Assembly (NCBI RefSeq): GCF_024171765.1
Contig: NZ_JAMTCI010000001.1
Location: 2,466,796 to 2,530,795, forward strand
Source: Williamsia deligens
GTDB lineage: Bacteria; Actinomycetota; Actinomycetes; Mycobacteriales; Mycobacteriaceae
DNA length: 64,000 bases
Direction: 5' to 3'
The notes beneath the pieces were generated by a model that had not been told where the DNA came from, ran no database searches, and saw nothing but the letters and a program-made list of their open reading frames with translations. The position numbers and the translations under genes were made by a program. Position 1 is the stretch's first letter; each line of letters starts with the position of its first letter. Positions 1 through 64,000 of this stretch are shown piece after piece.

Positions 1-1
1 C

Positions 2-664
2 CTGACCGACCTGTTCAACGGCTTCCGGCCGCTGTTCCAGGAACTCTCGGCCGACGACGTCAACAAGCTGTCGGAGGAGATCATCAAGATCTTCCAGGGC
101 GAGGGCGGCACCATCAGCGACCTCGTCGCCGACACCGCGGACCTGACGAACACCATCGCCGACAAGGACCAGGTCATCGGTGAGCTGATCACCAACCTGA
201 CCAAGGTGCTCGACACCGTCAACCGCAACGACGACCAGCTGACCGACCTGCTGACGACCACCGAGAAGTTCGTGAGCGGCCTGGCCGCACAGCGCGACTC
301 GGTGGGCTCGGCGATCACCTCGGTGTCGAACCTGACCACGGTGACCAGCTCGATCCTCACCCCGGTCCGGCCGTCGCTGCAGGGCAGCATCGCCTCGATC
401 AACGACCTGTCGAAGGTCATCACCGACCGTCGCGCAGAGGTGGAGAAGACGCTGACCACGCTGCCGATCAAGGCGCAGAAGATCGGCCGGGCCGCCACCT
501 TCGGCTCCTGGTTCCAGTTCTATCTGTGCGGCATCGACATCGTCGCCGGCAACGGCAAGAGCACGCTGCTGAGCCAGCCGCTCATCCCGCTGCCCGACAT
601 CAACCACGTCCTGTACACCAACGTCGCCACGCGATGCTGGACCGACGACAAGCCGCCGAGCTGA
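2..664 (+). CDS. mceB: Mce family protein MceB, 5' end outside the window
   Basis: This is the 3' part of an Mce (mammalian cell entry) protein; its start lies before the window. Mce proteins are the substrate-handling subunits of ABC-type lipid importers that reach from the inner membrane into the mycolate envelope. The 220 visible residues are mostly a long helical segment (LFNGFRPLFQELSADDV at the left edge), ending in a cysteine-containing tail (CGIDIV, then ATRCWTDDKPPS). That tail and the position directly before mceC-mceD-mceE-mceF fit the second subunit, MceB; the subunit letter is inferred from order. The stop is 14 bases before mceC, with a strong GAGGGGAGG ribosome site between them, so the two are cotranscribed. 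Confidence 0.85.
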   Translation: MTDLFNGFRPLFQELSADDVNKLSEEIIKIFQGEGGTISDLVADTADLTNTIADKDQVIGELITNLTKVLDTVNRNDDQLTDLLTTTEKFVSGLAAQRDSVGSAITSVSNLTTVTSSILTPVRPSLQGSIASINDLSKVITDRRAEVEKTLTTLPIKAQKIGRAATFGSWFQFYLCGIDIVAGNGKSTLLSQPLIPLPDINHVLYTNVATRCWTDDKPPS

Positions 665-678
665 GAGGGGAGGCAGAC

Positions 679-1731
679 ATGGCACAGAACAAGAACAAGA
701 ACGAGAACCGTCGCCCCGACGCCCCTCGTCGCAGCCCGATCACCGTCGGTGGTCTCGGACTGCTCCTGCTCATCATGGTGACGCTGTCGGCGTTCTTCCT
801 CGGGAGCCTGCCGTTGGTCGGTGCGGGCACCGTCTACACGGCCGACTTCACCGAGGGTGCGGGCATCAAGTCCAACGCCGAGGTCCGTGTGGCCGGTGTG
901 AAGGTCGGCAAGATCCAGAAGGTCGAGATCCACGGCGACCGGGTTCGGATCTCGTTCCAGGTCAACGACACCTGGGTCGGCGATCAGACCACGGCGTCGA
1001 TCCAGATCAAGACGATCCTGGGTCAGAAGTACCTGCAGATCGACCCGCGCGGCGACAAGCTCGCCGACCCGAAGAAGGTCATCACCGCCACCACGTCGCC
1101 GTATGACGTGATCGAGGCGTTCCAGGACGCGTCACGGCAGATCACCGACGTGAACACCGACCAGTTGGCCACGAGTTTCCGGACGCTGTCGTCGGCGTTC
1201 GCGGGGACGCCGAACGAGATCGGGAACTCCCTGGACGGGTTGAGCCGGTTGTCGCAGACGATCGCCTCGCGTGATCAGGAGGTGCGTCGTCTGCTCGACG
1301 CGACGAAGGGCACGTCGCAGATCCTGGCCGATCGCAACCGCGAGTTCACCCGGCTCATCGCCGGTGCGGGTGATCTGCTCGACGAGCTGAACAATCGTCA
1401 GCGCGACATCAGTCGGCTGTTGCAGTCGACGACGACGTTGTCGGTGACGTTGACCGGGATCATCCGGGACAACGAGGGCCAGATCGGGCCGGCGTTGGAG
1501 TCGCTGAAGGGTGTCACCGACATCCTGCAGCGCCAGGACAAGAACCTGCGTGACTCGATCACCTACCTCGCGCCGTTCTACCGGCTCTACGCCAACGTGC
1601 TCGGCAACGGCCGCTGGTTCGACTCGGTGATCAAGAACATCCTGCCGCCGGGCCTCCCTGCGCAGAACACGACACGGCCGCCCAACAAGTACAAGCTGCT
1701 CAACAACGGTGGAACGGAGGCGACCGGATGA
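679..1731 (+). CDS. mceC: Mce family protein MceC
   Basis: A 350-residue Mce subunit of the lipid-importing Mce complex. A charged cytoplasmic N-terminus ([11 protein letters not shown]) is followed by one membrane segment at about residues 22-44. Next comes the MlaD/Mce beta domain (from about [22 protein letters not shown], residues 52-130) and then a long helical region rich in Q, N, D and R. The ATG at 679 was chosen because GAGGGGAGG lies just upstream and it puts the membrane helix near the N-terminus; an upstream ATG in the same frame would add unrelated residues that overlap mceB. The stop overlaps the start of mceD in an ATGA, so translation is coupled. Confidence 0.92.
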
Positions 1732-3008
1732 TGTCCGACAGGTCGGCCGGGCACGATCTCCGGGACACCTCCGGACCCGGCCGGTGGTTCACCCCCCGGC
1801 ACATCGCGTTCCTCGTGGTGACGGTCATCGTGGCGCTCATCGCCGCGGGCGTGCTGTGGTGGGTCTTCACCTCCCTCTCGAAGACGACGGTCACCGCGTA
1901 CTTCAAGAGCAGCGTGGGCATCTACGAGGGCACCGACGTCCGCATCATGGGCGTCAAGGCCGGCTCGGTCGACGAGGTGACGCCGCAGGGCGACAAGGTG
2001 CGCGTGAAGTTCAGCGTCGACGGCGGGTACGACCTGCCGGCCGACGTACGCGCGGTGCAGATCACGCCGTCGGTCGTCGCGGACCGCTACGTCCAGCTCA
2101 CACCGGTCTTCCACAAGGGCGACCGCAAGGCGGGCAAGGACATCACGCTCAGCCTGCAGCAGACGATGGTGCCGGTCGAGGTCGACGCCCTGTACTCGAG
2201 CGTCGAGAAGCTGTCGAAGTCGCTCGGCCCCCAGGGCGCCAACCGCAACGGTGCGCTGAGCCAGGTCATCACGACCGGTGCCGACAACCTCCGCGGCAAC
2301 GGCGAGAAGCTCGGACAGACCATCGAGAAGCTGTCGCAGGCGACGCAGACGCTGTCGGATTCACGGGGCAACCTCGTCGACACCATCAAGAACCTCGACG
2401 TGTTCGTGGGCGCACTCGCCGAGAACGACACCCAGGTGCGGCAGTTCAACACCCAGCTCGCCTCGTTCTCGGAGTTCCTGGCGGGGGAGCGTCAGCAGCT
2501 CGGGCAGGCACTGAACAAGCTGTCGCTGGCACTCGGTGACGTGGCGACGTTCGTGCAGGACAACCGGATCGCCCTCGGCGACCGGGTGCGTGAGCTCCTG
2601 CCGACGACCCGCACGCTCGCCGACACCACGAACTTCCAGAAGGAGATCCTCACGGTTCTCCCGGTCACGCTGAGCAACCTCGCCAACGCCTACAACGCCG
2701 AGTCGGGCACGCTCGACCTCCGCGTGGTCCTGCCCGAGTTGCAGAACCTCGCAGGCGCGGGCTGCAAGTTGCTCGACCTGGGTCAGCTCAAGCCCGGTGA
2801 TCCGGCGTTCACGCAGTTCAGTTCGACGTTGCGTCCGATCCTGAACCAGTGCTCGAACATCACCGACCAGATCAACAAGGGCATCACGACCCCGACGTTG
2901 AACCTGCCGTTCGGCATCATGAGCACCGACAACCAGCAGCGTCGTGGACCTGTCCCGGGCACCGTCCCGGGCACCCCGTCGCCGCGACTGTCGAACGGTC
3001 CGTCATGA
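1728..3008 (+). CDS. mceD: Mce family protein MceD
   Basis: A 426-residue Mce subunit. A single transmembrane helix lies at about residues 25-48 ([20 protein letters not shown]). The Mce/MlaD domain follows ([27 protein letters not shown]), then a long amphipathic helical domain with repeated QL/SL registers of the kind that forms the tunnel wall in Mce hexamers, and a Pro-rich C-terminus ([16 protein letters not shown]). Two ATG codons sit in tandem at 1728 and 1731; the first overlaps the mceC stop. The 3' end overlaps mceE by an ATGA at 3005. It acts in the envelope as one of six non-identical subunits. Confidence 0.92.
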
Positions 3009-4306
3009 AGGGGCTCTCGATGAGACGACCGTTCGGTCCGGCCGGCGTCCGCGCCGTCGCGGGCGGCGCCGTGACCCTGGCGGGCGCGATGCTGATGACC
3101 GCGTGCTCGGCCGGGATCTACTCGGTGCCGCTGCCCGGTGGCGCCGACACCGGTGATCAGCCGCGCACGTACAAGGTGCAGTTCGCCGACGTCCTCGACC
3201 TGGTCCCGCAGTCGGCCGTCAAGGTCGACGGCGTCACCGTCGGCAAGGTCAAGAAGATCGAGATCGCGCCGGACCAGTGGTCGGCGCAGGTCGAGATCCA
3301 GGTGAAGAAGAAGATCGACCTGTCGCAGAAGGCCACGGCGAACGTCGCGCAGACCAACCTGCTCGGCGAGAAGTTCATCTCCCTGGTCGACCCGCCGGAG
3401 AACGCGAATGCTCCCCGCCAGGCGGAGAACACGCCGATCGGGACCGACCGCACACGGACCGCCACCGACATCGAGCAGGTCCTCGGCGCGCTGTCGATGC
3501 TGCTGAACGGCGGCGGGATCGCGCAGATCACGCCGATCGTCAACGAGCTGAACAAGGCGCTCGGCGGTCGCGAGGGCACGGTCAAGTCGCTGCTGAACCA
3601 GACCCAGCGCTTGATCCGCTCGCTCGACGAGCAGAAGAACGACATCACCCGGGCGATCGACGGTCTCGGCACGCTCTCGGCCCGGACCGCACAGCAGACG
3701 CAGCAGATCGACCGCATCCTGAACCAGCTGCCCGCCGGTGTGAAGGTGCTCGAGGACCAGCGTCCCCAGTTCGTCACCCTGCTGCAGAAGTTGGACGGGC
3801 TCGGTCAGGTCGGCGTCGACATCCTCGGGCGTGCCCGCGAGGAGATCATCACCGACCTGCGTGCCCTGCGTCCGACGCTCTCGGCGTTGGCCGCCTCGGC
3901 GCCGGACTTCATCACCGCGGCACCGCTGCTGTTCACCTACCCGTTCCCCGACGACCTGCTCCCCGGTGTCCGCGGTGACTCGACCAACCTGTTCCTCTCG
4001 GTCGACCTGCGGCTGCTGAACAGCCTCGAGGCGCTCGGTGTGGGTCAGCCGCAGCCGCGCTACGTGCCGGTCGGCAGTGGTCCGCAGCCGAAGGTCGATC
4101 CGCGCAACCCGTACTACAACGGCAACGGGCCGCGGCTCGGGTACCCGACCATCACGCTGCTGCCGCTGTTGAACGCCCGGCCGGGTCCGAACACACCGCC
4201 GTCGGGTGGCCAGTACAGCCTGCTCCCGGCACCCAAGCAGGGACAGACGGCGCTCACCGCGCCCGCGGCGATGCTCGGTGCGCCGGCGAAGGAGGCGGGC
4301 AAGTGA
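3005..4306 (+). CDS. mceE: Mce family lipoprotein MceE
   Basis: A 433-residue lipoprotein subunit of the Mce importer. The N-terminus is a type II signal peptide with lipobox LMTAC, lipidated Cys at residue 34. The Mce domain follows ([21 protein letters not shown]), then a helical tunnel segment and a low-complexity Pro/Gly C-terminus. Having a lipobox in place of a transmembrane helix is the hallmark of the fifth gene (LprK-type) of mce operons, which supports the subunit assignment. Start at 3005 overlaps the mceD stop (ATGA). A second in-frame ATG (residue 6) is possible, but both keep the signal peptide. The stop overlaps the GTG start of mceF. Confidence 0.92.
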
Positions 4307-5544
4307 TCCCCAAGCTCGCGAAGTGGCAGCTCATCGTGTTCGCGGTGATCGCCATCATCGCCATCGCGTACGTGGGCGCCACCTACGCCCGGTTGGACAA
4401 GCTGTTCGGCATCGGGACCTACGAGGTCAACGCCGACTTCCCGGACTCCGGCGGCATCTTCACCAACGCCGAGGTCACGTATCTCGGGACCCCGGTGGGG
4501 CGGGTCGGCTCGCTGCAGCTGCGCCCCGACGGGGTGCGCGTCGTCCTGACCTTGAACTCGGGCGACGCCAAGATCCCGGCGACCGCGCAGGCCGTGGTGG
4601 CCAACCGGTCCGCGATCGGTGAGCAGTACGTCGACCTGCGTCCGTCGTCGGTGGGTGGGCCTTACCTCAAGGAGGGGTCGGTCATCACCAACACCTCCAT
4701 CCCGGTGCCGGTCCAGGACGTCATCTCCTCCGCGGTCGACTTCACCTCGTCGGTCCCGCTGAACGATCTGCAGACCGTGGTCACCGAGCTCGGCAAGGCC
4801 TTCAACAACAACGGTGAGAACCTGCGGGTCCTCGTCGACTCGTTGGCGAACCTGTCGAAGTCGGGCAACGACAACCTTCCGCAGACGATCTCGCTGATCC
4901 GCAACTCCGACACCGTGTTGACCACGCAGGCCGAGCAGTCCGACGCCATCCTGGACTGGTCGCGCAACCTCGGTGTCATCACGGCGCAGCTCGCGTCGAG
5001 CGACCCCGACATCCGGCGACTGCTGACCACCGGACAGACGTCGGCCACGCAGCTGTCGGCGCTGCTCGAGCGCAGTGGCGGCGACATCACCACGGCGGTG
5101 CGTGACCTCGCGAAGGACGTCCGCAACGTCAGTGGGACGTTCCAGGGTGTGTCGCCGGCGTTGGCGCTGCTGTCGGCGGTGTCGTCGGCGAGCTACACGC
5201 CCGCCCCGGGTGACGGCACCATCCACTTCGGCGCGACGCTGGAGACCAACAACCCGCCGTCGTGCACGCTCGGATACGAGAAGACGCAGCAGATCATCGC
5301 CGAGGAGAAGCGGAAGAACCCGAACTTCGACGTGAACTACGACGACTTCCCGTTCAACACCGACGCGAAGTGCTCCCTCGCGCAGGGCAACCCGACCGGT
5401 GTGCGTGGAGCGCAGAACGCGATCTACGCCGATCCCGACATCCCGCAGCCGTGGGACAACAAGCCGAAGAAGGACCCGGACAAGCTGGACCTGAACCCTC
5501 TGGTCACGCAGCTGTCCTACCTGCTGGGCGTCTTCCCGCGCTGA
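4303..5544 (+). CDS. mceF: Mce family protein MceF
   Basis: A 413-residue last subunit of the Mce lipid importer. GTG start overlapping the mceE stop (GTGA). One membrane helix at about residues 7-28 (LIVFAVIAIIAIAYVGATYA), the Mce domain (YEVNADFPDSGGIFTNAEVTY), a long helical region and a C-terminal globular tail with two cysteines (PSCTLGYEKT and AKCSLAQG) that could form a disulfide in the periplasm. It is followed by a GC-rich hairpin that probably ends the core mce transcript before the associated membrane genes. Confidence 0.92.
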   Translation: MIPKLAKWQLIVFAVIAIIAIAYVGATYARLDKLFGIGTYEVNADFPDSGGIFTNAEVTYLGTPVGRVGSLQLRPDGVRVVLTLNSGDAKIPATAQAVVANRSAIGEQYVDLRPSSVGGPYLKEGSVITNTSIPVPVQDVISSAVDFTSSVPLNDLQTVVTELGKAFNNNGENLRVLVDSLANLSKSGNDNLPQTISLIRNSDTVLTTQAEQSDAILDWSRNLGVITAQLASSDPDIRRLLTTGQTSATQLSALLERSGGDITTAVRDLAKDVRNVSGTFQGVSPALALLSAVSSASYTPAPGDGTIHFGATLETNNPPSCTLGYEKTQQIIAEEKRKNPNFDVNYDDFPFNTDAKCSLAQGNPTGVRGAQNAIYADPDIPQPWDNKPKKDPDKLDLNPLVTQLSYLLGVFPR

Positions 5545-5551
5545 CCTCGAC

Positions 5552-5586
5552 GACCGCGCACCGGCCCCTCGGGTCGGTGCGCGGTC
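5552..5586 (+). terminator. Probable terminator after mceF
   Basis: A 12-bp perfect inverted repeat, GACCGCGCACCG (5552-5563) and CGGTGCGCGGTC (5575-5586), starts 7 bases after the mceF stop. The 11-base loop can itself pair CCC with GGG. There is no T-run, as is usual in high-GC actinobacteria, so strength is uncertain; partial read-through into the Mce-associated genes is possible. Confidence 0.6.
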
Positions 5587-5662
5587 TCGTCGTGTGGTCG
5601 GTGCCCCGGGCCCCCCGGGGTGTGGGGAAGCTCTCAGGGTCCATGACTACAGTGACGAGGCG

Positions 5663-6559
5663 ATGAACACTCCCGACCCCACGGATCCCGCGCGGGAGCC
5701 CGAGACCCCGGACGATCGGACGACGGATCAGCCCTCCCCGGAGGACTCCGTGACGACACCCGACGACCCCGCCGCCCCGACCCAGGAGTCCGCTGCCCAG
5801 GAGTCCGCGACCCAGCCGGATGCGGCCCGGTCGGACGCGACCCGGCCGGATGCGACCGGGACTGATCCGGCCGAGCCGTCGGATCCTGCCGGGACGTCGT
5901 CGGAGCCCGGCGAGCCGTCCGCGGCGCGTCGACTCCTCTCCTCGGCCGCACTGCCCGTCGCGGGCGTGATCGTCGTCGCCGGTCTCATCGCAGCGATCGT
6001 GTTCGCCGGGATCTACGGCTACCGCTGGTACGACGACGCGATGAACAAGGAGCCGGTCCAGACGGCCCGCGACGACGCCCTGGGCGGTGCCGAGCAGGCC
6101 ATGCTGAACATCCTCAACATCGACCTGAAGGACAGCGACGCCTACCAGAAGCGACTGCAGGGCTCGGTGACCGGCAACGCCGCGTCCCAGCTCCTGGGCA
6201 GCACGGGTCTCGGGCAGCTGCAGAAGCAGGCCGGCGATCCGGCGAACGCCGCGACGCTGACGGCCAAGCTGCAGCGCAGCGCCGTGGTCGAGCTCGACAC
6301 CGACGAGAAGTCCGCCAAGACGCTGGTCTTCCTCAACGTGACCTCGGCGCGACCCAACCAGGCCAGCTCGTCGCAGACCATGGGCTTCCAGGTCGGTGTG
6401 ACCAAGGACGGCGGCGTCTGGAAGGCGAACCTCATCCAGCCGCTCGACTCCGTCGCCATCGACTCATCCGATCCCGCGCAGTCCGGCGGCGCCGCGGCCT
6501 CGACCGCCCCGAGCGCGGCCGCGCCGAGCTCGGCCGCACCGGCACCCGGAGGCAACTGA
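5663..6559 (+). CDS. Mce-associated membrane protein
   Basis: A 298-residue accessory membrane protein of the Mce locus (Mam family by position and architecture). Residues 1-90 are a disordered Pro/Asp/Thr-rich cytoplasmic tail with repeats of the type QESAAQESATQPD. One transmembrane helix follows at about 97-119, then an exported domain of about 160 residues (SDAYQKRLQGSVTGNAASQLLG) and an Ala/Pro/Ser-rich tail. Such proteins are encoded next to mce genes and are thought to stabilise the importer; the biochemical role is not known from sequence. A TACAGT hexamer (5648-5653) lies 9 bases before the start, so the pair may have its own promoter. The stop overlaps the next start (TGATG). Confidence 0.8.
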   Translation: MNTPDPTDPAREPETPDDRTTDQPSPEDSVTTPDDPAAPTQESAAQESATQPDAARSDATRPDATGTDPAEPSDPAGTSSEPGEPSAARRLLSSAALPVAGVIVVAGLIAAIVFAGIYGYRWYDDAMNKEPVQTARDDALGGAEQAMLNILNIDLKDSDAYQKRLQGSVTGNAASQLLGSTGLGQLQKQAGDPANAATLTAKLQRSAVVELDTDEKSAKTLVFLNVTSARPNQASSSQTMGFQVGVTKDGGVWKANLIQPLDSVAIDSSDPAQSGGAAASTAPSAAAPSSAAPAPGGN

Positions 6560-7491
6560 TGACCACCCCACGCGGACCCCGCGGCAACCGTCGCCCGCGC
6601 GTCGCCGGTCGCCCGTCCACCCGCCCCACCGGTCCCGACAGGCCGTCGCAGGGGACACCCGACGCCGAGACCCCGACGACGCAGACGCCCGAGGCCACCC
6701 CGCCGCCGCGTCCGTCGACGACCAAACGGCCGAAGAAGCAGCCGACACCACCGGCCGCGGAGCCGGCGGCCACAGCCGCTGCCGAGGCCTCGAATCCCGC
6801 GCCCACCGGCCCCGACACCCCGTCGACCGACCCCGACACCGCGAAGACCGACCTGACGAAGGCGCCGGCCGCGCCACGCGGCAAGTCCCGTCCGGCGGTC
6901 AAGGTGTCGACCATCAAGCCGCAGTCGACGCGACCCGCCCCCCGGCCGGCGCAGGACGGCGCATCCGCCGCGACGCGTGCACGTCGTCGCATCCCCGGGT
7001 GGCGCACCGTCGGTGTCGTCGCGGTGATCGCCGCGATCGTCGGTGCGGTGGCCGGCGTCGCCGCCGCGGAGCCCGGCGTCACCCTCTCGGACAACGAGGC
7101 GTTCGTCGACCCGTCGGTGACCAGCCAGGTCACCGCGCAGGCCAAGTCACGCATCTGCACGGTGTTCGGCGTGAACTACGCGAAGCTCGACGACTGGGAG
7201 CGCACCGCGAAGCAGAACGTCACCGGTGAGGCGGCGAACCGTTTCACCCAGTACGCGGGGGCCGTCCGGGATGCGCTCGGGCAGACGGGTCTGACCGAGG
7301 GCGGCGTCGACTGCCGCGTGGACACCGTCGGCGTCCGGGACATCTCCGGCGACCAGGCGACGCTGGTGACCAACCTCATCCTGAGTCAGACCCAGGGTCA
7401 GCAGGCCACGGGCAGCGGCACCAAGCGCTACCAGGTGTCCATGCGGCACGTGAGCGGTCAGTGGTTGATCAGCAACTTCGCCGACTTCTGA
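6559..7491 (+). CDS. Mce-associated membrane protein, second copy
   Basis: A 310-residue single-pass membrane protein with the same plan as its upstream neighbour: a disordered, Pro/Thr/Lys-rich N-terminal tail of about 140 residues, one transmembrane helix at about 150-170 (VGVVAVIAAIVGAVAGVAAA), and a compact exported domain with two cysteines (SRICTVFG, VDCRVDTV) that may pair. The C-terminus (KRYQVSMRHVSGQWLISNFADF) is typical of Mce-associated proteins. It overlaps the upstream gene by one base, so the two form an operon. A partner role in the Mce complex is inferred from context. Confidence 0.8.
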   Translation: MTTPRGPRGNRRPRVAGRPSTRPTGPDRPSQGTPDAETPTTQTPEATPPPRPSTTKRPKKQPTPPAAEPAATAAAEASNPAPTGPDTPSTDPDTAKTDLTKAPAAPRGKSRPAVKVSTIKPQSTRPAPRPAQDGASAATRARRRIPGWRTVGVVAVIAAIVGAVAGVAAAEPGVTLSDNEAFVDPSVTSQVTAQAKSRICTVFGVNYAKLDDWERTAKQNVTGEAANRFTQYAGAVRDALGQTGLTEGGVDCRVDTVGVRDISGDQATLVTNLILSQTQGQQATGSGTKRYQVSMRHVSGQWLISNFADF

Positions 7492-7871
7492 GGGTCCTGC
7501 ACACAATTTCCACGCACCCACCTGCGCGTTCCTCTTGACTCGCACGCCGCGTGCCTGCACGCTTGTCATCAGCGACGGACACCGGCAGCCACTGGTGGTC
7601 GCACCAGCGCGGAGGTCATCTGACGGCCTCTGGCCGATGTTGGCATCGGCACGATTTTTTCTGATACAGTTGGACGTTGCGCTGGCTGCCTTCTGTCCAC
7701 ATCACGATCTCCCACCATCGGTCACACCTGTGCCCGACGACGGCGATCGCCGCGGACGTCCTCGAGGGAAGTCCCAGCGCCGCCGACAACAACGCCCACG
7801 AAGTCACCCGTCTTCCGACGACGTGACGTCCCTCGTGAGGCGTACAGAGATCCGTGTTGGAAGGACGCATC
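7492..7871 (+). promoter_or_regulatory. Upstream region of rpoB, 380 bases without a gene
   Basis: This region separates the mce-associated genes from rpoB. A TTGACT (7535-7540) followed by a small palindrome GCACGC-c-GCGTGC (7542-7554) could be part of a second, weaker promoter, but no good -10 was found at the expected distance. A better promoter lies at 7640-7670 and is listed separately. No convincing protein-coding gene was seen: the open frames on both strands have poor codon use and no ribosome site. About 200 bases of untranslated leader would precede rpoB from the main promoter. Confidence 0.5.
7640..7670 (+). promoter_or_regulatory. Candidate rpoBC promoter
   Basis: TTGGCA (7640-7645) and GATACA (7663-7668) are separated by 17 bases inside an unusually AT-rich stretch for this genome (ATTTTTTCTGATACAG). 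The alternative reading is an extended -10, TG-A-TACAGT, ending at 7670. It is the best SigA-like promoter between 7492 and rpoB. Inference from sequence only. Confidence 0.55.
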
Positions 7872-11384
<3,513 letters not shown>

Positions 11385-11414
11385 GCGCCTGATAAGAGCT
11401 AGGAAGGTATCAAC

Positions 11415-15371
<3,957 letters not shown>

Positions 15372-15382
15372 TCCCTGAGTCA

Positions 15383-15418
15383 CAGAACGGCCCCCACCTC
15401 CGGGTGGGGGCCGTTCTG
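15383..15418 (+). terminator. rpoBC terminator
   Basis: A perfect 16-bp stem, CAGAACGGCCCCCACC (15383-15398) with its complement at 15403-15418, closed by a TCCG tetraloop, starts 12 bases after the rpoC stop. It is one of the strongest hairpins in the window. There is no T-run, in keeping with actinobacterial terminators. Confidence 0.85.
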
Positions 15419-15446
15419 CGTCTGCACCCCGCCCCCCGCCCCAACT

Positions 15447-15523
15447 CGCCGAGCGTGCACCACATCCCGTCCACCGTGCGGTAAATGGCGCCGAGCGTGC
15501 ACCAGATCCCGTCGAGCGTGCAC
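15447..15523 (-). repeat. 21-bp tandem repeat array, family A, copy 1
   Basis: Read on the minus strand, about 3.7 units of exactly 21 bp follow each other without spacers, the first starting at the base after the TGA stop of the DUF559 gene. Each unit opens with GTGCACGCTCG or the variant CCGCACGGTGG, continues with RCGGGATSTG-like sequence, and the next begins at once. The same family occurs at 16453-16578 in the opposite orientation and in degraded form at 58639-58698. One frame would encode a heptad of the type CTLDGIW, but there is no start or ribosome site. Confidence 0.85.
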
Positions 15524-16405
15524 TCATCGTCCTCGGCGACGCCCGGGTGCGTCGAGCAGACCGCGGAGGTGGGCGAGAAACCCGAGCGGGTCGTCGGACA
15601 GCTGCACACTGTTGCGTCGCTCGGTGTGCCACCCGAGACGGGCGGTCTGTCGATCGCGTGCGGCGTCGGACCGCCGTTGCTCGTCGCTGGAGTGGTACTC
15701 GAAGCCGTCGAACTCCACGCCGATCTTCTCTCGGCGGTATGCGAGGTCGAACTTCGCGACGATGGTTCCGTGGTCGTCGTAGACCTTCACCTGCGTCTCG
15801 GGCCTGGGTAGGCCATCAGCAAGGATGAGGTGCCGCGTCCAGCTCTCTCCTGACGATTCCGCGCCGGCGTCGATCCAGGGCACGAGCCCACGGAGCTGCC
15901 GGATGTTCCGCACCGCGGGATGCGCGACGACGAACCGCCACAACTCCATGTGGTCGAGGTCGGTCGCTCGTGTGAGGTCATCGAGATGGGCCAGCGCGAG
16001 CCAGGCAGGAGCGCGGCGTCCGAGGTCGAACGCAGTCCTGATCGGCGAGGTCACAGGCATGCCGTCGACGACGACCACATCGGCCGGGTTCACGTCGGTT
16101 CGGTGGATGCGGACGTCGTTGAACCGTCGCGCCTGACCCGTCGGCGGGCGTATGAGCTCGACAGTCGCACCATGGTCGAAGAACGTCGCGCCGTGGAGGA
16201 CAGCGGCGCTGACCCCCGCGACGACGGATTCGGGTCCCGCCCTCAGCCATGCTGCCCGGATGGTCTCCGTGGGTGAGAGGGGTGACCCCGCCTCGGCGTA
16301 GACCCCACGATGGACCATGCGGAAGTCGCGGCGGATGTCTCGCGGACTGATGCCGGCGGGGAGCCCGGAATCGCGCAGGGAGAACGCGTGGTTGTCGATG
16401 CTCAT
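15524..16405 (-). CDS. DUF559 domain protein, AbiEi-like N-terminus with Vsr-type nuclease fold
   Basis: A 293-residue protein of a family common in actinobacteria. The N-terminal part (residues 1-100: GLPAGISPRDIRRDF, RGVYAEAG, AAVLHGATFFDHG) resembles the winged-helix and AbiEi-like segment of transcriptional regulator/antitoxin proteins. The C-terminal part (about 210-290) has the DUF559 endonuclease-like core with acidic residues (KFDLAYRREKIGVEFDGFEYH) and a basic tail. Activity is unproven for this family; restriction, repair or antitoxin roles are all possible. Start chosen at the ATG giving SIDNHAFSLRDSG, the usual N-terminus. It stands alone and is bracketed by family A repeat arrays on both sides, which is the odd feature here. 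Confidence 0.75.
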   Translation of the reverse strand: MSIDNHAFSLRDSGLPAGISPRDIRRDFRMVHRGVYAEAGSPLSPTETIRAAWLRAGPESVVAGVSAAVLHGATFFDHGATVELIRPPTGQARRFNDVRIHRTDVNPADVVVVDGMPVTSPIRTAFDLGRRAPAWLALAHLDDLTRATDLDHMELWRFVVAHPAVRNIRQLRGLVPWIDAGAESSGESWTRHLILADGLPRPETQVKVYDDHGTIVAKFDLAYRREKIGVEFDGFEYHSSDEQRRSDAARDRQTARLGWHTERRNSVQLSDDPLGFLAHLRGLLDAPGRRRGR

Positions 16406-16452
16406 GCTCGTTGGACGCAAGCGACGGCCGATCGGTTCTCGCCGATCTCGAG

Positions 16453-16578
16453 GTGCACGGTCGAGGGGATCCACCGCACGGTCGACGGGATCTGATGCAC
16501 GGTCGAGGGGATCTACCGCACGGTCGGCGGAATCTGGTGCACGGTCGGCGGAATCTGGTGCACGGTCGGGGGGGTGGG
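16453..16578 (+). repeat. 21-bp tandem repeat array, family A, copy 2
   Basis: Six head-to-tail units of exactly 21 bp (starts at 16453, 16474, 16495, 16516, 16537, 16558). Units begin GTGCACGGTCG, CCGCACGGTCG or ATGCACGGTCG and end in GGATCTG or GGAATCTG; the last unit decays into a G-run. There are no unique spacers, so this is not CRISPR. It lies in the divergent intergenic region between the DUF559 gene (start 48 bp away) and the flavin reductase gene (start 44 bp away), pointing opposite to the array at 15447-15523. Confidence 0.9.
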
Positions 16579-16621
16579 ATGGGGCTGCGTGAGTCGGGGG
16601 TGGAACGGGTACCCCGCCTGC

Positions 16622-17806
16622 ATGGAGACTGCACTGCTCGTCGTCGGATCGGGACCCGCGGGTGTCGCCGCTGCTCAGGCCTACCGGGAGAACGGTGGCC
16701 GCGGTCGCGTCGTCGTGGTCACCCCGGAGGCACACAGGCCGTACTGGCGACCACCGCTGAGCAAGGACTTCCTGCGTGGTGAGGTCGGCATCGACGACAT
16801 CGCGCTGCAGCCGGACGAGTTCTACACCGAGAACGACATCGAGGTCCTCACCGGCACCACCGTCTCCGGCCTGGACCCCGACAGGCACGAGGTGCGGACC
16901 GGTGACGGCGAGACGATCGTCTACGACAGCCTCGTCCTGGCGACAGGAGCTGCTCCGGTCCCGCTGCCGGCACCCGGCGGCGAACGGGTACCCACCCTGC
17001 GCTCGATGGCGGACGCCGAGGCTCTGCAGGGGTGGGCTGCCGGGGCGTCGTCGGCGCTCGTGATGGGCGGAGGGTTCATCGGCTGCGAGGCTGCCGCTTC
17101 GCTGGCGGCTCGCGGTGTGGCGACGACCGTGGTGGCACCCGACGCGGTACCGCAGGACCGCCGACTCGGGCCCGACGCCGGCCGACGGTTGGCCGGCATC
17201 CTCGAGCAGGCCGGTGTGCGCTACGTCGGGGGCGCACACGTCGAGTCGGTCAGCGGCGCACCGGGTGAGGGGATGGCGGCCGTCCTCGACGCGGGCGTGA
17301 CCGTCGACGTCGACCTCGTGCTGGCGGCCACCGGTGTCACACCACGCACAGATCTCGCAGCCGACGCGGGGCTCGCGATGCGGTCCGAGCGCATCGCGGT
17401 GGATGCGTCGATGAGGACGTCGGCGCCGGACGTGTACGCGGCGGGTGACGTCGCGTCCGCGGTCAACGCGACCGCCGGCAGGCCGATCTCCACCGAGCAC
17501 TGGCAGGACGCCGAGGACCAGGGGCGCGTGGCGGGCGCCGTGGCAGCGGGAGCGGACGCGCAGTGGGATGCCGTCCCCGGTTTCTGGACCGAGATCGCCG
17601 GTGCCACGGTCAAGTACAGCGCCTGGGGCGACGGCCACGCCGACGCGATCGCCGTGCACCACGACGACGGGGGCCTCACCGTCTGGTACGTCGACGGGTC
17701 GGGCGTGGTCGTCGGCGTGCTCACCCACAACTGCGACGACGACTACGAACGCGGCGGCGAACTCATCGCGCAGGGATCGGCGGCACCGGTGTCGGCCAGA
17801 TCCTGA
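16622..17806 (+). CDS. FAD/NAD(P)H ferredoxin-reductase-type oxidoreductase
   Basis: A 394-residue flavoprotein of the ferredoxin/rubredoxin reductase (AIF-like) group. It has an N-terminal FAD-binding GxGxxG (VVGSGPAGVAAAQAY), the WRPPLSK segment typical of oxygenase-coupled ferredoxin reductases, the LVLATGAAP hinge, a second dinucleotide fold for NAD(P)H (VMGGGFIGCEAAA) and the DVYAAGDVA motif that contacts FAD. The C-terminal domain (from about residue 320, VPGFWTEIAG) is shorter and less typical than in the dioxygenase reductases. No ferredoxin or P450 gene is adjacent, so the electron acceptor is unknown. The ATG at 16622 was chosen because it places the FAD motif at the N-terminus. Confidence 0.85.
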   Translation: METALLVVGSGPAGVAAAQAYRENGGRGRVVVVTPEAHRPYWRPPLSKDFLRGEVGIDDIALQPDEFYTENDIEVLTGTTVSGLDPDRHEVRTGDGETIVYDSLVLATGAAPVPLPAPGGERVPTLRSMADAEALQGWAAGASSALVMGGGFIGCEAAASLAARGVATTVVAPDAVPQDRRLGPDAGRRLAGILEQAGVRYVGGAHVESVSGAPGEGMAAVLDAGVTVDVDLVLAATGVTPRTDLAADAGLAMRSERIAVDASMRTSAPDVYAAGDVASAVNATAGRPISTEHWQDAEDQGRVAGAVAAGADAQWDAVPGFWTEIAGATVKYSAWGDGHADAIAVHHDDGGLTVWYVDGSGVVVGVLTHNCDDDYERGGELIAQGSAAPVSARS

Positions 17807-17861
17807 CCGGCCGATCGGCCCACTCGGCAGGGAGTTTCGGCACGCTCGACGAGTTGAGGGG

Positions 17862-18977
17862 TCAGAGGTCGTAGACGCGACGGGCGTTGCCATGGGCGAC
17901 GAGGTCGGCGACTGCGATCGCGTCGTCGAGCGACCACTCGCCGTCGTCGACGAATCCCGACAGCACCGACGCCATGCCGTCGCGCCACAGCGCCGCGCCG
18001 AGGAAGTGGAACTCGGCGGGTCCGCAGCCATCGGACGAGTAGAGAAGCTTCGTGAACGGGGCCATCTCGAGCAGTCGCCCGACGAACGCCGCCGACCGCG
18101 CGCCGAGGTGGTGGATCGACAACCCGCCGTCGAGATGCACCGACGGGAACGCCTGCGCCAGATAACCGGCCCGGCGCTCGAAGGGGTAGCAGTGCAGCAG
18201 CATGATCGGTACGTCGCCGGCACCGCGGATGAACTCGTCGAGCAGCAGCGGGTCGGTCTGCGACAACCGCGCGTCGCGATCACCGAACCCGACGTGGAAC
18301 TGCAGCGGCAGGCCGAGTTCCAGGGCGCGGTGCACCCCGAACCGCAGCAGGAGTCGATCGGTCAGCCGGGTGCCGCGCTCGGACCGCCAGCGGTCGGCGG
18401 CGAGTTCGACGAGTCGCGCCGGCGGGTCCGACAGGTCGCCGGCGAACCCACCGCGGTAGGCGATCACCGTTTTCGTCGCCACCGCCTCCGTCGTCCGGCG
18501 ACGCAGGATGTCGACGAACTCCTCGACGTAGGGTCCCGGCGCCGCGGCGGCGGCCTCGGCGACCTCCTCGAGGCGGACGATCTCCCGCGCCACACCACCG
18601 CCGAGGGCGGCGAGGTCGTCGGGTGCGGCCAACCCGGCGTCGACGCCGGTGTCCACCAACCACGTCGACACCCCGGCCGCGGAGAGGAACCGTCGCGCCA
18701 CCTCGTCCTCCCCGAGTTCGGCACGCCGGGTGCAGTACTCGGCGGCCGCATGTCGTGGGAGATCGAGCAGGGGAGCGCAGCGTGTGCGCACCGCGAACCC
18801 GAGCTGGGTGTCCCAGCCGTGCCGCGCCGCCGTCACCGGATCGGTGTCGGCCTCGTTCAGGGCCGCCGCCAGCCGCGCGGCGTCACCGTCGGCAGCCCAC
18901 CGACCGTGCACGTGATGGTCGATCAGCTCGATGCGCGCCAGGTGCTCGCGCAGTGCGTCGACCGACGCGCGGGTCAC
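17862..18977 (-). CDS. Amidohydrolase of the FluG N-terminal type
   Basis: A 371-residue TIM-barrel amidohydrolase (amidohydrolase-2 type). It keeps the metal-site HxH near the N-terminus (IDHHVHGRW), a lysine in the KTVIAYRGGF segment, barrel histidines (LQFHVGFGD, MLLHCYPF) and the late Asp (LLYSSDGCG). Its GTG start overlaps the stop of the glutamine-synthetase-like gene upstream (GTGA), so the two are translationally coupled. In fungal FluG and several bacterial proteins these two domains are one polypeptide, amidohydrolase first; here they are separate genes in reverse order. A role in releasing an amine or carboxylate from a gamma-glutamylated or related substrate is inferred. Confidence 0.82.
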   Translation of the reverse strand: MTRASVDALREHLARIELIDHHVHGRWAADGDAARLAAALNEADTDPVTAARHGWDTQLGFAVRTRCAPLLDLPRHAAAEYCTRRAELGEDEVARRFLSAAGVSTWLVDTGVDAGLAAPDDLAALGGGVAREIVRLEEVAEAAAAAPGPYVEEFVDILRRRTTEAVATKTVIAYRGGFAGDLSDPPARLVELAADRWRSERGTRLTDRLLLRFGVHRALELGLPLQFHVGFGDRDARLSQTDPLLLDEFIRGAGDVPIMLLHCYPFERRAGYLAQAFPSVHLDGGLSIHHLGARSAAFVGRLLEMAPFTKLLYSSDGCGPAEFHFLGAALWRDGMASVLSGFVDDGEWSLDDAIAVADLVAHGNARRVYDL

Positions 18978-20320
18978 ACGCTCCACGCCATCCGGAACAG
19001 CTGCGCCAGCTCGGCGGGGGAGCGGTCGCCGTAGGTCGACGCCTCGTACCGGCGGACGGCGAGGGTCGCCTCGATCACCTCGTCCCCGAGCGCCGATCGC
19101 GCGACGGTCGACGCCTCGAGCGCGTCCAGCATCGCGGTCTGGTCGCCGGTGAGCAGGACGGTCCCGGCCGCGTCGCGCTCGGCGTCGGACTGCGACGCCG
19201 GGTCGACGGTGGTCTCCGGCGGGAGCGTCGCGCCCCGCTCGACACCGTCGGCGGCGAGACCCAGGATCGCGGCGGTCGCGAGGTAGGGATTGGCCGACGG
19301 GTCGACGATCTTCACCTCGACGTTCGCGCCGAGCGGGTTGGTCGGCCCGGCCTCGATGAAGCGCACCGCCGCCTCGCGGTTCTCGGTGCCCCAACACGCA
19401 TGCGCGCCGGCCCAGAAGCCCGGCAGCACACGCAGTCCCGAGACGATCGACCCGCACAGGACCGCCTGCACATCCGGCAGCCCGGCGACGACGCCACCGA
19501 TCGCGGCCCCGCCCCGCGCGGTGAGACCGTGCGGACCGTCTCCACCGGAGAGGAGGGGACCGTCGGCGTCGGTGAGCGAGAAGTGCTGGTGCGCGCCGTT
19601 GCCGACCCCGTCGTGGAACGGCTTCGGGGAGAAGCAGGCACGCAGGCCGTGGCGTCGTGCGGCGCGCCCGATCACCATCCGCGCGGCGACGAGCTGGTCG
19701 GCGGCGGCGACCGGCGCCAGGGGTGCCAGCGACACCTCGAACTGGTTCGCGCCGTACTCCGGATGAATCTGTGCGAGTTCGACACCTGCTCGCCGCGCGG
19801 AGGCGACCACGTCGCGGACGAAGTCCTCGAACTCCAGCACCCCGGCGAGTCCGTACTGGGCCCACATCGTCGACCCGATCGCCTCACCGTCGGGGCCGAC
19901 GAGCGAGAACTCCAGCTCGTGACCCACCATCGCGGTCAGACCCGCCGCGGCCAGTCGGTCGGTCACCCGGCGCAGGGTCCCGCGTGCGCACGCCTGCACC
20001 GGCTCACCGGATTGCTCGACGAAATCGGCGGGCGCCCACGCGACGTGGTCGCCGATGACACGGACGGCCTCGAGGTCGACGCGGATGCGCTGATCACCGA
20101 CCGCGCCGAACCGATCCGTGTACGCGATGCCCGAGCGGTCGATGGTGAAGACGTGCCACACCGGACTGACACCGAGCCCGGACTCGGCGAAAGCGGGCAC
20201 GCGGGCGACGTCGACGACCTTCGCGTGCGTCAGGCCGGCGGGGTTGACGACGGTGCCCACGAGCATCTCGACGCCGGCGCTCTGCAGGTGCCCGAGGACG
20301 TCGGTGCGGATGGTGGCCAT
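18974..20320 (-). CDS. Glutamine synthetase family ligase (FluG/GlnA3-like)
   Basis: A 448-residue glutamine-synthetase-fold ligase, shorter and more divergent than true GlnA. Metal and ATP motifs can be followed: HELEFSL, EYGANQFEVSL, a GNGAHQHFSL in place of the usual NGSGMH, ENREAAVRF, and VEVKIVDPSANPYLA, where the usual Arg of the RxxD region is Lys. These changes and the amidohydrolase neighbour suggest it gamma-glutamylates an amine or polyamine rather than ammonia; this is inference. It begins 27 bases after the VOC gene and overlaps the amidohydrolase gene, giving a three-gene operon on the minus strand. Confidence 0.85.
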   Translation of the reverse strand: MATIRTDVLGHLQSAGVEMLVGTVVNPAGLTHAKVVDVARVPAFAESGLGVSPVWHVFTIDRSGIAYTDRFGAVGDQRIRVDLEAVRVIGDHVAWAPADFVEQSGEPVQACARGTLRRVTDRLAAAGLTAMVGHELEFSLVGPDGEAIGSTMWAQYGLAGVLEFEDFVRDVVASARRAGVELAQIHPEYGANQFEVSLAPLAPVAAADQLVAARMVIGRAARRHGLRACFSPKPFHDGVGNGAHQHFSLTDADGPLLSGGDGPHGLTARGGAAIGGVVAGLPDVQAVLCGSIVSGLRVLPGFWAGAHACWGTENREAAVRFIEAGPTNPLGANVEVKIVDPSANPYLATAAILGLAADGVERGATLPPETTVDPASQSDAERDAAGTVLLTGDQTAMLDALEASTVARSALGDEVIEATLAVRRYEASTYGDRSPAELAQLFRMAWSV

Positions 20321-20347
20321 GGGGCAAGTCTGCCCCAGCGGACATCG

Positions 20348-20791
20348 TCAGGCGTGTCGATACGGGAGGTACTGCACGCTCCACGCGTTGCCGTCGGGGT
20401 CGGAGAAGTACACGAACTGACCCCACGGCTCCATCGCGACCTCGCCCACCTCCACCCCGGCGGCGAGCAGATGGGCGCGGGCGGCGTGGATGTCGGTCAC
20501 GCAGATCATCAGGCCCTTGACCGAGCCGGGCTCACCCTCGACGAGGCCGTCGCCGAACGCGATGGAGCAGTTCGACCCGACGGGGGTCATCTGCACGAAG
20601 CGGATCGGGGTGTCGCCGGGGTTGCCGGGTCCGCCGGGCGGGACGACGTGATCGTGGTCGGGGGTCAAGCCGACGCGCGTGTAGAAGTCCTTGGCCCGGT
20701 CGGCATCGCTCACGGGGAGCATGACGACCTCGAGGGTCCAGGGACCGCCGGGGATCTCGGCGGGGGCGGCTGCGGGTTCGGTGCTGGTCAT
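20348..20791 (-). CDS. VOC (glyoxalase/bleomycin-resistance fold) protein
   Basis: A 147-residue protein of the vicinal-oxygen-chelate superfamily. It has the two beta-alpha-beta-beta-beta modules (LEVVMLPVSDADRAKDFYTR at the start, DIHAARAHLLAAGVEVGEV in the second half) and the terminal FVYFSDPDGNAWSVQYLP signature, whose context usually supplies a metal-binding Glu/Gln. The substrate is unknown. AGAGGAA lies 7 bases before the ATG. It is the first gene of the run VOC, glutamine-synthetase-like ligase, amidohydrolase, so it may act on the same small molecule. Confidence 0.8.
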   Translation of the reverse strand: MTSTEPAAAPAEIPGGPWTLEVVMLPVSDADRAKDFYTRVGLTPDHDHVVPPGGPGNPGDTPIRFVQMTPVGSNCSIAFGDGLVEGEPGSVKGLMICVTDIHAARAHLLAAGVEVGEVAMEPWGQFVYFSDPDGNAWSVQYLPYRHA

Positions 20792-20870
20792 GACTTCGTT
20801 CCTCTCATCGACGGCGCGATGGGAGGAACGATGTCACGCGATGCGGACACCCACGGTCCGCGATCGGCGG

Positions 20871-21848
20871 TCAGCCGTTACGGAACCAGCCGGCGCGATC
20901 CATGCGCCCGATCTCGGTCTGCCAGAACTGCCAGGCGTGGATGCCGACCGGCCAGAAGCTGGTGCGGACGTTCGCACCCGCCGCGCGGGCGGCGAGGGAG
21001 AAGGTCTGCGACTGCTCCTGCGAGACGACCTCGAGAGCCGATCCCGACAGGCCGGTGCCGAACGTGGCGATGTTGGTGGGCGGGCCGTTCCAGATCCCGG
21101 CTGCGGCGTAGATCCACAGGTGACGGCCACGCATGGCGCCGATGTTGAGCAGCGGGTCGTTCTGGAAGGCGCGCAGGTTGGGGAAGATGCCCCACATGTT
21201 GTTGAGGTCGAACCGGCCCGAGTCGAAGGCGGCCGCGCGCAGCATCGTCTGCATGCCCGGTGCGGTGAGGTGCGGGAACCCGGAGATGGACGCCGCGCGG
21301 GTGTAGAGGTCGGGGCGAGTGGTGGTGAGCATGATCGCCGGCGCCGCCGCCATCGACAGCCCGACGAGGGTGCGGTTGTGCGAGAAGCCCAGCGAGTCCA
21401 TGTACGCGGGCAGGCTGCGGGTCAGCACGCTGTTCCACCGGTAGGGCCGGGTCTGGCCGGCGGTGGGGCTCGCGTTGTCCCAGTCGGCGTAGAAGCTCGA
21501 CTGCCCGCCGACGGGCATGACGACGTTGTAGCCGCGCTGCGAGAGGAAGGCGACGTTGGTCTCCTTCTCCCACCCGTTGACGTCGTTGGTGGCGCGCAGA
21601 CCGTCGAGGAAGATGATCGTCGGTGCGACGGCCGGGTTCGTGGTGGTCGACGCCCAGGTGCGGATGACCGGGTTCGGCATCCCGTAACCGTTGATCGTCG
21701 CCGACCTGAAGGTCGGGGCAGGGCGCGGACCCCAGGCGTTCGCGGAACCGGTGCCCACGGTGACCAGGCCGAACGCCGCGATCAGGGCGACGACGACGGT
21801 GGACAGGGCGGCGCGCACGGACAGGGTGCGGCGACTCGCGAAGGTCAT
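20871..21848 (-). CDS. Secreted mycolyltransferase-like esterase (antigen 85 fold)
   Basis: A 325-residue exported alpha/beta hydrolase of the esterase-D/antigen 85 family, the enzymes that transfer mycolic acids to trehalose and arabinogalactan in the cell envelope. A Sec signal peptide ends near residue 38 (GTGSANA-WGPRP). The nucleophile is in GLSMAAAP, and the catalytic His is in GIHAWQFWQTEI near the C-terminus. The FLDGLRATNDVNGWE segment matches the oxyanion region of mycolyltransferases. The family is specific to mycolate-bearing actinobacteria. An upstream in-frame GTG would add only a few residues. It lies alone, 79 bp upstream of the VOC gene on the same strand. Confidence 0.88.
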   Translation of the reverse strand: MTFASRRTLSVRAALSTVVVALIAAFGLVTVGTGSANAWGPRPAPTFRSATINGYGMPNPVIRTWASTTTNPAVAPTIIFLDGLRATNDVNGWEKETNVAFLSQRGYNVVMPVGGQSSFYADWDNASPTAGQTRPYRWNSVLTRSLPAYMDSLGFSHNRTLVGLSMAAAPAIMLTTTRPDLYTRAASISGFPHLTAPGMQTMLRAAAFDSGRFDLNNMWGIFPNLRAFQNDPLLNIGAMRGRHLWIYAAAGIWNGPPTNIATFGTGLSGSALEVVSQEQSQTFSLAARAAGANVRTSFWPVGIHAWQFWQTEIGRMDRAGWFRNG

Positions 21849-22000
21849 ATGGGATACCACTTCATCTCGGGCCCGGTGGGGGCTGCTCGTCGTGTGGGTG
21901 TCTGACGGGCACGGCTCGCCCGCCGCGAACACACGCGGACGTCCCTCGACGTCGTGTGCCATGGCTCCCGACACCCTCCCATACGCGCGACAATGGCTCA

Positions 22001-23143
22001 ATGCACGCAGGAGGTGACGAGGTCCACGTCACAACCGCTGATCCGGACGTGTCGGGCGATCCGCCCGCGCCCGTCACCGGCGATCCGCCCGCGCATCGCC
22101 ACCGGTGGATCCTGCACGTCGACCTCGACCAGTTCCAGGTGTCGGTGGAACGGCAGCGCGCGCCCGAACTCGTCGGGGTGCCCGTCATCGTCGGCGGCAC
22201 CGGCGACCCGCAGGCCCCGCGCACGGTGGTGACCTGCGCGTCGTACGAGGCCAGGGATGTCGGTGTGCGGGCGGGGATGCCGCTGCGTGCCGCGCACCGC
22301 AAGCTGCCCGACGCCGTCTACCTCCCCACCGATCACGCCGCGTACGACGTCGCGTCGGAGCAGGTCATGTCGGTGCTGCGGGGCCTCGGGCACCCCGTGG
22401 AGGTGTGGGGGTGGGACGAGGCCTACCTCGGGGCCGACGTCGACGACCCGCATGCGCTGGCCGCGACGGTCATCAAGCGCATCCGCGACGAGACGGGCCT
22501 GACCTGCGCTGTCGGGATCAGCGACAACAAGCAACGCGCCAAGATGGCCACCAACTTCGCCAAGGCACAGGCGCCCGGGACCGACCGCGTCGACATCCTC
22601 ACCGCCCAGACGTGGATGGACCGCATGGGGCATCGGCCGTGTCGGGAACTGTGGAGTGTCGGGCCGAAGACCGCGCAGAAGCTGACGGCGCTGGGCATCG
22701 ACACCGTCGCCGACCTCGCCGCCACCCCGCGCGACGACCTGATCGCGACGTTCGGTCCCCACCAGGGGACGTGGTTGAACGTCCTCGCGCGCGGCGGTGG
22801 CGACCCGACGATCACCGCCGAACCCTATGTCGCGCGGTCGCATTCGAAGGTGCAGACGTTCCCGGTCGACGTCACCGACGTCGACGAACTGCACCGCCGT
22901 GCCGAAGAGCTGACCTCCGATGTGCTCGCCCTCGTGCTGGCCGAGGGTCGCGTGGTGACGCGGGTGGCTGTCACGGTCCGCACGGCGACCTTCTTCACAC
23001 GCACCAAATCACGCAAACTGCCCACCACGACAACCCATCTCGCCGACATCGAGCCGTCGGTGCACACTCTCCTGGACCGTTTCGAGCTCGACCGGCCCGT
23101 CCGACTCCTCGGCGTCCGGCTCGAGCTGGTGGTCGACGACTGA
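22001..23143 (+). CDS. dinB: DNA polymerase IV (Y-family, DinB2/DinP type)
   Basis: A 380-residue Y-family translesion polymerase. The catalytic acidic sites are WILHVDLDQFQVSVE and EVWGWDEAYLGADV; the palm/fingers motif AVGISDNKQRAKMATNFAKA, the HhH segment LWSVGPKTAQKLTALGI and the little-finger domain (KSRKLPTTTTHL, RPVRLLGVRLELV) follow. The DLDQF form, in place of DMDAF, matches the mycobacterial Rv3056-type enzyme rather than the SOS-type DinB1. No beta-clamp box is obvious at the C-terminus. The ATG at 22001 lies 6 bases after a GACAAT hexamer, so the mRNA may be leaderless. An AGGAGG inside codons 3-6 has no start codon at a useful distance. Confidence 0.92.
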   Translation: MHAGGDEVHVTTADPDVSGDPPAPVTGDPPAHRHRWILHVDLDQFQVSVERQRAPELVGVPVIVGGTGDPQAPRTVVTCASYEARDVGVRAGMPLRAAHRKLPDAVYLPTDHAAYDVASEQVMSVLRGLGHPVEVWGWDEAYLGADVDDPHALAATVIKRIRDETGLTCAVGISDNKQRAKMATNFAKAQAPGTDRVDILTAQTWMDRMGHRPCRELWSVGPKTAQKLTALGIDTVADLAATPRDDLIATFGPHQGTWLNVLARGGGDPTITAEPYVARSHSKVQTFPVDVTDVDELHRRAEELTSDVLALVLAEGRVVTRVAVTVRTATFFTRTKSRKLPTTTTHLADIEPSVHTLLDRFELDRPVRLLGVRLELVVDD

Positions 23144-23165
23144 CCGGCACGAGAAGGGGACATCC

Positions 23166-24059
23166 GTGAGCTCACTGACCTACACCCAGGCGGTGGTGAT
23201 GGGCCTGCTGCAGGGGGTCACCGAGCTGTTCCCGGTCTCGAGTCTGGGGCACTCTCTGCTGGTCCCGGCGTGGATCGGTGGCAGCTGGGAGACGCTGGTG
23301 ACGCAGTCGAACAGTGAGGGTCACACCCCGTTCCTGGCGTTCCTCGTCGCGCTGCACGTGGCGACGGCCCTGGCGCTGGTCGTCTGGTACCGCCGCGACT
23401 GGGTCGCGATCGTCCGCGGGTTCGTCGGCAGCGTGGTCCGGCGCCGCATCGACACCCCCGAGGCACGTCTGGCGTGGTTGCTCATCGCGGGCACGGTGCT
23501 CGTCGGGATCGTCGGGCTGGTCGCCGAGAAGCCGCTGCGTCAGGTGTTCGCGACGCCCCTCGCGTCCGCGGTGTTCCTCGTCGTCAACGGTGGGGTGCTG
23601 TTGGCCGCGGAGACCCTGCGTCGGCGCGCGTCGTCGGGGGCGCACGCGGTGGCCCCGTCCCAGGGCGATCCCGACACCGAGATCGAGGGTCTGCGCTACC
23701 GCGACGCCACGCTGATCGGCGCCGCGCAGATCCTGGCGTTGCTGCCGGGCATCTCCCGGTCGGGCGCGACGATCTCGGCCGGCATCCTGCGGGGTCTCGG
23801 CCACGAGTCCGCGGCGAAGTTCGCGTTCCTGCTGGCCACACCGGTGATCCTCGCCGCGGGCGTGCTGAAGGTCCCCGAGCTGTTCGGACCGGCCGGCGAC
23901 GGCATCGGTGGTCAGGTGATCGTGGGCGCGCTGTGCGCGTTCGTGGCCGCACTGGTCGCGGTCGCGTTCCTCGAGCGGTTCTTCCGCACGCGGACGATGT
24001 ACCCGTTCGTCGTGTACTGCCTGGTGGCGGGCGTCATCAGCATCGCCGCCTTCGCCTGA
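23166..24059 (+). CDS. uppP: Undecaprenyl-diphosphatase UppP/BacA
   Basis: A 297-residue polytopic membrane phosphatase that recycles undecaprenyl (decaprenyl) pyrophosphate to the monophosphate carrier for peptidoglycan and arabinogalactan synthesis; overproduction gives bacitracin resistance. Both signature regions are present: QGVTELFPVSSLGHSLL near residues 16-32 and LLPGISRSGATISAGI near 193-208. About eight hydrophobic segments are visible. GTG start with GAGAAGGGG upstream, 22 bases after dinB on the same strand. Confidence 0.95.
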   Translation: MSSLTYTQAVVMGLLQGVTELFPVSSLGHSLLVPAWIGGSWETLVTQSNSEGHTPFLAFLVALHVATALALVVWYRRDWVAIVRGFVGSVVRRRIDTPEARLAWLLIAGTVLVGIVGLVAEKPLRQVFATPLASAVFLVVNGGVLLAAETLRRRASSGAHAVAPSQGDPDTEIEGLRYRDATLIGAAQILALLPGISRSGATISAGILRGLGHESAAKFAFLLATPVILAAGVLKVPELFGPAGDGIGGQVIVGALCAFVAALVAVAFLERFFRTRTMYPFVVYCLVAGVISIAAFA

Positions 24060-24067
24060 CCGGGCCA

Positions 24068-24084
24068 CCCTCTCGTCCGGAGGG
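24068..24084. terminator. Possible bidirectional terminator between convergent genes
   Basis: A short stem CCCTC (24068-24072) and GAGGG (24080-24084) with a 7-base loop lies in the 28-base gap between the convergent uppP and glutamine amidotransferase genes. It is weak, so the call rests mainly on position. Confidence 0.3.
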
Positions 24085-24087
24085 GGG

Positions 24088-24798
24088 TCAGCTCTTGAGG
24101 AGCCTGCCGTCGAGGACGCCGTCGAGCAGGCGGGCACAGCGGGCGGCCAGAGGAGCGTGGTCCCCCTCGATACGGGCGGCGAGCTCGTCCACGTCGATCC
24201 CGAAGTCGCGCCGTACCTCGCGCTCGGACTCGCGGGTCCAGCCCATCCGCCACGCCGCGAACGAGTCGGCGGTGATCTCGGGGTGGAACTGCGTCCCGAC
24301 GACGCGCCCCCGCACGAACGCCTGCAGGCCCGCGTCGTTGTGCGCCAGCCGGCGGGCACCCGGTGGCAGCGAGAAGTGGTCGAAGTGCCACTGCATCCAC
24401 GGGCCGTCGTCGATCCACGACGCGGCCGCGCCCTCGGGGGTGACGTCGACGAAACCGACCTCGGGGTGCGGTGAGCGCTCGACGACCCCGCCGAGCACGC
24501 GGGACAGGATCTGCCCGCCGAAGCACACCCCGAGGGTGGGTGTCCCGGCGTCGACGACGCGGGCGAGGTAGGCGCGCTCGGGACCGAGCCACGACAGGGA
24601 GTCGTCGTAGGCGGAATCGACCGACCCCAGCACCACCACGGCCTCCACCGTCGCGGGATCGGGCAGGTCGTCGGAGGGGTGCACGACGAGGGGCGTGAGT
24701 CCCCGGGCCCGCAGCGCGTCGGCGAGCGACCCTGCCTCGATCCGACCGCGACCCCGGTCGTCCTCATGTGCCAGCACGAGCGCGGTGTTCGACGTCAT
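24088..24798 (-). CDS. Class I glutamine amidotransferase-like protein
   Basis: A 236-residue stand-alone class I glutamine amidotransferase domain of the GMP-synthase/GuaA-N type. The catalytic triad is visible: Cys in TLGVCFGGQILS, and His and Glu in VVGTQFHPEITADS. The protein hydrolyses glutamine to supply ammonia, or acts on gamma-glutamyl compounds like other free-standing GATase1 proteins; the substrate cannot be told from sequence. The ATG giving TSNTALVLAHEDD was preferred over an upstream ATG because homologous domains begin at this beta strand; TACGCT lies 8 bases upstream and there is no ribosome site. Confidence 0.85.
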   Translation of the reverse strand: MTSNTALVLAHEDDRGRGRIEAGSLADALRARGLTPLVVHPSDDLPDPATVEAVVVLGSVDSAYDDSLSWLGPERAYLARVVDAGTPTLGVCFGGQILSRVLGGVVERSPHPEVGFVDVTPEGAAASWIDDGPWMQWHFDHFSLPPGARRLAHNDAGLQAFVRGRVVGTQFHPEITADSFAAWRMGWTRESEREVRRDFGIDVDELAARIEGDHAPLAARCARLLDGVLDGRLLKS

Positions 24799-24875
24799 CG
24801 GAGCCGAGCGTAGGGCCCGCCGGCGGGCGATGCCGGTGCTGGTGGGCGGGGCTGTGATGGGGGACACTGGCGCCC

Positions 24876-26501
24876 ATGGCAGACACCCACACCGTGTTCA
24901 ACCAGGTCCCGCCGTTCGTCGGGCACAACCCCGCCGATCACCCGGCGCTGTCCGAGGCACTGGTGCGCGAGGGCGGCGAGTGGGGGCTCGGTGAGGTGCA
25001 GGCGCTCGGTGCGCTCGCGGGTACCGAGGAGGCGATGCGGTGGGGCGAACTCGCCGACCGCAACCGTCCCGTGCTGCACACCCACGACAAGTTCGGCAAC
25101 CGCGTCGACGAGGTCGAGTACGACCCCGCCTATCACCGGCTGATGGCGACGGCGACCGAGCACGGTCTGCACTCCGGCCCCTGGACCGATCACCGGCCCG
25201 GCGCGCACGCGGTGCGTGCGGCGAAGCTCGCGGTGTGGAACGTCGAGGCCGGCCACCTGTGCCCCATCTCGATGACCTACGCGGTGGTCCCGGCGCTGCG
25301 CCATGCGCCCGATCTCGCCGCCGTCTACGAGCCGCTGCTCACCACCCGTGACTACGACCCCGTCCTGGGCGTGCCGTCGGGCAAGCGGGCGTTGACCGCG
25401 GGCATGTCGATGACGGAGAAGCAGGGCGGATCCGACGTCCGCGCGAACCAGACCACCGCGACCCCGAACGGCGACGGCACCTACACGCTGGTCGGACACA
25501 AGTGGTTCACGTCGGCGCCGATGAGCGACTTCTTCCTCGCACTCGCCCAGGCGCCCGGCGGCCTGTCGTGTTTCTTCGTCCCGCGCGTCCTGCCCGACGG
25601 CACCCGCAACCGGATGCGGTTGCAGCGCCTCAAGGACAAGCTCGGCAACCATGGCAACGCGTCGTCGGAGATCGAATACGACGACGCCACAGGCTGGTTG
25701 GTCGGTGAGGAGGGTCGCGGTGTGCGCACCATCATCGAGATGGTCAGCCTGACGCGTCTCGACTGCGCCGTCGCGAGCGCGTCGGTGATGATGACCGGGC
25801 TGTCGCGTGCCATGCACCACGCACAGCACCGCAGCGCGTTCGGTGACTACCTCATCGACCAGCCGTTGATGCGAAACGTGTTGGCAGATTTGGCGATCGA
25901 GGCCGAGGCGGCGATCGCGGTGTCGATGCGGATGGCCGGTGCCACCGACGCCGCCGAGCGGGGCGACGAACGGGAGGGGCTGATCCGTCGGATCGGTCTG
26001 CCCGCCACCAAGTACTGGACGTGCAAGCGCGCGCCGGCGTTCGCGGCCGAGGCGATGGAGTGTCTCGGCGGCAACGGCTACATCGAGGACTTCGGCATGG
26101 CGCGGGTCTACCGCGAGGCGCCGCTCGCCGGGATCTGGGAGGGCAGTGGCAACGTCAGCGCCCTGGACATGCTGCGCGCCATGGCGACCGCGCCGAAGTC
26201 GGTGGAGGCCATCACCGACGAACTCGACTCCGCGCTCGGACTCGACGAGCGCTACGACGCGCACGTCGCGTCGATCAAGAAGCAGATCGGCGACATGGAC
26301 AACATCGTCGTCGGGGCGCGCCGGCTCGCCGAGTCGCTGTGCGTCGGCCTGCAGGGGTCGTTGTTGCTGCGCCACGGGCATCCGGCGGTCGCCGAGGCGT
26401 TCGCGGCGACGCGCCTCGCCCGCGACTGGGGCAGCGCGTTCGGCACCCTGCCCGCCGGCCTCGACCTCTCGCCCATCCTGGAGCGCGCGCTGGTCAAGTG
26501 A
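24876..26501 (+). CDS. Acyl-CoA dehydrogenase, AidB/FadE8 type
   Basis: A 541-residue flavoprotein of the long AidB/isovaleryl-CoA-dehydrogenase-like branch of acyl-CoA dehydrogenases, found in mycobacteria as FadE8. It has the extended N-terminus (VFNQVPPFVGHNPADHPALSEALV), the FAD-binding MSMTEKQGGSDVRANQT, HKWFTSAPMSDFF, and the late ECLGGNGYIEDFGMARVYREAPL followed by IWEGSGNVSALDMLRAM with the catalytic-position acid. AidB proteins bind DNA and are linked to alkylation resistance, but many act on acyl-CoAs; this one could do either. The start lies 7 bases after GACACT, suggesting a leaderless mRNA. Family B repeats follow the gene. Confidence 0.88.
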   Translation: MADTHTVFNQVPPFVGHNPADHPALSEALVREGGEWGLGEVQALGALAGTEEAMRWGELADRNRPVLHTHDKFGNRVDEVEYDPAYHRLMATATEHGLHSGPWTDHRPGAHAVRAAKLAVWNVEAGHLCPISMTYAVVPALRHAPDLAAVYEPLLTTRDYDPVLGVPSGKRALTAGMSMTEKQGGSDVRANQTTATPNGDGTYTLVGHKWFTSAPMSDFFLALAQAPGGLSCFFVPRVLPDGTRNRMRLQRLKDKLGNHGNASSEIEYDDATGWLVGEEGRGVRTIIEMVSLTRLDCAVASASVMMTGLSRAMHHAQHRSAFGDYLIDQPLMRNVLADLAIEAEAAIAVSMRMAGATDAAERGDEREGLIRRIGLPATKYWTCKRAPAFAAEAMECLGGNGYIEDFGMARVYREAPLAGIWEGSGNVSALDMLRAMATAPKSVEAITDELDSALGLDERYDAHVASIKKQIGDMDNIVVGARRLAESLCVGLQGSLLLRHGHPAVAEAFAATRLARDWGSAFGTLPAGLDLSPILERALVK

Positions 26502-26534
26502 CCCCAGGCCGTCCACCCCGCGGCAATCCCACCC

Positions 26535-26618
26535 GTCGAGTGGGCGGTTGAAGACGTCCACTGGGCGCTTAAGAACGTCGACTGGGCGGTTGGAGACGTC
26601 GAGTGGGCGATCGAGATC
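26535..26618 (+). repeat. 21-bp tandem repeat array, family B, copy 1
   Basis: Four head-to-tail units of exactly 21 bp start at 26535, 26556, 26577 and 26598. Units run GTCGAGTGGGCGGTTG-type sequence followed by AAGAC/GAGAC, with variants at few positions (S at base 6, G/C at base 13). The same unit recurs inverted at 27562-27645 on the far side of the FAD oxidoreductase gene. The array starts 34 bases after the acyl-CoA dehydrogenase stop and ends 36 bases before the next start. Confidence 0.9.
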
Positions 26619-26654
26619 CCTCGGCGACCCGGTGACCGTGGTTACGGTGGAGCC

Positions 26655-27569
26655 ATGAGCAGCACGCGGGTGACCGTCGTCGGGGCGGGGATGTCGGGAG
26701 CGGCGTGTGCCGCGGAACTGGTGCGCGCCGGGGTCGACGTGCGTGTCGTCGACCGAGGCCGCGCCCCCGGCGGTCGGATGGCTTCACCGACACTGCACGA
26801 TCGCCGTGTCGACACCGGAGCCGGGTACTTCACCGTGCGCGACAACGGCTTTGACGCGGTCGTCGACGGTTGGCGTGACCGGGGGCTCGCCCGTCCGTGG
26901 ACCGACACGTTCGGGGTGCTCGCACCCGACGCGGCCCCGTCGACGAAGTCCGGACCCACACGCTGGGCCACCGACGGCGGTCTGCGGTCCCTGGTCCGCG
27001 ACGTCATCGGGGACATCCCGGTCGAGACCGCATCGCTCGAGGAGCTCCCCGACGGCCACGTCGTCGTCGCCATGCCCGATCCGCAGGCCGCGCGGCTGGT
27101 CGAGGTGCCCGACGGCGTCGACTACGAGCCGGTCATCGCGGTGGTCGTCGGGTTCGACGGTTCGCTCGAGCTGCCGTTCGAGCACGCAGCGTTCGTCAAC
27201 GACCACCCTGACATCGCCTTCGTCGCCGACGACGGCAGCCGCCGCGGTGACGCTGCGCCGGTGCTCGTCGCGCACACCACGCCGGACCGGGCTGGTCGGC
27301 ACCTCGACGATCCCGACGCCGTCGTCCCGGTGGTGGTCGACGCGCTGCGCGGGCTGCTGGGCGTCGGTGAGCCCGCGTGGACCCACGCCCACCGGTGGAC
27401 GTTCGCGAAGCCCGTCGGGCAGCACGACCTGTCGTGCCATGTCGCCGTCGACGGCGATCGGCTCATCGGGCTGGCCGGTGACCAGTGGTGTCCCGAGGGT
27501 GCGCCCCGCGTCGAGAGTGCCTGGCGATCGGGCGTCGATCTCGCCGCGGCTCTGCTCCCGCGACTCTGA
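26655..27569 (+). CDS. NAD(P)/FAD-dependent oxidoreductase, renalase-like
   Basis: A 304-residue flavin-dependent amine-oxidase-fold protein of the small, bacterial renalase-like group. The N-terminal Rossmann motif VVGAGMSGAACAAEL is followed by the acidic ribose-binding region VVDRGRAPGGRMASP and the DTGAGYFTVRD segment typical of renalase homologues. The C-terminus has the second FAD contact (LIGLAGDQWCPEGAPRVESAW). Renalases oxidise isomeric dihydronicotinamides, so a metabolite-repair role is possible but not shown. The ATG is 6 bases after TACGGT, suggesting leaderless translation. The gene is bracketed by inverted family B repeats, and its last codons overlap the outermost, degenerate repeat unit. 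Confidence 0.82.
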   Translation: MSSTRVTVVGAGMSGAACAAELVRAGVDVRVVDRGRAPGGRMASPTLHDRRVDTGAGYFTVRDNGFDAVVDGWRDRGLARPWTDTFGVLAPDAAPSTKSGPTRWATDGGLRSLVRDVIGDIPVETASLEELPDGHVVVAMPDPQAARLVEVPDGVDYEPVIAVVVGFDGSLELPFEHAAFVNDHPDIAFVADDGSRRGDAAPVLVAHTTPDRAGRHLDDPDAVVPVVVDALRGLLGVGEPAWTHAHRWTFAKPVGQHDLSCHVAVDGDRLIGLAGDQWCPEGAPRVESAWRSGVDLAAALLPRL

Positions 27570-27645
27570 GCGCCCAGTCGACGTCCCTAAGCGCCCACTC
27601 GACGTCTCCAAACGCCCAGCCGACGTCTCCAACCGCCCACTCGAC
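27562..27645 (-). repeat. 21-bp tandem repeat array, family B, copy 2 (inverted)
   Basis: Four units of exactly 21 bp on the minus strand, covering 27625-27645, 27604-27624, 27583-27603 and 27562-27582. The first three match the upstream array (GTCGAGTGGGCG at the head, GAGAC or GGGAC at the tail); the fourth is degenerate and overlaps the last codons and stop of the FAD oxidoreductase gene. The array lies just past the end of the sixA gene on its own strand. Confidence 0.9.
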
Positions 27646-27660
27646 GGTGTCAGCGGAGGG

Positions 27661-28140
27661 CTAGCGGGGGATGAACAGACCCTGGAAGCTTGCGGCGTCG
27701 TCGGCGCCACCGATGCGATCCCACGGCACCTGCACCGACAGCACCGCATAGGCGGAGGTGGGGAAGTGCCCGATCTCCGCACCGGGATCCAGCGCGCGGG
27801 CCGTCATCGGCATCCCCGGCTCGTGTCCCACGACGAGCACCGTCTGCGCATCCGCGGGGGCATGGGCGCGGACCGCCTCGAGGATGTGCTCGGGCATCCC
27901 GCCGTACACGTCCTCGACGAACGTGGTCGGCGCGGTCACGCCGGTCCGCTCGAGGGTCTGGCGTGTGCGCGTCGCCGTCGAACAGATCACGGCGTCGACC
28001 TCGATCCCGTCCCGGCGGAACCAGTCACCGGCCAGTGCGGCCTCGCGGCGACCGCGCTCGGCCAGTGGACGCTCGTGATCCGACACGCCGTCGGGGTAAC
28101 CCGACTTGCCGTGCCGCATGAGCACCAGCGTTCGGGTCAC
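27661..28140 (-). CDS. sixA: SixA-type histidine phosphatase
   Basis: A 159-residue protein of the histidine phosphatase (phosphoglycerate mutase) superfamily, SixA branch. The RHG motif is near the N-terminus (LVLMRHGKSGYPDG, phospho-accepting His), followed by the Arg of STATRTRQT and the second His in LVVGHEPGM. SixA enzymes dephosphorylate phosphohistidine, though the actinobacterial targets are unknown. The start overlaps the stop of a 98-residue protein gene by four bases (ATGA), so the two are coupled. Family B repeats lie just beyond the 3' end. Confidence 0.85.
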   Translation of the reverse strand: MTRTLVLMRHGKSGYPDGVSDHERPLAERGRREAALAGDWFRRDGIEVDAVICSTATRTRQTLERTGVTAPTTFVEDVYGGMPEHILEAVRAHAPADAQTVLVVGHEPGMPMTARALDPGAEIGHFPTSAYAVLSVQVPWDRIGGADDAASFQGLFIPR

Positions 28141-28433
28141 GCGGAGCGACGCCGTTCACGACGAGATGCCGACGACCCGACGGCGGGGAGCCCGCGCAAC
28201 GCCGACGCGGTCGCCCGCCAGGCCGACGCCTCCTGCTCGTGATGACAGGCGGTCTCATCGTCACCGCGATCCCGCGCATGGTCGGCCTCGGCGCGGAGTT
28301 CGACGTCCTCGTCGAGGCAGGAGGAGACCAGTTCCGCACGAGCGGCGACGTCGTCGAGGGCTGCGCGGATCTGCGTCTGCGACAGCGTCGCGAGCAGCTC
28401 CAGCTCGCGGATGAGGGCGCCGTCGTCATGCAT
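28137..28433 (-). CDS. Small helical protein coupled to SixA, function unknown
   Basis: A 98-residue, highly charged, helix-forming protein (LIRELELLATLSQTQIRAAL, ELRAEADHARDRGDDETACHHEQEAS) without a recognisable domain. It has no signal peptide or membrane segment and ends in an Arg-rich tail (SASRRERRRSA). The four-base overlap with sixA and the shared strand indicate a two-gene operon, so it may be a partner or substrate of the phosphatase; that is inference only. The ATG at 28433 is the only good start. I do not recognise the family. Confidence 0.6.
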   Translation of the reverse strand: MHDDGALIRELELLATLSQTQIRAALDDVAARAELVSSCLDEDVELRAEADHARDRGDDETACHHEQEASAWRATASALRGLPAVGSSASRRERRRSA

Positions 28434-28580
28434 GGCCCAACGGTAGGACGCCGGTCCGACACAGGGGAAACACCTGCCACGGCGCGGCGCGAATCCACCG
28501 GCTGAGAGTTGCGTGAGTTTTCCCCAGAACTGCCCCTCGTCCGGTGGGAACGACCCCCGCGGGCCAGTACCGTTGGCCGG

Positions 28581-29483
28581 ATGCACCTGATCCTGCCCGC
28601 GGCCCTGGCCGTGGTGTCGGCGCTGCTGGTGGCCACCGGCACGCTGGTCCGGCAGCGGTCGTCGACGCCCTCGGGTGGCATCACCAGGAGGTGGTGGCTC
28701 GGTGTCGCCATCGCGGCGGCGGGGTTCGTCCTGCAGGCCGCCGCGCTCGGGCTCGGCACCCTGCTGCTGGTGCAGCCGCTCATCGTGTTGTCGGTGCTGT
28801 TCGCCCTGCCCATGGAGGCCCGCCTCGACCGCCGGCGACTCAGCTTCGCCGAGTGGAAGTGGGGCATCGTCCTCACGCTGTGCATCGCGGCGTTCGTGCT
28901 CATCACCATGCCGACTCCCGCGCACCGTGGGCTCGACGCCGGGGTGCTCGCCGGCACCATCGTGACCGTCGTGGCCGTGCTCGCAGGGTTGGTGGTCGCC
29001 GCACGCCTGGTGTCACCGCACTACCGCGCCCTGCTCTACGGGTCTGCGTCAGGTCTGCTGACCGGCGTCCAGTCCTTCCTGGTGAAGTCGGTCATGACCC
29101 AGTTCGGTGAGGGTCTCGTGCAGCCCTTCATCCACCCCGAGCTCTACCTGATCCTCGTCGTCGCGGCGGGGTCGGTGGTGTGCCAGCAGCTCGCGTTCGC
29201 CGCCCATGACCTGCAGACGTCGTTCCCCGCGATGACCGTGATGGAACCGGCCGTGGCCATGGCGCTCGGCGTCCTGCTGCTCGGCGAGCGGGCGCACGTC
29301 GACGTCGTCGAGGGTGTCGTCGTCGGCCTCGTGCTCATCACGATGGGCTTCGCGGTGGTGATCCTGGCGAAGTTCGCCGCCGAGCGGGAGACCGAGTTCG
29401 AGACCCACGCCGACGGCACCCACGGGGAGCGCGACCTGGCCGCAGGACCGTTGAGCTCTGCCGCCCCGCCGCCGGGCCGATAG
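28581..29483 (+). CDS. DMT-family transporter, first of a tandem pair
   Basis: A 300-residue integral membrane protein with nine to ten hydrophobic segments, in the drug/metabolite transporter superfamily of the actinobacterial NIPA/EamA-like type. Conserved segments shared with its downstream neighbour include LQAAALGLGTLLLVQPLIVLSVLFALPMEA and LQTSFPAMTVMEPAVAMALGV. The C-terminus is a hydrophilic tail. The substrate is unknown. The ATG is 7 bases after TACCGT and lacks a ribosome site, so translation may be leaderless. The second copy follows after 10 bases, itself with a promoter-like hexamer. Confidence 0.8.
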   Translation: MHLILPAALAVVSALLVATGTLVRQRSSTPSGGITRRWWLGVAIAAAGFVLQAAALGLGTLLLVQPLIVLSVLFALPMEARLDRRRLSFAEWKWGIVLTLCIAAFVLITMPTPAHRGLDAGVLAGTIVTVVAVLAGLVVAARLVSPHYRALLYGSASGLLTGVQSFLVKSVMTQFGEGLVQPFIHPELYLILVVAAGSVVCQQLAFAAHDLQTSFPAMTVMEPAVAMALGVLLLGERAHVDVVEGVVVGLVLITMGFAVVILAKFAAERETEFETHADGTHGERDLAAGPLSSAAPPPGR

Positions 29484-29493
29484 CCTCGACACA

Positions 29494-30381
29494 GTGCACA
29501 CGTGGATCCCCGCAGTCCTCGCGGTCGGCGCAGCGGCGCTGATCGCGCTGGGCACGGTGCTCCGTCAGCGGGCCTCCTGCACCACGGGGGGAGCGATGAC
29601 CCCGATGTGGGCAGTCGGCGCCGCGGTGGCCCTCACCGGCTTCGGTCTGCAGGCCGCGGCGCTGGGCCTCGGGTCCATCCTGCTGGTCCAGCCGATCGTG
29701 GTCCTCGCCGTGCTGTTCGCCCTGCCCATGGAGGCCGTCGCCGACCACCGACATCCCACCCGCCACGAGTGGGCCTGGGGTGGTGTCCTCGTCGCCTGCG
29801 TCGGCGTCTTCCTGCTGCTGGCCGACCCGAAAGAGGTCGACCGCAGGCCGGACCACCTGCTGATCGTGGGCACCGTCGGGGCGATGATCGCCCTCGTCGT
29901 CGCCCTGGTCGTCATCGCCGAACGCGCCGACGACCACTACCGCGCCCTCTGTTACGGCCTGGTCGCGGGCACCCTGTTCGGCATCGGTGCCCTGCTCATC
30001 AAGGCCGTGGTCTACCAGGTGGTGCACGACCCGCTGTTCCTGTGGCAGCGCCCCGAGGTCTACCTGTTCGCGGTGGTCGCGGTCGGCGGCATCGTCGCGC
30101 AGCAGCGCAGCTTCGTCGCCGGGGAACTGCAGACGTCGTTCCCGGCGATGACGGTGATGGAACCCGCCGTCTCGATGGCCCTGGGCGTCGCGCTGCTCGG
30201 GGAGTCGGTGCGTGTCGGCTGGTGGCAGAACGGCGTGATGGTCGCGGCGCTGGCCGTGATGGTCTGCGCCGTCGTGGTTCTCGCGCGCATCTCGGCCGTC
30301 CGCGGAACCGGCGACGACGAGACCGCGATCGCCACCGAGCCGCTGACAAGTCCGGAAATCCGTAGCAGTCTGGGGCGATGA
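29494..30381 (+). CDS. DMT-family transporter, second of a tandem pair
   Basis: A 295-residue polytopic membrane protein clearly paralogous to the gene before it (VLRQRASCTTGG against VRQRSSTPSGG; QAAALGLGSILLVQPIVVLAVLFALPMEA; ELQTSFPAMTVMEPAVSMALGVALLGE). About ten membrane segments. The tandem arrangement may give a heterodimeric transporter, as for other paired small-multidrug-type proteins, though each is long enough to be complete. GTG start 7 bases after TAGCCT. Its stop overlaps the start of the disulfide oxidoreductase gene (ATGA), so those two are coupled. Confidence 0.8.
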   Translation: MHTWIPAVLAVGAAALIALGTVLRQRASCTTGGAMTPMWAVGAAVALTGFGLQAAALGLGSILLVQPIVVLAVLFALPMEAVADHRHPTRHEWAWGGVLVACVGVFLLLADPKEVDRRPDHLLIVGTVGAMIALVVALVVIAERADDHYRALCYGLVAGTLFGIGALLIKAVVYQVVHDPLFLWQRPEVYLFAVVAVGGIVAQQRSFVAGELQTSFPAMTVMEPAVSMALGVALLGESVRVGWWQNGVMVAALAVMVCAVVVLARISAVRGTGDDETAIATEPLTSPEIRSSLGR

Positions 30382-31817
30382 CCGATTCCCCCGCCACCGA
30401 AGGCGCACGGACCGACACCTACGACGTGATCGTGCTCGGCGGTGGTGCGGTCGGTGAGGTGGCCGCGCAGTTCGCCGTCGCGAACTCCGATCGCACCGCG
30501 GCGATCGTGGAGAACCAGCTGCTGGGTGGCGAGTGCTCCTACTGGGCGTGCATGCCGAGCAAGGCGCTGCTGCGGCCGCTCGAGGTCGCGAACGCCGCGC
30601 GCCACCTCGACGGTGTGTCCGTCGCCGACGGGGTCGACGCGACCGCGCTCATGGCCCGACGCGACACCTGGGTCAGCCACTACTCGGACAGCTCGCAACG
30701 GAAGTGGGCCGCCGACACCGGGATCGACGTCGTCACCGGCACCGGCCGGCTCGCGGGGGAGAAGACGGTCGAGGTGAGCACCGGCGACGGCCCGCGCACC
30801 CTGCACGCCCGCCACGCGGTCATCGTCGCCACGGGCAGCACCGCGTCGGTCCCCGCGATGTTCGCCGACGTCGCCCCGTGGACGTCACGCGACGCCACCG
30901 GCGTCCGAGAGGTGCCCGAGTCGCTGATCATCATCGGCGGCGGGGTGGTCGCGTGCGAGGCGGCGACGTGGATGAACGCCCTCGGCAGCGCCGTCACCAT
31001 GCTGGTCCGCAGCACCCTGCTCGGCACCCTCGACGACTTCGCGGGCGAGGCCGTCGCCGAGGCGCTGCGCAACGCCGGCGTCGAGATCCGGCTCGGCGTC
31101 GACATCACCGCTGCGAGCCGCGGGTCGGTCGACGAGGGCGGGGGAGCGACCGGCGTGCCGCACGGCGGACCGGTCACCGTGACCGTCGACGGGCAGGACA
31201 TCACCGCCGCGGAGATCCTCGTCGCCGCCGGCCGTCATCGCACCGTCGACGACATCGGTCTCGACACCGTCGGCGTCACCGACCCGTCACACGTGTCCGC
31301 ACCCGAGGGGTACGACGGCGTCGACTGGCTCTACTCGGTCGGTGACGCGTCGTTCGGGCCGATGCTCACCCACTGGGGCAAGTACCAGTCCCGCATCGTC
31401 GGGCAGCGGATCGCGGCGGTCGCCGAGGGGCGCACACCGACGACGGTCCCGGCCGCCCCGCCCGTGCCGCAGGTGGTCTTCACCGACCCGGAGGTCGCGT
31501 CGACCGGGCTGTCGGAGAAGGAGGCGCGCTCCGCCTACGACAGCGTCACGGTGATCACGAAGCCGATCACCGCGGCGGCGGGAGTCGGACTGCTCCGCGA
31601 CGACGCGTCGGGGACTGCGCAGATCGTCGTCGACGACGCCACCCGCACGCTGGTCGGGGCGACGTTCGTCGGGCCCGAGGCGGGGGAGTTGATCCACGCG
31701 GCCACCGTCGCGATCGTCGGGAAGATCACCGTCGACGACCTGTGGCACGCCGTGCCCAGCTACCCGACCCCCGCCGAGATCTACCTCCGACTGCTCGAGG
31801 GGTACTTCGGGTACTGA
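30378..31817 (+). CDS. FAD-dependent pyridine nucleotide-disulfide oxidoreductase
   Basis: A 479-residue class I disulfide reductase related to dihydrolipoamide dehydrogenase and mercuric reductase. It has an FAD motif (VIVLGGGAVGEVAAQFA), a redox-active CxxxxC (GGECSYWACMPSKALLRP), an NAD(P) motif (IIIGGGVVACEAATWM), the FAD-contacting GDASFGPMLTHW, and a dimerisation domain (VVFTDPEVASTGLSEKEA). The usual C-terminal HxxxxE pair is replaced: the end reads LWHAVPSYPTPAEIYLRLLEGYFGY. It is therefore probably neither a classical lipoamide dehydrogenase nor MerA, but a mycobacterial-type soluble reductase of unknown substrate. It is coupled to the upstream transporter by a four-base overlap. Confidence 0.85.
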   Translation: MTDSPATEGARTDTYDVIVLGGGAVGEVAAQFAVANSDRTAAIVENQLLGGECSYWACMPSKALLRPLEVANAARHLDGVSVADGVDATALMARRDTWVSHYSDSSQRKWAADTGIDVVTGTGRLAGEKTVEVSTGDGPRTLHARHAVIVATGSTASVPAMFADVAPWTSRDATGVREVPESLIIIGGGVVACEAATWMNALGSAVTMLVRSTLLGTLDDFAGEAVAEALRNAGVEIRLGVDITAASRGSVDEGGGATGVPHGGPVTVTVDGQDITAAEILVAAGRHRTVDDIGLDTVGVTDPSHVSAPEGYDGVDWLYSVGDASFGPMLTHWGKYQSRIVGQRIAAVAEGRTPTTVPAAPPVPQVVFTDPEVASTGLSEKEARSAYDSVTVITKPITAAAGVGLLRDDASGTAQIVVDDATRTLVGATFVGPEAGELIHAATVAIVGKITVDDLWHAVPSYPTPAEIYLRLLEGYFGY

Positions 31818-31832
31818 GGTCGCCCGGCGACC
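31818..31832. terminator. Possible bidirectional terminator between oxidoreductase and dodecin genes
   Basis: GGTCGC (31818-31823) and GCGACC (31827-31832) form a 6-bp stem with a 3-base loop directly after the oxidoreductase stop, in the 27-base gap between convergent genes. The position fits a shared terminator, but the stem is short. Confidence 0.4.
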
Positions 31833-31844
31833 CGGACCCGCCGG

Positions 31845-32060
31845 TCAGTCGCCGAGGCGGAAGCCGACCTTCAGCGTGACCTGGAAGTGCCCGATCTCGC
31901 CGTTCTCGATGTGCCCGCGGGTCTCGACGACCTCGAACCACTCGAGGTTGCGCAGCGTCTGGTTCGCCCGCGAGATCGCGGCGCGGATGGCGTCGTCGAT
32001 GCTCGTCGTGGACGAACCGACGATCTCGGTGATGCGGTAGACGTTGTCGCCGGCGCTCAT
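31845..32060 (-). CDS. Dodecin, flavin-storage protein
   Basis: A 71-residue dodecin, the small beta-alpha-beta-beta protein that assembles into hollow dodecamers and binds flavin (FMN or riboflavin) or, in mycobacteria, coenzyme A as well. Sequence landmarks are [21 protein letters not shown], the conserved flavin-stacking Trp in [16 protein letters not shown], and [10 protein letters not shown] at the end. AGGAG lies 7 bases before the ATG. It stands alone between a convergent flavoenzyme gene and a 133-base gap; many flavoproteins are encoded nearby. Confidence 0.93.
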
Positions 32061-32193
32061 GGATGTCTCCTGACTCGTGGGTGGGCGTATCGCAGCTGAC
32101 GCTATGCGGGCCCGACGCCGATCTCCCCGCTTTGCCGCGGCGTGATCGGATCGGAATACGCGCCGGTGTGCGTGACAGGGCCGCGGGGACGCG

Positions 32194-33564
32194 TCAGAAC
32201 ACCGCGCCCGGGTTGAGCAGGCCGTGGGGGTCCAGTGCGGCCTTCACCTTCCGGGAGATGTCCATGACGTCCTCGCCGACCTGGTTCGGCAACCACGGCT
32301 TCTTCAACCGGCCGACGCCGTGCTCACCGGTGATGGTGCCGCCGAGGCCGATCGCGAGGTCCATCACCTCGCCGAACGCGACATGGGCGCGCGCGGACTG
32401 ATCGGCGTCGTCGGGGTCGAACACGATGAGCGGGTGGGTGTTCCCGTCGCCGGCGTGGGCGATCACCGAGATCATGACGTCCCGCGCGTCGGCGATCGCG
32501 GCGATCCCGTCGACGAGGTGGGGCAGCTTCGGCAGCGGCACACCGACGTCCTCGAGCAGCAGCGATCCCAGCTTCTCCACCGCCGGGATGGCCATCCGGC
32601 GCGCCACGGTGAACGCCTCACCCTCCTCCGGGTCGTCGGTGGAGAACACCTCGGAGGCGTTGTTCGCCTCGAACGCGTCGACGATGACGGCGATCTCGGC
32701 CGCGGCCGCCTCGCCGGGGGAGTCGCTCTGGGCGACGAGCAGGGCGCCGGCCCCGCGGTCGAGGCCCATCCGCAGGTGGTCCTCGACGGCGTTGATCGCC
32801 ACCGAGTCCATGAACTCCAGCATCGCAGGTCGGATGGTGTTCGTGATCGCGAGGACTGCCTCGGTGGCGTCGTGCACGGAGGAGAAGCTGCCCACCACCG
32901 TCGACGCGGCCGGCTGGGGCGGCAGGAGGCGCAGGGTCAGTTCGGTGATGACGCCGAGGGTGCCCTCGCTGCCGACGAACAACTTCACCAGCGACAGTCC
33001 CGCGGAGTCCTTGAGACGTGGTCCGCCGAGACGCACTGCCCGGCCGTCGGCGAGAACGACCTCCATGCCGAGGACGTAGTCGGTGGTGACGCCGTACTTC
33101 ACGCAACACAGACCGCCGGCGTTCGTGGCCGCGTTGCCGCCGATCGAACAGATCTCGAACGACGAGGGGTCCGGCGGGTACCAGAGCCCGTGCTCGGCGA
33201 CGGCGGCCTTCACCTCGGCGTTGAGCAGGCCGGGTTGCACTGTCGCGGTGCGCATCACGGGGTCGACATGGATGTCGCGCATCGCCTCGGTGGAGATGAC
33301 GATGCACCCGTCGACACCGCTCGACCCACCCGACAGGCCGGTGCCTGCACCACGGGGCACGATCGCGACGGAGTTCGTCGCACACCAGCGCACGGCCGCG
33401 ACGACGTCGTCGGTGCTGCGCGCCCGCACGACCGCCGACGGCATCCCCGCGTCGGGATCCAGCGCACGGTCCTGTCGGTACCCGGCGATGATGTCCGGAT
33501 GGGTGATCACCGCGCCGTCGGGCAGGGCCGCGACGAGGTCGTCGAGTGCGATGGTGGCGGTCAT
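32194..33564 (-). CDS. FAD-linked oxidase, GlcD/D-lactate dehydrogenase type
   Basis: A 456-residue VAO/GlcD-family flavoprotein that oxidises a D-2-hydroxy acid. The PP-loop FAD-binding region is [19 protein letters not shown], followed by [17 protein letters not shown] and [16 protein letters not shown]. The C-terminal domain carries the metal and substrate histidines ([18 protein letters not shown] and [18 protein letters not shown]). There is no Fe-S subunit nearby. A GTG three bases before the ATG used here is an alternative start. It lies 9 bases after the stop of the acyl-CoA synthetase gene, so the two form an operon. Confidence 0.88.
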
Positions 33565-33573
33565 CACACCAGG

Positions 33574-35310
33574 CTAACCGCGCCCCGCACCGGCCGGACG
33601 GACGTCGTCTTCCCGGAACTCCGCGACGTCGCCGGACACCTCGGCGGCCCGCAGCTCGACCCGGCGGATCTTGCCGCTGATGGTCTTGGGCAGCTCACCG
33701 AAGCTGATGCGCCGCACCCGCTTGTAGCCGGCGAGGTGGTCGCGGCTGTGCGCGAAGATCGCGGCGGCGGTGTCGGCGTCCGGCGACCACCCGGCCGCCA
33801 GGACGATGTACGCCTTCGGCACCGACAGGCGCACCTCGTCCGGGGCGGGGACCACCGCGGCCTCGGCCACGGCATCGTGTTCGAGCAGAACGGATTCGAG
33901 CTCGAACGGGCTGATCCGGTAGTCGCTGGACTTGAACACGTCGTCGGTCCGACCGACGTAGGTGATGTAGCCGTCGGCGTCACGGCTGCCGACGTCGCCG
34001 GTGTGGTACCAGCCGCCGGCCATCGCGATGGCGGTGCGGTCGGGGTCGCCGTGGTAGCCCACCATCAGCCCGAGTGGACGCCGATCGAGGCTCACGCAGA
34101 TCTCGCCCTCGTCGACGCCGGACTCACCGGTGGCCGGATCCACCAGCCCGATCGTGTACCCCGGGCACGGCCGGCCCATCGACCCGTCCTTGATCGCCTG
34201 GCCCGGGGTGTTCGCGATCTGCACCGTGGTCTCGGTCTGCCCGAACCCGTCGCGGATGGTGACACCCCACGCGTCGCGCACGCGATCGATCACCTCGGGG
34301 TTGAGCGGTTCACCCGCACCGACGGCCAGTCGCGGCGGTGTGGTGAGTCGGCTGAGGTCGCTCTGGATGAGCATGCGCCACACCGTCGGTGGCGCGCAGA
34401 AGGTGGTGACACCGCACCGCTGCATCTGGGCCATCAGGGCCGCGGCGTCGAAGCGGGTGTAGTTGAACAGGAACACACACGCCCCGGCGTTCCACGGCGC
34501 GAAGACGTTCGACCACGCATGTTTCGCCCATCCCGGCGACGACACGTTGAGGTGCACGTCGCCCGGCTGCAGGCCGATCCAGTACATCGTCGACAGGTGC
34601 CCGACGGGATACGACGCGTGCGTGTGTTCCACCAGCTTCGGGCGCGACGTGGTGCCGGAGGTGAAGTAGAGCAACAAGGTGTCGTCGGCGTGGGTGTCGT
34701 GCTCGACGAACCCCGTCGGGTTGGCGAGCGCGCCCGCGTCGGGGTAGGGGGTCCACTCCGGATCGGTCGTCGCGCCGACGGCGATGCGCGTGGGGGACCG
34801 GCCGTCGTCCAGGGAGGCGACGGCGTCGTCGATGGTGGCGGTCAGCTCGCCGCGCACGATGATGTGGTCCACGCCGCCGCGGCCGATCCTGTCGGCGGCG
34901 TCGGCCCGGGAGAGCTGGGTCGTCGCGGGGATGACGACGGCGCCGAGACGGATGGCGGCGAGCATGACCTCCCACAGCTCGACCTGGTTGGCGAGCATCA
35001 GCAGGATCCGCTCACCGGGCCCGACGCCCTGCTCGGCGAGCCACGCCGCGATGCGTACCGACCGGTCGCGCATCTGCGGGAAGGACCACCGGTCCTCGCT
35101 GCCGTCCTCCTCGACGAGCCACAGTGCCGGTCGATGGTCGTCGTCGCGCTCTCGCTCGGCGGCCAGAACGTCGAACCAGTCCCGCGCCCAGTTCCACCGG
35201 TCGAGCTGCGGCCAGGTGAACGCCGCGCGCGCCGCGTCGAGGTCGTCGGAGTTCTCGAGCAGGGCTGCGCGGGCCGCCCGGAACTGCTCGGTGGGATCGC
35301 TCGTGGGCAT
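33574..35310 (-). CDS. Acyl-CoA synthetase (AMP-binding, medium-chain type)
   Basis: A 578-residue adenylate-forming enzyme that activates a carboxylic acid to its CoA ester. The P-loop-like A3 motif is YFTSGTTSRPKLVEHTH; others are IRDGFGQTETT (A5), GWYHTGDVGSRDADGYITYVGRTDDVFKSSDYRIS (A7/A8, positions about 33900-34010) and the catalytic Lys in LPKTISGKIRRVELR near the C-terminus. The WARDWFDVLA opening resembles the ACSM/medium-chain or branched acyl group. The second ATG (35310) was preferred because GGCGGAG sits 6 bases before it; an ATG at 35316 adds two residues. It is divergent from mmsA across a palindromic operator and cotranscribed with the GlcD-type oxidase. Confidence 0.9.
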   Translation of the reverse strand: MPTSDPTEQFRAARAALLENSDDLDAARAAFTWPQLDRWNWARDWFDVLAAERERDDDHRPALWLVEEDGSEDRWSFPQMRDRSVRIAAWLAEQGVGPGERILLMLANQVELWEVMLAAIRLGAVVIPATTQLSRADAADRIGRGGVDHIIVRGELTATIDDAVASLDDGRSPTRIAVGATTDPEWTPYPDAGALANPTGFVEHDTHADDTLLLYFTSGTTSRPKLVEHTHASYPVGHLSTMYWIGLQPGDVHLNVSSPGWAKHAWSNVFAPWNAGACVFLFNYTRFDAAALMAQMQRCGVTTFCAPPTVWRMLIQSDLSRLTTPPRLAVGAGEPLNPEVIDRVRDAWGVTIRDGFGQTETTVQIANTPGQAIKDGSMGRPCPGYTIGLVDPATGESGVDEGEICVSLDRRPLGLMVGYHGDPDRTAIAMAGGWYHTGDVGSRDADGYITYVGRTDDVFKSSDYRISPFELESVLLEHDAVAEAAVVPAPDEVRLSVPKAYIVLAAGWSPDADTAAAIFAHSRDHLAGYKRVRRISFGELPKTISGKIRRVELRAAEVSGDVAEFREDDVRPAGAGRG

Positions 35311-35362
35311 CGACATCTCCGCCTCGTCTCGACGTGCACGTCGTCGGCATCCGCCGACATTT

Positions 35363-35378
35363 ACTAGGAGTTCCTAGT
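35363..35378. promoter_or_regulatory. Palindromic operator between acyl-CoA synthetase and mmsA
   Basis: ACTAGGAGTTCCTAGT is a perfect inverted repeat with 7-bp arms and a 2-base centre, in the 134-bp divergent promoter region (53 bp from one start, 67 bp from the other). -10-like hexamers overlap it on both strands (TAGTGT on plus, TAGTAA on minus). A dimeric repressor, probably TetR- or GntR-type, encoded elsewhere is the likely ligand (inference). Confidence 0.7.
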
Positions 35379-35444
35379 GTACGGTGAAGCGTGTCACTCC
35401 CGGAGCCGGTTCGCCGGTTCCCATCCTCGCGAGAAGGACCCTGT

Positions 35445-36965
35445 ATGACCGCCGAGATCCCCCACTTCGTCGATGGTGTCCGCAGGGCCGGGACCTCGGG
35501 TCGCAGCGCCGACGTGATGAACCCCAGCACCGGTCAGGTGCAGGCGACGGTGCCGCTCGCGTCGACGGCGGAGGTCGCCGACGTCGTGGCGTCCTCGGTT
35601 GCCGCACAGCGGGTGTGGGCAGCGTGGAACCCGCAGAAGCGGGCGCGGGTGATGATGCGTTTCGTCGATCTCGTCAACCAGAACGCCGACGAGCTGGCGG
35701 AGCTGCTCTCGATCGAGCACGGCAAGACCATCGCCGACGCCCACGGCGACATCCAGCGCGGTGTCGAGGTGATCGAGTTCGCGATCGGCATCCCGCATCT
35801 GCTCAAGGGCGAGTTCACCGAAGGCGCCGGCACCGGCATCGACGTCCACTCGGTGCGTCAGCCGCTCGGTGTGGTCGCGGGCATCACGCCCTTCAACTTC
35901 CCGGCGATGATCCCGCTCTGGAAGGCCGGGCCCGCGCTGGCGTGCGGCAACGCGTTCATCCTCAAGCCCAGCGAGCGGGATCCGTCGGTCCCGGTGCGTC
36001 TGGCCGAGTTGTTCCTCGAGGCGGGTCTCCCCGCGGGCGTGTTCCAGGTCGTCCACGGCGACAAGGAGGCCGTCGACGCGTTGCTGGAACACCCCGACGT
36101 GCAGGCGCTGGGGTTCGTCGGGTCCTCCGACATCGCGCAGTACATCTACTCCACCGCCGCGGCGCACGGGAAACGGTCGCAGTGCTTCGGCGGCGCGAAG
36201 AACCACATGATCATCCTCCCCGACGCCGACCTCGATCAGGCCGTCGACGCGTTGATCGGCGCCGGCTACGGCAGCGCCGGTGAGCGGTGCATGGCGATCA
36301 GCGTCGCGGTCCCCGTCGGCGAGGAGACCGCGAACCGTCTGCGGGACAGGCTCGTCGAGCGTGTGACGGCGTTGCGGGTCGGGCACAGCCACGACCCCAA
36401 GGCCGACTACGGCCCCCTGGTGAGTGCCGCTGCGCTCGAGCGGGTGCGCGACTACATCGGCCAGGGTGTCGACGCCGGGGCGGAACTCGTCGTCGACGGT
36501 CGCGATCGCGCCGCCGACGACCTCACCTTCGGTGACGCGGCACTCGAGGCCGGGTATTTCATCGGCCCCACCCTGTTCGACCACGTGTCGAAGGACATGA
36601 GCATCTACACCGACGAGATCTTCGGTCCGGTCCTGTGCATCGTGCGCGCCGGCGACTACGAGGAGGCGCTGGCGCTCGCCTCGGACCACCAGTACGGCAA
36701 CGGTGTCGCGATCTTCACCCAGGACGGCGACGCCGCCCGCGACTTCTGCGCGCGGGTCCAGGTCGGCATGGTCGGCGTGAACGTCCCGATCCCGGTGCCG
36801 GTCGCGTACCACACCTTCGGCGGCTGGAAGCGGTCCGGCTTCGGCGATCTCAACCAGCACGGGCCCGCGGCGATCCAGTTCTACACCAAGGTCAAGACGA
36901 TCACGACGCGCTGGCCGTCGGGCATCAAGGACGGCGCCGAGTTCGTCATCCCCACGATGCAATGA
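35445..36965 (+). CDS. mmsA: Methylmalonate-semialdehyde dehydrogenase (CoA-acylating)
   Basis: A 506-residue aldehyde dehydrogenase that converts methylmalonate semialdehyde to propionyl-CoA at the end of valine degradation. Family landmarks are GVVAGITPFNFPAMIPLW, the NAD-binding LGFVGSSDIAQYIYS, the catalytic Cys in GSAGERCMAISVAVPVGE, and the C-terminal PIPVPVAYHTFGGWKRSGFGD typical of MmsA rather than general aldehyde dehydrogenases. GAGAAGGA lies 6 bases before the ATG. It overlaps the next gene by four bases (ATGA). The gene order mmsA, acyl-CoA dehydrogenase, mmsB matches the mycobacterial valine operon. Confidence 0.95.
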   Translation: MTAEIPHFVDGVRRAGTSGRSADVMNPSTGQVQATVPLASTAEVADVVASSVAAQRVWAAWNPQKRARVMMRFVDLVNQNADELAELLSIEHGKTIADAHGDIQRGVEVIEFAIGIPHLLKGEFTEGAGTGIDVHSVRQPLGVVAGITPFNFPAMIPLWKAGPALACGNAFILKPSERDPSVPVRLAELFLEAGLPAGVFQVVHGDKEAVDALLEHPDVQALGFVGSSDIAQYIYSTAAAHGKRSQCFGGAKNHMIILPDADLDQAVDALIGAGYGSAGERCMAISVAVPVGEETANRLRDRLVERVTALRVGHSHDPKADYGPLVSAAALERVRDYIGQGVDAGAELVVDGRDRAADDLTFGDAALEAGYFIGPTLFDHVSKDMSIYTDEIFGPVLCIVRAGDYEEALALASDHQYGNGVAIFTQDGDAARDFCARVQVGMVGVNVPIPVPVAYHTFGGWKRSGFGDLNQHGPAAIQFYTKVKTITTRWPSGIKDGAEFVIPTMQ

Positions 36966-38140
36966 CCGCCGTCGCCGACGCTCTGAGCAGCTCCGAACGC
37001 GTCATCGTCGACACCGCGGCGGCGTTCGCGGCGAAGCGGATCGCGCCGAATGCGCTGGCGTGGGACGAGGACAAGCACTTCCCTGTCGACGAGCTGCGTG
37101 CAGCCGCCGAACTGGGCATGGCGGCGATCTACTGCCGCGAGGAGTTCGGCGGCAGCGGCCTGACCCGGCTCGACGGTGTCCGCATCTTCACCGAGCTCGC
37201 CGCCGCCGACCCCACCACGGCGGCATTCCTCTCCATCCACAACATGGCCACCTGGATGGTCGACGCCTACGGCACCGACGAGCAACGGGCCCAGTGGGTT
37301 CCGCGGATGGCGACCATGGAACTCGTCGCGAGCTACTGCCTGACCGAGCCTGCGGCCGGGTCGGACGCAGCGGCGTTGCGGACCCGCGCGGTCCGCGACG
37401 GCGACGAGTTCGTCCTGAACGGCGTGAAGCAGTTCATCTCCGGCGGCGGCGTCTCCGACGTGTACGTCGTCATGGCGCGCACCGGCGGCGACGGACCGGG
37501 AGGGATCTCGACCTTCGTCGTCGAGAACGGGACGCCCGGACTGTCGTTCGGCGCGCAGGAGAAGAAGATGGGCTGGCACGCCCAGCCCACGGCGGCCGTG
37601 ATCTTCGACGACGTCCGGGTCCCCGCGGCGAACATGCTCGGTGGCGATGCCGGGGAGGGCACCGGTTTCCGGATCGCGATGAACGGTCTCAACGGCGGCC
37701 GGATCAACATCGCGGCGTGCTCCCTCGGTGGGGCGCGCGCGGCGCTGGAGCGTTCTCGCGCCTACCTCCACGAGAGGGAGGCGTTCGGCGGCAAGCTCAT
37801 CGACGAGCCGACCATCCGCTTCACGCTCGCGGACATGGCGACCGACGTCGAGGCCTCACGCCTGATGCTCGCCCGCGCCGCGGCCGCTCTCGACGCCGAC
37901 GATCCCGACAAGGTCACCGCCTGCGCGATGGCCAAGCGGTTCGTCACCGACCACTGCTTCGCTGTCGCCGACCAGGCGTTGCAACTGCACGGCGGCTACG
38001 GCTACCTGCACGACTACGGCCTCGAGAAGATCGTCCGCGACCTGCGGGTCAACCGGATCCTCGAGGGCACCAACGAGATCATGCGCATGGTCATCGGACG
38101 GGCCGTCGCGAAGGACGCAGCAACCGGAGGTGCACGATGA
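36962..38140 (+). CDS. Isobutyryl-CoA dehydrogenase (FadE9-like acyl-CoA dehydrogenase)
   Basis: A 392-residue acyl-CoA dehydrogenase. Landmarks are YCLTEPAAGSDAAALRTRAV (FAD and substrate), GVKQFISGGGVSDVYVVMARTG, KKMGWHAQPTAAVIFDDV, and the C-terminal QLHGGYGYLHDYGLEKIVRDLR then ILEGTNEIMRMVIGR. The last segment resembles short/branched-chain enzymes, whose catalytic Glu lies in the EGTNEI region. By position between mmsA and mmsB it should oxidise isobutyryl-CoA to methacrylyl-CoA in valine catabolism. Four-base overlaps on both sides show translational coupling. Confidence 0.9.
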   Translation: MTAVADALSSSERVIVDTAAAFAAKRIAPNALAWDEDKHFPVDELRAAAELGMAAIYCREEFGGSGLTRLDGVRIFTELAAADPTTAAFLSIHNMATWMVDAYGTDEQRAQWVPRMATMELVASYCLTEPAAGSDAAALRTRAVRDGDEFVLNGVKQFISGGGVSDVYVVMARTGGDGPGGISTFVVENGTPGLSFGAQEKKMGWHAQPTAAVIFDDVRVPAANMLGGDAGEGTGFRIAMNGLNGGRINIAACSLGGARAALERSRAYLHEREAFGGKLIDEPTIRFTLADMATDVEASRLMLARAAAALDADDPDKVTACAMAKRFVTDHCFAVADQALQLHGGYGYLHDYGLEKIVRDLRVNRILEGTNEIMRMVIGRAVAKDAATGGAR

Positions 38141-39006
38141 CCACCATCGCCTTTCTCGGACTCGGCAACATGGGTGGCCCGATGGCGGCGAACCTCGTCG
38201 CGGCCGGCCACACGGTCCACGGCTACGACCCGGTGCCCGAGGCGGTCGCCCGCGCGCGGGAGGCCGGTGTCACCGTCGAGTCGTCGGTCGCCGACGCTGC
38301 GCGGGGCGCGGATGTCGTCGTGACCATGCTGCCCAACGGTGCACTGGTGTCGTCGTGTTACGACGAGATCCTCGGTGTCGTGGGACCCGGCACTCTGCTG
38401 ATCGACAGCTCCACCATCTCCGTCGACGACGCCCGTGCGGTCAACGCCCGCGCCGCCGATGCCGGTCTCCTGCAGGTCGACGCGCCGGTGTCCGGCGGGG
38501 TGAAAGGTGCGACCGCGGGGACGCTCGCCTTCATGGTCGGCGGCACCGCGGAGGCGTTCGCGGCGGCACAGCCCGTCCTGGAACCGATGGCCGGCAAGGT
38601 GATCCACTGCGGCGACACCGGCAGCGGACAGGCCGCCAAGGTCTGCAACAACATGATCCTGGCCGCGCAGCAGATCGTCGTCGGCGAGGCGTTCGTCCTC
38701 GCCGAGAAACTGGGTCTGTCGGCGCAGTCGTTGTTCGACGTGGTCACCGGGGCCACCGGCAACTGTTGGGCGGTGCACACGAACTGCCCTGTCCCCGGGC
38801 CGGTCCCGGGGTCACCGTCGTCGAACGACTTCCGTCCCGGCTTCGCGGCGGCACTCATGGACAAGGATCTCGGTCTCGCGATGGCCGCGGTCGAGTCCAC
38901 CGGGGCGCGGGCGCCCATCGGTGCGCATGCGGCCGAGATCTACGCGGAGTTCGCCCGCGACAACGGACAGCGCGACTTCAGCGCGATCATCGAGACCCTG
39001 CGCTGA
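38137..39006 (+). CDS. mmsB: 3-hydroxyisobutyrate dehydrogenase
   Basis: A 289-residue beta-hydroxyacid dehydrogenase that oxidises 3-hydroxyisobutyrate to methylmalonate semialdehyde, the substrate of MmsA. It has the NAD motif FLGLGNMGGPMAANLVAAGH, the substrate-binding DAPVSGGVKGATAGTLAFMVGG, the catalytic Lys in GSGQAAKVCNNMIL, and the C-terminal FRPGFAAALMDKDLGLAM. GGAGG lies 8 bases upstream of the ATG, which overlaps the previous stop. The 3' end overlaps the convergent Ni/Co transporter gene by 20 bases. Confidence 0.95.
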   Translation: MTTIAFLGLGNMGGPMAANLVAAGHTVHGYDPVPEAVARAREAGVTVESSVADAARGADVVVTMLPNGALVSSCYDEILGVVGPGTLLIDSSTISVDDARAVNARAADAGLLQVDAPVSGGVKGATAGTLAFMVGGTAEAFAAAQPVLEPMAGKVIHCGDTGSGQAAKVCNNMILAAQQIVVGEAFVLAEKLGLSAQSLFDVVTGATGNCWAVHTNCPVPGPVPGSPSSNDFRPGFAAALMDKDLGLAMAAVESTGARAPIGAHAAEIYAEFARDNGQRDFSAIIETLR

Positions 39007-40123
39007 CCGGGATGTCGGCGTAGCGCTGCTCGACCCGGGCGATCTTCCAGTAGGCCACCGCCGAGGCCCAGGCCACCGCGAACATGACGACTACACCGAT
39101 GCCGACGGTGTTCAGGTCGATCCCGCTGATCCAGTCGGTCAGTGGATCGACCATGCCGAGGTCGTCGTGCAGCACCGAGATCAGCTCGATCGACCCGATG
39201 ATCACGGCGACGGCGATCGACAACACGGTGATGGTCAGGTTGTAGTAGATCTTGCGGATCGGGTGGGCGAACGCCCAGTCGTAGGCGACGTTCATGAACA
39301 GCCCGTCGAGCGTGTCCATCAGGCTCATCCCGGCCGCGAACAGCAACGGCAGCACCAGGACCGCGTACCAGGGGAGTCCGGCGGCGGCGCCGGTCCCGGC
39401 GAGGGCGAGCAGTGCCACCTCGGTCGCGGTGTCGAAGCCGAGGCCGAACAGGATGCCGACCGGGTACATCTGCGCGGCGTGGGTGATGCGCCGCATGACC
39501 GGCCGCAGGATCCGCGCGAGGAACCCGCGCCCGTCGAGGGCGGCGTCGAGCTCGTCGGCCGAGAACGTGCCGTCGCGCAGGCGCCGGAACACGTGCCAGA
39601 TGCCGATCAGGGCGACGATGTTGATCGCGCCGATCACGTAGAGGAAGCCGCCGGAGGCGAGTGTGCCCGCGACGCCGAGCCCGTGGCGGACCGACGAGCC
39701 CTCGTCGAGGAGTGCGTTGGCGGCGTGGGCTCCGGCGACGACGAGCGCGGCGAGGACGAACACGATGGTGGAGTGCCCCATCGCGAACCAGAAGCCCACC
39801 GACTTCGGCTTCTTCCCGTCCGCCATGAGCTTGCGGGTGGTGTTGTCGATCGCCGCGATGTGATCGGCGTCGAAGGCATGTCGCATGCCGAACACGTAGG
39901 CGGTCAGCCCCAGGCCGACACCGAACACCGCCGTCCCCGCCATGTAGTGGTGGGGTGCGATGGCGAAGATCAGCACACCGAACCCGACGAGGTGCATGAC
40001 GGCGACGACACCGAGAAGGCCGGACGCCTGCCACCAGTCGCGGCGGGTCCAGGAGGCGAGGATCGAGGTCATGGAGGGGGGTGCGGTGGTCACCGGCACG
40101 AGCGTCTCGCTTCTGGGGAGCAT
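38987..40123 (-). CDS. Nickel/cobalt transporter, NiCoT/HoxN family
   Basis: A 378-residue high-affinity nickel/cobalt permease with about eight membrane segments. The signature HxxxxDH is RHAFDADHIAAIDN, and the second conserved region is GILFGLGFDTATEVALLAL; MSLMDTLDGLFMNVAYDWAF is also typical. The cobalamin riboswitch just upstream implies that cobalt uptake for B12 synthesis is the physiological role. The ATG at 40123 was chosen because GGGGA lies 4 bases before it, in the position expected for riboswitch control; a later ATG (40072) has no ribosome site. It is convergent with mmsB and overlaps it by 20 bases. Confidence 0.9.
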   Translation of the reverse strand: MLPRSETLVPVTTAPPSMTSILASWTRRDWWQASGLLGVVAVMHLVGFGVLIFAIAPHHYMAGTAVFGVGLGLTAYVFGMRHAFDADHIAAIDNTTRKLMADGKKPKSVGFWFAMGHSTIVFVLAALVVAGAHAANALLDEGSSVRHGLGVAGTLASGGFLYVIGAINIVALIGIWHVFRRLRDGTFSADELDAALDGRGFLARILRPVMRRITHAAQMYPVGILFGLGFDTATEVALLALAGTGAAAGLPWYAVLVLPLLFAAGMSLMDTLDGLFMNVAYDWAFAHPIRKIYYNLTITVLSIAVAVIIGSIELISVLHDDLGMVDPLTDWISGIDLNTVGIGVVVMFAVAWASAVAYWKIARVEQRYADIPVSAGSR

Positions 40124-40127
40124 CGCG

Positions 40128-40253
40128 TCCCCGTGGAGCTGATGACGACGTCGCAGGTCTGACTCCCGGCGCCGCAGACGGCACCGGACACAGTGGCGCG
40201 ACCGCGCCGGATTCCCACCGGCTTCCACGACTGACGTCCGAACTCTCGGACAG
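40128..40253 (-). ncRNA. Cobalamin riboswitch
   Basis: Read on the minus strand, the leader contains the conserved cobalamin-aptamer elements in order: GGAAGCCGGTGGGAATCCGG, then GCGGTCGCGCCACTGTG, a peripheral GC-rich stem, and the B12-box-like GGGAGTCAGACCTGCGACG. Matching GACGTC elements at 40234-40239 and 40148-40153 can close the aptamer. It ends a few bases before the ribosome site GGGGA of the Ni/Co transporter, which fits control of translation start by B12. A 6-bp hairpin GTCCGA-gagt-TCGGAC precedes it and may end the upstream MarR transcript. Confidence 0.85.
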
Positions 40254-40260
40254 TAGCCCC

Positions 40261-40743
40261 TCAGCCGGCCGGTGGTGCCGCGTCGCCTCCGGTTGTCCGA
40301 TCCGCGGTGAGCGACCGCACCATGGTCCGCAGGATGCGCTCGGCCTGAGTGCGGTCCTCCGCGCCGAGGTCGGCCAGCATTCGCAGTTCCACCGATCGGA
40401 CCGCCGCGCTGGCCTTGTCGAGCAGGCGACGGCCGCCGGGGGTGAGGCGGGTGGGCAGGGCCCGGCCGGCAGTGGGGTGGTCGGCGCGGGTGACGACGCC
40501 GTCGCGCTCGAGTGCCTGGAGCAGCACGTTCATGGACTGTCGGGTGACGAACGCCCCACGTGCGAGATCGGAGTTGGACAGGCCCGGGCGCTGGGCGAGC
40601 AGCTCCATGCAGGAGTACTGCGTGATCGTCATCCCCAGCGGACGCAGCACGTCCTCCATCGCGGTGCGCAGCGCCGCCGAGGCCTGCTTGAGCAGGTAGC
40701 CCACCGACACCGACAGGTCGATCCGGTCCGCCTCTTGACTCAT
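40261..40743 (-). CDS. MarR-family transcriptional regulator
   Basis: A 160-residue winged-helix regulator of the MarR family. The recognition region is SNSDLARGAFVTRQSMNVLLQALERDGVV and the wing TRADHPTAGRALPTRLTPGGRRLL. Its start codon overlaps one of two identical palindromes in the divergent intergenic region, a strong sign that it represses itself and the VOC gene transcribed the other way. The ligand is unknown, and MarR proteins often respond to phenolic or oxidising compounds. Confidence 0.9.
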   Translation of the reverse strand: MSQEADRIDLSVSVGYLLKQASAALRTAMEDVLRPLGMTITQYSCMELLAQRPGLSNSDLARGAFVTRQSMNVLLQALERDGVVTRADHPTAGRALPTRLTPGGRRLLDKASAAVRSVELRMLADLGAEDRTQAERILRTMVRSLTADRTTGGDAAPPAG

Positions 40744-40784
40744 GTCAGTATTCTGACATACTCGTTCATGTCAGATAACTGACA
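40742..40784. promoter_or_regulatory. Two identical palindromic MarR operators
   Basis: ATGTCAGTATTCTGACAT (40742-40759) and TGTCAGATAACTGACA (40769-40784) share the perfect arms TGTCAG and CTGACA with a 4-base AT centre. Their centres are 26 bp apart. The first covers the MarR start codon; the second lies 20 bp before the VOC gene start. Both are of the size and symmetry bound by MarR dimers. Confidence 0.85.
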
Positions 40785-40804
40785 CACAACAGAGGAGTCC
40801 AGCG

Positions 40805-41173
40805 ATGCCGGTCACCGGTCCCGATTTCATCTCCATCCAGGTGCGCGACCTCGATGCGTCCCAGGCCTTCTACGAACGTCACCTCGGTGTGGTCCGGTCC
40901 CCCGCGGGGCCGCCGCACGCGGTCGTGTTCGACACGAAGCCCATCGTCTTCGCCCTGCGGGACATCGCGCCGGGGACGGATCTCGACGCGGCGGCGCAGC
41001 CGGGTGTGGGATTGGCCCTGTGGCTGCACGCGACCGACGTGCAGGAGATCCACGATTCCCTGGCCGCCGACGGCGCGACGATCGTCGTCGACCCCTTCGA
41101 CGGACCGTTCGGACGGACGTTCACGTTCGCCGATCCGGACGGCTATCACGTGACGCTGCACGACCGCGCCTGA
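40805..41173 (+). CDS. VOC (glyoxalase fold) protein under MarR control
   Basis: A 122-residue vicinal-oxygen-chelate protein: DFISIQVRDLDASQAFYERHLG at the start, and TFTFADPDGYHVTLHDRA at the end. It has the compact, one-chain, two-module fold of glyoxalase/bleomycin-resistance proteins, which detoxify reactive or antibiotic molecules or bind them. AGAGGAG lies 10 bases before the ATG. It is divergent from a MarR regulator with paired operators between them, so it is probably induced by the compound it handles. Confidence 0.85.
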   Translation: MPVTGPDFISIQVRDLDASQAFYERHLGVVRSPAGPPHAVVFDTKPIVFALRDIAPGTDLDAAAQPGVGLALWLHATDVQEIHDSLAADGATIVVDPFDGPFGRTFTFADPDGYHVTLHDRA

Positions 41174-41185
41174 GGCGGACCGACG

Positions 41186-41689
41186 TCAGAAGTCCCCGGC
41201 GCTGCGACGCAGCGACTCGATGATCTCGGCGAGTGTGGCGGCGTCGGCGTCGGAGATGCCGATGTCGGCGAACACGTCCCGGTTGAGGACCGCGGTCGCC
41301 TCCTCCACGGTGGAGCGTCCGATGTCGGTGATCTCCACGAGGGTGGTGCGGCCGTCGGTGGGGTGGGGGACCCTGCGCACCAGGCCCGCCGACTCGAGGC
41401 GGCGGATCGCGTGGGTGACGCTGGTGACGTGGACCTGCAGTCGCACACTGGCTTTGGTGATCGGCAGCGAGCCGCGACGGCTGAACGCGAGCAGGCGCAG
41501 GAGTTCGAAGCGGGAGAAGCTCAGATCGAAGGGGCGCAGTGCCGACTCCACGCGGGCGAGCAGGATCTGGTGCGCACGCATGACGGACGTGACCGCGACC
41601 ATGCCGGACGTGACGTCACCCCAACCGGCGGCGTCCCAGTTGTCGCGCGCACGGGCGATCGGGTCGAACCCGGGTCCGTCAGCGACCAT
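41186..41689 (-). CDS. MarR-family transcriptional regulator, second
   Basis: A 167-residue MarR-type winged-helix protein with a longer N-terminus (DPIARARDNWDAAGWGDVTSGM) that resembles actinobacterial MarR proteins of multidrug or oxidative-stress control. The HTH is LPITKASVRLQVHVTSVTHAIRRLESAGLV, and the wing is RRVPHPTDGRTTLVEITDIGRS. The ATG at 41689 was chosen since an upstream GTG would add residues without similarity. It follows the uracil-DNA glycosylase gene by 53 bases on the same strand and may be the last gene of that operon. No palindrome of its own was obvious. Confidence 0.88.
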   Translation of the reverse strand: MVADGPGFDPIARARDNWDAAGWGDVTSGMVAVTSVMRAHQILLARVESALRPFDLSFSRFELLRLLAFSRRGSLPITKASVRLQVHVTSVTHAIRRLESAGLVRRVPHPTDGRTTLVEITDIGRSTVEEATAVLNRDVFADIGISDADAATLAEIIESLRRSAGDF

Positions 41690-41742
41690 CGACACATCCT
41701 GTGACCATCGTCCCATTCTGGCCGACACGGGACGGTGGCCCG

Positions 41743-42480
41743 TCACAACCCGGCGAACTCAACGGCGGTTGAGAGGACGTCCTCGAGCATGGCGGGGGTG
41801 AGCCGTCCGGTGAAGGTGTTCTGCTGACTCACGTGATAGCACCCGAACACCCGCAGATCAGGCACGTCGTGTCCGGGGGCGGCCTGCAGGTCCACGAAGG
41901 CCCCGTGTCCGAACTTCGGCCGGGGGACCGGGATCGCGTAGCCGTGTCCCCGGAGCGCGGTCAGCGCCGCCTGCCAGCCGAAACCGCCGAGGGTGACGAC
42001 GGCGCGGGCGGTCGGCGCGAGCAGGGTCAGTTCGCGGTCGAGCCAGTGGCCGCACTCGTCGCGCTCGGCCGTCGTGGGCTTGTTGTCCGGCGGCGCGCAG
42101 TGCACCGGCGCGGTGATGCGGACACCGCGCAGCTCGAGTCCGTCGTCGGCGGACACCGCCGTCGGCTGGTTCGCGACCCCGACGGCGTGCAACGCGGCGA
42201 ACAGCACGTCGCCGCTGCGGTCGCCGGTGAACATGCGACCGGTCCGGTTGGCGCCGTGGGCCGCCGGCGCCAGGCCGACGATGATGAGACGCGCGTCGTG
42301 GGGGCCGAGTCCGGGAACCGGCCTGCCCCAGTAGGTCTGGTCGGCGAACGCCCGACGCTTCTCGCGCGCGACGCGTTCACGCCACTCGACGAGTCGGGGG
42401 CAGGCTCGACAGTCGACGAGCGCGGCGTCCAGGGCGGCGATGTCGGGTGCAGCCGCTGCGGCTGTCGCCGGCCGGATCAC
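41743..42480 (-). CDS. Uracil-DNA glycosylase, type 5 (UdgB-like)
   Basis: A 245-residue family 5 uracil-DNA glycosylase, which removes uracil and other deaminated bases from DNA. Iron-sulfur cysteines are seen in [28 protein letters not shown] and [12 protein letters not shown]. The active-site motif is [23 protein letters not shown], with Ala where family 1 has the catalytic Asp, as is usual for type 5. The late motif is [16 protein letters not shown]. Mycobacteria carry a homologue (UdgB). Its GTG start overlaps the stop of the nitronate monooxygenase gene (GTGA). Confidence 0.9.
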
Positions 42481-43352
42481 GACGACCACCGGCCCAGCAG
42501 CTCCGCGGCACCCGTCGTGAGATCGGCGAGGACGTCGGCGGCCGGACGGGGTGCTCCGACCATCCCGACGCCCTGTCCGGCGTCGACCGGGGACGAGTCC
42601 GCTCCGGCGGAGGAGATGACCCGTTGGGGGAGGTGCTCGGGCCACGGGAAACCCGCGGCGTGATCGAAGCGGGTGGTGACCTCGGTCGTGGTCTCGTCGG
42701 CTGCGGCCAGGACCGCTCGGGTGCGGTCGTCGGCGAGGGACTCGGTGCAGGCGCTGAACAGCGTGCCGATCCAGGCGCCCGCCGCGCCCGCGGCGAGCAC
42801 GGCCGCCAGTCCCCGCGCCGAGGCGACACCGCCGGCCGCCAGGACGGGGATGTCGAGCGCGTCGAGGACGGCGCAGAGCAGGGGCAGGGCGCCGACCTGC
42901 GGCCCGCCGTGACCGCCGCCCTCGAGCCCCCGCGCGACGACGACGTCGACGCCCGCGTCCTGTGCGCGGAGCGCCTCGGCGACCGTCGCGACCTGCGTCG
43001 TCGTCGTGATGCCCTCCGATCGTGCGGTCGCCACCCAGTCCAGATCGCCGCCGAAGCTGACGCTGAGCAGTGTGGGATGCGCGGCGATCGCCGTTCTCAG
43101 CAGGTCGGGGTCCTGACGCATGCGCCAGTCGACGAGGCCGACGCCGACGGGGCGGCCGCCGGTGTCGAGCAGGGCCAGCTCCGCCGACAGCCGTTCCGCC
43201 GAACCGGTGCTGCCCATGCCGACCATCCCGAGGCCGCCGGCTCGGCTGATCGCACCCGCGAGGGCACCGCCCGCGGCGCCACCCATCGGCGCGCAGACGA
43301 TCGGCGTGGTGAGGCCGACCGATTGCGACCAGTCGGTGTGCAGGCCCGTCAC
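42477..43352 (-). CDS. Nitronate monooxygenase-like FMN enzyme
   Basis: A 291-residue FMN-dependent TIM-barrel of the NMO/2-nitropropane dioxygenase family. It has the N-terminal [30 protein letters not shown], the central [31 protein letters not shown] (phosphate binding and the usual active-site His in GHGG), and [30 protein letters not shown]. Family members oxidise propionate 3-nitronate and other alkyl nitronates; closely related proteins have quinone reductase activity. The GTG start overlaps the DUF309 stop (GTGA) and the 3' end overlaps the glycosylase start, so the run is tightly coupled. Confidence 0.87.
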
Positions 43353-43852
43353 CGTGAGACCCGACGCAGTCGGGGCGAGGAGAGTTCGACCGCGTCGTCG
43401 ACGCGATCCAGCGTCGCGAGCGAGTCGGCGACCCACGTGCACAGACCGGTCACGTCGATGTCCTCCGGTGGGCTGTCGAACGGTGCGATCGCATCGCGTC
43501 CGCGCAGGAGGAGTCGTCGCGCGCCCACGGTGTTGCCCCGCGCGGCGTGCGTCGCGCCGACCGCGAGCTGGGCGAGACCCTTCCACAGGGCTCGTTCCTC
43601 GTCGGGGGCCAGTTTCCATGTGGCCTCGAGGATCTCGTGGGCGCGGAACGGCCAGCCGGTGTCCAGCAACTCCTGTGCCAGTGCCAGCGATCCGGGGGCG
43701 GTGAGCGTGACGTCGTCACCCGGGCCGGGCGGGTCCTCTCCGATCGCCCCGTGGGGGAGCGGGCGGCCGAGGCGGTCACGTGGCCGGGCGTTGTGCGCGC
43801 GCCCGTGCTCGTCGCGGTCACGGTGGGTCGTGTGGCGGTCGTTCACCCTCAC
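43349..43852 (-). CDS. DUF309 protein
   Basis: A 167-residue protein with the DUF309 all-helical domain, recognised by [41 protein letters not shown] (residues about 66-107), where the HE and W residues are invariant in the family. The first 50 residues are charged and probably disordered. The biochemical role of DUF309 is not known. The GTG at 43852 heads the coupled run DUF309, nitronate monooxygenase, uracil-DNA glycosylase. A later start would still keep the domain. Confidence 0.75.
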
Positions 43853-43908
43853 CTCGCGCTCGTGTCGGGTCCGGACTCCTCAGGGTGTCACGGCCGCCCG
43901 CGTCGAGA

Positions 43909-44460
43909 TCAGCGCAGGGCCCGCCGCGCCTCCGGCCAGAACGCGGTGCCCGCGATCGCCACGCCGCCGGCACCGATGATCGTGACGGCGGCATCGACGC
44001 TCTCGCGGCCCTGCTGGGACCAGTAGACGTCCTCGAGATCGAGGAGCAGCGCCAGTTCGTCGACGATGAGCGCTGTCCCCACCCCGTAACTGATGGCGGT
44101 GAGCGGGTGGCGCCGGTGGTGTTCGGCGCCGCGGACGGCGATCGCGCCGACTCCGCCGAGCATCGCGATCCCGATGTTGTAGTGGTGGAAGTGCTTCCCG
44201 TGGACACTCATCCCGCCGCCCGAGGGCCCGTGTCCGGCCCTGATCCAGTGGGTCAGTGCCCGGACCGCCGCGAACGTGACCGTGAACGACGTCCACGAGA
44301 GCAGCGCCGACTGCTGTCCCGGGTCGAGCGAGCGGCGCCACGCCCGACGGAGGCGATGCGCTCGCGCGCGACTCGCCGTCAGGTCCGCGTCGCCGGGTGC
44401 GCCGTATCGGCGAGTTGATACAGCGTCGTCGGGATGGTCGTGGGGTGGTTCCTCCTGCAT
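43909..44460 (-). CDS. Conserved membrane protein, function unknown
   Basis: A 183-residue integral membrane protein with about four hydrophobic segments (LSWTSFTVTFAAVRALTHW, NIGIAMLGGVGAIAV, AISYGVGTALIVDELALLL, AAVTIIGAGGVAIAGTAF). A histidine cluster, MSVHGKHFHHYNIG, is followed by GAEHHRRHP, both facing loops, which suggests metal or cofactor binding. Such proteins occur widely in actinobacteria without known function. The ATG at 44460 has a GGAGG-like site overlapped by its first codons and is preferred to the upstream start. It precedes the DUF309 run by 56 bases on the same strand. Confidence 0.65.
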   Translation of the reverse strand: MQEEPPHDHPDDAVSTRRYGAPGDADLTASRARAHRLRRAWRRSLDPGQQSALLSWTSFTVTFAAVRALTHWIRAGHGPSGGGMSVHGKHFHHYNIGIAMLGGVGAIAVRGAEHHRRHPLTAISYGVGTALIVDELALLLDLEDVYWSQQGRESVDAAVTIIGAGGVAIAGTAFWPEARRALR

Positions 44461-44549
44461 GCCCACGACGATGGCAGGCCGTGGACGCCCCGCCCACCGG
44501 GTTTGCCGCATACGGCGCGACGGGATCGCCCGCGGTCAGGACAAATCCG

Positions 44550-45716
44550 TCAGACCGGCTGATCCACGGGTGGGCCCACGTAGGTCGCCCGGGGTCGGAT
44601 GATGTGCCGGTCGCGGGACTGTTCGATCACGTTCGCCGTCCACCCGACCACGCGACTGACCGCGAAGGTCGGTGTGAACATGTCCCGGGGGAGGCCACAG
44701 CGGTCCATGACGACGCCCGCGTAGAACTCGACGTTCGCGTAGCGGGGACGGTCGGGGCGGGCCTCGGCGAGGACCTCGACCACGGCGCGCTCGGCCTCCA
44801 CCGCGACCTCGACCATCGGTCCTCCGAGACCCTGCGCGACCTCGCGCAGGAGGTCCGACCGCGGGTCGCGGGTGCGGTAGACGGCGTGGCCGAACCCCAT
44901 GAGTCGACGGCCGGCGTCGAGCTCGTCGCGGGCCCAGTCGCGGCCGACCCCGCCGACGTCGGCGGGTGTCATCCCCGGCCCGCCGCGGGCGACGATCGCG
45001 TCGAGCGCATCCAGCGCGCGGTCGGGTGCGCCACCGTGCAGCGGACCCGAGAACGCCCCGAGTGCGCCACACAGGGCGGCGGGCAGGTCGGCACCGGTGG
45101 ACGCGATCACCCGCGCGGTGAAGGTCGACGCGTTGAAGCCGTGCTCGATGGTGGCGATGAGGTACTGCTCGACCGCCCGCGCCTCGTCGGCGGGAGCGAC
45201 CGCACCGGTCACGGCGTGCAGCCAGTGGCCCGCGGTGTCGAGGTCGTCCCGGGGCGTGACCGGCGCGAGACCGTGTGCGGCGCGGTGCACGGCGCCGAGG
45301 ATGGTCGGGACCATCGCGCAGAGTCGGATCCCGTCGCGACGTCGCGTCTCCTCGTCGCTGTCCCACATGGGGCCGAACTCCTGGTGCGCGGCCAGCGCCG
45401 AGAGGACCGTCCGCAGATCGGCGAGGGGACGCCGGCGGTCGCCGGATCGCGCCACCGTGTGTGCGAAGTCCAGGATCTGCGCGTCGACGACGCGTGCCCG
45501 ACGGATCTCCTGGGTGAACGCATCCAGTTCGCCGGGATCCGGCATCCGCCCGTGGACGAAGAGGAACCACACCCGCTCGAAGGTCGACGACCGTGCGAGC
45601 TCCGTCGCCGGGTACGGCCCGTAGTGGTAGAAACCCTCGTCGCCGCGGACGTCGCCCAGCTCGGTGCGGGCCACGGAGATGTCCGCGAGTCCCGGTGCCG
45701 CATCGATGAGTGTCAT
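44550..45716 (-). CDS. Citrate/2-methylcitrate synthase family enzyme
   Basis: A 388-residue citrate synthase that condenses an acyl-CoA (acetyl- or propionyl-CoA) with oxaloacetate. The catalytic residues are visible: His in GAFSGPLHGGAPDRAL, His in MGFGHAVYRTRDPRSDLL, and an acidic residue in ANVEFYAGVVMDRCG, where Glu takes the place of the usual Asp. The ATG giving TLIDAAPGLADISVARTELG was chosen because the N-terminus of shorter citrate synthases begins here. It is divergent from a citrate-synthase-like protein with a DNA-binding N-terminus, across overlapping palindromes. Whether it prefers acetyl- or propionyl-CoA cannot be decided from sequence. Confidence 0.9.
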   Translation of the reverse strand: MTLIDAAPGLADISVARTELGDVRGDEGFYHYGPYPATELARSSTFERVWFLFVHGRMPDPGELDAFTQEIRRARVVDAQILDFAHTVARSGDRRRPLADLRTVLSALAAHQEFGPMWDSDEETRRRDGIRLCAMVPTILGAVHRAAHGLAPVTPRDDLDTAGHWLHAVTGAVAPADEARAVEQYLIATIEHGFNASTFTARVIASTGADLPAALCGALGAFSGPLHGGAPDRALDALDAIVARGGPGMTPADVGGVGRDWARDELDAGRRLMGFGHAVYRTRDPRSDLLREVAQGLGGPMVEVAVEAERAVVEVLAEARPDRPRYANVEFYAGVVMDRCGLPRDMFTPTFAVSRVVGWTANVIEQSRDRHIIRPRATYVGPPVDQPV

Positions 45717-45783
45717 AACCGCATCCGCATCCGTGTCCGTTGTCGTTGCACAGGGACTAGATTCGGCCCGGACGGAGACACCG

Positions 45784-45803
45784 TCAACGTTGATCGGATC
45801 AAC
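45784..45803. promoter_or_regulatory. Overlapping palindromes in the citrate synthase divergent promoter
   Basis: TCAACGTTGA (45784-45793) is a perfect palindrome and overlaps a second perfect one, GTTGATCGGATCAAC (45789-45803; 7-bp arms, 1-base centre). They lie 67 bp from the citrate synthase start and 14 bp before the GTG of the divergent gene. A likely binding site for the HTH-citrate synthase protein encoded next to it (inference). Confidence 0.65.
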
Positions 45804-45817
45804 ATCGGAGGCCGCCG

Positions 45818-47014
45818 GTGACGCGTCGACACACACGTCGCTGGCCCGAGGCGCTCCACCTCGACGGGCGCGCGTACTTGACGACGGCGCAGACCGCGCG
45901 GGTGTTGGGTGTCCGCCCGGCGACGCTGTACGCGTACGTGAGCCGAGGACTGCTCACCAGCGTCCGGATCGAGGGCATGCGCGGCACCCTCTACGCGGTG
46001 GCCGAGGTCGAGGCGTTCGCGCGGCGCACCGAACGCCGTCCCCCCGCGGGGATCGTCGAGAGGATCCGTACCGAGCTGACGCTGATCGAGGACGACGAAC
46101 TCTGGTACCGCGGCCGCCGTGCGAGTGACCTCGCCTGGGACCGCGACGTCACCGATGTCGCTGCGCTGCTGTGGGATACGCCGTGGCCTGCCGTGCGGCC
46201 ATCCCCGGTGACGGTGCCCGCCGGCCGCCGCGGACTCGACGTCATCCGCCTCGTGGTGGACGAGCTCGGTGCTCGCGACCCCGACCGTCAGGGCACCTCG
46301 ACTGAGGAACGCGTCTGGGCTGCGGCCCGGATCATCGAGAGCGCGGTCGAGTCGATGCCGCTGGTCGGCCCCGCCGCCGCGCGTGATGCCGCTCTGGCGC
46401 GGCGCCTCTGGCCACGCCTGTCACCGATGGCCGCGACCCCGAAGCGGGTGGCGTTGTTGAACGCCGCGCTGGTGCTGCTGGCCGATCACGACCTGTCGGC
46501 GGGAGCCGTCGCGGCGCGGGTGGCGGCCAGTTCGCGGGGAGGTGTGCACGCCGTCGTGTCCGCGGGGCTCGGTGCGTTCGACGGACCGCTCCACGGCGGG
46601 GCGACCGCGGCGGCGCAGCAGTTCGTCGCGGAAACAGTGGAATGCGGCAGCGATGCGGCGACGGTGCTCTCGACCCGGGACGGCCTCCCGGGGTGCGGTC
46701 ACGTGGTCTACCGCACCCGTGATCCTCGCGCGGAGGCGTTGTTCGGCGCACTCGAATCCGAGGGCATGCCCGCAGGTTTGAGCGTGGCCGTCGGCGCGAT
46801 CCGTGCGGAGGCTTCGGCTCGCTCCTCCCCGGCGACCTCCGACCTCGCGCTCGCCGCGATCGCTCTGCGCTACCGCATGGTGCCCGACGCTGCGACCACC
46901 GTCTTCGCACTCGCACGCATCGTCGGGTGGGTCGCCCACGCTCTCGAGGAGTACTGCGAGGCGCCGCTGCGATTCCGACCCGAGGGTGTGTACGTCGGCA
47001 TCCGGCCGACGTGA
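45818..47014 (+). CDS. Citrate-synthase-like protein with N-terminal helix-turn-helix
   Basis: A 398-residue protein. Residues about 20-75 form a MerR/excisionase-type winged HTH (YLTTAQTARVLGVRPATLYAYVSRGLL, TLYAVAEVEAFARR), and the rest is a degenerate citrate synthase domain. The domain keeps the two active-site-position histidines (GAFDGPLHGGATAAAQ and GCGHVVYRTRDPRAEAL) and an acid in ATSDLALAAIAL. This layout suggests a transcription factor that uses the citrate synthase fold to sense a CoA ester or oxo-acid. GGAGG lies 7 bases before the GTG. It is divergent from a true citrate synthase gene and overlaps the operator-like palindromes, so it probably regulates that gene. Confidence 0.85.
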   Translation: MTRRHTRRWPEALHLDGRAYLTTAQTARVLGVRPATLYAYVSRGLLTSVRIEGMRGTLYAVAEVEAFARRTERRPPAGIVERIRTELTLIEDDELWYRGRRASDLAWDRDVTDVAALLWDTPWPAVRPSPVTVPAGRRGLDVIRLVVDELGARDPDRQGTSTEERVWAAARIIESAVESMPLVGPAAARDAALARRLWPRLSPMAATPKRVALLNAALVLLADHDLSAGAVAARVAASSRGGVHAVVSAGLGAFDGPLHGGATAAAQQFVAETVECGSDAATVLSTRDGLPGCGHVVYRTRDPRAEALFGALESEGMPAGLSVAVGAIRAEASARSSPATSDLALAAIALRYRMVPDAATTVFALARIVGWVAHALEEYCEAPLRFRPEGVYVGIRPT

Positions 47015-47034
47015 GGCGGCGGCCCACTCTGTGG

Positions 47035-47049
47035 AGTTGTCAAACAACT
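47035..47049. terminator. Small hairpin between convergent genes
   Basis: AGTTGT-caa-ACAACT is a perfect 6-bp stem with a 3-base loop, 20 bases after the stop of the HTH-citrate synthase gene and before the 3' end of the HNH gene on the other strand. It is symmetric and could serve both genes; no T-run follows. Confidence 0.35.
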
Positions 47050-47100
47050 GCTGCGGTCCTGCCGGGTGGCAGGTGCGGGTGGTGCTGATCTGCGGGTCGC

Positions 47101-48398
47101 TCAGGCGGCGATGGGGTCGAGGCGCAGCGTGCGGCGGTTGTAGGCGGGTTGCAGTTCGCGTCGGGGGTCGACGGTGGCGGGTGGTCGGATCCAGGGGTGG
47201 CGGTCGGGTCCCATCTCGATCTCCCAGCCGTGCTGGTGGACGGCGATGTGGCAGGTCCGGCACAGCAGGCACCCGTTGTCACAGGTGGTCGGCCCGCCGT
47301 CGGAGTGGAACACGATGTGGTGGACGTCGGTCCACGACGCCGGGTCACCGCACTTAATGCAGCACTCGTCGCGGGCGATGACGGCTTTGCGGACCCGGCC
47401 GGTGAACAACCGTGTCGTCGTGGTGATGTCGGCCGGGGCGTCGTCGTGGTCCATGCCGACCCGGGTCACTGCGGCGTCGCACGACAGCAACGACACCGCG
47501 GTGTCGGTGACGGTGCCCAACCACTGCAGACTCGGCGCCCGCCACGGGACGACCTCCCCGCCTGCTCCTGTGGCCGCGGTGGTGGGCACGGTCAGGATCA
47601 CCTCCGTTCGCGCCGGCGCCACCAGGCCACCGTCACCCAGAGCGCGGGAAGCGGATTCGAGAACCTGCGCGAACGCATCGGCCCTGCGCTGGGCCGCCGA
47701 CCGCGGATCCGGGGTCCCGTCCGGCAGCGGTCGCGGTCGTGAGGCGGTGTCGATGCAGGAGATCAACCGTTCACCGGTCACCACGTCGAGATCGAACGAC
47801 CCCGACAGTCTGCCGTCGTCGCCCTGATTCCAGGTGAGGTCGTTCAGGGTGACGTCTTCGGCCAACGGTGTCGCTGAGTCATCCGAATCATCTGCGGCGT
47901 CAGGCTCGTTGACGAGGGCCATCGCGCGGGCGTGGTCGGCGATCTCGGTGGGGGTTCGTCCGGCGAGAGCGTGTCCGATCAGCGTCGCCTCGGTGTCGTC
48001 GGTCAGTTCGGACCCGAGCGGCGACCGCGTGCGCACAGCGACGTGCTGCGCCCCACGGGCGACGGCGTCGGCGTACTCCGCCGACAACGACCCGTCCCGC
48101 ACATGCCGCGCCAGCGACGGCAGGTGCACGATCGCCCGACCCAGTCGAATCGCCCGCGACGCCACCACCGGAACGCATCCGTTCCGCCGCAGCAGTTCCC
48201 GCACCGACATCCCGATCCGCTTCGCTGTCCCCTGGCATTCGACCTCCCGGTCAGCCGGGCCAGCAGGCCGTCCGCGGCGTTGCGCGCCGCGATCGCAGCA
48301 CGCAGCCCCGCCACCAACGCATCGTCATCCGCAGGCATGTCGCACTCGCGAATGGCATCAGCGAGGCAATCCGCCGCCTCCACCACGGTCTCGAACAT
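47101..48398 (-). pseudogene. 13E12/DUF222 HNH endonuclease gene, frameshifted
   Basis: A DUF222-type HNH nuclease of the 13E12 repeat family, usually one open frame of about 430 residues. Here the N-terminal part (from ATG 48398: FETVVEAADCLADAIRECDM to LLARLTG) and the rest (EVECQGTAKRIG, SVRELLRRNGCVPVV onward to the end) lie in different frames. The break is between 48246 and 48249; restoring one base in the ACCGGGAGG run would rejoin them. The C-terminal HNH is intact (CIKCGDPASWTDVHHIVFHS, GCLLCRTCHIAVHQHGW). So this is either a recent inactivation or a sequencing error. The internal start at 48210 could still make a 369-residue C-terminal protein. TAGAGT lies 7 bases before the original ATG. 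Confidence 0.8.
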
Positions 48399-48470
48399 GT
48401 GTACGACTCTAGCGCCGCCCGCCGACAACCACCCCGAGTGCGCAGACGCGACTGTCACACGCCTGTGGAG

Positions 48471-49883
48471 TCAGTGGGAACTGTGCGGAACGGCCGTGCG
48501 GCCCTTCAGGAAGTACGCGGCCGTCACCCCGGCGAACCACACGACACCGACGATCACCGCGGTCCTTCCCGACTCGCTGAAGAACAACAGCACCACCACG
48601 AGCGCGAAGAAGGCGAGGGCGAGCGCTGTCGAGTACGGGGCCCACGGGAGGCGGTAGTCGGACGCCTCGACCTCGCCGCGGGCGACGCGTCGGCGGTACA
48701 CCGTGTGGGCCACGAGGATCGAGCTCCACACGAAGATGATGCCGATCGTGGAGACCGAGGTGATGTAGGCGAACGCCTTGTCGGGACTGACGATGTTGAC
48801 GATCACACCGATGACCATCACGCCCGCCGACAGCAGGATCCCTCCGATCGGAACATGACGTCTGGACATCACGGTCAGTCGCTTCGGCGCCTCGCCGCGT
48901 TGCGCGAGGCTGCGGACCATCCGCCCGGTCGAGTAGATGCCGGAGTTGCACGACGACAGGGCCGCGGTCAGCAGGATGAAGTTCACGATGCCCGCTGCCG
49001 CGGGGATGTTGATGTAGGAGAACACCTCGACGAAGGGGCTGTTCCCGTCGGAGAAGTTCCGCCATCCGCGCACCGACAGGATGACGAACAGCGCGCCGAC
49101 GTAGAAGAGGCCGATGCGGAAGGGGAGCGTGTTGATCGCCTTGCGCAGGGTCACCTTCGGGTTGTCGGCCTCACCGGCCGTGACGCCGACGAGTTCGACA
49201 CCGACGTAGGCGAACAGGACGATCTGGAGGCTCAGCAGCGCGGAGTTGAACCCGGTGGCGAAGAAACCACCGTCGTTCCAGAGGTTGGTCACCGACGGTC
49301 CCGTGTCCGGGCCGAGGCCGGTGATCGGCAGCAGCACCAGCGCGCCGACGATGATCATGCCGACGATCGCGGTCACCTTGATCATCGAGAACCAGAACTC
49401 GGCCTCACCGAAGACGCCGACGGAGATGAGGTTGACGCCGAACAGGATCACCAGGACGACGAGTGCGGTCACCCACACGGGGACCGATGTGAGCCAGTAG
49501 TTGACGTACTTGCCGGCGACGGTGATCTCGGCCATGCACGTGGTGGTCCAGACGGCCCAGTAGGTCCAGCCGTTGGTGAAACCCAGGAAGCGGCCCAGGA
49601 ATTCGTGGGCGTACTCCGAGATCGACCCCGCCACCGGTCGGTAGATCAGCAGCTCCCCGAGAGCCCGCATCACGACGAAGATCGCGAGTCCCGCCACGAG
49701 GTAGGCGAGGATGAGTGCCGGCCCGGCCTGCTCGATGGCGCCACCGGCGCCGTAGAACAACCCCGTGCCGATGGCCCCGCCGAGGGCGATCATCTGGACG
49801 GTCCGGGCAGAGAGGCCGCGCTGGTATCCGTCGTCGGGGTCTGACTCGGGACCCGGGGCGCCGGGAGTGGTCTGTGTCACCAT
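48471..49883 (-). CDS. Amino acid permease, APC superfamily AAT type
   Basis: A 470-residue permease with 12 predicted membrane helices, importing amino acids by proton symport. The first helix has the substrate-binding GGAIGTGLFYGAGGAIEQAG; other family marks are GELLIYRPVAGSISEYAHEFLG, GLFYVGALFVILSV and SSCNSGIYSTGRMVRSLAQRGEAPK. The pattern resembles the GabP/AnsP/aromatic group, but the substrate is not certain. The ATG at 49883 lies 7 bases after TATCGT on its strand, which suggests leaderless translation. It sits alone beside the HNH pseudogene. Confidence 0.88.
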   Translation of the reverse strand: MVTQTTPGAPGPESDPDDGYQRGLSARTVQMIALGGAIGTGLFYGAGGAIEQAGPALILAYLVAGLAIFVVMRALGELLIYRPVAGSISEYAHEFLGRFLGFTNGWTYWAVWTTTCMAEITVAGKYVNYWLTSVPVWVTALVVLVILFGVNLISVGVFGEAEFWFSMIKVTAIVGMIIVGALVLLPITGLGPDTGPSVTNLWNDGGFFATGFNSALLSLQIVLFAYVGVELVGVTAGEADNPKVTLRKAINTLPFRIGLFYVGALFVILSVRGWRNFSDGNSPFVEVFSYINIPAAAGIVNFILLTAALSSCNSGIYSTGRMVRSLAQRGEAPKRLTVMSRRHVPIGGILLSAGVMVIGVIVNIVSPDKAFAYITSVSTIGIIFVWSSILVAHTVYRRRVARGEVEASDYRLPWAPYSTALALAFFALVVVLLFFSESGRTAVIVGVVWFAGVTAAYFLKGRTAVPHSSH

Positions 49884-49937
49884 GCGTCGGACGATAACGG
49901 GAGTGACCCGCCGGACTCGCGGCACCCCGCGCGCCGT

Positions 49938-50414
49938 TCAGCCGGGTGCGGTGGCGCGACGCTCGGTCGACCTCGATCGCACCATCGCGTCGACGTCGTC
50001 GACGAGGTCGCGCATCATCGCGACGTACGGCGCGTGCTCGGGCCCGAGCGCTCCGAACGACGTCAGTGCTGCTCGCGCCCGGGAGAGGTGCCGCTCCGCG
50101 GCGTCGACGGACGACAGGCGACGGAGGTCGTCCGCGATGTTCAGATGCAGGGACGGATGGAACGCCGCGACCTGGACACCCGCCGCGGCGGCGTAACCCT
50201 CGTCGAGGACGTCGGCGGCGTCGAGCGCTCGCACATCCCACATCAGCGACTCGGCGGCGTCGTCGTGGAGGTCGGCGAGGTGATGGGCGAGGACGCATCG
50301 GTGCAGGGCGTCGCCCGTCGGGGTGATCGTCGCCCAGAGATCGAGCAGGTCATCGCGGTCCCGGGCGGCCACAGCGGTGGCGATGCGATCCATGGTCGGA
50401 TCTGCGGTGCTCAC
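49938..50414 (-). CDS. Helical-repeat protein, function unknown
   Basis: A 158-residue, acidic, all-helical protein (DRIATAVAARDRDDLLDLWATI, RCVLAHHLADLHDDAAESLMWDVRALDAAD, AERHLSRARAALTSFG) with TPR-like spacing of small and aromatic residues. It has no signal peptide or membrane segment. Similar proteins are common in mycobacteria and streptomycetes, but I know of no assigned function. GTG start. It lies 31 bases beyond the end of the secreted EEP hydrolase gene on the same strand, so it may be the last gene of that operon, or independent. Confidence 0.6.
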   Translation of the reverse strand: MSTADPTMDRIATAVAARDRDDLLDLWATITPTGDALHRCVLAHHLADLHDDAAESLMWDVRALDAADVLDEGYAAAAGVQVAAFHPSLHLNIADDLRRLSSVDAAERHLSRARAALTSFGALGPEHAPYVAMMRDLVDDVDAMVRSRSTERRATAPG

Positions 50415-50445
50415 ACCCGAACCCTGCCGGATGCCACCGACATTC

Positions 50446-51648
50446 TCAGAAGCGCAGATCCACCCACACCAGCCGGTGATCGCTGCTCACCGTCGGGGGG
50501 ATGAGGTCGCGGCCGGACTCGCCGGGTGCGGGCCAGAAGACGCCCGCGCCGGCGACCGGCAGATCGCGCGAGGGGAGCACGTGGTCGACGCGGAGGTTGC
50601 CCGGGTTCGGCTTCGAGAAGTCGGCGGTGCGGAGTTCCGGTGGTGTGCGGTGGCCGTCGCCGGCACTGTCGACTGCCGCTCCCCGGGACGTCGGCCGTGT
50701 GTCGGTCACCTGAGGGAGACCGAGTACCTGGTTGATCGCACCGACCCCGGGTCCGGGGGTGCCGCCGTCGGCGGGGTCACTGTTCTGGTCGCCGACCATC
50801 ACGAACGACGACCCCGGCGCGAGGCCACCCCGCGTGCCGGCGTCGTCGACGATGTACGACGCGCGGCCGCCGCCGGCGATGTAGTCCGCCGACAAGCGCA
50901 CCTCGTCATGGTTGCGACGGCCGTTGCGGTCCTCGGGCCCGTCGAAGCTCGGAGGCGTCGGATGGGACGCGAGCAGGTGGACGGTGTGGTTGCGGACAGT
51001 GATCGGGACATCCCAGTGCGACTTGCTGGACAGTCGCAGGACGTCCGCGTTCGCGCCGTAGAAGTCGCGCGGGATGAGGTTGCCGGGCTGGTCCTTCCAC
51101 AGCAGCTTCTGGAACGTGCGGACCCGTGCGGTGTCGATGGGGAACCGCGAGTAGACGACCATCCCGTACTGGCCCGGGAACGCGCCGAAGCCGTAGGCGT
51201 CGTCGGGGCCTGTGGTCGACCCGTCCCTGTTCAGGTCGCGCCCCGTCGGGACACCCGTGTTGACCGGTGACGTGAACGAGTACGGGTAGTCGATCGACGG
51301 CTGTCCGCGCTGCCCGACCTTCAGGTAGCGATCGGAGAACGCACGCACCGCCGCACCGCCGGCGACGTAGTCGAACTCGTTGAGCAGCAGGATGTCCGGC
51401 CGGTTGCGCTGGACGATCTCGGCGATCACCCTCGCCTGCGCGTCGGTCCCCGACTGCAGGTCGCCGAGCAGCCGGCCCTGTGCCGGCCGGTTCAGGCTGG
51501 CGTTGAAGGTGGCCACCCGGACCACCGACGAACCGCCGGACGACCCGAAGCCGGGGGAGCCGAATCCGGGTGCGGCGTCGGCCGCTCCCACCGCGGCGCT
51601 CATCGCCGCCACGGCGGCGAGCAGGATGCGCAGACCTCGCAGGAACAT
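50446..51648 (-). CDS. Secreted endonuclease/exonuclease/phosphatase (EEP) family hydrolase
   Basis: A 400-residue exported protein of the EEP superfamily, which covers nucleases, phosphatases, inositol phosphatases and sphingomyelinases. The signal peptide is LRILLAAVAAMSAAVGAADAAPG. Metal-site motifs are VRVATFNASLN, DILLLNEFDYV, YGMVVYSRFPI, VHLLASHPTPP, FVMVGDQNSDP and the C-terminal VSSDHRLVWVDL (catalytic His). It is the last gene of the coupled operon after the ceramidase (53-base gap). The pairing makes a sphingomyelinase-like or other phosphodiesterase role attractive, but EEP domains without closer comparison cannot be assigned a substrate. The ATG at 51648 is chosen for the signal peptide. 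Confidence 0.8.
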   Translation of the reverse strand: MFLRGLRILLAAVAAMSAAVGAADAAPGFGSPGFGSSGGSSVVRVATFNASLNRPAQGRLLGDLQSGTDAQARVIAEIVQRNRPDILLLNEFDYVAGGAAVRAFSDRYLKVGQRGQPSIDYPYSFTSPVNTGVPTGRDLNRDGSTTGPDDAYGFGAFPGQYGMVVYSRFPIDTARVRTFQKLLWKDQPGNLIPRDFYGANADVLRLSSKSHWDVPITVRNHTVHLLASHPTPPSFDGPEDRNGRRNHDEVRLSADYIAGGGRASYIVDDAGTRGGLAPGSSFVMVGDQNSDPADGGTPGPGVGAINQVLGLPQVTDTRPTSRGAAVDSAGDGHRTPPELRTADFSKPNPGNLRVDHVLPSRDLPVAGAGVFWPAPGESGRDLIPPTVSSDHRLVWVDLRF

Positions 51649-51700
51649 CCCGTGACGGTAGGCGCGATGGGCGAACGGTACGTCGCCGGTCGGTGAACAC

Positions 51701-53692
51701 TCACCCCACGACGAACGCGGGCGAGGTACCGCCGATGGGTTCGACGCGTCCGTCGGGCCGGCGTCGATCACCCGTGTAGCGGATCCGATACGTCCCCGAC
51801 GTCCCGGTCGGGATGGTCCATCGGATCGAGATCACCGACGCGCTCGACGACTCCGGTGGGCGACTCCAGTGCATCTCGGTGCACCAGTCGTCGTCGTCGA
51901 AAACCGTGGACCACACCGAGCCCTCCCGCCGCTCCACCCGGAAATAGGTGTCGTCGGTGCGGAAGTCGACGGTGGGATGCGCGCCGACGAAGTCCACGCG
52001 GACCGTCGATCCGGCCGACTGGCGTGGCCGCGGTGGCACCAGGACGTCGCCGAACCGGTGACCGACCACCGGGGTGTCCGGCGGCACCGGCGGGAGCAGG
52101 TCGGGTTGGCGCGACGACTTGTCCATCGGCGCCGGGCCCCGACCGATCGGGGTGCCGGCCGCGAACGCCCGTGCCAGACGGTCGAACTCCTGCAGATAGG
52201 CCGAGAGCGTCCACCGGCCGAACTGGGTCTCCCCGCCCTCGTACTGCTGCGCGTCGTACTCCTCCGGGGTCGTGACGTACTGGCTGTACCCGTTCGCGTA
52301 CCCCTGCAGCAGCACGTCGTCGATGCTGATGCGTAGGGCGTCGGCCACCACCTGCCGCACGCGCAGGCCGGCGACGATCGTGAACTCGGCGGGCGCCGCG
52401 GCGAGGACGAGATCGCCGATGCGCATCAGCTGGATGGGCAGCACCTGCGGGATCCACGGCCACGGCGGGAGCAGGCCGAGGGGCGCGACGATGACCTTCG
52501 GCGCCTGGATGTCGGCCAGGCCGGGAGGGATCGGTGTCTTCTGGCCCTCGTCGAAGAGGGGGATCGGCAGGTTCCAGTTGTCCTCCCGACTGGTCCCGAA
52601 CGCCGCCGCACCCATGCATGCCGGGCCCGTCCGCGCCGGGCGTCCCTCGGGGGTCCAGCGGCCGTCGATCGCGACGGCGGAGAAGTCGACGTAGCGGACC
52701 ATCGCGTCGACGCCCGTTCGACGCATCGGCCGGGCGTCGGCGGCGGCGGACTCGCCCGCACGGTGCTGGCGTTCGCCGATGATCAGACAGTTGGTCCTGT
52801 TGTCGGCCGTCGGGCCACCGGGGTGCAGCGGGCGTACCCACAGGTTCGGCGTCATGTCGCCGGCGTTCGTCTGCGGGAACGCGGTGACGCAGCCGGGATC
52901 GCGGGACTCGGCGACGTGGCTGGCGTAACCCTTGTTGTCGCCAGAGATGAGGGTGTTGCGATCGGTCAGCGACGTCCCGTGCGTCGCGAACCAACTGATC
53001 TGCCCGACGTCGGCGCCGGTTGAGGTCCGACGCAGGCGCAGCGTCGTGACAGCCGGGTCGATCGCATCGGGGAACCGTCGACGCTCGGCCGCGGGGTTGC
53101 GGTCGAAGGCGATCCGCGACCGGTTGGCGCTCGCGTCGTGGAGTTCGCTGCGTCCCAGGCTGATCGTGCCCGGCGCGAGATCGTCGTGGGCGCGGGCGAT
53201 CGCCGTGACGATGCCGTCGACCTCCGCCTCGTAGGACCGCTTCTTGAAGCCGAACGCGGCGAGGGTGTACGCGTAGTCCCACGCCGTCCCGCCACACGAG
53301 TTGTGGTTGTGGGTGGCGTTGAGGTTGACGTTGCGCTCGGTGTACAGGCCACCGAATCGTGTTCGGAGAGCGGCCATCACGCCCATGTGCACCGACTGGA
53401 AGAGGCAGGCGATGTCGACCGTGACGAACGCGACCCGGTCGCCGGCGGCGCGGTCGACGACGATGTAGGCGCGCGCCCAGCACCGCGAGAGCAGCCCGGT
53501 GGACACCTGGTCCTGCTCGGAATACCCCATCATCCCCTGGCCGGCGACCGCGCCCGTCGCGTCGGCTCGGCCTGCGCCGACCAGCAGGCCGGTCGGTGGC
53601 TGCGCCTGTGCGACGGACGGCGCGGTCGCCGCGAGCGCGAGACCTGCTGCGGCACCCCCGAGAACCGCTCTCCGCGGGACCGTGCGGGTCAT
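51701..53692 (-). CDS. Secreted neutral/alkaline ceramidase
   Basis: A 663-residue neutral ceramidase, which hydrolyses the amide bond of ceramide to sphingosine and a fatty acid. The N-terminus is a Tat signal (VPRRAVLGGAAAGLALAATA, cut near AQA). Active-site landmarks are NATHNHNSCGGTAWDY (zinc His), SWFATHGTSLTDRNTLISGD with the catalytic Ser-Gly-Asp-Asn-Lys-Gly-Tyr stretch, EFTIVAGLRVR, and the YANGYSQYVTTPEEYDAQQYEGG loop that supplies zinc ligands in the Pseudomonas enzyme. An immunoglobulin-like C-terminal domain follows. Its start overlaps the stop of the sugar-lactone oxidase gene. The bacterium makes no known sphingolipids, so the substrate is probably from a host or environment. 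Confidence 0.9.
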   Translation of the reverse strand: MTRTVPRRAVLGGAAAGLALAATAPSVAQAQPPTGLLVGAGRADATGAVAGQGMMGYSEQDQVSTGLLSRCWARAYIVVDRAAGDRVAFVTVDIACLFQSVHMGVMAALRTRFGGLYTERNVNLNATHNHNSCGGTAWDYAYTLAAFGFKKRSYEAEVDGIVTAIARAHDDLAPGTISLGRSELHDASANRSRIAFDRNPAAERRRFPDAIDPAVTTLRLRRTSTGADVGQISWFATHGTSLTDRNTLISGDNKGYASHVAESRDPGCVTAFPQTNAGDMTPNLWVRPLHPGGPTADNRTNCLIIGERQHRAGESAAADARPMRRTGVDAMVRYVDFSAVAIDGRWTPEGRPARTGPACMGAAAFGTSREDNWNLPIPLFDEGQKTPIPPGLADIQAPKVIVAPLGLLPPWPWIPQVLPIQLMRIGDLVLAAAPAEFTIVAGLRVRQVVADALRISIDDVLLQGYANGYSQYVTTPEEYDAQQYEGGETQFGRWTLSAYLQEFDRLARAFAAGTPIGRGPAPMDKSSRQPDLLPPVPPDTPVVGHRFGDVLVPPRPRQSAGSTVRVDFVGAHPTVDFRTDDTYFRVERREGSVWSTVFDDDDWCTEMHWSRPPESSSASVISIRWTIPTGTSGTYRIRYTGDRRRPDGRVEPIGGTSPAFVVG

Positions 53693-55023
53693 CGGCCCAG
53701 CACCGAGGTGAGGTAGGGGTTGGCGAAGACGCGATCGGGGTCGAGCCGATCCCGCGCCGCGACGAACTCGTCGAACCGTGGGTAGACCGACCGCAGGTCG
53801 TCGGCGGTGCGGGTGTGCATCTTGCCCCAGTGCGGGCGGCCGCCACGCCGGGCGAGGATCTCCTCGACAGAGGTGAAGTAGTCGTCGGGGGCGTCACGGA
53901 AATAGCGGTGCACGGCGATGTACCCGCTGTCACGCCCCGACGCCGTCGACAGCATCAGCTCGTCTGCCGGCGCCGCGCGGACCTCGAGGGGGAACGAGAT
54001 CCGCCACCCGCGCCGGTCGATGAGCGCGCGGATCTCGTCGACGGCCTCGGGTACCTGGGCCAGCGGGATCGCGTACTCCATCTCCCGGAACCGCACCCGC
54101 CGCGCGGAGACGAACACGTCCGGCGACGACGCGACGAACCGTCGTCCGGACTGCGCCGCACCCGCGACTCTCGCGAGAGCCGGTGTCACCGCGGGGAACC
54201 GGGCCCCCGCTTCGCACATCACCGCGAACACACCGTTGCTGAGCAGTTCGTCGGACACGAACCGCGCGACGCGGCCCGGCCCCTGCGCAGGGGTGTCCGC
54301 GGGCAGGCGGGTGTTCGTCTTCGTCAGGGCGACGTCGGTGTGGGGGAACCAGTAGAACTCGTGGTGGTCGGAGGTGCGCACCGCGTCGAGGAAGCCCGAG
54401 ATCGCCGCGTCTACGGAGACCGCGCGCTCGACGGCCTCCAGGGCGAACGCGGGGACGCACTGCAGCGTGATGTCGACGAGTACGCCGAGGGCGCCGAGCC
54501 CCAGTGCGGTGGCCTGGAGCAGGTCCGGGTCGTCCTCGCCGACGGTGAGCATCTCGCCGGTACCCGTCACCAGGGTCAACCCGACGATCTGCGTCGCGAT
54601 GCCGCCGACACCAAGGCCGGTCCCGTGGGTCCCCGTCGAGGTCGCACCGGCGAGCGTCTGGGCGTCGACGTCGCCGAGGTTGGGCATGGCGAGCCCCAAC
54701 GGTTCGAGGATGCCCGGCATCTGGTGCAGGGGTGTCCCCGCGCGCACCGTGACGCGACCGCGGTCGGGATCGGCGGTGACGAGCCCGGACATGGCCGACA
54801 GGTCGACGGATGTGCCGGTGGGGACGGCGATCCCGCTGAAGCTGTGTCCGGAGCCGGCGGCCTTGACCGTCGTGCCGGCGGTGCGCGCGCGACGGACGGC
54901 GGTGACGACGTCGTCGACCTCACGCACGGTCACGACGTCGCTCGGGGTGGCCGCCTGGGTCCGCCCCCAGTTGCGCCAGCGCGTACCGGATGTGGTGGCC
55001 GGTGCCGTTCGGATGGTGGTCAC
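53689..55023 (-). CDS. D-arabinono-1,4-lactone/L-gulonolactone oxidase family flavoprotein
   Basis: A 444-residue VAO-family flavoenzyme of the aldonolactone oxidase group. The FAD-binding PP-loop is VKAAGSGHSFSGIAVPTGTSVDL and GATSTGTHGTGLGVGGIATQIV; the ALO domain has HHEFYWFPHTDVALTKTNT and the C-terminal HWGKMHTRTADDLRSVYPRFDEFVAARDRLDP. The conserved HWGK segment carries catalytic residues in this family. It may oxidise a sugar lactone or alditol. The GTG at 55023 was chosen since it overlaps the upstream stop (GTGA) with GGGA 10 bases before; a GTG at 55032 is possible. There is no export signal, unlike the two following genes. Confidence 0.87.
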   Translation of the reverse strand: MTTIRTAPATTSGTRWRNWGRTQAATPSDVVTVREVDDVVTAVRRARTAGTTVKAAGSGHSFSGIAVPTGTSVDLSAMSGLVTADPDRGRVTVRAGTPLHQMPGILEPLGLAMPNLGDVDAQTLAGATSTGTHGTGLGVGGIATQIVGLTLVTGTGEMLTVGEDDPDLLQATALGLGALGVLVDITLQCVPAFALEAVERAVSVDAAISGFLDAVRTSDHHEFYWFPHTDVALTKTNTRLPADTPAQGPGRVARFVSDELLSNGVFAVMCEAGARFPAVTPALARVAGAAQSGRRFVASSPDVFVSARRVRFREMEYAIPLAQVPEAVDEIRALIDRRGWRISFPLEVRAAPADELMLSTASGRDSGYIAVHRYFRDAPDDYFTSVEEILARRGGRPHWGKMHTRTADDLRSVYPRFDEFVAARDRLDPDRVFANPYLTSVLGR

Positions 55024-56267
55024 AGGAAGCACTTCCCTTCTCCCCGGTAGGTGGGGACACGGTCGACGATCACACCGTGGTCGACGACGACCATCTCCGT
55101 GCAGTGTTCGGCGATCTCACCGGACTTGGTGTGGCGGAACCAGACCCGATCACCGACGGACAGTCCGTCGGTGGCGTCCCCGCGCAGGGGTGTCTGCACC
55201 TCGCCCGCGGCCTCCCGCGGCTCGTAGGCGAGGTCGGGTGGCCACACGGGCAGCGGGAGTCGATCGGGCGCGGGAGGGCCGGAGGCGATCCATCCGCCGC
55301 CGTGACAGGTCACCACACCGGGGCCGGGCCGGCGCACCACCTGCAGGCCGAACGCGACGGCCGGCGCGGGCCGGAAGTGGGAGTAGGTGTCGAAGAGATG
55401 CCCGCCGAAGAACCCACTGCCGGCGGCGATGTCGGTGACCGACCCGTCCCGCGCCGTCACCTCGAGCGAACCGGTGCCGCCGGCGTTGACGAACTCGAGA
55501 TCGGCCAGCTCCCGCAGCGCCCCGACGATCGTCGACCGGCGACGGCGGAGCTCGCCCATCGACACGCGCTGCATCCCGCGGATCATCCTGTTGCGCAGCG
55601 GCGCCCCGGACCGCCAGTCGCCGCCGACCGCGTCACCGACGCCCGCGATCTGCGCCTCGTAGGACATCACGCCGACGAGGTGCACGCCGGGCCGCGCGAC
55701 GATCGCGCGCCCGAGTCCGAGCGCGTCGTCGAGGGAGTGGACCGGCGACCGTCGCACCCCGACGTGCCCGAGAACGGGTGCGACCAGGGAGGCGTCGAGA
55801 TCGATGGCGAGGCGCAGGGACGGCCGGCCCGACGCGGGCACCGCGGCGTCGATGAGATCGAGCTGGTCGACGGAGTCGACGAGGAGCGTGACCCGTGCGG
55901 CGGCCACCTCGTCGGCGGCGAGGGCGGCGATCGACCCGCGTCGGGCGGTGGGATAGCCGACGAGGACGTCGGTGACACCGGACGCCGTCGCGAGCCAGAT
56001 GGCCTCGTCGACGTCGTAGGCGAGCACCCCGGCGAACCCGTCGCGGCGCAGGATGTCGTCGATGACCGACCGCACCCGCAGCGATTTCGACGCCACCCGG
56101 ATCGGCACACCGGCCGCGCGGCGACGCAGGTCGGCGATGTTCGCCTCGAGTGCCGCGCGGTGCAGCACCACCACGGGGCCGTCGAGATCTCCTACGGCGT
56201 CGTCGATCTCGCGCCAGTACAAGGCATCCCATCGGGTGCGGGCGGATCCCGTGATCGTCGCGGTCAT
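55020..56267 (-). CDS. PLP-dependent alanine-racemase-fold enzyme (D-threonine aldolase/D-serine dehydratase type)
   Basis: A 415-residue fold-type III PLP enzyme. The N-terminal barrel carries the PLP lysine in PIRVASKSLRVRSVIDD, with VLAYDVDEAIWLATASGV and VSYEAQIAG-type barrel strands; FVNAGGTGSLEVT is the phosphate-binding region. The C-terminal domain has the metal-type DSD1 motif with His and Cys near the end (EIAEHCTEMVVVDHGVIVD), as in D-threonine aldolase and D-serine dehydratase. It likely acts on a D-3-hydroxy-amino acid or an amino alcohol. It overlaps both neighbours by four bases, between the MFS transporter and the lactone oxidase. Confidence 0.82.
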   Translation of the reverse strand: MTATITGSARTRWDALYWREIDDAVGDLDGPVVVLHRAALEANIADLRRRAAGVPIRVASKSLRVRSVIDDILRRDGFAGVLAYDVDEAIWLATASGVTDVLVGYPTARRGSIAALAADEVAAARVTLLVDSVDQLDLIDAAVPASGRPSLRLAIDLDASLVAPVLGHVGVRRSPVHSLDDALGLGRAIVARPGVHLVGVMSYEAQIAGVGDAVGGDWRSGAPLRNRMIRGMQRVSMGELRRRRSTIVGALRELADLEFVNAGGTGSLEVTARDGSVTDIAAGSGFFGGHLFDTYSHFRPAPAVAFGLQVVRRPGPGVVTCHGGGWIASGPPAPDRLPLPVWPPDLAYEPREAAGEVQTPLRGDATDGLSVGDRVWFRHTKSGEIAEHCTEMVVVDHGVIVDRVPTYRGEGKCFL

Positions 56268-57505
56268 CGGACCGACCGCACGCGCAGCACCGACAGGCCG
56301 CCGGCGACGCCGAGGACCGCCGACGCGGTGAAGAGGGCGACGAACCCGCCGGTGGCGGCGACGATCCCCGCTCCGACGAGCGGCCCGAGGGCTTGGGGTA
56401 CGGCCATCGCGATGTTCATGATGCCGAGGTCCTTTCCGGTGTGTTCGGGGTCGGGGAGCACCTGGGTGGCCAGCGCCTGGTCGACGCCGAGGAAGCTGCC
56501 GAACCCGGCGCCGAGGAGTGCGGCGGCGGCGATGGTGGTCGGCACCGACGCCACGACGGCGATGACGAGCGCCGCGAGACCCTGCAGGATCCCGGCGGCG
56601 AGGACGAACGGCTTGCGTCGGCCGATGCGGTCCGAGAGGACGCCGGAGGCGAGCGCGGCGCCGATGACGAACACCATGTAGACGGCGGTCAGGATCAGCA
56701 GGTCGCCGTCGGCGTCCGGGACGCGGAGCCCGAACTGCAGGAAGTACAGCAGCAATGAGGTCCCCAGCGCGTTGCCGAGGTTCACCGCGATGCGGCCCAG
56801 CAGCGTCCAGCCAAAGTCGGGGTGGTCCCGCGGTGACACCCACAGCTCGGCGACGACCGCGCGCGGCGACAGTGCGCCGCGTCCGTGTGTGGTGTGCGGC
56901 GGGTCGTCGACGGTCATCAGGAACGGCACCACGCACAGCACCAGCAGGACCGCGGCGAGGAGGTTCCCGCCGACGGCGCCGAGTCCGAGCACGGCGATGA
57001 GGGCGACCCCGACGATCACGCCGATGGCCTGCGGTGCCGACACCCAACTCGAGACGACACCGCGCTGGTCCACCGGGACGCGGTCACCGATGAGCGCGGT
57101 CAGTGCCGCCGACGCGGCGCTGAACCCGGTCAGCGCCACGCACCACCAGACGGTGATCCCGACGAGTCCGTGGCGGGTGCCCAGCACCACCAGGCCGAGC
57201 GCGAACACCACCACGCCCCCGGCGATCCACGGCCGTCGCCGCCCGAACCGACCGGTGGTGCGGTCGGACAGCGACCCGGTGAGCGGGAACGCGACGAGCG
57301 CACACACCGCGGAGATGCCGGACACGACGCCGAACACCGTCACGCTGTGGCGCCACTGGTCGTCGCGGGTGTGCAGCACGTCGACGATCTGCTGCGGCAG
57401 CGTCAGCTGGAACGGGGTGAGCTGGGCGAGCCAGATCCCCACCCACGCGAGCGCGAACAGCGCGATCCACCGCGTGCCGACGCGGGTGGTGGCCGGCGCG
57501 CTCAC
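56264..57505 (-). CDS. MFS transporter
   Basis: A 413-residue major facilitator with 12 predicted helices in two halves. The half-1 loop is GSLSDRTTGRFGRRRPWIAGG and the half-2 loop is GVLSDRIGRRKPFVLAAG, the usual MFS signatures. LGIMNIAMAVPQALGPLVGAGI near the C-terminus resembles sugar or glycoside-pentoside-type symporters (LacY/GPH-like). The GTG at 57505 overlaps the TetR stop (GTGA), so expression is coupled to the regulator. It could import the substrate or export a product of the operon. Confidence 0.88.
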   Translation of the reverse strand: MSAPATTRVGTRWIALFALAWVGIWLAQLTPFQLTLPQQIVDVLHTRDDQWRHSVTVFGVVSGISAVCALVAFPLTGSLSDRTTGRFGRRRPWIAGGVVVFALGLVVLGTRHGLVGITVWWCVALTGFSAASAALTALIGDRVPVDQRGVVSSWVSAPQAIGVIVGVALIAVLGLGAVGGNLLAAVLLVLCVVPFLMTVDDPPHTTHGRGALSPRAVVAELWVSPRDHPDFGWTLLGRIAVNLGNALGTSLLLYFLQFGLRVPDADGDLLILTAVYMVFVIGAALASGVLSDRIGRRKPFVLAAGILQGLAALVIAVVASVPTTIAAAALLGAGFGSFLGVDQALATQVLPDPEHTGKDLGIMNIAMAVPQALGPLVGAGIVAATGGFVALFTASAVLGVAGGLSVLRVRSVR

Positions 57506-58122
57506 GGCTGCTCTACGTGGGTCAGCAGCATCGCGACGCAGGCGTCGGCGATGCGTCGAGCGACATCGACGTCGCCGGTGTTGAGGTAGGCCAGCGTGAG
57601 GCCGTCGGTGGCCGCGACGACCAGCGGCGCCAGGTCGGCGGGAGGTGTCCTCCACCGCACCCCGGCGGCGTCGGCGGCGGTGGTGAGCGCACGCGCGGCG
57701 AGGGCGTAGTACCGGGTGTAGGTGTCCGCGGCCAGGGTCTCGAGACCCGGCGTGCGGCGCGCGTACTGCGCCAGCGCGACCATCGCCTGCTCCCGTTCGG
57801 GGTCGGCGACGACGCTGTCGACGTATCCGTGCAGGCCGCCCCGCAGCAGCGCGCCGATGTCGGCGGGGGAGTCGTGGGCGGTGTCGGGAGATGCGGCGAG
57901 CACCGCGTGCACGGCGGTGTCCTCGCTCGACAGGCCGCTGATCACCAGGGCCTCGAGCAGCGCGTCCCGCGAGTCGAAGGCGTAGTGGAAGCTCGCCAGC
58001 GACATCTGCGCCTCGGCGCAGATGCGTCGGGTGGTCGCCGCCTCGACACCGGCGGTCGCGACGACGCGGAACGCCGCGGCCACCAGGCGTTCGCGGCGCT
58101 GCTCGACAGGGATGCGGGGGAT
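57502..58122 (-). CDS. TetR-family repressor with apparent ATC start
   Basis: A TetR regulator of about 206 residues if read from an ATC at 58122. The peptide PRIPVEQRRERLVAAAFRVV and then the HTH (VEAATTRRICAEAQMSLASFHYAFDSRDALLEAL) is the classical N-terminus, and GAGGAG lies 6 bases before that ATC. The only regular start codon, GTG at 58083, would remove most of helix 1, and an in-frame TGA excludes anything further upstream. So either ATC is the start or a base is misread. A 24-bp perfect palindrome lies 20 bp upstream, over the transcription start expected from TAGCGT (58175-58180). It is the first gene of the six-gene coupled operon and probably represses it. Confidence 0.85.
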   Translation of the reverse strand: MPRIPVEQRRERLVAAAFRVVATAGVEAATTRRICAEAQMSLASFHYAFDSRDALLEALVISGLSSEDTAVHAVLAASPDTAHDSPADIGALLRGGLHGYVDSVVADPEREQAMVALAQYARRTPGLETLAADTYTRYYALAARALTTAADAAGVRWRTPPADLAPLVVAATDGLTLAYLNTGDVDVARRIADACVAMLLTHVEQP

Positions 58123-58141
58123 GGTCGGCTCCTCGGGGCAG

Positions 58142-58165
58142 CAAGTGGGTCAATCGACCCACTTG
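58142..58165. promoter_or_regulatory. TetR operator, 24-bp perfect palindrome
   Basis: Arms CAAGTGGGTC (58142-58151) and GACCCACTTG (58156-58165) are exact complements around a 4-base AATC centre. On the minus strand it sits just downstream of a -10-like TAGCGT (58175-58180), so a bound TetR dimer would block the start of the operon. It is the longest perfect operator-like palindrome in the window. Confidence 0.85.
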
Positions 58166-58258
58166 GGTGCGGTCACGCTAACCCACCCGTCGTCGTCGCG
58201 CCGGGGAACGGCGCGACGACTCCTCGGACGTGGTGTCGGCGGCACTATCGTGGGCCGC

Positions 58259-58630
58259 ATGGCGGGGCCGAGCGTGCGTGTCGACAGCTGGATCTGGGCT
58301 GTGCGACTGACCAAGACGCGGTCGCAGGCGGCGTCGGCCTGTCGTGGTGGACACGTGAAGGTGAACGGCACCCCGGCCAAGCCCGCGCAGCACGTGACCG
58401 TCGGCGACGAGGTGCGTCTGCGCATCGCCGGTCGCGACCGCATTGTCGAGGTGGTCCAGGTGCTGACCAAGCGGGTCGGGCCACCGGTCGCGGCGGAGGC
58501 GATGATCGATCGCAGCCCTCCACCGCCCCCGAAGGAACTGCTCGCGGCGATCCCGGTGCGCGAACGTGGGGCGGGCCGCCCGACCAAGCGCGAGCGCCGC
58601 GAGACCGATCGGTTGCGCGGGCGGGAGTGA
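58259..58630 (+). CDS. S4-domain RNA-binding protein, Hsp15 type
   Basis: A 123-residue S4-domain protein related to E. coli Hsp15 (HslR), which binds stalled 50S subunits carrying peptidyl-tRNA. The S4 core is VRVDSWIWAVRLTKTRSQAASACRGGHVKVNGTPAKPAQHVTVGDEV. The C-terminal part is basic (RPTKRERRETDRLRGRE), as in the family. The ATG lies 7 bases after TATCGT, suggesting leaderless translation. The gene is divergent from the TetR operon, and a degraded family A repeat array follows its stop. Confidence 0.88.
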   Translation: MAGPSVRVDSWIWAVRLTKTRSQAASACRGGHVKVNGTPAKPAQHVTVGDEVRLRIAGRDRIVEVVQVLTKRVGPPVAAEAMIDRSPPPPPKELLAAIPVRERGAGRPTKRERRETDRLRGRE

Positions 58631-58638
58631 GGGATCGA

Positions 58639-58698
58639 CTGCACGCCCGACGGGATCGGGTGCACGCTCGACGGTGCTCATCTGCACGCTCGGCGGCG
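58639..58698 (+). repeat. 21-bp repeat array, family A, copy 3 (degraded)
   Basis: About 2.8 units of the family seen at 15447 and 16453: CTGCACGCCCGACGGGATC, then GTGCACGCTCGACGG, then CTGCACGCTCGGCGG, with the second unit one base longer (22). It lies 8 bases after the S4-protein stop and 45 bases before the DUF3558 lipoprotein start. Confidence 0.75.
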
Positions 58699-58730
58699 GG
58701 TTTCGGCCCGTCCGGGGGGACGGCGTTCTC

Positions 58731-58746
58731 TAGACTCGGGCGCGTG
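58731..58746 (+). promoter_or_regulatory. Leaderless promoter of the lipoprotein pair
   Basis: TAGACT (58731-58736) is a good actinobacterial -10 and is followed 7 bases later by the GTG start at 58744, so transcription and translation should start together. No ribosome site is present, which supports this reading. Confidence 0.6.
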
Positions 58747-59301
58747 CAGAACCGTGCCGTCCGACGCTCGAGCTGGGTGCTCGTCGTGGTCGCGGTGATC
58801 GCCCTGCTCGCCGCGTGTTCGGACTCGTCCGGCGGTGGTGGCGGGGGCTCGGGGTCGACGGCGCAATCCGGTCCGGCGGGCTCCGGACCGTTCTTCGGGG
58901 CGTGCGGCGGGGTCAGCACCGACGACGTCTCCCGCGTCACCGGGGTGGCGGGATTGACGACGGCGAGCAACAACTCGGCCGGCTGCGAGTGGGTGACGAG
59001 CGCGGACGTCCTGGGTCCGCAGTTCTCCTTCAACTGGTACCGCGGAAGCCCGATCGCGCGCGAACGTGCCACCGAACAGCTCTCGCGTGACACCACCGCC
59101 GACCTCACCATCGACGGCCACACGGGGTTCATCGCGTCCAGCGCCGGGATCTGCGAGATCGGCATCGCGTTCGGTGGCGACTTCTTCGAGTGGTCGGTCA
59201 GCTACGGCGTCGCGCAGGCCGGACAGCAGCAGCGACCCGTCGACCAGGTCTGCCAGGCGACGCGCACACTGGCCACCATGTCGATCGAGCGGGCGAAGTG
59301 A
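58744..59301 (+). CDS. DUF3558-type lipoprotein
   Basis: A 185-residue exported lipoprotein. The signal peptide with basic start (QNRAVRRSSW) ends in lipobox LLAAC. A Gly/Ser linker leads to a DUF3558-like domain with paired cysteines (GACGGVSTDDVSRVTGV, SAGCEWVT, SAGICEIGI, VDQVCQATR), as in the mycobacterial LprQ-like and LpqN-like envelope lipoproteins of unknown function. GTG start preceded by TAGACT, with no ribosome site. Its stop overlaps the GTG of a related lipoprotein gene, so the pair is coupled. Confidence 0.82.
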   Translation: MQNRAVRRSSWVLVVVAVIALLAACSDSSGGGGGGSGSTAQSGPAGSGPFFGACGGVSTDDVSRVTGVAGLTTASNNSAGCEWVTSADVLGPQFSFNWYRGSPIARERATEQLSRDTTADLTIDGHTGFIASSAGICEIGIAFGGDFFEWSVSYGVAQAGQQQRPVDQVCQATRTLATMSIERAK

Positions 59302-59861
59302 CGCGCCGCGCGGCCGCGGCCCTCGTCGCGGTGCTGTCGGTGATGCTGCTCGTCGCGGGATGCACCCGGTCGGTCGACGGTGAGGCGCGACCGCTCGGTG
59401 GCGGCACCGCGCAGGGCGACGGCTCCGACAAGGGATCGGTCGACACCGACCAGTTCGACAAGCTGCTCCTCGAGTGCACGCTGCTGAGCCCCGAGCAGAT
59501 CGCGACGGCCGTCGGCGGCACCGCCGCCGAGTCCACCTTCAACGGGGCGATCTGCCGCTGGGTCGTCTCCGGCGGCACCCCGCTGGGCGTCACCTTCACG
59601 TGGTTCGAGTCGGGGACCATGTCCGTCGAGAAGCAGACGGTCACGCGGATGGGCTACGCCACCGACAACATCCGCGTCTCGGGTACCACGGCGTTCACCT
59701 CGCGGGACCCGCAGCGTCCGGGTGTGTGCGGCGTGACCGCGAAGTCGCCCGACCGCGGCATCTACACCTGGTGGGTGGAGCCGCGCGGTGGGCAGGCGGC
59801 GGGCGACCCGTGCGCCGCGCCGACGAAGCTCATGGAGCTCGTCCTGCGCGGCTCGGCCTAG
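59298..59861 (+). CDS. DUF3558-type lipoprotein, second copy
   Basis: A 187-residue lipoprotein, distantly paralogous to the gene before it. Lipobox VAGC follows a hydrophobic core (ALVAVLSVMLLVAG). The domain has the same cysteine pattern (LLECTLLSPEQIATAVG, GAICRWVVSG, GVCGVTAKS, GDPCAAPTK). The GTG at 59298 overlaps the previous stop (GTGA). The 3' end overlaps the convergent thioesterase gene by four bases. Role in the envelope unknown. Confidence 0.8.
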   Translation: MTRRAAAALVAVLSVMLLVAGCTRSVDGEARPLGGGTAQGDGSDKGSVDTDQFDKLLLECTLLSPEQIATAVGGTAAESTFNGAICRWVVSGGTPLGVTFTWFESGTMSVEKQTVTRMGYATDNIRVSGTTAFTSRDPQRPGVCGVTAKSPDRGIYTWWVEPRGGQAAGDPCAAPTKLMELVLRGSA

Positions 59862-60673
59862 TCGACCCGGTCCCGCGCGGACCGTCGGGCGACGCTCACC
59901 GTCGCGGCGACGTGGCCGTCGACGATCATCCAGAGCAGCAGTTCGTCGTCGAGGCGTCGACGGCGCAGGGTGATCGACGACCCCGGTGTGATCGGGCGCA
60001 GGTACTCGATGACGGCCCGGTGCGGTACGTCGACGATGTCGGTGTGGTCGAGCAGTTCGTCCTCGACGGCCTCCCAGTACGCGGCGTTGTTCAGGTGCCG
60101 GAACGGGTCGAAGTCGGTGCTGCGGAGGATGTGCTCACGGTCGGTGCCGTCGTCCTCCGGCAGCGGGGTGGGGTGCATCGTGCGCCACCGCAGCCGATGC
60201 TCGTCGGTCATCGCGGCGAGCATCTCGAAGGCCTCGTCGGTGATGCGGGACGGCATGCCCTTGTCGTTGACGTTGATCCAGAACGCCTCGGTCTCGATGA
60301 GACCGGGAGGCCGCGGCTCGGGGTTGAAGCGGTTCGTCTCGTGCTCGGCCGTGATGCGGACGCGCATGTTGGTCCACCGGGTGGACAGGGCCGCGCACCA
60401 GCGCTGCAGGGTGACGGTGCCGGGCCAGGTGATCGGTTCGATCACGTCGATGACGGTCCGCCGCACGATCCAGAACGGATCGGAGTCGTGGAAGTCCGTT
60501 GCCTCGATGTTGTCGTTGGCGATGTCCTGGAGGTACCGCGCGGTGCCGTCGAGCCGGACACGCATCTGCTGATCCACGTCGCCGGTCCGCACCCGGTAGG
60601 TCGACTCGAAGTACCGGGCCCGCTCGAGGCGGGGTTCCAGAGCGGGCGTGAACGGGTAGTCCGGGATCGTCAC
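59858..60673 (-). CDS. Acyl-ACP thioesterase family protein
   Basis: A 271-residue double-hotdog thioesterase of the acyl-ACP thioesterase (FatA/FatB-like) family. The first hotdog (YFESTYRVRTGDVDQQMRVRLDGTARYLQDIANDN) contains the usual WIVRRTVIDV strand; the second has the conserved Asp/Asn-His (TDFDPFRHLNNAAYWEAVEDEL) expected at the catalytic site. It releases free fatty acids from acyl-ACP or acyl-CoA. The GTG at 60673 gives TIPDYPFTPAL; upstream codons run into the regulatory region. It is divergent from fprB with a KstR-like palindrome about 103 bp upstream. Confidence 0.85.
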   Translation of the reverse strand: MTIPDYPFTPALEPRLERARYFESTYRVRTGDVDQQMRVRLDGTARYLQDIANDNIEATDFHDSDPFWIVRRTVIDVIEPITWPGTVTLQRWCAALSTRWTNMRVRITAEHETNRFNPEPRPPGLIETEAFWINVNDKGMPSRITDEAFEMLAAMTDEHRLRWRTMHPTPLPEDDGTDREHILRSTDFDPFRHLNNAAYWEAVEDELLDHTDIVDVPHRAVIEYLRPITPGSSITLRRRRLDDELLLWMIVDGHVAATVSVARRSARDRVD

Positions 60674-60753
60674 GGCGTCAGCATCGCACGGTGGCGATGT
60701 CCGCTCCCGAGCTGACGGGGGCAGGGTGATGATCTGGCACTGGATGCAGATAT

Positions 60754-60789
60754 CGTTGTGACAACGCTTACAATCTAGAACACGTTCCA
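60754..60789. promoter_or_regulatory. fprB promoter with KstR-like operator
   Basis: TACAAT (60769-60774) is a consensus-like -10 for the plus strand. Just downstream, TAGAACACGTTCCA (60776-60789) fits the published KstR consensus TnnAACnnGTTnnA, so a KstR-type repressor could block fprB. A second palindrome, CGTTGT-g-ACAACG (60754-60766), covers the spacer. TAGATT on the minus strand could serve the thioesterase gene. All from pattern matching; no binding is shown. Confidence 0.6.
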
Positions 60790-60834
60790 CTTTTGGTCGG
60801 GGCGCGGACGAACGAGTCGAGGTCAGACACACCC

Positions 60835-62502
60835 ATGGCGCATGTGATCACCCAGCCGTGTTGCAACGATGCGAGTTGTATCGCGGTGTGCCCGGTCAAC
60901 TGCATCCATCCGACCCCGGATGAGCCCGAGTTCCTCACCGCCGAGATGTTGTACATCGATCCCGACACCTGCATCGACTGCGGGGCGTGCATCGACGAGT
61001 GCCCGGTCGAGGCGATCTTCCCCGACGACCAGCTCGACGAGAAGGGCGAGCGGTACCTGCAGATCAACGCCGACTACTACCTCGACCACGACGTGGCGGG
61101 GGGGTTGGTGCCGCCGCGCAAGGCCCCGCCGCTGCCGCAGGGCAAGGAACTCCATGTCGCGGTGATCGGTGCGGGACCGGCCGCGTTCTACGCGGCGGAG
61201 GAACTGGTCAAGCACTCGGCGGTCCGGGTCGACATGTTCGACCGTCTCCCCACGCCGTACGGCCTCGTCCGCGCGGGTGTCGCGCCGGACCACCCGTCGA
61301 CGAAGGGTGTGGAGAAGACGTTCGCGTCGACGGCCAACAAGCGCACCTTCGAGTACTTCCTCAATGTGGAGGTCGGCACCCACGTCACCCACGACGAACT
61401 GCTGGCGCACTACGGCGCGGTCATCTACGCGGTGGGTGCCTCCACCGACCGCAGGCTCGGCATCCCGGGTGAGGACCTGCCCGGTTCGATCCCCGCGACG
61501 CAGTTCGTCGCCTGGTACAACGGCCACCCCGACTACGCCGACCTGGAGTTCGACCTGTCGGGCGAGCGCGCGGTGGTCGTGGGCAACGGCAACGTCGCCC
61601 TGGACGTGGCCCGGATCCTGCTCAGCGATCCGGACTCGCTGTCGTCGACCGACATCGCCGACCATGCGATCGAGCGCCTGCGGGCCTCGACCGTGCGCGA
61701 GGTCGTGTTGCTCGGCCGTCGCGGTGTGGCGCAGGCCGCGTACACCAACGGCGAGTTCCTCGCGATGGGTGACATCGACGGCGTCGACGTCATCATCGAC
61801 CCCGACGAGCTCACCCTGGACGCGGCGACCGCGGAGGCGGAGTCGGCGGGGACGCTGGACTCGACGATCGCGACGAAGTTGCGGATCGCACGGGAGTTCG
61901 CCGAGCGCGGCGACACCGGCGCCGACCGCCGCGTGGTGTTCCGCTACCTCGTCTCCCCGGTCGAACTCGCCGGTGACGGCGCGGTGTCGTCGGTGACGTG
62001 TGTGCGCAACGAACTCGTCGACGGCGAGCGGGTGGCGGTGACCCCGACCGACGAGCGGTTCGACATCGAGTCGTCGATCGTCCTGCGGGCCATCGGCTAC
62101 CGCGGGTTGCCGGTGCAGGACCTGCCGTTCGACGAGGGCCACAGCGTGATCCCCAACGACGGCGGACGGGTTCTGACCGAGCCCGGTGGCGACGTCATGC
62201 CGGGTGTCTACGTCAGTGGTTGGATCAAGCGTGGCGCCACCGGCGGCATCGGGATGAACCGACTGGACGGTCAGCAGACCGCGCACGCGGTCCTGGCGGA
62301 CTTCACGGCCGGCACCCTCCCGGAGCCGACGGCGTCGCGGGAGGCGATCGCGGACCTGATCGCCGGGCGCGGTGCGAAGCGTGTCGACGGTGCGGGCTGG
62401 AAGAGCATCGACACCGCGGAGAAGCAGGCCGGCAAGGACGCCGGTCGTCGTCGGGTCAAGATCGTCCGCATCCCGGACCTCGAGTCCGCCGCCGCGGGCT
62501 GA
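60835..62502 (+). CDS. fprB: Ferredoxin/ferredoxin-NADP reductase fusion FprB
   Basis: A 555-residue electron-transfer protein. Residues 1-80 are a 7Fe/8Fe-type ferredoxin: CCNDASCIAVCPVNCIHP and CIDCGACIDECPVEAIFP. From about residue 105 it is an adrenodoxin-reductase-type flavoprotein: HVAVIGAGPAAFYAAEELVKH (FAD), RLPTPYGLVRAGVAPDHPSTK, VVVGNGNVALDVARILL (NADPH), VYVSGWIKRGATGGIGMNRLDGQQT (FAD contact). It passes electrons from NADPH to ferredoxin, probably for cytochrome P450 or other oxygenases; mycobacteria carry the same fusion. GAGGTCAG-like ribosome site and ATG at 60835. A KstR-like palindrome overlaps its promoter, hinting at a link to sterol catabolism (inference). Confidence 0.93.
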   Translation: MAHVITQPCCNDASCIAVCPVNCIHPTPDEPEFLTAEMLYIDPDTCIDCGACIDECPVEAIFPDDQLDEKGERYLQINADYYLDHDVAGGLVPPRKAPPLPQGKELHVAVIGAGPAAFYAAEELVKHSAVRVDMFDRLPTPYGLVRAGVAPDHPSTKGVEKTFASTANKRTFEYFLNVEVGTHVTHDELLAHYGAVIYAVGASTDRRLGIPGEDLPGSIPATQFVAWYNGHPDYADLEFDLSGERAVVVGNGNVALDVARILLSDPDSLSSTDIADHAIERLRASTVREVVLLGRRGVAQAAYTNGEFLAMGDIDGVDVIIDPDELTLDAATAEAESAGTLDSTIATKLRIAREFAERGDTGADRRVVFRYLVSPVELAGDGAVSSVTCVRNELVDGERVAVTPTDERFDIESSIVLRAIGYRGLPVQDLPFDEGHSVIPNDGGRVLTEPGGDVMPGVYVSGWIKRGATGGIGMNRLDGQQTAHAVLADFTAGTLPEPTASREAIADLIAGRGAKRVDGAGWKSIDTAEKQAGKDAGRRRVKIVRIPDLESAAAG

Positions 62503-62603
62503 CCCCGCCACGCACGAGAACGACCCACACAGCGACCGACAACCGGAGACCGACTCTCGATCACCGGCCGGAGACCGCGAACGACGAGAGAGGCCCGTGA
62601 CGA

Positions 62604-63875
62604 GTGCGCATCGCCCTGCTGTCCTACCGGAGCAAGCCGCACTGCGGAGGCCAGGGCGTCTACGTCCGACACCTCGCCCGTGAGCTCGCGTTGCTCGGCC
62701 ATTCGGTCGAGGTGTTCTCCGGTCAGCCCTATCCCGACCTCGACGCGACCTCCTACGACCACGGCGTCACGCTGACGAAGGTCCCCAGCCTCGACCTCTA
62801 CGGCGAGCCGAACCCGTTCCGCACGCCGCACCCGCGCGAGATCCGGGACTGGATCGACCTGCTCGAGGTGGGCACCATGTGGACGGCCGGGTTCCCCGAG
62901 CCGCTCACGTTCAGTCTGCGGATGGCGAAGATCCTGCGTCGCCGTCGCGACGAGTTCGACGTCGTCCACGACAACCAGTGCCTCGGATACGGCCTGCTCG
63001 ACATCCAGCGGTCCGGGCTGCCCGTCGTCGCCACGATCCACCACCCCATCACCCGGGACCGGTCGCTGGCCCTGAAGGCCGCGAAGGGGTGGCGCAAGAT
63101 CACCGCGATGCGCTGGCACGGGTTCGCCCGGATGCAGGGCAAGGTCGCGCGTCGACTGCCCGACCTGTTGACGGTGTCGCGCAGCAGTGAGGTCGACATC
63201 CGCAAGGCGTTCGACATCCCCGCCGGTCGCATCGAGACGATCCCGCTCGGCGTCGACACCGAGGTGTTCCGGCCCGGGCCGCAGCGCGTCCCCGGACGCG
63301 TGGTGTGCGTCGCCAGCGCGGACGCCCCGCTCAAGGGTGTCTCGTACCTCCTCGAGGCGATCGCCAAGCTCGGTGCCGAGCGGTCGGTCCACCTCGAGCT
63401 GGTGTCCAAGCTCGACCCCGACGGCCCCAGCGCCCGCCTCATCAACGAGCTGTCGATCTCCGACCGTGTGACGGTGTCGTCGGGTCTCACCGACGAGGAA
63501 CTCGGCGCCCTCATCGGCTCGGCCGAGGTGGCGTGCGTCCCGTCGCTGTACGAGGGCTTCTCGCTGCCCGTGGTGGAGGCCATGAGCTGCGGGACCCCGA
63601 TGGTGGTCACCACCGCGGGCGCCATCCCCGAGGTCGCCGGACCCGACGGCGAGGCGACCCTGCATGTGCCGCCGATGGATTCGGGTGCACTCGCATCCGC
63701 GATCGGACGACTCCTCGACGACTCAGACCTCCGTCGTCGGCTCGGTGAGGGCGGTCGCGCCCGGGTGGAGTCCCGATTCAGCTGGGCGGCCGTGGCCGCC
63801 AAGACCGCAGAACACTACGAACGCGCCATCGCATCGACGCGGGGCGTGAGGGGAGACATCCGTGCTCACAGTTGA
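62604..63875 (+). CDS. GT4-family glycosyltransferase
   Basis: A 423-residue GT-B glycosyltransferase of family 4. The N-terminal Rossmann domain begins RIALLSYRSKPHCGGQGVYVRHLARELALLGH; the acceptor region has VVHDNQCLGYGLLDIQ. The nucleotide-sugar half has TVSRSSEVDIRKAF, PLGVDTEVFRPGP and the EX7E signature in PSLYEGFSLPVVEAMSCGTPMVVT. The start GTG at 62604 follows GAGAGG. It is followed, with a 14-base overlap, by a methyltransferase gene, an arrangement that resembles a conserved mycobacterial glycosyltransferase/methyltransferase pair (Rv0225/Rv0224c type). A role in polyprenol-, lipid- or glycoprotein-linked glycan synthesis is possible but unproven. Confidence 0.88.
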   Translation: MRIALLSYRSKPHCGGQGVYVRHLARELALLGHSVEVFSGQPYPDLDATSYDHGVTLTKVPSLDLYGEPNPFRTPHPREIRDWIDLLEVGTMWTAGFPEPLTFSLRMAKILRRRRDEFDVVHDNQCLGYGLLDIQRSGLPVVATIHHPITRDRSLALKAAKGWRKITAMRWHGFARMQGKVARRLPDLLTVSRSSEVDIRKAFDIPAGRIETIPLGVDTEVFRPGPQRVPGRVVCVASADAPLKGVSYLLEAIAKLGAERSVHLELVSKLDPDGPSARLINELSISDRVTVSSGLTDEELGALIGSAEVACVPSLYEGFSLPVVEAMSCGTPMVVTTAGAIPEVAGPDGEATLHVPPMDSGALASAIGRLLDDSDLRRRLGEGGRARVESRFSWAAVAAKTAEHYERAIASTRGVRGDIRAHS

Positions 63876-64000
63876 TTTCGACCGGCTCGGCGTACGTGAC
63901 GGCACCACCGTCATCGACATCGGTGCCGGACAGGGTCGGCACTCGTTCGAGATGTTCCGACGCGGTGCCGACGTCATCGCCTTCGACCAGTCCGAGTCGG
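63862..64000 (+). CDS. SAM-dependent methyltransferase, 3' end outside the window
   Basis: The first 46 codons of a class I methyltransferase. GTG start at 63862, inside the last codons of the glycosyltransferase gene (14-base overlap, different frame), with GGGGAGA upstream. The peptide reads VLTVDFDRLGVRDG, then the SAM-binding motif I VIDIGAGQGRHSFEMFRRGA, then DVIAFDQSES where the acid at the end of beta-2 binds the ribose. The window ends here. Close overlap implies coupled expression with the glycosyltransferase, and they may modify the same molecule. Confidence 0.85.
   Translation, partial: MLTVDFDRLGVRDGTTVIDIGAGQGRHSFEMFRRGADVIAFDQSES

Follow-up and report, generated by a model that had tools for sequence, protein, structure and literature searches.

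A nuclease-like gene between outward-pointing 21-bp repeat arrays in Williamsia: a probable REP/RAYT-like repeat element with an unrelated enzyme

The window, a stretch of 64,000 nucleotides of Williamsia deligens DNA, carries a nuclease-like gene framed by two arrays of a 21-bp repeat that point outward on either side. This locus is probably the autonomous copy of a two-part, REP/RAYT-like repeat element run by an unrelated nuclease, whose protein we infer binds, cuts and copies the repeats. The unit with the gene belongs to a larger, dispersed family of repeats. A small mobile or selfish unit had been put forward in the original prediction; array-gene-array units were indeed found present and absent at orthologous sites, which favours mobility. 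The features of the window are as follows, M1 being the class of the window gene's own unit (core GCACGSTSGRCGRG) and M2 a sister class.

15440..15523, minus strand: downstream array of four 21-bp units, two of them diverged, pointing outward from the gene
15524..16405, minus strand: nuclease-like gene of 293 aa (ATG at 16403-16405), with an AbiEi-antitoxin-like half (about residues 10-179) and a Vsr/I-Bth0305I/DUF559-like nuclease domain (about residues 182-291)
16413..16438, minus strand: promoter-like element GAACC-N16-CGTCC, whose end lies 7 bp from the ATG
16455..16580, plus strand: upstream array of six 21-bp units, the last diverged, pointing outward from the gene
17840..17854, plus strand: single M1-class unit adjoining the 3' end of an amidohydrolase-like gene that faces rpoC
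26534..26609, minus strand: M2 array (CGCCCACTCGACG and a further 8 bp) on the left side of an amine-oxidase-like FAD gene, of the class that flanks the paralogue G000:C1:815657
27569..27646, plus strand: M2 array right of the FAD gene (26655-27569)
58631..58696, plus strand: short gene-less M1 array, found by Tandem Repeats Finder and by the unit pattern

Both arrays of the gene were recovered by Tandem Repeats Finder. As predicted, the downstream one lies on the minus strand and its first unit begins at the base adjoining the stop codon, and the upstream one has six plus-strand units (starting at 16455, 16476, 16497, 16518, 16539 and, for the diverged sixth, 16560); the gap from this array to the ATG is 49 bases. 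The repeats had been called exact; they are in fact similar, the units differing from one consensus of our choice at 1-8 of the 21 positions (5, 1, 4, 2, 2 and 6 upstream; 1, 8, 2 and 7 downstream), and solely those at 16518 and 16539 are identical. A unit pattern allowing up to three mismatches gave 11 matches in the window against 0.33 expected, a number reached by none of 100 shuffles, and 7 of the 11 fell in the gene's two arrays. By Pfam the direct neighbours of the gene are an RNA polymerase subunit gene (rpoC) and Pyr_redox_2 (a pyridine nucleotide-disulphide oxidoreductase), neither of which is a methylase or a toxin, including the nucleotidyltransferase toxin of AbiE. A hairpin at the 3' end of rpoC (15383-15418) showed sub-threshold matches to two sRNA families and is most likely the rpoC terminator; as both matches fall on this hairpin, a known RNA family was rejected as an identity for the arrays. 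The amine-oxidase-like FAD gene is the second bracketed gene of the window, its outward arrays being of the sister class M2. Three further genes are bracketed similarly, encoding a methyltransferase (L045, 2622-3257), a glycosyltransferase (L049, 3350-4588) and a product that no Pfam family matches (L269, 1936-2667); such genes other than the nuclease may be captured cargo.

We then considered the protein. Pfam returned AbiEi_1 (PF09407) above the cut-off (31.1, cut-off 22.2), REase_MTES_1575 (PF18741) below it (33.2 of 38.2) and DUF559 (PF04480) also below it (12.4 bits, cut-off 20.6); the DUF559 label given originally corresponds to a weak Pfam match. AbiEi models of the PADLOC defence library matched the protein, and an NCBIfam scan led nowhere. 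An AlphaFold2 model was obtained with a pLDDT of 84.9 and a pTM of 0.82. Its residues from about 182 to 291 resembled the endonuclease-like structure 3hrl (Z 11.7, 2.7 A, 92 aligned), the homing endonuclease I-Bth0305I (3r3p; Z 11.7, 2.9 A, 97 aligned) and Vsr (1cw0; Z 10.4, 2.7 A, 101 aligned), whereas residues 10-179 resembled the AbiEi antitoxin 6y8q (Z 10.2, 5.3 A, 162 aligned) and residues 42-192 were also nucleotidyltransferase-like (8an5; Z 9.6, 3.2 A, 138 aligned). The single Foldseek match under 0.001 was the AbiEi-family protein Rv2827c (1zel), and a sequence profile search found 3hrl (E 4.5e-5) and 3r3p (E 0.019). No HUH/Y1 tyrosine transposase of the IS200/IS605 type appeared in the Pfam, NCBIfam and PADLOC scans or in the fold, which give an AbiEi part plus a Vsr-like nuclease. 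In an alignment of 27 of the 50 Williamsia homologues, 18 close and 9 remote by our choice, E187, D220, D233 and G234 were invariant in 27/27 and position 231 was E or D; this invariance in sequence argues for a functional nuclease.

Homologues were collected from the source genome (G000, 4.41 Mb) and seven Williamsia congeners (G001 to G007), which together hold 53 at E<=1e-5. The 56 locus names were reduced to 50, L062 and L136 having no phmmer match and L060, L061, L127 and L133 being dropped as partial or fused. Close homologues were those above 240 bits (n=19 including the window gene), and L100, whose 3' side reads N, was left out of two-sided counts. By eye, outward arrays were present on both sides of 18/18 readable close homologues. 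A strict test of our own making, which takes 200-bp flanks and asks for at least 8 inverted 9-mers and for at least twice the direct ones plus 4, was passed by 16 of these 18 (L096 and L105 failed) against 1 of 99 control genes, taken with a simple ORF caller from the window and the homologue loci; this one was the window's FAD gene with its sister-class arrays. The pass rate was 17/22 for loci in other genera of the family, 5/31 for remote homologues in the genus (inverted exceeding direct in 14 and direct exceeding inverted in 14) and 3/27 in a class-wide sample, where 24 failed and 24 of the 27 loci came from one other genus of the family; both the 22 and the 27 loci were the best-scoring ones and not random. 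The array-gene-array claim therefore applies to the close clades and to some of the family but not to every homologue, and the class-wide result narrows its scope while leaving the evidence within the close clades unaffected.

Homologues, with arrays or not, were found in 150 of the 301 genomes sampled from the family and in 91 of the 394 from the class; since few candidates per genome were scored (the best 8 in the family survey, the best 6 in the class survey), absences are soft. Phage records held no homologue and 5 plasmid records held one at 29-35% identity, and a phage- or plasmid-borne element was rejected on these grounds; following up the plasmid match H2 led nowhere. At some loci of other genera (L225, L227, L231 and L232-L255) a long palindrome was seen on one or both sides, in some cases with a CACGCTCGGCG-like core at its end. 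The idea that flanking palindromes replace the arrays elsewhere was not borne out, perfect arms of at least 8 bp on both sides being found at 10/27 class-level loci versus 15/99 control genes, a weak enrichment. The remote homologues L057, L058, L059, L110, L111 and L124 are accompanied by other short motifs (GTGGAGCG, GAACCCGCG, GTGCGAACG) in mixed orientation.

The repeat sequence goes with the protein clade. Orthologues of the window gene have M1 units, and other clades have CGCCCACTCGACG (M2), GTGCCCAACTG (M3), GCCCAACGAACGG (M4), GCCCAACAGACGG (M5) or GGCCCAACACGG (E). The two arrays of one gene had a median of 26 common 8-mers, compared with 1 between loci whose proteins are less than 60% identical, and protein and motif similarity were correlated (Mantel rho 0.47, 0/5000 permutations), with a rho of 0.22 for the 120 pairs below 60%. 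At a single orthologous site (site C, see below) three motif types (M2, M3 and M1-like) were seen, and from one type to another the proteins are 50-61% identical. The relation to identity is not strict: the two M3 groups, L095/L098 and L099/L101, are 59-60% identical and have one motif, whereas L055 and L095 are 59% identical and their motifs differ. G006, with 10 M1 pairs, has the homologue L096, 52% identical, whose flanks bear an M1-like motif, and G002 and G003 contain M2 pairs though no close M2-type protein is found there.

Close homologues also have in common a promoter-like element. In 19/19 of them GAACC, GAAAC or GGAAC is followed after 16-18 bp by CGTC(C/G), a pattern that we take to be an ECF-sigma type promoter; its end lies 7-8 bp from the chosen start in 18/19 and 1 bp from it in L094. 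The pattern was found in front of 0/41 control ORFs of the window, a comparison in which the regular expression was composed after viewing the sequences and the control starts are uncertain. At 7 bp from the ATG, the element of the window gene would imply a leaderless mRNA. The spacers of gene-less arrays retained a promoter remnant in 4/32 cases, which is not significant (122/2000 shuffles were equally high), and the idea that gene-less arrays are internal deletions of a gene copy was accordingly not borne out. One gene-less pair at site C of G004 (L142, G004:C6) keeps a promoter-like piece, GTGCGTCCC, in its core and is possibly a deletion derivative, this being suggestive only.

Arrays without the gene are dispersed through the genomes. 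Strict tandem M1 pairs numbered 17, 0, 14, 2, 27, 0, 10 and 16 in G000 to G007 (0 in all for the reversed control), and M2-M5-type pairs 85, 2, 5, 10, 92, 13, 89 and 97 (control 0); by list count the 85 sister-class pairs of G000 correspond to about 30 places, including the flanks of two paralogues. In G001 and G005, which lack a clade-1 protein, strict M1 was absent and a looser pattern gave 1 and 4 pairs; M1-type units seen at two of the orthologous sites (159 and 161) speak against absolute co-occurrence in the genus. Across the family, a homologue at E<=1e-20 was found in 21 of the 24 genomes with at least two M1-type pairs versus 129 of the 277 others (Fisher p 8e-5; 14/17 with the home genus left out, p 0.005), tests that ignore relatedness and overstate independence because the genomes are related. 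The main exception was G120, with 186 M1-type pairs and no homologue at E<=1e-20 among the best 8 candidates scored; G210 (2 pairs) and G293 (4 pairs) likewise had none among theirs.

The arrays often lie between convergent 3' ends, as judged by eye with a simple ORF caller and without a count. Gene-less inverted pairs, deduplicated by spacer and with orthologous sites counted separately, were outward in 32 and inward in 5 of 37 cases (p 7e-6). Since inward pairs also occur between convergent genes, array orientation is not set by transcription, and an RNA terminator of fixed orientation was rejected. The distance between the arms followed a period of 10.5-10.75 bp (R 0.79-0.82, the best of periods 6 to 60), where random sets reach R 0.57 at the 99.9% level; the phasing persisted with distinct lengths alone (p 7e-6) and with lengths outside the main classes (p 0.003), ten extra spacers having been picked by us, one of which (G000:2226772) repeats a site of the 32 with the distance taken from a different unit. 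Together with units of 21 bp, a phasing of 10.5 bp points to double-stranded DNA with both arms gripped by a protein on a single helix face. That the repeats are the target of the protein, as originally suggested, is favoured by the match of motif to clade, the helical phasing and the AbiEi-like and nuclease folds, and it is from these that we infer binding.

Orthologous sites were located through peptides of the flanking genes, whose names (DinB-like, ABC permease, MFS, cation efflux, dienelactone-hydrolase-like) are our reading of the translations. Site A, behind rpoC, contains the gene and M1 arrays in G000, G004 and G007. In G001 it holds an inverted M3 pair alone, the M3-type protein (L098) being encoded elsewhere; in G002, G003 and G005 an FAD gene lies there between M2/M3-type units to one side and E-type units to the opposite side, and G006 (L141) carries GTGCGAACG, a different motif, as an inverted pair. 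At site B, G002 and G003 are occupied, G005 has other DNA and the remaining genomes are not syntenic. Site C is occupied in seven genomes; in G004 the gene is missing and an inverted M4/M5-type pair is found, the type that surrounds G004's own site-D gene. Site D is occupied in G000, G004 and G007 and empty in 5/8, with 22-46 bp free of arrays. Site E is occupied in G002, G003 and G005 and empty in 5/8, with gaps of 7-24 bp in four genomes and 110 bp of another repeat in G007, where about five copies of a 26-bp tandem repeat that include the neighbour's stop region were seen (L148, G007:C10, about 466-575). For the gene-less arrays, six M1 sites of G002 were followed, with G002 included in the totals: arrays were absent in 3/5 genomes at site 157, 3/5 at site 163, 5/8 at site 161, 3/7 at site 162 and 1/7 at site 158 (one more N), and at site 159 the class was M1 in two genomes, M2 in three and diverged M1 in one, with N in one. 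Neither a target-site duplication nor an exact junction was seen in this species-level comparison, in which the whole gap differs between alleles. The original prediction was to be given up if arrays occurred at many loci lacking the gene and empty and occupied sites did not vary; arrays do lie at many gene-less loci, but empty and occupied sites exist.

A mechanism can be proposed from these observations. The AbiEi-like half would bind the 21-22 bp units, several side by side on one helix face, and the bound protein would hold the two inverted arms together while the Vsr/homing-endonuclease-like domain cuts the DNA at or near them. Repair of the break would copy the arms, either alone or together with the gene, to further intergenic sites, in many cases at convergent 3' ends, and may also convert pre-existing arrays, which would explain the change of class at one site. 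Gene-less inverted arrays would be the non-autonomous members, and each protein clade would maintain its own unit sequence. We give about even chances to the further claim that this is an undescribed class of mobile element, in which an AbiEi-Vsr nuclease reads phased 21-22 bp arrays, cuts, and seeds or converts intergenic arrays, with clades owning their repeat codes: a double-strand-DNA counterpart of REP/RAYT derived from a homing-endonuclease-like enzyme. The element may also benefit its host.

The main rival, which we hold to be rather unlikely, is a resident host DNA-binding protein whose working sites are the arrays, acting as insulator, chromosome organiser or transcription roadblock at gene ends; the arrays would have spread via slippage, gene conversion and selection, and the protein would move nothing. 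The frequent position between convergent 3' ends, the helically phased arms, the motif class that may differ between genomes at one site and the promoter pattern common to close homologues all fit such a protein, as does the description of AbiEi relatives as repressors in the available part of PMC7319586. It accounts poorly for the nuclease residues kept in all aligned homologues, for whole units missing from array-free sites D and E, for arrays on both sides of the gene itself and for the inward pairs between convergent genes.

If the arrays beside the gene were merely operator repeats, the system would be an ordinary autoregulated AbiE-type toxin-antitoxin. The AbiEi-like fold and the AbiEi model matches would suit this, and the part of PMC7319586 available describes AbiEi antitoxins as binding to inverted repeats within the promoter of their own gene; nonetheless, the neighbours are RNA polymerase subunit and oxidoreductase genes with no toxin, the nuclease domain is fused, and there is no place for an array behind the stop codon or for dispersed arrays, so that we regard this as very improbable. 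Anti-phage defence or restriction, in which the nuclease would attack foreign DNA and the arrays would mark self or hold the enzyme, is very improbable: a restriction-like nuclease domain and AbiEi models taken from a defence library speak for it, and against it are the lack of a methylase among the direct neighbours, the behaviour of the arrays as a repeat family and the phage records without homologue. The least credible reading is that the repeats are simple tandem duplications at the ends of genes and have nothing to do with the protein. Tandem Repeats Finder does report other tandem repeats in the GC-rich window, where they are common, and most remote homologues lack the layout, but for the close clades the strict test (16/18 against 1/99) contradicts it, as do the single motif on both sides of a gene and the helical phasing of the arms.

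Should the REP/RAYT-like reading be true, it would give a role to proteins now labelled DUF559, supply natural protein-DNA pairs with several specificities, explain the intergenic arrays of these genomes and make the choice between a selfish and a host-serving role at gene ends testable. Residues 10-179 have the fold of AbiEi antitoxins (S. agalactiae AbiEi and Rv2827c), and in the accessible part of PMC7319586 AbiEi proteins bind adjacent 23-bp repeats; unlike the AbiE type IV toxin-antitoxin, the locus has no toxin neighbour, a fused nuclease, and arrays on both sides and genome-wide. Residues 182-291 share their fold with Vsr, with EDxHD/Vsr-like homing endonucleases such as I-Bth0305I, which forms a dimer on a target just under 60 bp long as stated in the part of PMC3943268 available, and with DUF559/REase_MTES_1575 (PF04480, PF18741; 3hrl). 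In I-Bth0305I-type homing the arrangement is different, since here the gene stands alone between genes amid copies of its presumed target, and this target is a dispersed repeat at many sites and not one allelic target. Occupied and empty sites (D and E) recall a classical transposon. The CGTC-tagged REPs of alpha-Proteobacteria, which the available part of PMC3733652 reports as dispersed inverted repeats without a dedicated transposase and with hairpins of 8-9 bp stems, are alike in being a dispersed inverted repeat family and differ in their hairpins; nothing here ties the AbiEi-nuclease protein to them, and they are a lead only. In open papers on DUF559, titles and the beginnings of abstracts contain no link to dispersed repeats, and the accessible parts of the open-licence literature on DUF559, AbiEi, EDxHD/Vsr homing endonucleases, actinobacterial repeats and actinobacterial RAYT hold no description of such an element.

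The closest parallel is REP/RAYT (REPtron, REPIN). In the parts of PMC3733652 and PMC8049555 available, its gene is flanked by inverted repeat copies, gene copies are repeat-specific, and gene-less inverted pairs with a short spacer are dispersed, mostly in intergenic regions between unidirectional and convergent genes; the likeness in working draws also on the available part of PMC3116915. As in REP/RAYT, the gene lies between inverted copies of its own repeat class (in close homologues, most remote ones not) and the repeats are dispersed as gene-less inverted pairs. Unlike REP/RAYT, the enzyme is a Vsr-like nuclease with an AbiEi-like domain and not a HUH tyrosine transposase, and the repeats are phased tandem units of 21-22 bp and not single GTAG-tagged palindromic hairpins. 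With its unrelated enzyme and a repeat of different construction, the locus falls outside REP/RAYT. Dispersed bacterial repeats with a dedicated enzyme are known mainly as REP/RAYT, and an unrelated type of enzyme seems here to reach a similar arrangement.
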